From the IMG/VR virus record IMGVR_UViG_3300042521_002517, positions 1 through 27,241 of that record: a stretch of DNA of 27,241 nucleotides; one strand, given 5' to 3'. Of this stretch, positions 1 to 27,241 are shown piece by piece; within the stretch, counting starts at the first letter, position 1, and the number at the start of each line of letters is the position of its first letter. The translations under genes were made by a program, and so were the position numbers. This DNA comes from a virus. The notes below the pieces were generated by a model. That model saw only the letters and a list, made by a program, of their open reading frames with translations, did not search any database and was not told the origin of the DNA.

Positions 1-133
1 CATTGAATCAACCATATTTTATGGTATCAAAGGTATTCCACATATGATTATTCTTGATGAAAACAATAACATCCTTCAAAGAATTAGCGGTACATTTACT
101 CAACAACAATTAGAAGAGGCATTACAACAATGA
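1..133 (+). CDS. Thioredoxin-like protein, C-terminal fragment
   Basis: The reading frame is open from base 2 to the TGA at 131-133; its start lies before the window. The 43 visible residues contain YGIKGIPHMIILDENN followed by a Gly and an amphipathic C-terminal helix. This matches the second half of a thioredoxin fold: a cis-proline in GIP, a beta strand ending in a turn, then RISG and the last helix. The catalytic CxxC would be upstream and cannot be checked. A thioredoxin or glutaredoxin-like reductant next to a ribonucleotide reductase gene is common in T4-like phages, so it may reduce the NrdA/NrdB enzyme; that role is inference. It overlaps the next start by four bases (ATGA). Confidence 0.6.
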   Translation, partial: IESTIFYGIKGIPHMIILDENNNILQRISGTFTQQQLEEALQQ

Positions 134-558
134 AGAAATTACTAGCCCTTATTTTACTTGTTCCTTGTTTAGCTTTCGCTCAAAACAAAACAGGTGTTAC
201 ATATGATGTTGTGTTGACACGCGTCATTGATGGAGATACTGTTGCTTTTCAAGCAAATTGGCTTCCCGATCCATTGAAGAAAGAGTTGTCTATTCGTGTG
301 TATGGTGTTGATACACCAGAGAAGTCTTTTCGTGCAAAATGTGAATCAGAAGCTAAACGTGGAGAAGCAGCAACACAATTCACCAAGGACCTTATCAATA
401 AAAGTACAAAACGTCAAATTATCCTTATGGATTGGGACAAATACGGCGGTCGTGTACTTGGTGATATCGTTTTAGATGGTAGGAGTCTTCGTCAGCAACT
501 GATTGCAAATGGTTTTGCAAGAGAGTATTTTGGTGAAGCAAAGATAAGCTGGTGTTAA
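130..558 (+). CDS. Secreted staphylococcal-nuclease-like (SNase) endonuclease
   Basis: The 142-residue product starts with a Sec-type signal peptide (KK, hydrophobic stretch, AFA before Gln18). The mature part carries the SNase active-site pattern: VIDGDT with Asp34, Asp36 and Thr37; IRVYGVDTPE with Arg56, Asp61 and Glu64; and DKYGGR with Arg108. These align with Arg35, Asp40, Glu43 and Arg87 of staphylococcal nuclease, so a Ca2+-dependent phosphodiesterase acting on DNA or RNA is likely. The signal peptide implies export to the periplasm or beyond, where it could degrade extracellular DNA or nucleic acid of competing phages; that is inference. The ATG overlaps the upstream stop. Confidence 0.88.
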   Translation: MKKLLALILLVPCLAFAQNKTGVTYDVVLTRVIDGDTVAFQANWLPDPLKKELSIRVYGVDTPEKSFRAKCESEAKRGEAATQFTKDLINKSTKRQIILMDWDKYGGRVLGDIVLDGRSLRQQLIANGFAREYFGEAKISWC

Positions 559-1206
559 ATGATTGGTCCTATTGATTCATGGCAGAAGTTTGACGTATTT
601 GATCCGGATCTTATCGAAAGACTCCAGCAATACTATGACTCTATAGGTGTTTATAGAACACCGGTTATGAAGAAAGCAGATCCAGGCAAGGCTCTTCAAT
701 GGGTCGAGCCTATTCTGCGGAAATATTATCCAATCAAAAAGTTTCTTGGTGGGAATTTCTATAAGCATGAAGTTCCATACCACCCACACGTTGATCATTT
801 ACCTGAATGGCCTCTTGCTGTTAATTTTGTTATTCCCATTTATGTTGAAGGTACTGGTGTTGATATGATTGTATTTGATCAACGATGGCATATGAAACCT
901 ATAACATGGTCTATGGTTCAAAAAGTGAACGAATTTTTTCGTAATGGATTCTCTGTTACCATGCCTGAGCAGGGTATACCTGGGACACAGGAGATCGAAG
1001 GACACACAGGAAAAGATATTGACCGCGCATTTTGGGAGCGACACCTTGATCATGCACACGCTTATTACTATGGTTTATCGGGTAAAGCGTTCCCTTATGT
1101 GCCGGGAAGTCTTATAATGTTTGAGACAAAGCATATACATTGTACAGGTAAATTCAAAGGCCTCAAGCTAGGTCTAACATTAAGATATTCAGTCGAGGAA
1201 GTATGA
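559..1206 (+). CDS. Putative 2-oxoglutarate/Fe(II) oxygenase-like protein
   Basis: The 215-residue protein starts directly after the SNase stop and overlaps nrdB by four bases. A double-stranded beta-helix oxygenase is suggested by HVD (His77, Asp79) preceded by FYKHEVPYHP, a strand-like AVNFVIPIYV, and a distal segment with His192/His194 and Arg209 in LGLTLRYS. These fit the HxD...H...R set that binds Fe(II) and 2-oxoglutarate. The substrate cannot be read from sequence. T4-like phages of aquatic bacteria often carry several such oxygenases, and two more unrelated ones lie at 18.9-20.15 kb here. The assignment rests on the motif only. Confidence 0.55.
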   Translation: MIGPIDSWQKFDVFDPDLIERLQQYYDSIGVYRTPVMKKADPGKALQWVEPILRKYYPIKKFLGGNFYKHEVPYHPHVDHLPEWPLAVNFVIPIYVEGTGVDMIVFDQRWHMKPITWSMVQKVNEFFRNGFSVTMPEQGIPGTQEIEGHTGKDIDRAFWERHLDHAHAYYYGLSGKAFPYVPGSLIMFETKHIHCTGKFKGLKLGLTLRYSVEEV

Positions 1207-2192
1207 ACGCTACTAAAAGAAAATTAAAACTAACAGATGAAAGAAGTTCATTCAAACCATTTAACTACCCTTGGGCATATGATGCATGGTTGAAACATGA
1301 ACAGAGTCACTGGCTACACACCGAAGTTCCAATGATTGAGGATGTGAAAGATTGGAAGAACAAACTAACAGTATCCGAAAAGAAGTTCTTAACAAATATC
1401 TTCCGGTTCTTTACGCAGGGAGATGTGGACGTTGCGGGCGGATACGTCAAGAACTACTTACCGTACTTTCCGCAGCCGGAGGTGCGAATGATGTTGAGTG
1501 GTTTTGCTGCAAGGGAAGCACTTCATGTAGCTGCTTACAGTCACTTGATCGAGACCTTAGGAATGCCGGAGTCAACGTACAACGAGTTCCTAGAGTACGA
1601 AGAGATGAGAGCGAAGCACGACTACTTCTTATCGATTGCAGGCCAGGATCAGCAGACAATTGCACAGCAGATTGCGGCATTCAGCGCGTTTACAGAGGGA
1701 ATGCAGCTTTTTTCGAGCTTCATCATGCTCCTAAACTTTCCACGTCATGGGAAGATGAAAGGGATGGGTCAAATTGTGACATGGAGTATTGTAGATGAAA
1801 CAATGCATGCAGAGTCTATGATAAAGTTGTTCCGTACATTCATCGAAGAAAACAGGGACATTTGGAATGATGAGCTTAAAGGACAAATCTATACAATTGC
1901 TGGAAAAATGGTTGAGCTCGAAGATCGGTTTATCGATTTATCATTTAGTATGGGTAGTATGGATAATCTGGACGCTGACGACGTTAAACGTTATATCCGC
2001 TATATTACTGATCGTCGCCTTATCAGTCTTGGTCTCAAAGGTATTATGAAGGTAAAGAAGAACCCTTTGCCTTGGGTCGAAGAAATGATTAATGCTCCAA
2101 CACATACAAACTTTTTTGAAAACCGTGCTACCGACTATGCGAAGGGCGCGGTAACTGGTTCGTGGGATGAGGTTTGGGCCAAAGCGGCCTAA
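1203..2192 (+). CDS. nrdB: Class I ribonucleoside-diphosphate reductase, beta subunit
   Basis: The product (329 aa) makes the diferric-tyrosyl radical cofactor that NrdA uses to reduce ribonucleotides to deoxyribonucleotides. Metal ligands are recognisable: Asp74 in TQGDVD, Glu105 and His108 in REALH, Glu165 in FTEG, and Glu199 and His202 in VDETMH. Tyr112, four residues after His108, occupies the position of the E. coli radical tyrosine Tyr122, so this looks like a tyrosyl-radical enzyme rather than a metal-only variant. The C-terminal FFENRATDYAKGAVTG stretch is typical. It is shorter than E. coli NrdB (about 375 aa), as in phage forms. NrdA is presumably upstream of the window. The start overlaps the previous stop (ATGA). 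Confidence 0.97.
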   Translation: MNATKRKLKLTDERSSFKPFNYPWAYDAWLKHEQSHWLHTEVPMIEDVKDWKNKLTVSEKKFLTNIFRFFTQGDVDVAGGYVKNYLPYFPQPEVRMMLSGFAAREALHVAAYSHLIETLGMPESTYNEFLEYEEMRAKHDYFLSIAGQDQQTIAQQIAAFSAFTEGMQLFSSFIMLLNFPRHGKMKGMGQIVTWSIVDETMHAESMIKLFRTFIEENRDIWNDELKGQIYTIAGKMVELEDRFIDLSFSMGSMDNLDADDVKRYIRYITDRRLISLGLKGIMKVKKNPLPWVEEMINAPTHTNFFENRATDYAKGAVTGSWDEVWAKAA

Positions 2193-2217
2193 TTTTAATT
2201 TAATTTGTGAGGAAATG

Positions 2218-3225
2218 ATGAGAAATTTTATTGGTGTATTTTTAATGCTTTTATCTGGTTATGTTAGTGCTCAAAACATTATTACAGGAGCAGGAGCAAC
2301 GTTCCCATATCCAATCTATGCAAAATGGGCGGAAGCGTACAAGAAAGAATCTGGTGTCGGATTGAACTATCAAAGTATTGGTAGTTCGGGCGGTATCCGA
2401 CAAATTAACTCGGGTACGGTTACGTTTGGTGCCTCAGACGCTCCTGTAAAAGGGGATGAGTTAGAAAAAAGAGGACAGGTGCAGTTCCCTGCAATTATTG
2501 GAGGGACTGTACCAATTGTAAACTTAGATGGGTTTGCACCTGGTGAACTACGGATTACAGGTCCTGTTCTTGCACGGGTTTTTATGGGTACGATCACTCG
2601 TTGGAACGACCCTCAACTCCGTGAGTTAAATCCTGGAAAAAATCTTCCTAACTCTGCTATTACAGTAGTTCACCGAGCAGATGGATCTGGTACAACATTC
2701 AACTTCACTGATTATTTGACAGTTGTTAGTAAGGAGTGGGAAGAAAAAGTTGGAAGAGGTGCAGCAGTAAAGTGGCCAGCTGCTAGTTCAGTCGGCGGTA
2801 AAGGCAATGAAGGTGTAGCTGCTAATGTTGGTAGAATTAAAGGATCAATCGGTTATGTTGAATATGCTTATGTTAAAAAGAATAACATGACATATCTCAA
2901 ATTACAAAATAAAGATGGAGCATTTGTCGATCCAGATGATACATCATTTGCTGCTGCAGCAGAGGGGGCGGACTGGTTTAGCATACCGGGAATGGGTCTC
3001 AGTATTGTTGAACAGCCTGGTAAGATTACTTGGCCTATCAGTACTGCTAGCTTCATTATCATGTACAAAGAGCCAAAGGATAAAAAAGCAAGTGATGATG
3101 TGTTGAAGTTTTTTGACTGGGCGTTTAAAAATGGTGCCAAAATGAGTGAAGAACTAGACTATGTGCACTTGCCTGTATCTCTTCAAAACGAAATTAGGAA
3201 ACGTGTTTGGTCTCAAATTAAGTGA
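2218..3225 (+). CDS. pstS: Periplasmic phosphate-binding protein of the Pst ABC transporter
   Basis: The protein is 335 aa from the ATG at 2218, chosen because GAGGA at 2209-2213 precedes it and because a clear Sec signal peptide follows (FIGVFLMLLSGYVSA, cleavage before Gln). PstS signatures appear in order: GAGATFPYPIYAKW, NYQSIGSSGGIRQI, FGASDAP, HRADGSGTTFNFTDYL, and GNEGVAANV...GSIGYVEYAY. They contain the Thr/Phe, Ser, Asp and Arg-Asp-Ser-Gly-Thr residues that hold phosphate. Phage PstS is known as an auxiliary metabolic gene, notably in cyanophages, and should supply the host Pst transporter during phosphate-limited infection. No Pst permease genes are present. No Pho box is obvious in the 25-bp gap upstream, so it probably depends on read-through from nrdB. 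Confidence 0.96.
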   Translation: MRNFIGVFLMLLSGYVSAQNIITGAGATFPYPIYAKWAEAYKKESGVGLNYQSIGSSGGIRQINSGTVTFGASDAPVKGDELEKRGQVQFPAIIGGTVPIVNLDGFAPGELRITGPVLARVFMGTITRWNDPQLRELNPGKNLPNSAITVVHRADGSGTTFNFTDYLTVVSKEWEEKVGRGAAVKWPAASSVGGKGNEGVAANVGRIKGSIGYVEYAYVKKNNMTYLKLQNKDGAFVDPDDTSFAAAAEGADWFSIPGMGLSIVEQPGKITWPISTASFIIMYKEPKDKKASDDVLKFFDWAFKNGAKMSEELDYVHLPVSLQNEIRKRVWSQIK

Positions 3226-3235
3226 AGGATGCGAC

Positions 3236-3928
3236 ATGGCTAAGGGATACTTAAATTTTCGTGATGGAACAGAACTTGATCTTGATTATGCCTTCCCAAG
3301 CCATCTCAAGAAAGTAGCCATGTCAATGTCAGGAGGGGTGGAGTCAGCAGCACTCTACCTTCTCCTCGAACGTTTCTATGGTAAAGAAAACGTGTATGTG
3401 TTTACAGCTCATGTACCACGACGTTATTGGGAAGCCGTGAAAGCACTTGAGCTCTGTGATTATCTTGGCGTTACACAAAGAAAGGTTATATCAGATACTC
3501 CTGCGTTTAATGATATGAGTCCTCCTGAGAACAAACGCATGAGGCTACTTGCTAAGCAGCAATGTAATTTTGATGGATGGTTCAATGGGGCCAATAAACT
3601 CATGTTCGCTCCGACAAAAATACTATCACAAACACAAAAAAATTTTGTTAGATCAGAAAACGTTTACCTGCCTTTTATTGACCTCTTAAAACAAAACACG
3701 ATCGAAATCTTTTACCTTCTTAGTCGACAAGATGTCTTGTTTAACACTCACTCCTGTACGATAAACCATTTCAATAACAATCATTGTGGTACGTGTTACT
3801 GTTGTCATGAACGAGTGAGAGGGTTTGCTGTTTTGGGCGAGCGAGACAAAGCTACATATAACGTCGAGTGGAATAACATGCTTCAAGAGTGTTTCTACAG
3901 CGACAAACATATAGTTAAAAACTGGTAG
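3236..3928 (+). CDS. QueC-like PP-loop ATPase (7-cyano-7-deazaguanine synthase family)
   Basis: The protein is 230 aa. The ATG at 3236 is preferred over an in-frame upstream one (3161) that would run deep into pstS; GAAGGA lies seven bases before it. The N-terminal PP-loop is MSMSGGVES (residues 29-37), the ATP-pyrophosphatase signature. The C-terminal part has Cys174 and CGTCYCC (Cys184, 187, 190) followed by HERVRGF, matching the zinc-binding SCx(n)CGxCxxCxxR pattern of QueC. QueC converts 7-carboxy-7-deazaguanine to preQ0. Phages use preQ0-pathway enzymes to make 7-deazaguanine-modified DNA resistant to host nucleases. QueD, QueE, FolE and DpdA are not visible here; a YhhQ-type transporter is at 17.7 kb. 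A related PP-loop enzyme is the alternative. Confidence 0.72.
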   Translation: MAKGYLNFRDGTELDLDYAFPSHLKKVAMSMSGGVESAALYLLLERFYGKENVYVFTAHVPRRYWEAVKALELCDYLGVTQRKVISDTPAFNDMSPPENKRMRLLAKQQCNFDGWFNGANKLMFAPTKILSQTQKNFVRSENVYLPFIDLLKQNTIEIFYLLSRQDVLFNTHSCTINHFNNNHCGTCYCCHERVRGFAVLGERDKATYNVEWNNMLQECFYSDKHIVKNW

Positions 3929-3937
3929 GAGTAGCTT

Positions 3938-4117
3938 ATGCTTGACGACGAACAAGATGGACCAATTATCTGTTACAACTGTGACGCTGAATTTATCGTC
4001 CACACCCCATACAAAACAGAGGAATCAGTATGCTTTTGTCCATACTGTGGTAGTGAGGTCGAAGGAGACGATGAAGAAATGGATGACGATCTTTTTGACG
4101 AACTTGATCCGAGATGA
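3938..4117 (+). CDS. Small acidic zinc-ribbon protein
   Basis: The 59-residue protein starts nine bases after the QueC-like stop behind TAGGAGTAG. It carries CYNC near residue 12 and CFCPYCG near residue 32, two Cys knuckles forming a treble-clef or zinc-ribbon fold. The C terminus is extremely acidic (VEGDDEEMDDDLFDELD). Such small ribbon proteins in phages may bind nucleic acid or RNA polymerase, and the acidic tail could act as a nucleic-acid mimic or a protein contact; neither can be told from sequence. The stop overlaps the start of the GIY-YIG gene by four bases (ATGA). Confidence 0.8.
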   Translation: MLDDEQDGPIICYNCDAEFIVHTPYKTEESVCFCPYCGSEVEGDDEEMDDDLFDELDPR

Positions 4118-4509
4118 CTTGGCTCCTTAACGGAGCCGTTTTTGAAGAACCTTCTGAAAATGATTATGGATTTGTATACAAAATAACAAACAATATTGAT
4201 AGTAAAGTTTACATTGGTAAAAAGTTATTTTGGTTTAAGAAGACAAAGACATTAAAAGGCAAGAAAAAAAGATATTTGGCTCCTTCTGATTGGAAAACAT
4301 ATTTCGGTAGTTCTAAAGCAGTTCAAGAAGACGTTAAACGTCTTGGTGAAGATATGTTTACTCGTGAAATAATCCGTCTATGTAAGAATAAAGGTGAATG
4401 TTCATATTATGAAGCCAAATTTCAATTCGAACATAATGTTCTATACGAACCACAAAGGTATTACAACGACTGGATTATATGTCGTGTGCATAGAAAACAC
4501 ATATTATGA
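4114..4509 (+). CDS. GIY-YIG nuclease domain protein
   Basis: The 131-residue product has a GIY-YIG core: GFVYKITN (residues 19-26) and KVYIGKK (31-37), then SDWKTYFGSS and a Glu in YEAKFQFEHNVL that may be the metal ligand. It resembles stand-alone phage GIY-YIG proteins ending in YYNxWIxCRVHRxHI, a group often annotated as putative homing or Seg-like endonucleases. No DNA-binding extension is present, so it may be a resident phage nuclease. The start at 4114 is supported by the ATGA overlap and because the domain begins 20 residues in. Unusually, a terminator-like hairpin sits in codons 3-10 (see 4121-4143). It overlaps the radical SAM gene by four bases. Confidence 0.8.
   Translation: MTWLLNGAVFEEPSENDYGFVYKITNNIDSKVYIGKKLFWFKKTKTLKGKKKRYLAPSDWKTYFGSSKAVQEDVKRLGEDMFTREIIRLCKNKGECSYYEAKFQFEHNVLYEPQRYYNDWIICRVHRKHIL
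4121..4143 (+). terminator. Rho-independent terminator inside the GIY-YIG coding start
   Basis: GGCTCC (4121-4126), loop TTAAC, GGAGCC (4132-4137), then G and five T. This is a perfect six-base-pair stem followed by a U-tract, the canonical intrinsic terminator form. It lies seven bases after the GIY-YIG start codon, so transcription from the pstS/queC side should partly stop here, while translating ribosomes could melt the hairpin. Confidence 0.78.
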
Positions 4510-6017
4510 ATAATTATGTTGATGTTGTAATATTTGAGGCTGCGTGGTCCTACATCACACAGACTACTACCGATGTTCACCTTAATGAAAAGCACGGTGG
4601 CATTTCATTTAATGGTGACCGTACATCATATCCATCTCGTTTCCTTGGACCCTCCAAAATAGCACAACGAATTCGCGAAGGTGGATATACTTGCCAAGTC
4701 ATATCTTTTGTTCACTTCCTCAATCAAGATCAACTTGTAAGTATTATTAACAAGTTCGTTGGGCCTAGAACTATTATTGGTATTAGTTCAACTTTTGCCA
4801 ATGGTAGAGGATGTAAAGCCATTGCTCATTTTATGCGCAATATCATTGGCCCAAAGATCACTAACACAAACAAAACAATTATCGGTGGACCTTCGGCTCA
4901 CATTTGGTCAAAGATTATTGAAAAAAACGGCTATCAGTTTGACCACGTTATAGTAAGTTTTGCTGAGAACAAAATCCTTCAAATCATTAATAACATTAAG
5001 AATTCGGGTCTCTTTAGAAAGATCACTGCACCTTGGGACATTCAAACCTGCCAGCATAGGTGGCATTCTTCATCTATTATTCAACGTAATGAGTCACTTC
5101 CGCTAGAGTGTGCAAGAGGATGTATCTTTGAGTGTAAGTTCTGTCGTTTTACTATGCTAGGTAAAAAGAAAGGCACATATGTACGGGACATCAATTTAAT
5201 AAAAGACGAAATGTTGTATAACTATGATCATTTTGGTACAACAAACTATATGTTGACTGATGATACCTTCAATGACACACCAGAGAAGGTTGAGGCCTGG
5301 GCGGATATGGTAAGTAGCCTACCTTTCAAAATCCAGTATGTGACATACTTGCGCGTGGACTTGATACATCGCTTTCCACATACAGCCAAACTCCTGCAAG
5401 ACTCGGGTCTGCTAGCCACGCATTTTGGTATAGAGTCCCTAACGCCGAAAGCGTCAACCCTCATCGGCAAAGCATGGTCAGGTAAACATGCACGTGAGTA
5501 TGTTCCTGAGCTTACTAAAAATGTATGGGGTGACAAAATAAATGTGTTCATATCTTTGATAGCAGGACTACCTCATGAAACACCAGACGATTGGCAAAGA
5601 GCAGGAGAATGGGCTGTTGAAAACAATCTTAGTGCCTATTATGCGACGTTAGGCATAGAAAAGTTCAGAAATAACTACAAAGGTATCTGGAATGAAGATG
5701 AACGTGAAGGTATAAGCTACTTCGATATTCATGCTGAAGAGTATGGATATCAATTCGTTACACATAAAGGTCGATCAATGTGGATCCTTGATGGAATGAC
5801 CGAACACGATGTAGCAAGACGTGTTGCGCCGTTGAATGATTACTTCGACAAGCATTGTCGGGTCACTGCTTGGGGCACAATGGAGATGTTATCACTAGGT
5901 ATTAATCAAAATTATATATTAAACAACCCTCGTAATGTTGTATATGGCAATACAACCTTCAATACTCTCCGTGATGATTTCGTAACAAATTACTTCCACG
6001 GACTGATGGAATTATAA
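4506..6017 (+). CDS. Radical SAM enzyme, first of a tandem pair
   Basis: The 503-residue protein has an N-terminal Rossmann-like region (VDVVIFEAAW, LGPSKIAQRIREGGYTCQVI, TIIGISST, TIIGGPSAHI) that resembles a B12-binding fold but lacks the DxHxxG cobalamin-ligand motif. The radical SAM core starts at ECARGCIFECKFC with Cys206, Cys210 and Cys213 for the [4Fe-4S] cluster, preceded by Cys202. DDTFND, YLRVDL, FGIESL and IAGLPHE mark later strands of the barrel. It would cleave S-adenosylmethionine to a 5'-deoxyadenosyl radical; the substrate is unknown. It is a clear paralogue of the next gene (for example LPLECARGCIF against VPLETSRGCIF) and overlaps it by one base, suggesting joint function. 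Confidence 0.92.
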   Translation: MNNYVDVVIFEAAWSYITQTTTDVHLNEKHGGISFNGDRTSYPSRFLGPSKIAQRIREGGYTCQVISFVHFLNQDQLVSIINKFVGPRTIIGISSTFANGRGCKAIAHFMRNIIGPKITNTNKTIIGGPSAHIWSKIIEKNGYQFDHVIVSFAENKILQIINNIKNSGLFRKITAPWDIQTCQHRWHSSSIIQRNESLPLECARGCIFECKFCRFTMLGKKKGTYVRDINLIKDEMLYNYDHFGTTNYMLTDDTFNDTPEKVEAWADMVSSLPFKIQYVTYLRVDLIHRFPHTAKLLQDSGLLATHFGIESLTPKASTLIGKAWSGKHAREYVPELTKNVWGDKINVFISLIAGLPHETPDDWQRAGEWAVENNLSAYYATLGIEKFRNNYKGIWNEDEREGISYFDIHAEEYGYQFVTHKGRSMWILDGMTEHDVARRVAPLNDYFDKHCRVTAWGTMEMLSLGINQNYILNNPRNVVYGNTTFNTLRDDFVTNYFHGLMEL

Positions 6018-7555
6018 TGGCTGTTGATTTTTTAATACTAGCTGCCGACTCCTCGATGGGTGGGGATTACCACGCTTCTTATAAAAAAGTTAAAGAAGAC
6101 GTGAGAGCTATCAATGCTCATTTGTACGAACTTCACATCCACTTGGGAATGCGTGTCCTGGGCCCTTCAAAGATTGCGTGGATAGCACGCAAACATGGGT
6201 ACACATCACAAGTGCTGTCAAAGCTCCAAATGCTCACCGCTCAGGAAATTTTGTCTCTCTGTGAAGGGTTCGTTAATGAGAAAACAATCATTGGTATCTC
6301 AACTAGCTTACTGGGGTATCCACATGGTGACTTCTCGACGCAATCATTTCACGACAGTAATTTACAGGATGAGAGTGCAATACATAAACTTATTCATACC
6401 ATTGATCACTTTAGAGAAAAGTACAAAACAAAGATTATAGTTGGTGGATCACAAGCTGTTGCATTCCAAGATATTTTTGAAGCTGATTATATGCTTCAGG
6501 GCGAAGCGGAGAATACGTTACCACAGTTGCTTGATAAGATAAAAAGAAGTGGTATCCAAAAACAACCATACGACTGGCAGATAACAACTTGTGATTTTAA
6601 ATGGCACGACACTGATTGTATTGTTCCTAGAGAGCCAGTTCCATTAGAGACCTCAAGAGGATGCATCTTCAGATGTCGGTTCTGTCAATTTGCAAACATT
6701 GGTAAGAAGATAGGTACATTCGAACGACCTCTTGAAAATATTAAAGAAGAGATATGTAATAATTATGAAAAGTATCAAACTACCCACTACTGGTTAGCTG
6801 ACGATACTTTTAATGATAATGACGAACGCGTTAATCAATTTTGCGAGATGTTAGAGTCACTTCCCTTCAGAATTAATCTGATGGGTTACATTCGTCTTGA
6901 TCTTGCTCATAGGTATCAAAAAACCACACAACGTCTTCTGAATGCTGGACTTGTTGGGTGCTCATTTGGAATCGAATCCTTTCACCCCCAAGCAGCTAAT
7001 GCTGTTGGTAAAGCGTTTAGTGCAAAGTATGCCAAGGAATTTCTCGATCACTTCTACTTTGATATGGCCAAAGAGAACGTGATGATTAATTGTTGCAACA
7101 TTATTGGGTTACCTGGTGAAGGGATTAAAGACCTAGAAAAAACGTTAGATTGGTATTCAAAACGAAGACATATACACATGAATTGGTCTGCTTTAACTCT
7201 ATATGACCCCACTCGTTCAAAAAAAGAACAAGAGAAGAGTATTTTTGAGAAAGAGGCATCTAAGTATGGATATGTGTTTTTTGAAGACAAGCCGATAAAC
7301 TATTGGGAAAGCCCAACAATGAATTGGGATATGGCTGTGACTATACGTAATCGTATAACTCGTAAAATGAAAAATCACAATATTGAAGCCGGTGAGCCTT
7401 GGCTAAACATGCATTATTTGAGTATACTAGGCATTACGCCGAAAGAAGCAAGAGCCAGATATCAGAACTGGGAGAAATTGTATTTGCAAGAGACAAGAAA
7501 GATCATTGACCATAACAGTCAATACTTTAACTTTATTAAATGGAAGTACACATGA
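6017..7555 (+). CDS. Radical SAM enzyme, second of a tandem pair
   Basis: The 512-residue protein is laid out like its upstream neighbour: N-terminal LGPSKIAWIARKHGYTSQVL, IIGISTS and IIVGGSQAV, then RGCIFRCRFC with cluster ligands Cys216, Cys220 and Cys223, ADDTFND, YIRLDL, FGIESF and IIGLPGEG. The C-terminal region differs more (NYWESPTMNWD). Retention of all three cysteines in both copies argues for two active enzymes or a heterodimer rather than a decaying duplicate. Substrate and pathway cannot be told; radical methylation, thioether formation and epimerisation are all known for this superfamily. It starts on the last base of the previous stop (TAATG) and overlaps the next gene by ATGA. 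Confidence 0.92.
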   Translation: MAVDFLILAADSSMGGDYHASYKKVKEDVRAINAHLYELHIHLGMRVLGPSKIAWIARKHGYTSQVLSKLQMLTAQEILSLCEGFVNEKTIIGISTSLLGYPHGDFSTQSFHDSNLQDESAIHKLIHTIDHFREKYKTKIIVGGSQAVAFQDIFEADYMLQGEAENTLPQLLDKIKRSGIQKQPYDWQITTCDFKWHDTDCIVPREPVPLETSRGCIFRCRFCQFANIGKKIGTFERPLENIKEEICNNYEKYQTTHYWLADDTFNDNDERVNQFCEMLESLPFRINLMGYIRLDLAHRYQKTTQRLLNAGLVGCSFGIESFHPQAANAVGKAFSAKYAKEFLDHFYFDMAKENVMINCCNIIGLPGEGIKDLEKTLDWYSKRRHIHMNWSALTLYDPTRSKKEQEKSIFEKEASKYGYVFFEDKPINYWESPTMNWDMAVTIRNRITRKMKNHNIEAGEPWLNMHYLSILGITPKEARARYQNWEKLYLQETRKIIDHNSQYFNFIKWKYT

Positions 7556-7740
7556 AAGCATTGAAGAAACAACAGATCAAAGAAAACATTACTCTTCAGA
7601 ATCGATTTAATAATGAACTCATTACTGGTGATGTTCTTTCAGAGGATGAAATTGAAGGTAAGAAGTTCTTCGTTGTAAGGACAGGACAACCTTCACGGGT
7701 TCTTAAACTTGCTAAGGATGCATATACCTTAAAAAAATAA
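7552..7740 (+). CDS. Small conserved-type hypothetical protein
   Basis: The 62-residue product is not recognised. The ATG at 7552 is preferred to one 12 bases upstream because it forms the ATGA overlap used throughout this operon. The N terminus is lysine-rich (MKALKKQQIKEN) and the rest (GDVLSEDEIEGKKFFVVRTG...VLKLAKDAYTLKK) looks like a small beta-strand-rich domain. It ends the radical SAM operon and is followed directly by the promoter at 7754. Confidence 0.65.
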   Translation: MKALKKQQIKENITLQNRFNNELITGDVLSEDEIEGKKFFVVRTGQPSRVLKLAKDAYTLKK

Positions 7741-7753
7741 TTTTGTTGGTATG

Positions 7754-7782
7754 TTGACTTTTGTTTTTTTATTCTTTAATAT
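7754..7782 (+). promoter_or_regulatory. Sigma70-type promoter for the HTH-like gene
   Basis: TTGACT (7754-7759), a 17-bp spacer rich in T, and TAATAT (7777-7782). Both boxes match the bacterial housekeeping consensus with one mismatch or two. The gene at 7830 is the first downstream and is closed by a terminator at 8108, making this a likely monocistronic unit read by host RNA polymerase. Confidence 0.75.
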
Positions 7783-7829
7783 GTCGTGGCTTGCTTAACA
7801 AGCGTTTCTTAACCAAAGGAGAACTTTAT

Positions 7830-8087
7830 ATGATGACTCAAAAGCAAAAACTTCGTCGTGCTTTTAACAATGGTGCTGTTTTGACCACGAAGCAAATTCG
7901 TAACCTTTATCGTATTGCTTCCCCTACGAAAGTTATTAGCCAACTTCGCCTTGAAGATGGTTTTCCTGTGCATTCTGTTCAAACGGTTACCAGCCGTGGT
8001 GAAACGGTAGTTAAGTACCGTACTGGCCGTCCTGGTCCTCGTGTTGTTGCAGCAGGTTATCGCGCTATTAGTTTGGGCCTTGCCTAA
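7830..8087 (+). CDS. Putative winged-helix/HTH DNA-binding protein
   Basis: The 85-residue basic protein starts at 7830 (or the next codon, 7833) behind AAAGGAG at 7815-7821. Residues 8-45 (LRRAFNNGAVLTTKQIRNLY, then PTKVISQLR) look like a helix-turn-helix in which a scaffold helix is followed by a recognition helix, and the C-terminal part (SRGETVVKYRTGR) like a beta wing. It is similar in style to small phage winged-helix proteins. It has its own strong promoter and terminator, unlike nearly all neighbours, which suggests a highly expressed early regulator or nucleoid-type protein; the regulatory role is inference. Confidence 0.65.
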   Translation: MMTQKQKLRRAFNNGAVLTTKQIRNLYRIASPTKVISQLRLEDGFPVHSVQTVTSRGETVVKYRTGRPGPRVVAAGYRAISLGLA

Positions 8088-8107
8088 ATGTTAGTTTAGT
8101 GTAAACT

Positions 8108-8130
8108 AAGGGCCTTAGGGCCCTTTTTTT
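8108..8130 (+). terminator. Rho-independent terminator
   Basis: AAGGGCC (8108-8114), loop TTAG, GGCCCTT (8119-8125), then an uninterrupted T run to 8130. This seven-base-pair stem with a U-tract is a strong intrinsic terminator closing the transcript that starts near 7790. Confidence 0.92.
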
Positions 8131-8144
8131 GTTTGGAGATTATT

Positions 8145-8468
8145 ATGACCGAAATCAAACCTGAAATGATCAACGAAAATTACTACACTCTCTCTGGTGA
8201 GAAAGAACGTCGTAGGTTCCGTGAGTGGCTAACTGGGATGATGAAAGTACAGCCTATATACGTTACGTTCATTAAGAGCGATGGGTCGAAACGTGAGATG
8301 CGTTGTAGTCTTCGAGAAGAAGATCTTGTTGTTTATGAGAAGAAAACAGATCTTGTTAAAGAAAAGAACGATGACGTTTGCGCTGTGTGGGATCTAGATA
8401 AATCAGCGTGGCGCTCGTTTCGTTATGATTCAATTAAGCAAATTCGTGTTGAAGTGGGTGATGAATGA
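8145..8468 (+). CDS. Small SH3-barrel-like phage protein
   Basis: The 107-residue protein starts at 8145 behind TTGGAG at 8133-8138. The central segment PIYVTFIKSDGSKREMRCSL and the end VWDLDKSAWRSFRYDSIKQI resemble the beta-barrel phage family typified by VTFxKxDGxxRxMRCTL...FRxxSI (often labelled DUF2693 or SH3-fold protein in T4-like phages). Function is unknown in that family. It follows the terminator at 8130 with no clear promoter of its own, so read-through or a phage-specific promoter must supply transcription. It overlaps the nucleotidyltransferase gene by ATGA. Confidence 0.65.
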   Translation: MTEIKPEMINENYYTLSGEKERRRFREWLTGMMKVQPIYVTFIKSDGSKREMRCSLREEDLVVYEKKTDLVKEKNDDVCAVWDLDKSAWRSFRYDSIKQIRVEVGDE

Positions 8469-8929
8469 CAAATGTTTACAATCGTAAGGTAGGGTTCACA
8501 TGCTCTACATTTGACCTACTACATGCTGGTCATATTCTTATGCTTGAAGAAGCAAAGAGCGTCTGCGAGTACCTTATTTGCGGACTACAAATTGATCCAA
8601 GCATTGATAGAACAGAGAAGAACAAACCTGTTCAAACAATTGTTGAACGATATGTTCAGCTCAAAGCTGTTAAGTATGTTGACGAGATTATTGTTTATGA
8701 AACAGAACAAGATCTCGTTGACCTTATTCAAATGCTTCCTATTGATATACGAATCCTTGGTGAAGAATATATCGATAAAAACTTTACTGGCCGTGATTAT
8801 TGTATTGAACGAGGTATTGAATTCTACTTCAATAAACGGACTCATCGATTTAGTAGTTCAGGACTACGTAAACGCGTAACAGAAGCCAATGTAGCCAAGC
8901 AATCTGAAGACAACTATCGCAACGTTTAA
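8465..8929 (+). CDS. Cytidylyltransferase-like nucleotidyltransferase
   Basis: The 154-residue protein has FTCSTFDLLHAGHILML, with HAGH at residues 20-23, the HxGH nucleotide-binding motif of the cytidylyltransferase-like superfamily (TagD, RfaE/HldE C-terminal domain, PCYT). The second signature is RFSSSGLRKRV (128-138), close to the RTxGISTT-type motif. Such enzymes transfer CMP or AMP to glycerol-3-phosphate, heptose-phosphate or similar. Its position before an epimerase and a glycosyltransferase suggests it activates a sugar or polyol phosphate for a surface or nucleic-acid glycosylation step. The exact nucleotide and substrate cannot be read from sequence. Confidence 0.85.
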   Translation: MTNVYNRKVGFTCSTFDLLHAGHILMLEEAKSVCEYLICGLQIDPSIDRTEKNKPVQTIVERYVQLKAVKYVDEIIVYETEQDLVDLIQMLPIDIRILGEEYIDKNFTGRDYCIERGIEFYFNKRTHRFSSSGLRKRVTEANVAKQSEDNYRNV

Positions 8930-8931
8930 TT

Positions 8932-9885
8932 ATGAATACAGTAGCTGTAACCGGATCCCATGGCTTTATTGGATCCATTCTTCGTAAAATGCTAACAGAG
9001 CAAGGACTTGAGGTCCTTGCCTGTGATATCAACCTCGATCATTCGTTATGGACAAAGTACGCAAAATCGGTGTACCACGGTTCATTTGATGATGATGCAT
9101 ATGTTGATCAGATCGTAAGATCAAACGTGTCTACAATCCTCCACCTAGCAGCAACAAGTACTGTTGGCCCGGACGCTGAAGATCCAATGACATACTATTG
9201 GAACAATACTGCTCGGACCATCAATTTCCTCAAAAAGCTGATTGATCGTAAATGGAAAGGACACATTATCTTTGCTAGTACAGCAGCTGTTTATAGACTC
9301 AATGGTTTCTTAGAACCTAAGAAAGAAACATACTTTGCTGATCCGGCAAGTAATTATGGTAGGAGCAAACTACAATGCGAGAGAATGCTTGATTACTGTT
9401 CTCTCTACGGCATAAATGTTACATCATTTCGTTTCTTTAATGTTGCGGGAGCGTACGATGAGTTTGGCGAAGAACATCAAGACACCCACCTTATTTCACG
9501 GATATGTGTTTCTGCGATTAATAATAGTCCCGTTACTGTTTATGGTGATGACTATCCCACTCCTGATGGTACTTGCATTAGGGACTATGTTCATGTATTG
9601 GACATCTGTCGTGCGCAATGCTTTGCCGCTCAGAACAAAATCTATGGCACATACAACCTTGGATCAAAGCAAGGAACGTCCGTTTTTGAAATGATTGATA
9701 TGTTCAATAAACAGACAGGGTGTAGTGTTACATACGAAACGGGTCAACGACGACCTGGTGATGTTCCATATCTGGTGGCAGAGCCAACCAAGTTTACACT
9801 GCATGGATTCACGTATAAGTATAACATAGAAGACATTATTAGTTCGTCATGGAAGCATTTTAAAAGGATACATTATGGGATTTGA
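8932..9885 (+). CDS. NAD-dependent nucleotide-sugar epimerase/dehydratase (GalE-like, extended SDR)
   Basis: The 317-residue protein starts with VTGSHGFIGS (residues 6-15), the GxxGxxG NAD-binding loop of extended short-chain dehydrogenases. Catalytic elements are FASTAAVY (Ser/Thr 116-117) and NYGRSK with Tyr142 and Lys146. RPGDVPYLVAEP near the C terminus matches the UDP-sugar binding loop of UDP-glucose 4-epimerases (RRxGD). It should interconvert or modify a nucleotide-activated sugar in the cytoplasm. Two bases separate it from the nucleotidyltransferase and it overlaps the glycosyltransferase by 11 bases, so the three are one translational unit. Confidence 0.92.
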   Translation: MNTVAVTGSHGFIGSILRKMLTEQGLEVLACDINLDHSLWTKYAKSVYHGSFDDDAYVDQIVRSNVSTILHLAATSTVGPDAEDPMTYYWNNTARTINFLKKLIDRKWKGHIIFASTAAVYRLNGFLEPKKETYFADPASNYGRSKLQCERMLDYCSLYGINVTSFRFFNVAGAYDEFGEEHQDTHLISRICVSAINNSPVTVYGDDYPTPDGTCIRDYVHVLDICRAQCFAAQNKIYGTYNLGSKQGTSVFEMIDMFNKQTGCSVTYETGQRRPGDVPYLVAEPTKFTLHGFTYKYNIEDIISSSWKHFKRIHYGI

Positions 9886-10870
9886 TGTTAATGAAGTTTC
9901 AAAGAACTCTAAAGGTGGAACAGAGCTAATGAGGGTTGGACTTGAGAGCCGTCTTGATCCTGCTCTTGTTGAAGACTTTCAAATTATACCTTCTCGAGTG
10001 AGAGAGCTAGACGAATCAAAGATTCGTGTCTTATGGCTCCATGATTTGCCCGGTGACCCTGAATGTGATCATCTTAAGAATGGTGGACATGATAAGTTCC
10101 ATCAACTTGTATGTGTATCTAACTGGCAAATGCAGCAGTTTTCAGCTTACTATAGAATCCCTTTTAGTAAGTTCCTTGTCATTGAAAACGCTATTGAACC
10201 TATTGCAGAAAGCGAGATCGTTAAACCAACAGACAAGTTTAAAATCATTTACCACACCACACCTCATCGTGGTCTAGAACTACTTGTTCCAGTGTTTACC
10301 AAGCTAGCTGAGAAGTATGACTTCATTGAGCTTGATGTGTATTCCAGCTTCAAGATCTATGGTTGGGAACAACGTGATACACAATACGAACAACTGTTCG
10401 AAGTTTGTCGTAATCATAATCAGATCAATTACCATGGTACGGTCTCAAATGATGAGGTCCGTAAGGCTGTTGCACAGGCTCATGTGTTTGCATACCCTTC
10501 TATTTGGGCTGAGACATCTTGTTTGAGTCTGATGGAAGCTATGAGTGCTAAATGTATCTGCTTGCATCCCAACTACGCAGCTCTGTTTGAGACTGCAGGT
10601 GGAACAACAATGATGTACCAGTGGCATGAGGATGCAAACGCACACGCTCAAATCCTCTACACACACCTTGAAAATATTATTGAGAATCGTAATGATCCTA
10701 CAATAACAAACGTTACCGGAATACAGAGCAGTTATGCTAATCTACGTTACTCGTGGCCGCGGATCGTTTCCATGTGGACCGATCTGCTTAACAGTCTCAA
10801 GAGAGCTTTCCCCGATGTAGAAAGCAGAAAGCTGTCGAGCGGCGAAGTATTTCACTATAGAGTAGGTTGA
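9875..10870 (+). CDS. Glycosyltransferase, GT-B fold (GT4-like)
   Basis: The 331-residue protein carries an N-terminal KGGTELMRVGLE segment (the acceptor-domain GG motif) and a donor domain with IYHTTPHRGLELLVPVF and AYPSIWAETSCLSLMEAMSAKC, the E-x7-E region of GT4 enzymes (ETSCLSLMEAM). It should transfer a sugar from a nucleotide donor, most likely the product of the adjacent epimerase. Targets in phages include host lipopolysaccharide, virion glycoproteins and modified DNA bases; sequence does not decide between them. The start lies inside the end of the epimerase gene. Its stop codon TGA is part of the TTGACA of the next promoter. Confidence 0.88.
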   Translation: MGFDVNEVSKNSKGGTELMRVGLESRLDPALVEDFQIIPSRVRELDESKIRVLWLHDLPGDPECDHLKNGGHDKFHQLVCVSNWQMQQFSAYYRIPFSKFLVIENAIEPIAESEIVKPTDKFKIIYHTTPHRGLELLVPVFTKLAEKYDFIELDVYSSFKIYGWEQRDTQYEQLFEVCRNHNQINYHGTVSNDEVRKAVAQAHVFAYPSIWAETSCLSLMEAMSAKCICLHPNYAALFETAGGTTMMYQWHEDANAHAQILYTHLENIIENRNDPTITNVTGIQSSYANLRYSWPRIVSMWTDLLNSLKRAFPDVESRKLSSGEVFHYRVG

Positions 10871-10895
10871 CATTAGAACGCGTATAGGTTAACAT
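10867..10895 (+). promoter_or_regulatory. Sigma70-type promoter upstream of rnh
   Basis: A perfect TTGACA (10867-10872), a 17-bp spacer and TAACAT (10890-10895; another TAACAT follows at 10895-10900). The -35 box includes the stop codon of the glycosyltransferase gene. The rnh start is 30 bases downstream. Confidence 0.68.
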
Positions 10896-10920
10896 AACAT
10901 ATCATTAACTCTTTAACCTA
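10885..10920. repeat. 8-bp inverted repeat overlapping the rnh promoter
   Basis: TAGGTTAA (10885-10892) and TTAACCTA (10913-10920) are perfect inverted copies separated by 20 bp. The left arm covers the -10 box and the right arm ends six bases before the ATG. This is a plausible two-site operator, or a hairpin that would hide the translation start region; there is no Shine-Dalgarno in this leader. Confidence 0.55.
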
Positions 10921-10925
10921 CAATT

Positions 10926-11777
10926 ATGATTCTCCTTGACTTATCACAAGTAATGATTTCGAACATTATGATGCAGGTTGGACAGCACACTGATGCTATT
11001 CAACCTGATCTTGTTCGACATATGGTAATCAATACCATTCGTTCTCTTAAAGTAAAGTTTTCAGACTATAGTGAGCTTGTTATTGCTTGCGATGATAAGA
11101 AGTACTGGCGTCGTGATTACTTTGCTCCATATAAAGGCAATCGAAAAGCTGATCGAGAGAAGTCTAACATTGACTGGGCAGTACTATTTGACACTCTCAA
11201 TCAAGTTAAAAACGAGCTGAAAGACAATTTCCCATACAGAGTTATACAAGTCGAGGGTGCCGAGGCAGATGATGTCATTGGTACTTTGGTGATGAAATTC
11301 GGTTCAGAACTAAATAATGAGGATAAGATCCTTATCTTGAGTGGTGATAAGGATTTTGTACAGCTGCAGCAGTGGGGTAATGTTACACAGTACGATCCTA
11401 TTCGTAAGAAAGATATCACTTCTAACAATCCGGAAAAGTTTATTCATCATTTGATTCTTTCGGGTGACAGAGGGGATGGGATTCCGAATGTACTATCGCC
11501 TGACAACTGCATTATAGAAGGAATGCGACAGAAGCCTCTTCGCGAGACGAAGATTGAAGAGTTGTTGAATACTGAATGGGAAGATCTACCTAATGAAATT
11601 AGACGTAATTGGGACCGTAATCGAATGTTGATTGATCTTACTTTTATTCCAGAACGGATAAAAGACTCTATCCTTGCAGAGTATGAAGCGCAAGCCAACA
11701 AACCTCGTGATAAGATGTTTAACTATTTTATCCAGCATAAAATGAAACTCCTAATGGAGTCAATTGGTGATTTTTAA
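10926..11777 (+). CDS. rnh: T4-type RNase H / 5'-3' exonuclease (FEN-1 family)
   Basis: The 283-residue protein has the acidic residues of the FEN/5'-nuclease family: Asp5 in LLDLS, Asp56-Asp57 in IACDD, the arch YKGNRKADREK (69-79), Glu110 to Asp116 in VEGAEADDVIG, Asp141 and Asp143 in LSGDKDFVQL, and LSGDRGDGIPNVLS at 178-191, the helical clamp. T4 RNase H removes RNA primers and adjoining DNA on the lagging strand. The length is close to T4 RNase H (305 aa). The next gene overlaps its last base, so they are coupled. The ATG at 10926 has no good Shine-Dalgarno. Confidence 0.93.
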   Translation: MILLDLSQVMISNIMMQVGQHTDAIQPDLVRHMVINTIRSLKVKFSDYSELVIACDDKKYWRRDYFAPYKGNRKADREKSNIDWAVLFDTLNQVKNELKDNFPYRVIQVEGAEADDVIGTLVMKFGSELNNEDKILILSGDKDFVQLQQWGNVTQYDPIRKKDITSNNPEKFIHHLILSGDRGDGIPNVLSPDNCIIEGMRQKPLRETKIEELLNTEWEDLPNEIRRNWDRNRMLIDLTFIPERIKDSILAEYEAQANKPRDKMFNYFIQHKMKLLMESIGDF

Positions 11778-12199
11778 TGCGACTAGCTATATCACAAATT
11801 CTTAAAGCCTGTTCCGAATATCCAGTCAATCAGAGAGCACAATACCTTGCTCAGCACGACACATTAGCGCTTCGTGTTGTGCTACAGTATGCTCTTGATC
11901 CACGTGTAAAGTTTATTCTTCCACACGGTGTGCCACCCTTTAAACCAACAGAGCATCTTGATCAAGAAGGTAATCTTTATAGAGACTTTCGTAAGTTAAG
12001 TAATTTCATTGAGGGTGGTGGGTATCCTGACATGCATCACATCAAACGCGAGACGTTGTTCATTCAATTCCTTGAAGGACTGTTTCCCGAAGATGCAAAA
12101 CTGATTTGTAGTGTCAAAGACAAAAAGCTCCCATACAAAGGGATCACAGTTAAGATTGTTAATCAAGCCTTTCCAGGACTAATCAAAGAAAAGGAGTAA
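11777..12199 (+). CDS. Conserved T4-like phage protein of unknown function
   Basis: The 140-residue protein starts on the last base of the rnh stop (TAATG). It contains VVLQYALDPRVKFILPHGVP, then PPFKP, a helical LYRDFRKLSNFIEGGG, REtLFIQFLEGLFPEDAKLIC and KLPYKGITVKIVNQAFPGLI. I recall this pattern as a family common in T4-like phages of cyanobacteria and other aquatic bacteria (DUF6433-like), but cannot confirm the identifier. It has no catalytic motif that I can recognise. Its place directly after rnh suggests a part in replication or recombination. Confidence 0.75.
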   Translation: MRLAISQILKACSEYPVNQRAQYLAQHDTLALRVVLQYALDPRVKFILPHGVPPFKPTEHLDQEGNLYRDFRKLSNFIEGGGYPDMHHIKRETLFIQFLEGLFPEDAKLICSVKDKKLPYKGITVKIVNQAFPGLIKEKE

Positions 12200-12207
12200 G
12201 AGTAAAA

Positions 12208-12378
12208 GTGTCCAAAAAGCAAAAGAAACCTGGTCCTTCGTTGTATGAAGGTGAAGAGAACACTCGACATCAGTTCAGAGTCAAAAAGAAGATACAAAAT
12301 CAAAAGATGTTAAAGAATTTGGATAGAGCTCTTAGAGCTAAAGATTATAATAAATTAGCAACCATTGACGACTTTTAA
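12208..12378 (+). CDS. Small basic hypothetical protein (GTG start)
   Basis: The 56-residue frame starts with GTG at 12208, 11 bases after AAGGAG (12191-12196), and ends TAA at 12378. The product begins SKKQKKPGPSLYEGEENTR and continues with a Lys/Arg-rich helix (HQFRVKKKIQNQKMLKNLDR) and an acidic end (TIDDF). It fills what would otherwise be a 188-base gap. A short basic helical peptide of this type could bind nucleic acid. It is not recognised as a named family. Confidence 0.65.
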   Translation: MSKKQKKPGPSLYEGEENTRHQFRVKKKIQNQKMLKNLDRALRAKDYNKLATIDDF

Positions 12379-12387
12379 GGAGCAATC

Positions 12388-12786
12388 ATGTTTAGTTTTT
12401 TAAAGAATCTTTTTAAACCAAAAGATACAGACAAACCTCATCCACTTGATGGTCCTGTACGCGCAGCAAACGAGAAAGCTGCTTTACCGAAGCCAGTTGA
12501 AGTACAGTTACCTGCTGAAAATACAATCACGGTTACTGAGCCTGCAAAAGCAACTGTAACCGTGAGTATTCCTGAAGCTAAAGTAGAAGCTGTTGCACCT
12601 CAACCAGCACCTCTTAAGCCAGCAGAGAAGTGGCCATTTCCAACGAGCGCCCCCGTTGAACCACCAGCCGTTCCTGTTGTTGAGTTCAAAGAAAAGAAAC
12701 CTCGTAAGCCTCGTGCACCCAAGCAGTTGCATCCTATTCAGCAGGAAGCATCGAGAACTGTTATTCGTAAATCAAAAAAGAAGTAA
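12388..12786 (+). CDS. Pro/Ala/Lys-rich low-complexity protein
   Basis: The 132-residue protein follows AAGGAG (12377-12382) at a spacing of five. A short amphipathic N terminus (MFSFLKNLFKPK) is followed by a long disordered stretch rich in Pro, Ala, Val and Glu (for example AVAPQPAPLKPAEKWPFP) and a strongly basic tail (KEKKPRKPRAPKQLHP ... RKSKKK). The N terminus could sit on a membrane surface and the tail could bind nucleic acid. No domain is recognised. One base overlaps the next gene. Confidence 0.75.
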   Translation: MFSFLKNLFKPKDTDKPHPLDGPVRAANEKAALPKPVEVQLPAENTITVTEPAKATVTVSIPEAKVEAVAPQPAPLKPAEKWPFPTSAPVEPPAVPVVEFKEKKPRKPRAPKQLHPIQQEASRTVIRKSKKK

Positions 12787-13025
12787 TGCCAACATATACT
12801 TTTTTCAACGAAAAGACCAACGAAACGTTTGATAAGTTTATGTCAATCTCTGCAAAGGAGCAATTCCTTGCAGAGAATGTCGATATCAAGCAGGTCATCC
12901 AAGCTCCCTCATTAAACTACTCTGGTACTACGAGTAAACCGGATGCAGGGTTCCGTGATGTATTAAAAGAGATAAGGAGTAAGCACGATCAGCGCATTAC
13001 GCGCAGTACTATAAACACGTTCTGA
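12786..13025 (+). CDS. Small conserved phage protein with FmdB-like N terminus
   Basis: The 79-residue protein begins MPTYTFFNEKTNETFDKFMS, which has the layout of the FmdB zinc-ribbon N terminus (MPxYxFxC...GxxFExxM) but with no cysteines, so metal binding is lost. It continues with KEQFLAENVDIKQVIQAPSL, as in similar proteins of T4-like phages, and ends with a basic helix (FRDVLKEIRSKHDQRI). Function is unknown. It overlaps the upstream gene by one base (TAATG) and is 15 bases ahead of phoH. Confidence 0.75.
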   Translation: MPTYTFFNEKTNETFDKFMSISAKEQFLAENVDIKQVIQAPSLNYSGTTSKPDAGFRDVLKEIRSKHDQRITRSTINTF

Positions 13026-13040
13026 CAAGGAGAATTACAA

Positions 13041-13769
13041 TTGAACGTTAAACTTGCATATGCCAACGATAGTCAGTTCGTTCCTCATAAAAAGGAACGT
13101 AAGAGAAGAATCCCACAGACAAAAGATATGTTATCAATAAAACACATTGAACCAATGACGTGGGCACAGACAGATATGATGGAGGCTTATGCAAGGGGCG
13201 CTAATGTAGTAGCAACAGGTTCAGCAGGGACAGGTAAAAGCTATATTGCGTCTTATCTTGCATTGAACAGTCTTCTGCAGCGGCAAGTATGTAAGATTGT
13301 TGTTGTACGTAGTGCTGTACCGACGAGAGATATGGGACATCTGCCTGGATCTCTACAAGAGAAGTCTGAAATATACACTATTCCATATAAACAGATATTC
13401 AATGATCTTTGTGAGAATGGTACAGCATGGGACATTCTTGTTAAAAAGAATATGGTTGAGTTTATTACAACGTCATATGTGCGAGGTATTACACTCGATA
13501 ATTGTGTAATTATAATTGATGAGTTTCAATCAATGACTTCTCATGAGTTGTATAGTGTTCTTACACGTACAGGCAAGGATTCAAGGATTATAGTATGTGG
13601 TGATACCAAGCAAACAGACTTAGATGGTCGTAGAGAAAAGAGTTCTTTTGAGTGGTTTATGGGTGTTGTGCAGAAAATGCCTAGCTGGTTCCATCAAACC
13701 AATTTCCTCAAAGAGGACATTGTGAGATCTGATTTTGTTAAAGCCTTGATTATGGCAGTCGAGGAGTGA
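13041..13769 (+). CDS. phoH: PhoH-like P-loop ATPase
   Basis: The 242-residue protein starts at TTG 13041, seven bases after AAGGAG (13028-13033). Walker A is GSAGTGKS (residues 60-67), Walker B VIIIDEFQ (156-163), with the PhoH-specific RSAVPTRDMGHLPGSLQEK (90-108) and RIIVCGDTKQTDL (182-194, sensor). PhoH proteins are ATPases, probably acting on RNA, and very common in marine phages; the link to phosphate stress is debated. A pstS gene in the same window makes phosphate response a tempting but unproven theme. No ATG is available near the start. Confidence 0.95.
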   Translation: MNVKLAYANDSQFVPHKKERKRRIPQTKDMLSIKHIEPMTWAQTDMMEAYARGANVVATGSAGTGKSYIASYLALNSLLQRQVCKIVVVRSAVPTRDMGHLPGSLQEKSEIYTIPYKQIFNDLCENGTAWDILVKKNMVEFITTSYVRGITLDNCVIIIDEFQSMTSHELYSVLTRTGKDSRIIVCGDTKQTDLDGRREKSSFEWFMGVVQKMPSWFHQTNFLKEDIVRSDFVKALIMAVEE

Positions 13770-13779
13770 GGTATGTCAA

Positions 13780-14499
13780 GTGGTTCAATCATTTGCTGAA
13801 CTGAAGAACAGAACATTTACTCAATTGGCCCGGACAAAGTTCTTTGATCTTTCCGAGCCAATTGTTTTACCTGACCTTAGCACAGAGTATGTGAATGGTA
13901 GACGTTTCTATGTAACGCCTAATAACAACAAATACCCTTCTGTAACAACTGTTCTTTCCACTATGAACAAAGACATTATCGAACAGTGGCGACTACGCGT
14001 TGGTATTGAAGAAGCGCAAAAAATAACAACACAGGCATCTGGACGTGGTACTTCTGTACATAGTATTGCAGAAAGATATCTTCTCAACGAGAAGGACTAT
14101 TCAAGAGGTGAGATGCCTGCCAATCTAGCATCATTTAAGCATATACAGAAGTACCTAGATGATTGGTGTGATAAAGTATACGCTAATGAGATTGCACTAT
14201 ATTCAGATAAATTAAAGACTGCAGGTCGTTGTGATCTTATTGCTCGTATACATGGTATCCGTACTGTATGTGACTTCAAGACAGCAAAGAAAGCTAAGCC
14301 GAGAGAATGGATATTAAACTACTTCTATCAATGCACTACATATGCTATAATGTTGTATGAGCGAACAGGGTTGTGGTGTCCTCAGATCTGTATATTAATT
14401 GCAACCGATGAAGACGGCCTCCAATTCTTTATTGATCATACAGTTAATTATGTTAAACCTGTAAAGGAATTCTTTAATAACTATCACGCAAACCTCTAG
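13780..14499 (+). CDS. PD-(D/E)XK exonuclease (RecB/Cas4-like), T4-like phage type
   Basis: The 239-residue protein starts at GTG 13780, nine bases after GAGG. It contains the nuclease core in order: RGTSVHSIAERYLL (helix I), NEIALYSDKLKTAGRCDLIA with Glu137 and Asp152, CDFKTAKK with Asp165 and Lys167 (the D-x-K of the motif), and QCTTYAIMLYE with Gln184 and Tyr188, as in the RecB nuclease family. Exonucleases of this type in cyanophages and related T4-like phages are thought to process DNA ends for recombination or degrade host DNA. It follows phoH by ten bases. Confidence 0.9.
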   Translation: MVQSFAELKNRTFTQLARTKFFDLSEPIVLPDLSTEYVNGRRFYVTPNNNKYPSVTTVLSTMNKDIIEQWRLRVGIEEAQKITTQASGRGTSVHSIAERYLLNEKDYSRGEMPANLASFKHIQKYLDDWCDKVYANEIALYSDKLKTAGRCDLIARIHGIRTVCDFKTAKKAKPREWILNYFYQCTTYAIMLYERTGLWCPQICILIATDEDGLQFFIDHTVNYVKPVKEFFNNYHANL

Positions 14500-14507
14500 G
14501 AGCTATC

Positions 14508-14672
14508 ATGCAGTTTGTATTGATAACAAGTACAGGTGATCGGCTTTACTTTTATATTGAAGAATGTGCAGAAATATACAAATCTATACATGGCGGTGAA
14601 GTTTATAACGTTGATGTAAAGACGGGCAAAATTATTTGGAAAGATGTGAACGCCATACTAAAATACGGTTGA
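14508..14672 (+). CDS. Small hypothetical protein
   Basis: The 54-residue frame starts at ATG 14508, behind TAGGAG at 14497-14502. The product, MQFVLITSTGDRLYFYIEEC... VYNVDVKTGKIIWKDVNAIL, looks like a small beta-rich fold. It fits exactly between the exonuclease and the SGNH-like gene. No family is recognised. Confidence 0.65.
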   Translation: MQFVLITSTGDRLYFYIEECAEIYKSIHGGEVYNVDVKTGKIIWKDVNAILKYG

Positions 14673-14682
14673 CTTTTAAAAA

Positions 14683-15408
14683 ATGTATAAATGTGTGATA
14701 TCAGGTGGATGTGGTTATGCATATGGTTTTGGTCTCAATGATAGATCAAAACGCTATGCTCAGCTTATTGCCGATCATCTAAATGCTGTGTTGATCGACC
14801 GATCCATAACTAATGCAGGCAATGAACTCATCGCTTCGTCTTTAGTCGTTGGTATCAACGAAGCACTTAAGACATATAAAAGTAATGAGATCGTTGTTCT
14901 TGTCGGTTGGACAACCATTGAGAGATATGAATACTATAACATGGAGTATGGTAGAATAACATCCAGTGTTAAAGACGAATTCAGACTGGTCGGAAATGAA
15001 GCTAACTCTCAAATAAGGATCGCTAAGTTTATTAATAGTAATTTGTGGGATCCTTCTTATGGATATTATAAAATGATACACTCATTCAACTACTTGAATA
15101 GTGTTTGTGAAACAAAAAAGATTAAGGTAGTACATAGAAGGAATACTGGCCATAATCAAGCGTTCAATAGAGGGTTTCCTAAGGTAAGCGTCCCGCATAG
15201 TGAAATTAACAACAAAGACCTCATTGACAAAGCCCTACTTAACGAGTATGCTCATCAATACAAGATCTGTATGGAAAGTGATGTTTTTGAAAAGTTTGCA
15301 GAAAAAAAGGATATGATATCAAAGAACAAATACCCTACAGAAGAAGGGCATTATAACTGGGCAAAGCATCTAATCGCTCAACATGGATCGTTAAATATTA
15401 ACAGGTGA
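14683..15408 (+). CDS. SGNH/GDSL-hydrolase-like protein
   Basis: The 241-residue protein shows a layout like phage SGNH-type proteins: N-terminal VISGGCGYAYGFGL in the position of block I, RSITNAGNELIASSLVVGI (block with the conserved Gly-Asn), VVLVGWTTIERYEYY (block III-like, Asn replaced), and C-terminal YPTEEGHYNWAKHL, where His is the expected catalytic His of the DxxH block. The nucleophile Ser at residue 7 is one residue off the usual GDS pattern, so catalysis is not assured. The start has no Shine-Dalgarno: only an A-rich leader precedes it. Esterase or carbohydrate deacetylase activity is possible. Confidence 0.55.
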   Translation: MYKCVISGGCGYAYGFGLNDRSKRYAQLIADHLNAVLIDRSITNAGNELIASSLVVGINEALKTYKSNEIVVLVGWTTIERYEYYNMEYGRITSSVKDEFRLVGNEANSQIRIAKFINSNLWDPSYGYYKMIHSFNYLNSVCETKKIKVVHRRNTGHNQAFNRGFPKVSVPHSEINNKDLIDKALLNEYAHQYKICMESDVFEKFAEKKDMISKNKYPTEEGHYNWAKHLIAQHGSLNINR

Positions 15409-15414
15409 TATGTT

Positions 15415-15633
15415 ATGAAAACAAGGTTTAGCAAGAAAGAACACTTACATTGTGGTCAGGAAGCTATGACATTTGATGGCCATAAAGTTATTATTGATCG
15501 TGATGATGGTAATGTTGTCTGGGTTCGTCATGTAGAGGAAGGTTGGCCATTCCCACACTGGAACTTCATGACACGTAAACAACTTGCTCCTCTACCACCT
15601 GTCCCTCAGGAATATGAGGAAGCTCTTTTCTAA
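15415..15633 (+). CDS. Small hypothetical protein
   Basis: The 72-residue protein starts six bases after the SGNH-like stop. The segment MTFDGHKVIIDRDDGNVVWVRH looks like two beta strands of an SH3-like barrel, followed by a Pro-rich tail (LAPLPPVPQEYEEALF). No named family is recognised. It is probably co-translated with its neighbours. Confidence 0.65.
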   Translation: MKTRFSKKEHLHCGQEAMTFDGHKVIIDRDDGNVVWVRHVEEGWPFPHWNFMTRKQLAPLPPVPQEYEEALF

Positions 15634-15636
15634 ATC

Positions 15637-16776
15637 ATGTCCAACATTATGTACACCAGTCTTCGTGAGCTGTTGAATGGACAGTTCAAACCTGCACCAT
15701 ACAGACGGAAATCTCGTGGTAGAGTTAAGCGTAGAGAAAGATTAACGAGGGGATGGGTTTATGATGCAACTGAAATTAATAGGAATAACATGACTTCTGA
15801 TGTTTTTATTGGCGCGTCTGATTTATACGATTACATTGCATGTAATATTCAAGCTAATCGTAATGAAGATAAGCAAGCAACAGACCACAACAAGATAACG
15901 GTGCTTGCCACGTCTAGTGACTGGCTTGCCTTTATGAAGAATTTTGCTCTCCGTGTGCATAAGTTCAATGAGCGTAGGGGATTCTTAATTGATGATAAGT
16001 GTAATTCATATTTGAGTTACGAGATCCATTCAACGACTATTGAATTCAATATACATGGTGAAGGATGGTTTGTTGAGCAGTGGACTAAGGTCTTGCAAAA
16101 TAGGTATGAGGTTGTTCATAATAGTATTGAATGGATTTACAATAGCGATGGAGCCTCTATTGAGGTTCCACTACGAGGTGATCGTTTCCCCTGTGAAGAG
16201 ATGTATCCATGGTTGGACGGTGAGTCTCTGACAGATTACTATGATCGTTATGCGTCTAGTGATGCATCTATTCTTTTGTTGATTGGGCCTCCAGGAACAG
16301 GTAAAACAACGTTTATTCGTGGACTATTGCAGCATACGAAGCAGAGTGCCGTTGTGACATATGATCCCGGTATCCTCTCTAAGGACTTTGTATTTGCGCA
16401 GTTCATTGAGGGTGAGGCAGGTGTATTTGTTATTGAAGATGCTGATACGTTCCTTGGTAGTCGTGATGATGGAAATGATGTCATGCATAAGTTCTTGAAT
16501 GTTGGTGATGGTCTTGTCACTACGAAGAACAAGAAGATGATCTTCTCAACCAACCTACCATCCATTCATGATATTGATCCTGCATTGCTTCGTCCTGGTC
16601 GTTGTTTTGATATTGTTAATTTTAATTTGTTAAATACGGAACAAGCTATCGCTCTTGCAAAGAGGTTGGATGTTGAGTTTGATCGTAATGACAGTGGACA
16701 GTATTCGATTGCAGAAGTGTTTAACAAGCAGTCTCAATCAATGAAGAAGCCTCGTAGGGGTGTAGGGTTTTACTGA
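15637..16776 (+). CDS. AAA+ ATPase (BCS1-like core)
   Basis: The 379-residue protein has an N-terminal domain of about 200 residues with a basic start (RRKSRGRVKRRERL), then an AAA+ module: Walker A GPPGTGKT (217-224), Walker B VFVIEDAD (263-270), sensor 1 FSTN (303-306) and the arginine finger region LLRPGR (317-322). The arrangement resembles Bcs1-type AAA proteins found in large phages. It may unfold or remodel a protein or protein-DNA complex. Three bases separate it from the previous gene, and its stop overlaps the next start (ATGA). Confidence 0.88.
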   Translation: MSNIMYTSLRELLNGQFKPAPYRRKSRGRVKRRERLTRGWVYDATEINRNNMTSDVFIGASDLYDYIACNIQANRNEDKQATDHNKITVLATSSDWLAFMKNFALRVHKFNERRGFLIDDKCNSYLSYEIHSTTIEFNIHGEGWFVEQWTKVLQNRYEVVHNSIEWIYNSDGASIEVPLRGDRFPCEEMYPWLDGESLTDYYDRYASSDASILLLIGPPGTGKTTFIRGLLQHTKQSAVVTYDPGILSKDFVFAQFIEGEAGVFVIEDADTFLGSRDDGNDVMHKFLNVGDGLVTTKNKKMIFSTNLPSIHDIDPALLRPGRCFDIVNFNLLNTEQAIALAKRLDVEFDRNDSGQYSIAEVFNKQSQSMKKPRRGVGFY

Positions 16777-16979
16777 TGAAAAAGTGGAGAGCATATGTTG
16801 AGCAGGATGGGGAGGACTTGGTTCTTCCTTTACCTAATGATATGTTAAAAGAGTTAGGTTGGAAGACCGGAGATACGTTAGTCTGGGATATTAATGAAGA
16901 GACTGGCGCCATCACTCTGAGTAAGAAGCCAACATGGTTACAACAAAAGTGGAGTTTAATTAAATCATGGATTTCTTGA
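16776..16979 (+). CDS. AbrB/MazE-like swapped-hairpin domain protein
   Basis: The 67-residue protein has VEQDGEDLVLPLPNDMLKELGWKTGDTLVWDINEETGAITL, the pattern of a SpoVT/AbrB domain (hydrophobic strand, L/I-P, GxxxGD, strand). Such domains dimerise and bind DNA, either as transition-state regulators or as antitoxins. No toxin gene follows; the next gene encodes a Tat-signal protein. It may be an operator-binding regulator. It overlaps the AAA+ gene by one base and the next gene by 13 bases. Confidence 0.78.
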   Translation: MKKWRAYVEQDGEDLVLPLPNDMLKELGWKTGDTLVWDINEETGAITLSKKPTWLQQKWSLIKSWIS

Positions 16980-17353
16980 AACGTAGATCATTTCTTAAAG
17001 GATTTGGGTTAGGTGGAGTGATTGTTGGTAGTGCAGCAGGAGGGTTTACTGCAGCAAAAGCTATTAGCAATACAGTATCTCAACCTACTCCGCAGCCTGC
17101 TCCTGCCGTAGTGTATCCTCAATTAGAGGACATTTCCCATCTTGCACCGCGAGATACAGGAACAGATCTAACTCTTGCACGTAATAATGATGAACCAGAG
17201 CCGCCTCAAGCATCTTATGAATCGTTTTCGATTGTACCTCCTAACATGAAGACCACGCATCAAGTTAGTATGAGTGTTGGTAAGGATAATAGGTTGTGGT
17301 TGAAGGTTGATGGGAAGTGGATGAGGGTAATGGTGCAGGAGGATCTCTTGTGA
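16967..17353 (+). CDS. Exported protein with twin-arginine signal
   Basis: The 128-residue protein begins MDFLKRRSFLKGFGLGG, an almost perfect Tat motif (RRxFLK, residues 6-11) followed by an Ala/Gly-rich hydrophobic segment (VIVGSAAGGFTAAKA). The mature part has a Pro-rich linker and a small C-terminal beta segment (NRLWLKVDGKWMRVMV). Tat export handles folded or cofactor-bearing proteins; this part has no obvious cofactor motif. A phage protein with a Tat signal is uncommon. The function is unknown. It may also stay membrane-anchored if not cleaved. Confidence 0.75.
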   Translation: MDFLKRRSFLKGFGLGGVIVGSAAGGFTAAKAISNTVSQPTPQPAPAVVYPQLEDISHLAPRDTGTDLTLARNNDEPEPPQASYESFSIVPPNMKTTHQVSMSVGKDNRLWLKVDGKWMRVMVQEDLL

Positions 17354-17688
17354 CCACTGAGTTTATTTGTACAAGGCCAGATGTCCGTTCCACACAGTCA
17401 TGTGGTTGTTTCATGTGTAGTGGTAGGTGTGAATCATGTTGTTGTTGCAGGGTTACAAAAGGATTGAGGATCCTCAAGTGTTCTGACACAATGATGTGGT
17501 ATAGGGGTTTGATAGGAAGGACTGTGTTATATCTTGGAAGTGAGCATGATGACAAGAAGCCAGTTTATTGGACAAGAGAGCCAGGTGGTTGGTTTAAGAA
17601 CATTATTTTACAGTGTGATGCGGAGGTAATTAATATCGATACAGAGACATATAATAGGTTATTTGATCAAGCGAAGTATCTATCATAG
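17350..17688 (+). CDS. Cys-rich small protein (GTG start)
   Basis: The 112-residue frame starts at GTG 17350, seven bases after a strong AGGAGG (17337-17342) and overlapping the upstream stop by GTGA. An ATG at 17317 is an alternative but has poorer spacing. Residues 19-36 are packed with cysteine: CGCFMCSGRCESCCCC, after an earlier Cys at residue 7. This suggests a metal cluster or disulfide knot. The C-terminal part (TVLYLGSEHDDKKPVYWTREPGGW) looks like beta strands. No family is recognised. Being translationally linked to a Tat-signal gene, the two may act together. Confidence 0.65.
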   Translation: MTTEFICTRPDVRSTQSCGCFMCSGRCESCCCCRVTKGLRILKCSDTMMWYRGLIGRTVLYLGSEHDDKKPVYWTREPGGWFKNIILQCDAEVINIDTETYNRLFDQAKYLS

Positions 17689-17696
17689 GAGGAAAA

Positions 17697-18359
17697 ATGA
17701 GTAATACGATTGTGTTTAACAAGGCAAATGCAATGTGGGTTGCAGTATTGTCGTCTATTTTGATTATGACGATGACTGTCGCTGATTTTGCTGCTGTCAA
17801 GTTTCTTGATTTTGGTTTTGTGGTAACGCCGGCTGGTGCATTATTGTTTGCTGTAGTATTTGTTGTGCGAGACATGTTGCACAAGATGGCTGGTAGGGAG
17901 TTTGTTACAAAGATTATTCTTTATGGAGTAGTAATTAATCTTGCTGTAGCGGTGTTCATGTATGCTATGACGTTCCTGCCATCTCCATCGTTCAGGCCTA
18001 GTGTTAATTTTGATGCAATGTTCAAGATGTCGTTGGGTATTGTTATTGGGTCTGAGATTGCAACGATGATTTCGCAGTATGTGAACACATGGATTTATCA
18101 ATGGATGTGGGAAAGGGATCATGGTTCGTGGTTGAGGACGTTTGTTTCCAATCTATTGAGTCTGCCGGTGGATGCATTTTTCTTTGTAGTTATTGCATTT
18201 GTATTGATGCCTCCGTTGCTTGGTGGTAATGCAATGGATTTTAATGCAGCAATTGCAAGGATTGTATCTGGTAGTACATTATTCAAGCTAGCAATTATTC
18301 TAGCGTTGACGCCTCTTGTATCGTTGGCGCCTACGAATGAGGATGCAAAGCACGGATAG
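17697..18359 (+). CDS. Queuosine-precursor transporter (YhhQ/VUT family)
   Basis: The 220-residue integral membrane protein has about six hydrophobic segments. Family landmarks are AAVKFLDFGFVVTPAGALLFAVVFVVRDMLHKMAGRE (the PAG...F...RD.L...GR signature, residues 33-69), IVIGSEIATMISQYVNTWIYQW and LRTFVSNLLSLPVDAFFFVVIAF (the SN...D...F pattern). YhhQ proteins import preQ0/preQ1, the bases of queuosine and of 7-deazaguanine DNA modification, and phage-borne copies have been reported. With the QueC-like gene at 3.2 kb it suggests handling of 7-deazaguanine. A strong AGGAGG (17688-17693) precedes the ATG. Confidence 0.85.
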   Translation: MSNTIVFNKANAMWVAVLSSILIMTMTVADFAAVKFLDFGFVVTPAGALLFAVVFVVRDMLHKMAGREFVTKIILYGVVINLAVAVFMYAMTFLPSPSFRPSVNFDAMFKMSLGIVIGSEIATMISQYVNTWIYQWMWERDHGSWLRTFVSNLLSLPVDAFFFVVIAFVLMPPLLGGNAMDFNAAIARIVSGSTLFKLAIILALTPLVSLAPTNEDAKHG

Positions 18360-18369
18360 AGTGTAGTGT

Positions 18370-18399
18370 GCAAGCCCTTACAATTAATTGAGGGTTTGC
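18370..18399 (+). other. Hairpin in the leader between the transporter and the next gene
   Basis: GCAAGCCCT (18370-18378) can pair with AGGGTTTGC (18391-18399) over nine positions with one G-U pair and a 12-base AT-rich loop. No U-tract follows, so it is not a classical terminator. It precedes AGGAAGGAG and the ATG at 18425. A regulatory leader or an RNA stability element is possible; no known riboswitch consensus was found. Confidence 0.45.
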
Positions 18400-18424
18400 C
18401 AATATATTCTAGGAAGGAGTTTAT

Positions 18425-18949
18425 ATGAGTCAGAGGCCATTAAAATTTATTAGTAGAGAGAAAGAGTCAGAATTAATTAATAAATTATTGACAATTGTTG
18501 ATAATAGGGATATTCATCCGCATCACACTGCATTAATTATGGCTTCGCCAGATTATTCTGCTACTGTGGCAATGCATTTATCGCATGCATGGAGTGTAAG
18601 GGGTGAAATAATTCCAATTATTCCTGTAGATGTAACGTATCCCGATGAGAAGCCAGATTATTATGAGATGAAGATGGAGCATCAATTAATGTGGTTAAGG
18701 GATAGGACTGTGATGCCAAGGAATATTGTGATGGTAGAGGCAGGGATTATCAGGGGTGGTAATTGGGCATGGATGTTAGAAGTATTATATAAGTTTGGGT
18801 ATACCAGAGATGATATCACTTTGGTTACATTACTGGAGAATGTACATTCAAGGGTTAAGTCTGATTATGTTGGTGAGTATTATGATGATGAGAAAGAGGA
18901 CTTAGTGTTCTATTATGAGAGGTTCAATAAGCATTGGCCGGTAAGATGA
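18425..18949 (+). CDS. Possible phosphoribosyltransferase-fold protein
   Basis: The 174-residue protein follows AGGAAGGAG. The segment NIVMVEAGIIRGGNWAWM (about residues 101-118) has the hydrophobic strand, acidic residue and Gly-rich turn of a type I PRPP-binding loop (VDDxxxTG), and HTALIMASPDYSATVAMHLSHAW could be the first strand-loop-helix. ERFNKHWP at the end resembles tails of PRTase-like proteins. The acidic pair is incomplete, so activity is uncertain. Position next to a queuosine-precursor transporter suggests nucleobase metabolism, but this is inference. Codons favour AGG, TTA and ATT strongly. It overlaps the next gene by ATGA. Confidence 0.5.
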   Translation: MSQRPLKFISREKESELINKLLTIVDNRDIHPHHTALIMASPDYSATVAMHLSHAWSVRGEIIPIIPVDVTYPDEKPDYYEMKMEHQLMWLRDRTVMPRNIVMVEAGIIRGGNWAWMLEVLYKFGYTRDDITLVTLLENVHSRVKSDYVGEYYDDEKEDLVFYYERFNKHWPVR

Positions 18950-19599
18950 ATAATGTAATTCAAGAAGATGTCTGGTACACTAAGCGTATTGATTTAAAGT
19001 TTGATGGTAAGAGGTTAGCAAAGGATGCGTTAGAGATATTTGATAGGTGGTCTCTCAAGACTCCGATGGATCTTTTTGAGTTTGCTCAGCTTACTGCCAA
19101 GCATAAAAATGCGTCATTAATTGATCAGTATAGGCATAGGAATGTGGTATGTTTAAAGAAGAGGGTTGGTGATTCGCCAGAAGAAGCGTTAATGGATTTA
19201 TCTGGGTCTGGGTTACCTGTGACAAAGCGTGATGAGAGTCATGGTGAGGACAAGTATATTGAATACAATCCTTTATTTGATGGATATTATATTATGGAGT
19301 GTGTAAAGGAGATAGAGAGGTTTGTGAGGGAGAAGTATAATGTTGTTGTGGGTAAGGCAAGGTTATTGAGGTTAGAGAAGAGGACATGCTATCCTTTGCA
19401 TAAAGATTATAATCAAATGAGGGTGCATGTGCCTATTATTACCAATGAAGGATGTTTCTTTGTAATGAAGGGTAAGGTTGAAGGTATGTCAGAGGTAGGA
19501 AGGGCCTATTTGTTTAATAATAATGTGAGACATACTGCTGTGAATGCATCGCAAGACGATAGAATTCATCTTGTTATTAATTGCGAAGGTACGATATGA
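18946..19599 (+). CDS. Aspartyl/asparaginyl beta-hydroxylase-like 2OG oxygenase, copy 1
   Basis: The 217-residue protein starts at the ATGA overlap at 18946. The C-terminal half is an oxygenase core: LLRLEKRTCYPLHKDYN with His152 and Asp154 (Fe ligands), MRVHVPIITNEGCFF, and RHTAVNASQDDRIHLVINC with His196 and Arg206 (third Fe ligand and 2-oxoglutarate anchor). This matches the aspartyl/asparaginyl hydroxylase domain. It is paralogous to the next gene. The insert at residues 65-105 is absent from copy 2. By hand count its arginines are 13 AGG, 2 AGA and 2 CGT, unlike copy 2. The substrate is unknown. Confidence 0.8.
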   Translation: MNNVIQEDVWYTKRIDLKFDGKRLAKDALEIFDRWSLKTPMDLFEFAQLTAKHKNASLIDQYRHRNVVCLKKRVGDSPEEALMDLSGSGLPVTKRDESHGEDKYIEYNPLFDGYYIMECVKEIERFVREKYNVVVGKARLLRLEKRTCYPLHKDYNQMRVHVPIITNEGCFFVMKGKVEGMSEVGRAYLFNNNVRHTAVNASQDDRIHLVINCEGTI

Positions 19600-20153
19600 A
19601 TAATGTAATTCCATTGGCAGCAGGATATATCAAAGAGACAAGCCTCAACTTCAATGCAGAGAAGCTAGCATATGAAGCAAAAGAACTATATTCTGTATAT
19701 CAAAGAGACCAGATCAACCTAAGAAAACCTCATAATGTTGATGATATGCTGGGGATTACATATGGGTCGGGTAGCTTATATCAGAAGGGAGAAGTATTCG
19801 ATAATGATAAGAGCTGGAATGAATACATCTCAATCTTTAAAGACCTATACTTAGTAGAAGTACTAAAAGAGCTAGAAGAACATATGTGGTTCCAGCATAG
19901 AAGCTATATTGGTAGAGCAAGACTAATGAGAATGAAACCAAAGACATGCCTGACATATCATAGAGATGATAGCAGTATGAGATTACATATTCCTATCATT
20001 ACTAATGAAGGATGTTTCTTCATCAATAACGAGATAGTAGGTAAGATGCATAATGCAGGAAGACTTTACCTATATGATGTGAAGTCAAAGCATACAGCAG
20101 TCAATGCATCAAGAGAGGATAGAGTTCACCTAGTAGTTAACTGCTATGAGTGA
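19596..20153 (+). CDS. Aspartyl/asparaginyl beta-hydroxylase-like 2OG oxygenase, copy 2
   Basis: The 185-residue protein starts at the ATGA overlap at 19596 and, like copy 1, begins MNNVI. The core is RLMRMKPKTCLTYHRDDSS with His122 and Asp124, MRLHIPIITNEGCFF, and KHTAVNASREDRVHLVVNC with His166 and Arg176. It is shorter than copy 1 by the loss of a middle insert. All 11 arginines I counted are AGA, and CTA is the commonest Leu codon, whereas copy 1 uses AGG and TTA. It ends the operon; the non-coding repeat region follows immediately. Confidence 0.8.
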   Translation: MNNVIPLAAGYIKETSLNFNAEKLAYEAKELYSVYQRDQINLRKPHNVDDMLGITYGSGSLYQKGEVFDNDKSWNEYISIFKDLYLVEVLKELEEHMWFQHRSYIGRARLMRMKPKTCLTYHRDDSSMRLHIPIITNEGCFFINNEIVGKMHNAGRLYLYDVKSKHTAVNASREDRVHLVVNCYE

Positions 20154-20241
20154 TAAACTGTTTACCACTCCGTTACCACGATCTTTGCTAAACCTGTTTA
20201 CCTAACTTTAGTATATTCTTTTTACTAAACCGTTTACCTAT
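20152..20241. repeat. Three TAAAC(C)..GTTTACC dyad motifs at 36-bp phase
   Basis: GTTTACC occurs at 20160, 20196 and 20232, exactly 36 bp apart, each preceded by TAAAC or TAAACC so that AAAC and GTTT form a small dyad (GATAAACTGTTTACC, CTAAACCTGTTTACC, CTAAACCGTTTACC). The bases between the units are unrelated. The spacing is not a whole number of turns at 10.5 bp (about 3.4). They may be protein-binding iterons. Confidence 0.65.
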
Positions 20242-20349
20242 TATTTTACGTAGTGTAGTGCAATCACAAAATAATTAATTTTCTACTAGTTGTGCGGAGT
20301 TACGTTACCTAAGCCTAGTAGCATAATAGAGTTTCAACGGAGTTTCCTG

Positions 20350-20384
20350 CATTGTAGGATGAGATATTTTACATAGTAGGAAAT
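20350..20384. repeat. Dyad repeat CATTGTAGGA / ACATAGTAGGAAAT, first pair
   Basis: CATTGTAGGAT at 20350-20360 and ACATAGTAGGAAAT at 20371-20384 belong to the family that recurs at 20481-20526 and 20952-20965. TTTCCTGCATTGTAGGA forms a TCCT/AGGA dyad and TATTTTACATAGTAGGAAATA a TATTT/AAATA dyad. Confidence 0.6.
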
Positions 20385-20480
20385 ACGTTTAAATACGGGA
20401 TCCGGTGAGGTATTCCGAATGGTGCTGCGGGTATCAGATCACACACCAGTTCCCCTGCAGAAGTCAACAAAGACCAGCCA

Positions 20481-20526
20481 ATCATTTCCCACATTGTAGG
20501 AAATCATTTCCCGTATCGTAGGAAAC
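20481..20526. repeat. Tandem 22-bp dyad repeat around GTAGGAAA
   Basis: ATCATTTCCC plus ACATTGTAGGAA (20481-20502) is followed directly by ATCATTTCCC plus GTATCGTAGGAA (20503-20524). The units differ at three positions. Within each unit TTTCC and GGAAA are inverted around a nine-base centre, so each is a potential dimeric protein-binding site. A single further copy, ACATTGTAGGAAAT, lies at 20952-20965 just upstream of a promoter-like element. Confidence 0.72.
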
Positions 20527-20530
20527 TCCC

Positions 20531-20640
20531 GCTCCCCTGCGAGCCCCTGCGAGCCCCTGCGAGCCCCTGCGAGCCCCTGCGAGCCCCTGCGAGCCCCTGC
20601 GAGCCCCTGCGAGCCCCTGCGAGCCCCTGCGAGCCCCTGC
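20531..20640. repeat. Decamer minisatellite, GAGCCCCTGC x10
   Basis: Ten perfect consecutive copies of GAGCCCCTGC occupy 20541-20640; a degenerate copy (GCTCCCCTGC) precedes at 20531. The array is 80% G+C in an otherwise AT-rich stretch. The period is 10 bp, close to one helical turn, so every copy faces the same side of the DNA. Single CCCCTGC motifs surround it (20453, 20652) and recur at 26.19-26.23 kb. Translating the minus strand gives a 10-residue repeat, which I consider an artefact. Confidence 0.97.
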
Positions 20641-20729
20641 GAGTGCAGCAGCCCCCTGCAATAGTCTGAGTGCATCTGGTCTCCCTGCTGATGCATTGAA
20701 CGAATCGGTGATTGTGATACTAATTTGCA

Positions 20730-20759
20730 GACCAAGTCAACAGAGACCAGGTCAACAGT
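20730..20759. repeat. 15-bp tandem repeat GACCARGTCAACAGW
   Basis: GACCAAGTCAACAGA (20730-20744) and GACCAGGTCAACAGT (20745-20759) are adjacent and differ at two positions. On the minus strand they read CTGTTGACCTGGTC, the same words (TTGACC, CTGGTC) that make up the promoter cassettes at 21.3-25.9 kb. No convincing -10 follows on the minus strand. Confidence 0.65.
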
Positions 20760-20794
20760 AAGCTCATTCTGCAGCTCGCTGAAAGACCATACTG

Positions 20795-20824
20795 TTGACA
20801 AGCTCATGCAAAGTATGGGATAAT
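20795..20824 (+). promoter_or_regulatory. Sigma70-type promoter in the non-coding region
   Basis: Perfect TTGACA (20795-20800), an 18-bp spacer and GATAAT (20819-20824). No gene starts within 190 bases downstream, so the transcript is either a long leader to the gene at 21028 or a non-coding RNA, possibly an origin primer transcript. Confidence 0.6.
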
Positions 20825-20825
20825 G

Positions 20826-20917
20826 AGTGGGGGACCGTTTGCGCGGAGTTGGCAGAGGTGCGCTCTCGCCGTCCATCCCCAGAGTGCCTGTTCGAACGCA
20901 TAGAGACATCATCTATG
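20826..20917 (+). ncRNA. Candidate structured RNA
   Basis: Downstream of the 20795 promoter, TGGGG and GAC near the 5' end can pair with GTC and CCCCA about 45 bases later; AGAG/CTCT forms an inner hairpin; and CATAGA (20899-20904) pairs perfectly with TCTATG (20912-20917). A palindromic GTTCGAAC lies between. The stretch is GC-rich and codes for nothing. It fits no tRNA cloverleaf. The call is tentative. Confidence 0.25.
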
Positions 20918-20972
20918 AAAAAAGAGACCAAGACAACAGACCACATATTCTACATTGTAGGAAATAAAAATG

Positions 20973-21001
20973 TTGACTTCTGTTTTGGTCTATGAGACAG
21001 T
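20973..21001 (+). promoter_or_regulatory. Divergent member of the promoter cassette family
   Basis: TTGACT (20973-20978), spacer with TTGGTCT, and a poor -10 (GACAGT, 20996-21001) followed by GGCC and GTTAAACAAAAGGA. The layout matches the cassettes downstream even though the -10 is weak. Confidence 0.5.
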
Positions 21002-21027
21002 GGCCATGTCGTTAAACAAAAGGACTA

Positions 21028-21162
21028 ATGATGAAGGCAATCTACAAAGGGACGGAGTACTACATAATCTCTGTGCTCGGCGAATTGATCGAGATCGCCC
21101 CTACCAAACACGGTGCAGGGTCGTTCCTTGCGCATAAAGACTTTATCACCATTGTGGAGTAA
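21028..21162 (+). CDS. Small hypothetical protein
   Basis: The 44-residue frame starts at ATG 21028 (or 21031) behind AAAGGA at 21018-21023. The product, MMKAIYKGTEYYIISVLGEL... FLAHKDFITIVE, looks like a tiny beta-rich domain. It is the first gene of the small-gene cluster and has the cassette leader GTTAAACAAAAGGA in front. No family is recognised. Confidence 0.6.
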   Translation: MMKAIYKGTEYYIISVLGELIEIAPTKHGAGSFLAHKDFITIVE

Positions 21163-21164
21163 CC

Positions 21165-21338
21165 ATGAAGCGAAGCGCTATCAAGACTGGCATTTGGGGC
21201 GGCTTTGCCGCATGGGTAGGAGTGCAGACATACAGGCTGATCACGGCTGTTGTCTTGTTCATCCAATTGGTGTTCGGACTCTCTCTTGGTCTTGCATCGC
21301 TCTGGATTGCCGTACACTACAATCTAATACCCAACTGA
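21165..21338 (+). CDS. Small single-pass membrane protein
   Basis: The 57-residue frame starts two bases after the previous stop. A basic N terminus (MKRSAIK) and a hydrophobic stretch from about residue 26 to 51 (ITAVVLFIQLVFGLSLGLAS...) indicate one or two membrane passes. Small membrane proteins of early phage clusters can act in superinfection exclusion or lysis control; nothing more specific can be said. Its stop TGA is followed by the next cassette promoter after one base. Confidence 0.6.
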   Translation: MKRSAIKTGIWGGFAAWVGVQTYRLITAVVLFIQLVFGLSLGLASLWIAVHYNLIPN

Positions 21339-21339
21339 G

Positions 21340-21368
21340 TTGACCTGATATTTGGTCTGTGCTATACT
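21340..21368 (+). promoter_or_regulatory. Cassette promoter 1 (sigma70-type)
   Basis: TTGACC (21340-21345), 17-bp spacer containing TTGGTCT, and TATACT (21363-21368). The -35 begins one base after the upstream TGA. No dyad is present in this copy. Confidence 0.85.
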
Positions 21369-21395
21369 GACTTCACTGTTCAAATGGAGTTCCAA

Positions 21396-21767
21396 ATGAA
21401 AGTGTTCGTGTACTTCAACTTGCACAAGAAGTGCTGGTCTGTCAAAGCTCTCGAGGGTCCCCGCAAGGGCCGTGTGGTCCAGCATGCGAAGACTATCGCA
21501 CTGCATAACGTCACATTCAAGGTGTCCGAGGCTGGACGTCAACGAGTGCTGCGGGAGAAGAAGAAGAATGTGCATGCAGGAGCTGTTGGCACGCTGGATG
21601 TGTACTCATATGAGCCCTGGTTGGGATTGCAGGGTTCTGTTCACGATCTCACCAAGGTATCGTACAATCCCTATAAGGCAGGACACTTCGTTAACAAAGA
21701 GACGAATGAGCCTGTCCACACCGCGCAGTATGCGTATCTCGTTGACAAATCCGTAATGGTGAAATAA
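21396..21767 (+). CDS. Conserved-type phage hypothetical protein
   Basis: The 123-residue protein starts at ATG 21396, six bases after GGAG; an ATG at 21384 lacks a ribosome site. It reads VFVYFNLHKKCWSVKALEGP...GRVVQHA, ALHNVTFKVSEAGRQRVLREKKKNVHAG, then VGTLDVYS and YNPYKAGHFVNKETNEPVHTAQYAYL. I recall this layout from small proteins of diverse phages without an assigned role. The arrangement of basic helix after a beta segment suggests nucleic-acid contact. It is transcribed from cassette promoter 1 and abuts the next gene. Confidence 0.8.
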   Translation: MKVFVYFNLHKKCWSVKALEGPRKGRVVQHAKTIALHNVTFKVSEAGRQRVLREKKKNVHAGAVGTLDVYSYEPWLGLQGSVHDLTKVSYNPYKAGHFVNKETNEPVHTAQYAYLVDKSVMVK

Positions 21768-22175
21768 ATGTTCGATTCCACTCGCTTCGCAAGCTACAAC
21801 GACTACAACGACTATCTCACCCGCAAGCTCGCTCATTACAATGAGTGGCTGGGCGATCCCAAGCGGACGTTCAAGAATGGTCCCTACCCAGGGTTCCCGG
21901 AGGACCTCGAGCACGCAGCTCGCATCCAGTCCTTCAAGAAGGCAGCTGCTCAGGAGTTCGAGAAGAAGGCGAACCCTCCCATTGAGCGCAAGAAGAAGTC
22001 AAAGAAGGCAAAGAAGACAGCCGATGGTGGCCCTACCAAGCAAGAGCGTGCTGTTGACATTTTCAAGCGTTTGAGTGGGGAGAAGGCTGCGACCATTCAA
22101 GCAATCCAGGATGAGCTTGGTATGTCGCTCGCTGGTGCCACCACATACTTCTACAATGCAAAGAAGTTGGTCTGA
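21768..22175 (+). CDS. Lys-rich protein with a GATTYFYNAKK C-terminal module
   Basis: The 135-residue protein has an N-terminal helical part rich in Tyr and Asp (ASYNDYNDYLTRKLAHYNEWL), a strongly basic linker (ERKKKSKKAKKT, residues 73-84), and a C-terminal module (about 92-135) reading RAVDIFKRL...TIQAIQDELGMSLAGATTYFYNAKK. The same module ends the protein at 24121-24429. Its helix, turn, helix pattern with a Lys-rich arm looks like a DNA-binding domain joined to a histone-like tail. It starts directly after the previous stop and shares promoter 1. Confidence 0.8.
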   Translation: MFDSTRFASYNDYNDYLTRKLAHYNEWLGDPKRTFKNGPYPGFPEDLEHAARIQSFKKAAAQEFEKKANPPIERKKKSKKAKKTADGGPTKQERAVDIFKRLSGEKAATIQAIQDELGMSLAGATTYFYNAKKLV

Positions 22176-22176
22176 G

Positions 22177-22216
22177 TTGACCTAAGGTCTGGTCTGTTGT
22201 AATATGGCCAGACCTT
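22177..22216 (+). promoter_or_regulatory. Cassette promoter 2 with 9-bp dyad around the -10
   Basis: TTGACC (22177-22182), 17-bp spacer and TAATAT (22200-22205). AAGGTCTGG (22184-22192) and CCAGACCTT (22208-22216) are perfect inverted arms that flank the -10 box. Confidence 0.9.
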
Positions 22217-22231
22217 AACAAGGAGATAGAG

Positions 22232-22537
22232 ATGTCAGTTCAAATCAAATCTGTTATTCGTCCTACTCAACTCGTTCGCAATGTAATGTACAAACATGGA
22301 AACGCTCTTGTGTTCACTAATAAGTATCCCACCTGTAGGACTGTCAAGTGTTATTTTGATCCCAAAGTAGGTGCAGAGGAACTCAAATCAGACATCACAA
22401 CAGTTCTACAAACAGCAGGTGTACAAGAGTTCAAAATCAAAACTCTAAAGTACACGGATCCATTTCTCTTGGGTCGTATGTGTCACACTTTTCATTCTCT
22501 CATTGTAAGAATCCCTTTCTCGGAACAAGCTCAATAA
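22232..22537 (+). CDS. Small hypothetical protein
   Basis: The 101-residue protein follows AAGGAG with spacing typical of the cluster. It reads as alternating strands and helices (LVRNVMYKHGNALVFTNKYP, VGAEELKSDITTVLQTAGV, then KIKTLKYTDPFLLG, HSLIVRIPF), a ferredoxin-like pattern. No family is recognised. It has AT-richer codons than its downstream neighbours. It has its own cassette promoter. Confidence 0.75.
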   Translation: MSVQIKSVIRPTQLVRNVMYKHGNALVFTNKYPTCRTVKCYFDPKVGAEELKSDITTVLQTAGVQEFKIKTLKYTDPFLLGRMCHTFHSLIVRIPFSEQAQ

Positions 22538-22545
22538 ACAAATAG

Positions 22546-22585
22546 TTGACCTAAGGTCTGGTCTATAGTAATATGGCCAGACCTT
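22546..22585 (+). promoter_or_regulatory. Cassette promoter 3 with 9-bp dyad around the -10
   Basis: TTGACC (22546-22551), 17-bp spacer and TAATAT (22569-22574). Arms AAGGTCTGG (22553-22561) and CCAGACCTT (22577-22585). Nearly identical to cassette promoter 2, including the leader AAGGAGATAGAGATG, which suggests recent duplication. Confidence 0.9.
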
Positions 22586-22600
22586 ATCAAGGAGATAGAG

Positions 22601-22828
22601 ATGTACGTTCAAGTCTACATTCCTACTGTGATTCTCGAGATGGTTGAAGAGGCCTTTGAAGGGCTCTTTGGCCGCAGGCCAACCACAAAGGAGCTGCGGG
22701 ACTTCTTCGCAGCAGACGTAGCAACACTGTACGATCAAGGCATTCACGAAGCTCCTACAAACGAGCTCGAGGACTCCCTGCACCACTTCTTCTATCACCA
22801 ATTCAACACTCCTCCGGAGGCTGCATAA
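22601..22828 (+). CDS. Small acidic hypothetical protein
   Basis: The 75-residue protein is mostly helical and acidic (ILEMVEEAFEGLFGRRPTTK, ELRDFFAADVATLYDQGI). It starts like its neighbour 22232 with a leader duplicated from cassette 2. No family is recognised. Its stop overlaps the next start by one base (TAATG). Confidence 0.72.
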   Translation: MYVQVYIPTVILEMVEEAFEGLFGRRPTTKELRDFFAADVATLYDQGIHEAPTNELEDSLHHFFYHQFNTPPEAA

Positions 22829-22965
22829 TGAGCTGGGCACGCAAGATGGCTGACAAGCGGAAGATCAATCGTGTATTGGTCCGCTGCAAGAATGTCCGAC
22901 ACAATGACAAGCGTACTAAGGTCATGGAGCGTGAGCTCCGCAAAGAAGAGCGAGGTGTAGCATGA
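22828..22965 (+). CDS. Small very basic protein
   Basis: The 45-residue frame starts on the last base of the previous stop and ends in an ATGA overlap with the next gene, which supports it as real. Of 45 residues about 19 are Lys, Arg or His (MSWARKMADKRKINRVLVRC ... KRTKVMERELRKEERG). It probably binds nucleic acid; no family is recognised. Confidence 0.6.
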   Translation: MSWARKMADKRKINRVLVRCKNVRHNDKRTKVMERELRKEERGVA

Positions 22966-23123
22966 GCCGTGCGAAAGAACTCCTGGAAGACATCAAAGAA
23001 GACATCCGTGATGGGTTCCTCTCTGACAAAGCCATCGCACGGAAGTATGATGTGCCTATTGAGTGGGTGTACATTGCGTGGGACCAGCTCTGTCAAGAAG
23101 AACATAATCGTGAGTTGACCTGA
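22962..23123 (+). CDS. Small helix-turn-helix protein
   Basis: The 53-residue protein contains IKEDIRDGFLSDKAIARKYD followed by VPIEWVYIAWDQL, a clean homeodomain-like helix-turn-helix: helix, DKAIARKYDVP turn, recognition helix. It could be a transcription regulator or a small DNA-binding adaptor. Its last codons (Leu-Thr) are encoded by the TTGACC of the next cassette promoter, so the coding and promoter sequences overlap. Confidence 0.68.
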   Translation: MSRAKELLEDIKEDIRDGFLSDKAIARKYDVPIEWVYIAWDQLCQEEHNRELT

Positions 23124-23143
23124 TACCTGGTCTATAGTATGAT
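23115..23143 (+). promoter_or_regulatory. Cassette promoter 4
   Basis: TTGACC (23115-23120), 17-bp spacer containing CTGGTCT, and TATGAT (23138-23143) followed by GGCCTCACGTTAAACAAAGGAG split over the leader. No dyad. Confidence 0.85.
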
Positions 23144-23171
23144 GGCCTCACGTTAAACAAAGGAGTTAGTG

Positions 23172-23402
23172 ATGAGCCAAGCACAGTTCTTCTACGAAGT
23201 CGATCGGGAGCAAGCAGAGATAGAAGATGTCAACGCCGAGCTGCATATCCTTGCAGACGAAGTGCAGCAGGAAGTAATCGAAGAGCAGTTCCGTCGGTTC
23301 CTGCAGGAAGTATTCGGAGCTCTCTACGAGGAGATCGATCTGGGTTGTGAGTTCGACCTCATCCAGGATATGGAAGCTGGTTGGGATCTTCATAAGGCCT
23401 GA
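23172..23402 (+). CDS. Small very acidic helical protein
   Basis: The 76-residue protein starts at ATG 23172, six bases after AAGGAG. It is almost entirely helical with many Glu and Asp (VDREQAEIEDVNAELHILAD, EVQQEVIEEQFRRFLQEVFG). Such acidic small phage proteins sometimes mimic DNA and inhibit host DNA-binding enzymes, which is a possibility rather than a finding. No family is recognised. Confidence 0.72.
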   Translation: MSQAQFFYEVDREQAEIEDVNAELHILADEVQQEVIEEQFRRFLQEVFGALYEEIDLGCEFDLIQDMEAGWDLHKA

Positions 23403-23403
23403 G

Positions 23404-23438
23404 TTGACCAAAGGGCTGGTCTCAAGTAGGCTGGCCCT
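23404..23438 (+). promoter_or_regulatory. Cassette promoter 5 with short dyad
   Basis: TTGACC (23404-23409), 17-bp spacer and a weak -10 TAGGCT (23427-23432). AGGGC (23412-23416) and GCCCT (23434-23438) are inverted around it. It starts one base after the upstream TGA. Confidence 0.72.
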
Positions 23439-23460
23439 ACTTTAACAGACGGAGAACGAA

Positions 23461-23649
23461 ATGGACAAAGATTTATTCCGCAAAGATCCCAGAGACTTTG
23501 CATTGGGTCTTGTAAACAACGGGCTTATCTCTGCAGAGAGTTTGCTCACTGCGGCACTGGTGTACATGAGCACTGATGAGGTGCGTGATATGCTGGACAG
23601 CAACGAACTCAGCCCACGCTTCTCAGAAGATGATGAAGTTGAAGTTTAA
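23461..23649 (+). CDS. Small acidic hypothetical protein
   Basis: The 62-residue protein follows GGAGAACGAA. It reads DPRDFALGLVNNGLISAESLLTAALVYMSTDEVRDMLDSNEL, two or three helices in a compact domain, and ends acidic (SEDDEVEV). No family is recognised. It is followed by AGGAG for the next gene with no separate promoter. Confidence 0.72.
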   Translation: MDKDLFRKDPRDFALGLVNNGLISAESLLTAALVYMSTDEVRDMLDSNELSPRFSEDDEVEV

Positions 23650-23661
23650 CAGGAGATGGTA

Positions 23662-24063
23662 ATGAAAGCTGGAACGTACTACATTGGTGACCTCTGCTAT
23701 GTGTTCAACATGGACGACTGGAATGATGTGTGCAACATCACGATGGATGGACGCGAGGGTGAGTTTGAGCTGCCAGATGGTCGCAAGTTCGCACTCTACA
23801 ACACTGCATATGGTGACGGAGAGTACAACGACCAGTTTGGCAACAAATACCCTGTCGACTCTGGCACCATCGGATGTGTGTTGTGGAAAGACACTTCTCG
23901 CTATGAGTACATCCTTACTGATGTGGGTGCTGTTGTTGACATGAAAGAGGATTTCGATACCTGCTCGGATGGGAACGGTCTCATCAAAATTGGCAGTACG
24001 ACCATCGATACTGCTGAGGAATGGCTCGATCAGTACGATGAAGAGAATGAAGAATGGAGTTGA
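23662..24063 (+). CDS. Conserved-type phage hypothetical protein (YYIGDLCYV family)
   Basis: The 133-residue protein starts at ATG 23662, six bases after AGGAG; an ATG at 23656 overlaps that ribosome site. The layout GTYYIGDLCYVF, EFELPDGRKFALYNTAYGDG, YPVDSGTIGCVLWKD is one I recall from many phages and some bacteria, always without a known function. It appears to be a beta-rich fold; the DxC and YGDGxY motifs are its most conserved parts. Its stop TGA is inside TTGACC of the next promoter. Confidence 0.82.
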   Translation: MKAGTYYIGDLCYVFNMDDWNDVCNITMDGREGEFELPDGRKFALYNTAYGDGEYNDQFGNKYPVDSGTIGCVLWKDTSRYEYILTDVGAVVDMKEDFDTCSDGNGLIKIGSTTIDTAEEWLDQYDEENEEWS

Positions 24064-24088
24064 CCTGAAATCTGGTCTGTGCTATAGT
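24060..24088 (+). promoter_or_regulatory. Cassette promoter 6
   Basis: TTGACC (24060-24065), 17-bp spacer containing CTGGTCT, and TATAGT (24083-24088) followed by GGCCTCACGTTAATCA. The -35 contains the stop codon of the upstream gene. No dyad. Confidence 0.87.
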
Positions 24089-24120
24089 GGCCTCACGTTA
24101 ATCAATTAAAGGAGTTTCAA

Positions 24121-24429
24121 ATGAACCAAGTCTTCTCAATGCTCACCCAGTCCCTCATCGATGGCAAAGATGCTGCTGCTGCAGCGGTTGCTCCTGCAAA
24201 GAAGAAAGCTGTCCGGGCTAAGCCTGCAGCGAAGAAGGATCTTGCAGAGCAGGTGGTCGAAGTAGTAAAGCTAAAGGCTCGTCCAGGTACGAAGGCTGAT
24301 CTCGCCCTGGAGATCGTGCAGAAGGCTGCTAGCCGCAAAGAAGCGATCGCTGAGATCATGGATGTGTGTGGTATGACGGTGCAGGGAGCAACGACGTACT
24401 ACTACAATGCAAAGAAGAAGCTGGCCTAA
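24121..24429 (+). CDS. Ala/Lys-rich histone-like protein with a GATTYYYNAKK module
   Basis: The 102-residue protein has a short helical start, an Ala/Lys/Pro-rich segment (AAAAVAPAKKKAVRAKPAAK, about residues 19-38) like histone H1 or AlgP tails, and a C-terminal module (about 58-101) reading LALEIVQKAASRKEAIAEIM then CGMTVQGATTYYYNAKKK. The module is shared with the protein at 21768-22175. It may condense or mark DNA, or act in transcription; that is inference from composition. It is expressed from cassette promoter 6 alone. Confidence 0.82.
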   Translation: MNQVFSMLTQSLIDGKDAAAAAVAPAKKKAVRAKPAAKKDLAEQVVEVVKLKARPGTKADLALEIVQKAASRKEAIAEIMDVCGMTVQGATTYYYNAKKKLA

Positions 24430-24430
24430 G

Positions 24431-24465
24431 TTGACAACAAGGCTGGCCTGTTGTAGGCTGGCCTT
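24431..24465 (+). promoter_or_regulatory. Cassette promoter 7 with imperfect 10-bp dyad
   Basis: TTGACA (24431-24436), 17-bp spacer and weak -10 TAGGCT (24454-24459). AAGGCTGGCC (24439-24448) and GGCTGGCCTT (24456-24465) are inverted at 8 of 10 positions. Confidence 0.7.
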
Positions 24466-24488
24466 TCATTCATCATAAGGAGTATACC

Positions 24489-24791
24489 ATGTTCGCAATG
24501 CCTAACACTCGTCAAGTTCGTCAAATTATTCGTGATGCAGCCCGTGATGTCGGTGTCACGTTTGAGCGTCATTCGTGGACAGACAAAGTGGATGTTGAGA
24601 ATCCGAAGCTGCGTCAGGTCTGCTTGAGTCCTCTCTATCTGGGACCTGAGCCTCACAGCAAGTATGACGAGCTGATCAACATCATCCGCAATCGTCTTGC
24701 TCAACACAACCTCCTCATCATTCAAGGGTTGTCTGATCATCTCTATGTTCGGTTCTATGGCGAGATCGCCCCTCGCAAAAAGAAGGCCTGA
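24489..24791 (+). CDS. Small hypothetical protein
   Basis: The 100-residue protein follows ATAAGGAG. It begins with a basic helix (NTRQVRQIIRDAARDVGVTF), then a loop and a second helical part (KYDELINIIRNRLAQHNLLI), a strand (LYVRFYG) and a basic tail (APRKKKA). The shape is compatible with a small nucleic-acid-binding fold. No family is recognised. Confidence 0.75.
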   Translation: MFAMPNTRQVRQIIRDAARDVGVTFERHSWTDKVDVENPKLRQVCLSPLYLGPEPHSKYDELINIIRNRLAQHNLLIIQGLSDHLYVRFYGEIAPRKKKA

Positions 24792-24797
24792 CCTGAG

Positions 24798-24834
24798 TTG
24801 ACCGTGAGGCTGGTCTATGGTATACTGGCCTCAC
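24798..24834 (+). promoter_or_regulatory. Cassette promoter 8 with 7-bp dyad
   Basis: TTGACC (24798-24803), 17-bp spacer with CTGGTCT, and TATACT (24821-24826). GTGAGGC (24804-24810) and GCCTCAC (24828-24834) are perfect inverted arms around the -10. Confidence 0.9.
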
Positions 24835-24854
24835 GTTAAACAAAGGAGTTAGTG

Positions 24855-25052
24855 ATGTACATCAACCTTCAGCCGAGCAAGACCTACAAGACCCGCGAGA
24901 ACGCCATCAAGGCAGCGATGACGCAGGTCTGCAGCAAGCGTGACGATCTCCGGTTCATCATCAGCATCACGGAAGACGGTCGCTTCTTCCCAGTGTTCCT
25001 CGGTGTCAATGCTCTGCCGGTGATCCACATCGGATTCTGCGTAGCAGCCTAA
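24855..25052 (+). CDS. Small hypothetical protein
   Basis: The 65-residue protein starts at ATG 24855, six bases after AAGGAG. It reads KTYKTRENAIKAAMTQV and DDLRFIISITEDGRFFPVFLG, a helix followed by two strands, and ends hydrophobic (PVIHIGFCVAA). The strand pair around TEDGRFFPV is typical of small phage beta-hairpin proteins. No family is recognised. Confidence 0.72.
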   Translation: MYINLQPSKTYKTRENAIKAAMTQVCSKRDDLRFIISITEDGRFFPVFLGVNALPVIHIGFCVAA

Positions 25053-25055
25053 GAG

Positions 25056-25090
25056 TTGACGAGGCCAGTGTTCTGAGGGATACTGGCCTC
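25056..25090 (+). promoter_or_regulatory. Cassette promoter 9 with 9-bp dyad
   Basis: TTGACG (25056-25061), 17-bp spacer and GATACT (25079-25084). GAGGCCAGT (25061-25069) and ACTGGCCTC (25082-25090) are perfect inverted arms; the right one overlaps the -10. Confidence 0.82.
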
Positions 25091-25112
25091 ACTGTTAAAC
25101 AAGGAGCTAATA

Positions 25113-25352
25113 ATGAGTGCAAACGAGATCAAAGTCTACGGCATGTCGGTCGAGCGCATCCAGGAAGAGTATGTCAACAGCATCACGGCTCAGTGCTGCG
25201 GCCTGGAGATGGTCGTAGCTGGCATCCTGAGCGATGTGCAAGAGGTTGTGTCGTTTGACCATGTCAGGCCCGAGCAAATCCGTCAGCAGCTGAACATCGC
25301 TAAGTACCTCCTTACGCTGCTGGCTCGGCAGCGTCGTGAGCAGGTAGCATGA
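25113..25352 (+). CDS. Small helical hypothetical protein
   Basis: The 79-residue protein follows AAGGAGCTAATA. It is mainly helical (VERIQEEYVNSITAQCCGLE, QIRQQLNIAKYLLTLLARQR). No family is recognised. It is coupled to the next gene by an ATGA overlap. Confidence 0.72.
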   Translation: MSANEIKVYGMSVERIQEEYVNSITAQCCGLEMVVAGILSDVQEVVSFDHVRPEQIRQQLNIAKYLLTLLARQRREQVA

Positions 25353-25534
25353 AGTACTCAGAGATGTCCTTCGTCGCCTTCCTGCAGGCGGCGGAGGATT
25401 ACGCAGAAGCAGAGGGAGCGCTGGCGGAGTTCACGACTGCGTACCAGTACTACAGGGTGTACTGCAGTGTAAAGGACAGCACACTGCTTGCCCTCAATGA
25501 TGTGTTCGGCAGAGAATGTCCTCTCATTCATTAA
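25349..25534 (+). CDS. Small hypothetical protein
   Basis: The 61-residue protein starts at the ATGA overlap. It is helical at the N terminus (FVAFLQAAEDYAEAEGALAE) followed by Tyr-rich segments (YQYYRVYC). No family is recognised. It ends ten bases before the next start, with AAGGAG right after the stop. Confidence 0.65.
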   Translation: MKYSEMSFVAFLQAAEDYAEAEGALAEFTTAYQYYRVYCSVKDSTLLALNDVFGRECPLIH

Positions 25535-25544
25535 GGAGTTCAAC

Positions 25545-25907
25545 ATGAGTACTCGTTCATTCATCGGCATGGCTAAGAGCAATGGCGAACTGATCGGCAA
25601 CTACTGTCACTATGATGGCTATCCCGAGCACGTCGGTGTGGCGCTTGTTACGTACTACAGCACCGCTGAGCATGCCATCGCTCTGATCGGTGGTCCGCGG
25701 ATCCGCTGCATTGGGCCCGACGGCGAAGTCGAGCGCTTCAAGGACAGCGATATTGGCACGGAGACATTTGAGAGTGTGAATGAGGTACTCAACAGCGGCT
25801 ACGATTACTGCTACCTCTTCTCTAAGGAGGAGCAGCGCTGGACGTGTTTCGGTCGGGATTATGGCCCCTACGCATCCATCATCGTCTCCAAAGAGATCCC
25901 GGGTTGA
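25545..25907 (+). CDS. Conserved-type phage hypothetical protein (CHYDGYPEHVG family)
   Basis: The 120-residue protein starts at ATG 25545, six bases after AAGGAG. It reads RSFIGMAKSNGELIGNYCHY, DGYPEHVGVALVTYYS, AIALIGGPRIRCIGPDGEVE, then a Tyr/Trp-rich end (DYCYLFSKEEQRWTCF). I recall the CxYDGYPxHxG motif from many phage and bacterial proteins without a known role. It looks like a beta-sandwich with a conserved Asp/His cluster. Its stop TGA is inside TTGACC of the next promoter. Confidence 0.82.
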   Translation: MSTRSFIGMAKSNGELIGNYCHYDGYPEHVGVALVTYYSTAEHAIALIGGPRIRCIGPDGEVERFKDSDIGTETFESVNEVLNSGYDYCYLFSKEEQRWTCFGRDYGPYASIIVSKEIPG

Positions 25908-25932
25908 CCTGTTACCTGGTCTAGGGGATACT
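25904..25932 (+). promoter_or_regulatory. Cassette promoter 10
   Basis: TTGACC (25904-25909), 17-bp spacer containing CTGGTCT, and GATACT (25927-25932). No GGCC downstream and no clear dyad. The -35 contains the upstream stop codon. Confidence 0.8.
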
Positions 25933-25961
25933 CTCCCTACTGTCAAATAAAGGAGCTGATC

Positions 25962-26177
25962 ATGCAACAACAGAGCTGGGTGAAAGATGGCGAGCGTATC
26001 CGTGGGAACTATCATGGGAATGTTGTGGAGGGTGTTGTGCATGACAGCCGAGTAAAGTACGGCGGCATGGTACAGTACAGAGTCATGCTTGACAACACTG
26101 TTCGCCTGCCATGGCGCTCTGAGCCAGTCAGCGTAGTCTTGCTGGACGAGAGCGAAGTGCTCCCCAGCGAAGTCTGA
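25962..26177 (+). CDS. Small beta-rich hypothetical protein
   Basis: The 71-residue protein follows AAAGGAGCTGATC. It has WVKDGERIRGNYHGNVVEGV and VQYRVMLDNTVRLPWRSEPV, the strand pattern of an SH3-like or Tudor-like barrel, then an acidic end. Such folds in phages often bind DNA or a partner protein. It is the last gene of the small-gene cluster; palindromes follow. Confidence 0.72.
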   Translation: MQQQSWVKDGERIRGNYHGNVVEGVVHDSRVKYGGMVQYRVMLDNTVRLPWRSEPVSVVLLDESEVLPSEV

Positions 26178-26393
26178 GTGCTCGCAGGGGCCCCTGCGGC
26201 CCCCTGCAGAGTCGTACTGCTCCCCTGCATACCGCCGGGGGCCCGCCTTTTTTAACGCGCAGGTACCCGTACCCGGGTTCCAGTACTTGGCCGTGTGTTC
26301 TCAAAGGGGCCCCCGCCTTGTTTTATCCGAATCTGAAAAAAGTCGTCTCAAAAAATTTTTTTGGCAAAAAATCGCGAAAAGGAGCGTCTACAA
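26178..26393. other. GC-rich palindromes and terminator-like elements
   Basis: CGCAGGGG (26183-26190) and CCCCTGCG (26191-26198) form a perfect 16-bp palindrome with no spacer. CCCCTGC recurs at 26201-26210 and 26221-26228, the core of the decamer repeat at 20.5 kb. CGGGGGCCCGCC followed by six T (26236-26253) and GGGGCCCC followed by CGCCTTGTTTT (26306-26324) look like terminator remnants with short stems. An A-rich leader then leads to AAAAGGAG at 26377. This closes the small-gene cluster. Confidence 0.6.
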
Positions 26394-27047
26394 ATGATCT
26401 GGGCTATCCGAATTACATTCTTCTTATTGGCGCCTCTTATCCTCTATTGGCAGTATAGAGACGTGCAGAATCTTTTTGCGAGTGTAGAGGCACTCTATGA
26501 GAATCAGATTGTTATCGTACAGGGACAGTTAGCGATTACATCAGATATCAAGGAGTTGCGAGCAGAAGTATTGCAGCAACCAGTGCCGTCAGTGCCATCG
26601 GCGCCTGCACCTAGTATTAAGCCTCCTTTGCAAGTGATCCGTACAGATTATCAATTGAAGCATGACCCGCTTGACATCTTCTGTATGGCAAAGAACATAT
26701 ATCATGAAGCTGCACATGAGCCTGAGATCGGTCGCTATGCAGTTGCGCAGGTAACACTTAACCGCAAAATGAATCCTAAGTATCCAAAGAAGATTTGTGA
26801 TGTGATCCTGGATCCATATCAGTTTAGTTGGGCAAACGATAAGAAGATTCGCTGGACTAATCCTAAAGGTCCTGCATGGGAGGAATCCAAGCGTATTGCA
26901 TATAATGTAGTAGTAGAGGGGTATAGAGTGAAAGGACTAGAGCATGGCCTCTTCTATCATGCAGATTATGTCAGTCCTAAATGGCGCGATAACAATGCTC
27001 ATATCACTCAGATCGGTAGACATATCTTCTATAGCCGGGCACTTTAA
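26394..27047 (+). CDS. Membrane-anchored cell-wall hydrolase (SleB/Hydrolase_2 family)
   Basis: The 217-residue protein starts at ATG 26394, nine bases after AAAAGGAG; a TTG at 26361 upstream is less likely. An N-terminal membrane segment (IRITFFLLAPLILYW, residues 5-19) is followed by a Pro-rich linker and the SleB-type domain from about residue 92: IFCMAKNIYHEAAHEP with Glu105, RYAVAQVTLNR, YPKKICDVI, YQFSWAND, GLFYHADYV. These are landmarks of peptidoglycan lytic transglycosylase or amidase-type hydrolases. A membrane anchor without cleavage site suggests a signal-arrest endolysin or an envelope-localised enzyme. It overlaps the sulfatase start by one base. Confidence 0.9.
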   Translation: MIWAIRITFFLLAPLILYWQYRDVQNLFASVEALYENQIVIVQGQLAITSDIKELRAEVLQQPVPSVPSAPAPSIKPPLQVIRTDYQLKHDPLDIFCMAKNIYHEAAHEPEIGRYAVAQVTLNRKMNPKYPKKICDVILDPYQFSWANDKKIRWTNPKGPAWEESKRIAYNVVVEGYRVKGLEHGLFYHADYVSPKWRDNNAHITQIGRHIFYSRAL

Positions 27048-27241
27048 TGAGACCAAACATACTTTGGTATTGTACAGACCAACAGCGATGGGATACGATC
27101 AGTGCTCTAGGTCAAAAACATATCACCACCCCTATGCTGGACGAACTGTGTAGGGGTGGTGTTGCATTTGAAAGAGCATATACAGTAAGCCCAACATGCA
27201 CTCCTTCACGCGCTAGCTTCTTGACTGGACGCTATCCAGCC
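27047..27241 (+). CDS. Sulfatase (formylglycine type), N-terminal fragment
   Basis: The frame opens with ATG 27047 on the last base of the SleB stop and runs off the window after 65 residues. It begins MRPNILWYCTDQQRWDTISA, the sulfatase N terminus with the metal-binding Asp11 and DQQRxDT pattern, and contains CTPSRASFLTGRYP (residues 51-64), the CxPSR signature whose Cys is converted to formylglycine. The intact motif predicts an active sulfuric-ester hydrolase if the host supplies the maturase. Sulfatases are rarely seen in phages. The substrate cannot be told from the visible part; it may act on host capsule or on sulfated polysaccharide. Confidence 0.9.
   Translation, partial: MRPNILWYCTDQQRWDTISALGQKHITTPMLDELCRGGVAFERAYTVSPTCTPSRASFLTGRYPA

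Follow-up and report, generated by a model that had tools for sequence, protein, structure and literature searches.

A perfect 10-bp tandem array in a variable regulatory spacer of a putative T4-superfamily phage is probably a young minisatellite

Tandem repeats are frequent in phages: according to passages of PMC8002715, De Melo et al. found them in 85% of phage genomes. The same passages describe corynephage CL31, where a 42-bp repeat in clg55 is coding and in phase with the codons, and where 4, 6 or 8 copies were seen in plaques. Repeated elements of another kind form the promoter-stem-loop (PeSL) cassettes of T4-type phages (Arbiol 2010 and Comeau 2014, via passages of PMC4503421 and PMC3950731), in which a repeated early promoter is combined with a stem-loop. 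Here we describe a tandem array in a 27,241-nt stretch of viral DNA (IMG/VR record IMGVR_UViG_3300042521_002517; the window, below). It resembles the CL31 minisatellite, or VNTR, in its near-perfect head-to-tail units and perhaps in a copy number that differs between closely related phages; it differs in being non-coding, in having a unit of 10 bp, and in that the evidence for a change of copy number is weak. None of the titles listed in a literature search dealt with the array.

20534-20643, + strand: period-10 array, 11 units of CCCCTGCGAG, equivalent to ten units of GAGCCCCTGC at 20541-20640 (TRF, motif search, repeat search)

The array is a perfect run of 110 nt (11.0 copies, 100% match, 0 indels) with a TRF score of 220, as against 71 for the second-best tandem array of the window. 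By period, copy number and identity it belongs with minisatellites and VNTRs, a class made of highly identical head-to-tail units of some 6-100 bp. A first-pass annotation of the sequence had reported ten exact copies of a decamer in an intergenic region of a phage; motif search recovered all ten, the run comprises 11 units when read in its own phase, and the phage origin and intergenic setting were borne out. Allowing up to two mismatches, GAGCCCCTGC matched the window 25 times, compared with 10.4 +/- 3.3 times in shuffled sequence, and none of 100 shuffles reached 25; such an array is not expected by chance. A CRISPR array was rejected, as the units abut without unique spacers.

The window most likely derives from an uncultured T4-superfamily myovirus. 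This assignment was made because the neck protein of a relative, G001, is closest to that of Stenotrophomonas phage DLP6 (64.8%), and because of other protein matches; among the products of the window itself are PhoH-like, exonuclease and ATPase-like proteins, as well as a ribonucleotide reductase beta homologue. At megablast level the window had no near match among reference phages or plasmids, and blastn of 19500-23500 against the references gave a match over only 5%, in the L5-gp82-like gene of mycobacteriophages. The gene at 21384-21764 encodes a mycobacteriophage L5 gp82 family protein (Pfam PF25735, E 3e-44), here in a presumed T4-superfamily phage. Searches returned no tRNA, and no RNA family at the gathering threshold.

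The array is flanked by a gene that ends at ~20.15 kb and by the first small gene, at ~21.03 kb, and is at the border between sequence of GC 0.37 and GC 0.5. This control region is non-coding, with no supported ORF, and the small-gene block downstream of it has about twelve sigma-70-like promoters. Other repeated elements surround the array:

20154-20238, + strand: three TAAACYGTTTACC-type repeats at an exact spacing of 36 bp (20154, 20190, 20226; repeat search)
20343-20523, no strand assigned: four imperfect palindromes of the type TTTCC..TGTAGGAAA (20343, 20365, 20485, 20507), in two pairs at 22 bp (TRF, repeat search)
20729-20759, − strand: two tandem 15-bp units of AGACCAAGTCAACAG, the reversed −35/operator part of the early promoters (TRF, repeat search)
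20795-20824, + strand: sigma-70-like promoter TTGACA-18-GATAAT, followed by a conserved GC-rich non-coding stretch; conserved in G001
20973-25932, + strand: small-gene block with about eleven similar promoters (20973, 21340, 22177, 22546, 23115, 23404, 24060, 24431, 24798, 25056, 25904)

A fifth palindrome lies at 20946 and brings the number of TTTCC..GTAGGAAA-type palindromes in the control region to five. The dense control region at 20154-20990 is possibly an origin or operator region. The conserved GC-rich stretch behind the strong promoter at 20795 (20825-20915) matches no tRNA or Rfam family and may encode a small RNA. Several promoters of the block carry an inverted repeat across the −10 element, with arms that co-vary between promoters (GGTCTGGTC..GGCCAGACC; GTGAGGC..GGCCTCAC), and by analogy with the passages of PMC4503421 and PMC3950731 the block appears to resemble PeSL cassettes, in its many similar promoters that overlap inverted repeats and in module replacement between relatives, a likeness that concerns the neighbourhood of the array and not the array itself. 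Over 16000-20000 the window has a strong positive GC skew (up to +0.44), which falls to about zero at 20 kb with the genes still on the + strand.

G001 (81.8 kb; the locus is L017) is the closest known relative. Its sequence matches the window at ~95% on both sides of the array, over 20196-20399 and 20782-23448 (blastn and alignment), and differs in between:

20400-20781, no strand assigned: variable spacer; G001 has ~766 unrelated bases in its place (L017 1119-1884; blastn, alignment)

The array is therefore absent from G001, while neighbouring elements remain: GTTTACC occurs at two places 36 bp apart (915 and 951; compare the 36-bp repeats of the window), the two left palindromes (20343 and 20365) are kept in the alignment, and the small-gene block with its promoters is also present. 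The bases that occupy the spacer in G001 are G-poor on the + strand and include an acidic 129-aa minus-strand ORF without a PHROG match. Terminal redundancy was not supported, since the G001 sequence extends across the region in both directions.

The hydrolase gene at 26.4 kb has relatives at eleven loci. G001 accounts for one, and the ten remaining contigs hold no array of this kind, a loose test of position, as most have no DNA similarity to the spacer. A 27-mer of the array had 0 matches in the genome collection. Contig L011 is identical to the window over 9410 bases and breaks off within the array, after no less than 113 nt of repeat compared with 110 in the window; the final three bases of L011 are still repeat sequence at a point where the window has departed from it, and two of the three differ from the window. 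As evidence for a difference in copy number this is weak, for it lies in just these three bases, and an assembler can generate such bases where a contig stops.

From these comparisons we consider it likely that the array is a young, and probably unstable, minisatellite in a hypervariable regulatory spacer. Its strongest support is the presence of the array in one of two close relatives and its absence from the other, with the flanking elements kept. The recent expansion proposed in the first-pass annotation is thus supported, by the perfect units, the lack of an array in ~95% identical G001, and the run of at least 113 nt in L011. At an assumed divergence of 4.1-4.8%, taken from the best-matching flanks, each lineage should have acquired 2.3-2.6 substitutions over 110 nt. 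The array shows none (P 0.07-0.10), as a young array or a homogenised one would, but this is weak evidence by itself. Against the young-minisatellite view, the array stands among repeated operator-like elements, the setting expected of a functional array.

A possible source of the unit is suggested by single copies of the CCCCTGC core and related elements:

20452-20458, + strand: single CCCCTGC, left of the array
20653-20659, + strand: single CCCCTGC, right of the array
26180-26191, − strand: exact inverted array unit, the 12-mer GCCCCTGCGAGC; in the window only, absent from G001
26188-26252, + strand: terminator-like hairpin (−31.3 kcal/mol) with a T run, partly built from CCCCTGC copies; conserved in G001

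Outside the array, CCCCTGC occurs six times on both strands of 20400-26330 (0.66 expected; the largest of 500 shuffles gave 4) and 0 times in 1-20399. Four of the six belong to a single element at 26.2 kb, with copies at 26191, 26201 and 26222 (+) and 26190 (−). The single copies described earlier around the array and at 26.19-26.23 kb are thus present, with the qualification that the latter are mostly arms of the terminator-like hairpin. Looking for the decamer elsewhere, as had been proposed, yielded the inverted unit at 26180-26191 but no array in G001 or the ten hydrolase-gene contigs. The flanks of the array share a 21-nt match with the 26.2-kb element, at a score reached by 1 of 300 shuffles, a likeness we regard as suggestive. 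GCAGGGG/CCCCTGC hairpins in L266-L268 were dropped as unrelated. In L016 (4840-4900), an array of CCCCCTGCTT continues the 3' arm of a GGGGGCTTCGGCCCCC hairpin, a terminator-like arm turned tandem repeat.

We propose that the unit of the young minisatellite was born from a GC-rich CCCCTGC seed, of which several lie nearby, and was then duplicated. The seed may derive from GC-rich elements like the 26.2-kb hairpin. Growth would have proceeded by slipped-strand replication or by (unequal) recombination between units, and folding of the G-rich strand would help it. Copy number is probably variable in the population, and selected function would be little or none, although the array may have small effects on spacing or on local structure ahead of the early promoters.

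How unusual such an array is was assessed in a survey of 60 tiles (1,196,650 bases, ~1.2 Mb) from parts of 14 phage contigs with an L5-gp82-like gene, which required 4 or more copies, a match of at least 90% and a period of at least 5. It gave nine arrays in 6 of the 14 contigs; two had a score of at least 150, both 12-bp repeats in long open frames. No array this long and perfect was found outside long open frames in this 1.2 Mb. The earlier statement that phages rarely keep simple minisatellites is too broad in view of the 85% of phage genomes reported in passages of PMC8002715, although the survey held no comparable array outside long open frames. The array is ordinary in kind and an outlier in perfection. 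A parallel came from a comparison of loci, 31 of 53 of which were kept after removal of near-duplicates: L023 holds a decamer array of CGCCAGCACG x 12.3 that is likewise GC-rich, lies in a long stretch without a clear gene, and is upstream of small genes including an L5-gp82-like gene. It differs in having another unit, in a match of 89% (just below the survey threshold), and in not being based on G runs. At 2447-2616 this locus carries two adjacent decamer arrays of different units, ATGACATCGG x 3.6 and CGCCAGCACG x 12.3.

A selected function, taking protein binding and DNA structure together, appears doubtful. The better-surviving form, which we still think unlikely, is that CCCCTGC, recurring about once per helical turn, is bound by a phage or host protein in an iteron-like nucleoprotein complex that controls early transcription or starts replication. 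The unit is indeed close to one helical turn, the array is non-coding, and it adjoins other repeated elements (the three 36-bp repeats, the 22-bp palindrome pairs and the 15-bp tandem); moreover, CCCCTGC is enriched outside the array, and the copies at 26191, 26201 and 26222, with spacings of 10 and 21, are conserved in the window and G001. These 26.2-kb copies are, however, largely hairpin arms, and the array itself is missing from G001 although its neighbours remain. All units are identical, whereas in functional sites it is usually just a core that is kept. At the established value of 10.5 bp per turn of DNA, an exact 10.0-bp unit drifts by about half a turn over 110 bp.

If a protein required CCCCTGC once per helical turn, other arrays of the motif should favour 10 bp. 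Among 80 listed of at least 120 stretches of viral contigs with CCCCTGC triples, equal spacing of 10 occurred once (L009), compared with eight times for spacing 8 and four for spacing 7, and the commonest spacings were multiples of three. Spacing 10 is accordingly not favoured among the viral matches listed, and the reading of one helical turn per unit as a functional sign, made in the first-pass annotation, is not supported. A scan for spacing 10 only gave 8 stretches versus 2 for a reversed-motif control, numbers too few to weigh; the 8 include the sibling L011, the single sequence shared by L010, L013 and L015, and the similar pair L012 and L014. These small numbers do not point to a general 10-bp rule for CCCCTGC. 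With the iterons of replication origins the array shares tandem direct repeats, a non-coding position and AT-rich DNA nearby; it differs in that no initiator gene was identified nearby and in that its units are identical throughout. Iteron-type repeats are conserved in related replicons, whereas neither G001 nor the ten other hydrolase-gene contigs carry the array.

Less probable still is a structural role, in which G-quadruplexes folded from the G-rich minus strand would make polymerase stall, and would tune transcription or insulate it where the AT-rich genes upstream give way to the early block. The sequence on that strand has the requisite form:

20534-20643, − strand: (GGGGCTCGCA)n, G-quadruplex-type motif, the only one on either strand of the window (regular expression G3+N1-7 x4)

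GGGG recurs every 10 nt with loops of 6 (at least four runs of at least three G, with loops of 1-7 nt, define the motif), and the position of this sole motif at the GC 0.37/GC 0.5 border would suit such a role. The relative G001 nevertheless does without the array, and the quadruplex term adds only 5.8 kcal/mol (−58.6 with it versus −52.8 without), in a fold computed with RNA rather than DNA parameters. It is similarly improbable that the array serves a lytic phage as a fast-evolving control element of tunable copy number, with phased sites or G-quadruplexes that separate the operator-like repeats from the early promoter block, and with early expression set by the length of the array.

That an assembler created or miscounted the repeat is very improbable. 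L011 does end inside the array, and usual assembler k-mer sizes are close to its 110 nt. Yet the array is found in two separate records that share one identical unique flank, and both flanks are present in the window, the right one matching G001 at ~95% from 20782; the copy number may still be wrong. Least credible is that the array is part of a minus-strand gene (ORF 20439-20912, 157 aa), since the repeat is free of stops in every reading frame, so that a frame open through the array is expected, the ORF has no PHROG match, and the counterpart region of G001 encodes a different ORF.

Were the array functional, it would represent phase-variation-like tuning in the control region of a lytic phage, the more surprising outcome; if its length were tunable in this way, arrays of various lengths, and with them various infection programmes, would coexist in the population. 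If the array is young, as we think likely, and unstable, it would be a natural marker of strain-level diversity for an uncultured T4-like phage, and an instance of repeat birth in a pair of close relatives of which just one has the array.

Follow-up and report, generated by a model that had tools for sequence, protein, structure and literature searches.

The window analysed here, the whole 27,241-nucleotide stretch of viral record IMGVR_UViG_3300042521_002517 (IMG/VR), carries eleven copies of one sigma70-type promoter cassette between positions 20973 and 25961, located between the small genes of a T4-related phage (Table 1). Most of the small proteins encoded in this array had no family assigned. 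The paralogous gene pair 21768/24121 encodes a predicted three-helix C-terminal domain, and no relative of the protein was found among the prokaryote genomes searched. This pair was considered as the regulator of the array and was not retained, as the predicted domain gave no significant structural match and the assignment would be a guess.

When the window was searched with the pattern TTGAC-N7-YTGGYCT-N5-A-N3-TGGCC, allowing up to 3 mismatches, 11 matches were obtained, every one inside the array, compared with a mean of 0.03 and a maximum of 1 in 100 shuffled sequences. The eleven copies of one intergenic promoter module described in an earlier note on this DNA were thus recovered, and the elements listed there for all copies are present in most of them. 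TTGACC is exact in 8 of the 11 copies (TTGACT in copy 1, TTGACA in copy 8, and TTGACG in copy 10), GGCC was found 3' of the -10 box in nine, and the leader sequence AAGGAG is exact in eight (AAGGAC in copy 1, TGGAGT in copy 2, and ACGGAG in copy 6). The spacer motif CTGGTCT is exact in seven copies, has one mismatch in three, and is absent from copy 10, which reads GTGTTCT.

Table 1. Promoter cassettes of the array, arms of their hairpins, and the gene that differs between the window and its sister contig L001. Each cassette begins at the first base of its -35 box.
Feature	Position	Strand	-35, spacer length, -10	Arms (left/right)	Folding	Remarks
Cassette 1	20973..21027	+	TTGACT-17-GACAGT			No hairpin around -10; leader AAGGAC
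Cassette 2	21340..21395	+	TTGACC-17-TATACT			No hairpin
Cassette 3	22177..22231	+	TTGACC-17-TAATAT			Hairpin
Cassette 3 arms	22183-22194 / 22206-22217			TAAGGTCTGGTC/GGCCAGACCTTA	-19.7 kcal/mol, z -5.9	
Cassette 4	22546..22600	+				Hairpin; duplicate of cassette 3
Cassette 4 arms	22552-22563 / 22575-22586				-20.7 kcal/mol, z -7.0	
Cassette 5	23115..23171	+	TTGACC-17-TATGAT			No hairpin; right side as in cassette 9, left arm unmatched
Cassette 6	23404..23460	+	TTGACC-17-TAGGCT			Hairpin
Cassette 6 arms	23412-23422 / 23428-23438			AGGGCTGGTCT/AGGCTGGCCCT	-16.9 kcal/mol, z -3.4	Three G.U pairs
62-codon gene	23461..23649	+				Missing in L001; junction adjoins cassette 6
Cassette 7	24060..24120	+	TTGACC-17-TATAGT			No hairpin
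Cassette 8	24431..24488	+	TTGACA-17-TAGGCT			Hairpin, loop GTTGT
Cassette 8 arms	24439-24449 / 24455-24465			AAGGCTGGCCT/AGGCTGGCCTT		
Cassette 9	24798..24854	+	TTGACC-17-TATACT			Hairpin
Cassette 9 arms	24803-24814 / 24824-24835			CGTGAGGCTGGT/ACTGGCCTCACG	-18.2 kcal/mol, z -4.9	
Cassette 10	25056..25112	+	TTGACG-17-GATACT			Hairpin; CTGGTCT spacer motif lost
Cassette 10 arms	25061-25073 / 25078-25090			GAGGCCAGTGTTC/GGATACTGGCCTC	-23.2 kcal/mol, z -5.6	
Cassette 11	25904..25961	+	TTGACC-17-GATACT			No hairpin around -10

Complementary arms flanking the -10 box were found in six of the eleven copies (3, 4, 6, 8, 9, and 10), as had been claimed, and the five others lack them. Folding gave -17 to -23 kcal/mol for the hairpin copies (z -3.4 to -7.0) and -4 to -7 for the other five. 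The six stems, of 11-13 bp each, all coincide with promoters and occupy the same gap. The arms are specific to their copy: exact complementarity averaged 5.9 bp between an arm and its own partner and 4.25 bp in cross-pairs (permutation p = 0.0001, or p = 0.0013 when the duplicate copy 4 was left out), and the mean folding energy was -12.9 kcal/mol for own pairs and -8.7 kcal/mol for cross-pairs (permutation p < 5e-5, with none as extreme). Not every arm is independent, as copies 3 and 4 are one cassette duplicated (92% identity over 72 nt) and the right-hand sequence GGCCTCAC is identical in copies 9 and 10. Copies 5 and 7 have this sequence too, unaccompanied by a complementary left arm. Symmetry is centred 19.5, 21, or 23 nt from the start of the -35 box, depending on the copy.

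The interior non-Watson-Crick pairs of the window stems are G.U in 11 cases, with no A.C and no other mismatch; a single count of the duplicated cassette and of the common CTGG core leaves about 6 G.U pairs. For each hairpin copy in the window, folding favours the sense over the antisense strand. Judged from the sequence, these observations favour reading the hairpins as sense-strand RNA rather than as a DNA cruciform. The left arm precedes the expected transcription start, in agreement with the earlier note, so that only a read-through transcript, or the DNA itself, can adopt the hairpin. It is conceivable that the dyads act in DNA, either as an operator bound by a protein or as a supercoil-dependent cruciform or hairpin that would expose or hide the -10 box. 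The arms do flank this box, and the spacer palindromes of phage RB49 are nearly perfectly paired, with loops of 3-5 nt. In addition, a dyad GACC-N8-GGTC, with one half inside the -35 box, is common to 8 of the 11 copies, and GGTC is found near the -10 box in several related phages, which makes some operator plausible. However, the arms and their register vary from copy to copy, unlike an operator, the interior mismatches of the window stems are all G.T and never A.C, and folding is better on the sense strand in each hairpin copy. The loops of copies 3 and 9 measure 9-11 nt, and loops of that size are poor for cruciforms. We therefore regard an action in DNA as very unlikely.

An exact motif search of IMG/VR returned a sister contig, L001, as its sole match, and a near search of phage records with the array as query gave no match. 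L001, the only close relative, is 95-96% identical to the window and keeps the stems of copies 3, 4, 6, and 9, that of copy 10 minus one end pair, and that of copy 8 in a perfect form. In cassette 8 of L001, the loop is inverted (ACAAC versus GTTGT in the window), the two arms pair perfectly, and no -10 box is left. Over fourteen nucleotides, this cassette reads as the left arm and loop of the window copy in reverse complement; the match extends over 20 nt and accounts for 7 changes in 14 nt. An exact reverse complement of a nearby segment thus explains this cluster of changes, the only one to be so explained among the 24 mutation clusters that separate the window from L001 over 6.3 kb. According to published work, template switching leaves an inverted loop together with homogenised arms, and cassette 8 shows the same one-step event as these quasipalindrome mutations, although the two papers concerned describe a mutational process in yeast genes and rRNA genes and not the origin of phage promoter hairpins (PMC8604942, PMC8794818). 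The difference between the window and L001 at cassette 8 therefore bears the mark of replication template switching, by which arms and loop were remodelled in a single step. Outside cassette 8, no double compensatory change was found between the window and L001. Template switching may also have been the source of the arms in the other cassettes.

These results bear on the earlier argument that paired change points to selection on pairing. In this form, the argument is not supported, because one template switch, as seen at cassette 8, changes a whole arm or inverts a loop at once, and it is weakened further by the fact that half of the "different arms" are duplicates or have a common right arm. 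The hairpins might even be by-products that arose when replication switched templates between short inverted repeats present by chance, one arm being copied onto the other, with selection acting on the promoter core only. The mechanism is a known one (PMC8604942, PMC8794818), the exact loop inversion and arm homogenisation of cassette 8 are what it would produce, and the left arm of cassette 9 reverse-complements a right side that the hairpin-less copies 5 and 7 also have. The three different symmetry registers and the new left arm of cassette 10, which wiped out the spacer motif, are likewise in line with such an origin. Against this reading stand six hairpins of this length, every one at a promoter and in the same gap, and sense-strand interior mismatches that are G.U only. 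The stems were also preserved across the 4-5% divergence between the window and L001, and the recurrence of this layout at roughly half of the RB49 promoters suggests retention, so that we consider this explanation unlikely.

The stems did not resemble intrinsic terminators, in which a T run follows a GC-rich stem. No U-tract was found 3' of the six window stems (0 to 4 T within the following 8 nt), and no intrinsic terminator was predicted at any of the 11 cassettes. Most of the promoter-overlapping stems of RB49 lack one as well. The stem-loops of the RB49 cassettes have terminator activity. A translational gating like that of I-TevI in T4 was also envisaged, in which the hairpin of a long transcript would hide the ribosome-binding site and an internal promoter would give hairpin-free messages. 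T4 homing endonuclease genes share the geometry, with an internal promoter starting inside the hairpin (PMC2988022). In the window, however, the stems do not include the ribosome-binding site, whose predicted accessibility did not fall consistently in read-through RNA compared with initiated RNA in the six hairpin cassettes (0.29/0.33, 0.16/0.38, 0.59/0.44, 0.52/0.50, 0.48/0.56, and 0.43/0.35). Such mixed values do not support sequestration of the ribosome site, and we hold gating to be extremely improbable.

Promoter-early stem-loop (PeSL) cassettes are known from the T4-type phages RB49 and Phi1 (Arbiol et al. 2010 and Comeau et al., cited in PMC4503421). Each unites a sigma70-like promoter and a stem-loop within a small intergenic cassette that recurs among small genes, and genes are gained or lost at these cassettes. 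The window shares the promoter and the stem-loop, with a sigma70-like promoter repeated in short intergenic cassettes (11 copies versus 0.03 by chance) and a stem-loop as a component in 6 of the 11. A gene appears to have been gained or lost at a cassette, as the window and L001 join at the direct repeat TTTAACAG adjoining cassette 6, where the 62-codon gene is present in one and absent from the other; this is a single case in two genomes. The carrier is probably a T4-type myovirus, judging from the T4-type baseplate wedge and tube-cap genes of the L001 contig, which lie outside the window itself; the wedge protein is nearest to those of Cr30 and phiM12.

The same anatomy was found in the RB49 sequence, where a stem of at least 6 Watson-Crick pairs lies within the spacer or spans the -10 box at 24 of 45 promoter-like sites. 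Roughly 58 RB49-like records were found. The RB49 arms vary through G.U intermediates (GGGAGT/ACTCCC, GGGGGT/ACTCCC, and GGGGGT/ACCCCC) and are matched to their partners (chimera test, p < 5e-5). At some orthologous promoters, the stems changed (RB49 versus JSE) or the loop was inverted, GGT/ACC (RB49 versus Phi1). The window resembles RB49 in having a stem-loop overlapping the -35/-10 region, copy-varying arms, G.U intermediates, and a loop inverted between orthologues. The cassette sequences are nevertheless unrelated, the window having its own -35 TTGACC and CTGGTCT spacer motif, and the window stems are longer, extended by G.U pairs, and present in only 6 of 11 copies. As there is no sequence homology between the two sets, common descent with the PeSLs is unsupported. 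The earlier view that the window cassettes are akin to, yet distinct from, those of T4-type phages is not supported, since the RB49 early promoters share both the overlap and the variable arms and L001 has T4-type baseplate genes; the layout is known already from RB49, to which the window adds a further example and not a new mechanism.

Covariation in related genomes, the check proposed in the earlier note, gave a mixed picture, with a clear excess in RB49, changed stems or an inverted loop at some orthologous RB49/Phi1/JSE promoters, and no excess in more distant relatives. In the promoter sets of phages reached via the flanking proteins, where arms around the -10 box or in the spacer were tested, no consistent copy-specific arm excess was observed (lowest p 0.03, in one set of five). 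Some of their spacers are palindromic (CTTTTCTGAGAAAAG, TGTTTCTCGGAAACA) with non-significant permutation tests, and the distant relatives with similar promoter arrays showed no hairpins of the window type. Two repeat families of mycobacteriophages were also compared. The extended start-associated sequences (ESAS) of cluster K are likewise inverted repeats 5' of small non-structural genes and accompany about half of the copies of the repeated start-site motif, but their arms follow one 17-bp consensus per genome and adjoin a 13-bp translation-start motif (PMC3203893), whereas the window arms vary by copy and overlap a sigma70 promoter, and no 13-bp start motif was found in the aligned cassettes. 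Cluster O genomes contain more than 30 repeated palindromes, with indels via recombination between copies, but these are one fixed 17-bp sequence, TGTTCGG-N3-CCGAACA, which also occurs within genes and is not superimposed on a -10 box (PMC4351075); in the window, both the arms and the centre vary by copy.

Taken together, the window cassettes are probably composite regulatory cassettes of the PeSL type in a T4-superfamily phage, combining a promoter restart with a read-through boundary. Each cassette would provide a strong sigma70-type promoter in the gap of about 60 nt from a stop codon to the next ribosome-binding site. In 6 of the 11, a stem-loop overlies the promoter, its left arm falling within the -35/-10 spacer and its right arm reaching approximately to the transcription start. 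The transcript of the cassette's own promoter would then lack the hairpin, which only RNA derived from upstream would carry, just past the upstream stop codon. There, it would most likely mark a boundary by partial termination or mRNA processing of the read-through, and the promoter would restart transcription for the following gene. That the hairpin acts in read-through RNA, and whether as a terminator or in processing, is deduced from the layout.

With the window, the range of the RB49-type promoter/stem-loop cassette comes to include a distant uncultivated lineage whose baseplate genes are T4-type but whose cassette sequences are unrelated, which suggests that the layout itself, a hairpin laid over the promoter and formed in read-through RNA only, is retained. 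The apparent covariation made around a promoter by one replication error also calls for caution before paired change is read as selected structure. Template switching offers a testable model for how promoter/stem-loop cassettes arise. More tentatively, promoter-overlapping stem-loops may even be a general device of the T4 superfamily, created and repaired by template switching, in which a palindrome over the -10 box would be made or perfected in one step, invisible to its own transcript, and would give each small gene an element that stops read-through and starts anew, its arms free in sequence and tied only by pairing.

Eleven copies of one cassette were found in the 27.2-kb virus record, every copy lying in a gap between short genes. 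They share the order TTGACC, a 17-bp spacer that usually includes CTGGTCT, a −10 box, GGCC in most copies, and then a leader carrying a Shine-Dalgarno sequence. A 33-base pattern matched exactly these eleven cassettes versus 0.03 matches expected, which confirms the number of copies claimed by the earlier note. There is little room in the gaps: the end of the upstream stop codon falls between 8 bases before the −35 start and 9 bases inside it. G+C content is about 0.50 in the array half of the window versus about 0.40 in the first 20 kb, and the step at 20 kb is where the promoter array begins (20001-27000).

Complementary bases flank the −10 box in copies 3, 4, 6, 8, 9, and 10. Exact complementarity between the left and right halves of the same cassette had a mean of 5.9 bp versus 4.25 bp for left and right halves of different cassettes (p = 0.0001, or p = 0.0013 without the duplicate copy 4). 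In RNA folding, true cassettes had a mean of −12.9 kcal/mol versus −8.7 kcal/mol for chimeras with halves swapped between copies, no permutation being as extreme, and two classes were observed: six hairpins at −17 to −23 kcal/mol and five copies at −4 to −7 kcal/mol. The inverted arms previously noticed in six copies were thus recovered in the same six, beyond chance in both tests. The centre of symmetry varies among the hairpins (19.5, 21, or 23). Copies 3 and 4 are a single cassette, duplicated, and the 31 bases after the −10 are identical in copies 5 and 9; the left arm of copy 9 is the reverse complement of this common right side, and copy 5 has no such arm. The left arm of copy 10 pairs with almost this right side, but in a different register, and the spacer motif is lost in this copy. 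Within 22177-25904, the six hairpin cassettes begin downstream of the preceding stop codon; in three of the hairpin-less cassettes (5, 7, and 11), the stop codon overlaps the −35.

Table. Features of the array region and of compared phages. L001: sister contig of the window; L071, L073, L074, L097, and L109: other phages compared.
Feature	Position	Observation
Region upstream of cassette 1	20364-20966	Palindrome-like element (e.g., ATTTCCCACATTGTAGGAAAT) in at least 3 copies, together with several TTGAC(C/T)TGGTCT motifs on the minus strand; possibly a regulatory or replication region
Non-coding stretch	20400-20780	Unrelated sequence in its place in L001
Tandem repeat	20530-20643	About eleven copies of CCCCTGCGAG, within the non-coding stretch
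Cassette array	20973-25961	Eleven copies
Cassette 8	24431-24465	L001:5322-5356
Array gene	21384-21767	Homologue of mycobacteriophage L5 gp82 (PF25735, a function-unassigned family found in phages of very different hosts)
Paralogous array genes	21768-22175; 24121-24429	Common predicted C-terminal three-helix domain (GMSxAGATTYFYNAKK), conserved in many uncultivated phages; a possible regulator
Promoter with TGG(T/C)CT in spacer	L071, L073, L074	Directly after a three-helix-domain gene
62-codon gene	23461-23649	Absent from L001; junction lies at the direct repeat TTTAACAG (8 bp) of the cassette 6 leader
Palindromic −35/−10 spacers	L109:1073 and 2371; L097:1190 (minus strand)	Differing arms CTTTTTCGAAAAAAG, CTTTTCTGAGAAAAG, TGTTTCTCGGAAACA; too few for significance

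When the six stems were examined one pair at a time, all 11 interior non-Watson-Crick pairs were G.T, with no A.C and no other mismatch; about 6 remain after counting the duplicate cassette and the shared CTGG/CTGG core once (sign test, roughly 0.03). A G.T on the given strand pairs well in sense RNA, whereas in DNA and in antisense RNA it does not. This bias points to sense RNA pairing, in a suggestive rather than conclusive manner, and the sense strand folds better than the antisense strand in all hairpin copies of the window. It is less plausible that the dyads represent a DNA operator or a cruciform, given that arms and register vary between copies and that the mismatches are of this one type. 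Counted from the −35 start, the right arms extend to base 34-40, approximately to the expected transcription start, so that RNA from a cassette's own promoter lacks the hairpin and only read-through RNA can form it.

We propose that every cassette would start transcription of its own small gene, and that the stem, where present, would fold in RNA coming from upstream, just behind the upstream stop codon, as a boundary ending or processing part of the read-through. Translational gating, as for T4 I-TevI, has the same geometry (PMC2988022), but the predicted accessibility of the ribosome site showed no consistent drop. As regards a boundary role, we tentatively suggest that the stem may lower read-through. 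After the window stems, no T run of the kind seen in ordinary terminators was found, and most promoter-overlapping stems of phage RB49 likewise have none.

Promoter-early stem-loop (PeSL) cassettes have reportedly been described in the T4-type phages RB49 and Phi1 (Arbiol et al. 2010 and Comeau et al. 2014, as cited in PMC4503421). Direct inspection of the RB49 sequence showed a stem of 6 or more Watson-Crick pairs over the promoter in 24 of 45 promoter-like sites, with 11 stems inside the spacer (e.g., GGGGATC-GGT-GATCCCC and CGGGGA-GAAA-TCCCCG) and 13 across the −10 (e.g., ATGGGAGTA/TACTCCCAT, ATGCGGT/ACCGCAT, GGGGGTA/TACCCCC, and GGGGGTA/TACTCCC, the last with one G.U). No permutation reached the observed value in the RB49 chimera test, and the differences between orthologous promoters of RB49, Phi1, and JSE include an exact loop inversion (GGT/ACC) and changed stems. 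The window cassettes have the same layout as these promoters but different sequences; the proposal that they are "related to, but not the same as" the T4-type cassettes is therefore not upheld, and they are of the same kind as this closest known system. We consider it probable that the window elements are PeSL-type composite cassettes.

Genomes reached via flanking proteins contain similar sigma70 promoter arrays, several with TTGACC and with GGTC near the −10. In the arrays of these relatives, copy-specific arms were not in consistent excess and there were almost no strong hairpins, indicating that the hairpins are not ancestral to the whole set. The palindromic spacers of L109 and L097 resemble the RB49 spacer class.

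The only close relative, L001, is the end of an 81.8-kb contig with genes for baseplate wedge and tube-cap proteins of the T4 type; the wedge protein is most similar to its counterparts in Caulobacter phage Cr30 and Sinorhizobium phage phiM12. L001 is 95-96% identical to the window over the array region and has the eleven cassettes and a twelfth; stems 3, 4, 6, and 9 are retained there, and the outermost pair is missing from copy 10. Cassette 8 is AAGGCTGGCCT-GTTGT-AGGCTGGCCTT in the window versus AAGGCTGGCCT-ACAAC-AGGCCAGCCTT in L001, which has an exact inversion of the loop and perfectly matched arms (11-bp palindrome). Its −10, TAGGCT in the window, is replaced by CAGGCC in L001, with no recognisable −10 there; the L001 copy has kept the hairpin and probably lost the promoter. 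Over 6.3 kb, copying of a nearby reverse complement explains only 1 of the 24 change clusters between the window and L001, that of cassette 8. Spacer inversion with arm homogenisation is a footprint of polymerase template switching (PMC8604942), a process by which hairpins have been shown to arise and to be maintained (PMC8794818). Since the cassette 8 event carries this footprint, mutation accounts for at least part of the paired change here, which, taken alone, cannot prove selection on pairing. The earlier argument from paired change to such selection was thus too strong; copies 3 and 4 are also duplicates, and copies 9 and 10 pair with nearly the same right side. It seems unlikely that the hairpins are a pure mutational by-product, and cassette 8 gives a useful lead on the origin of such hairpins.
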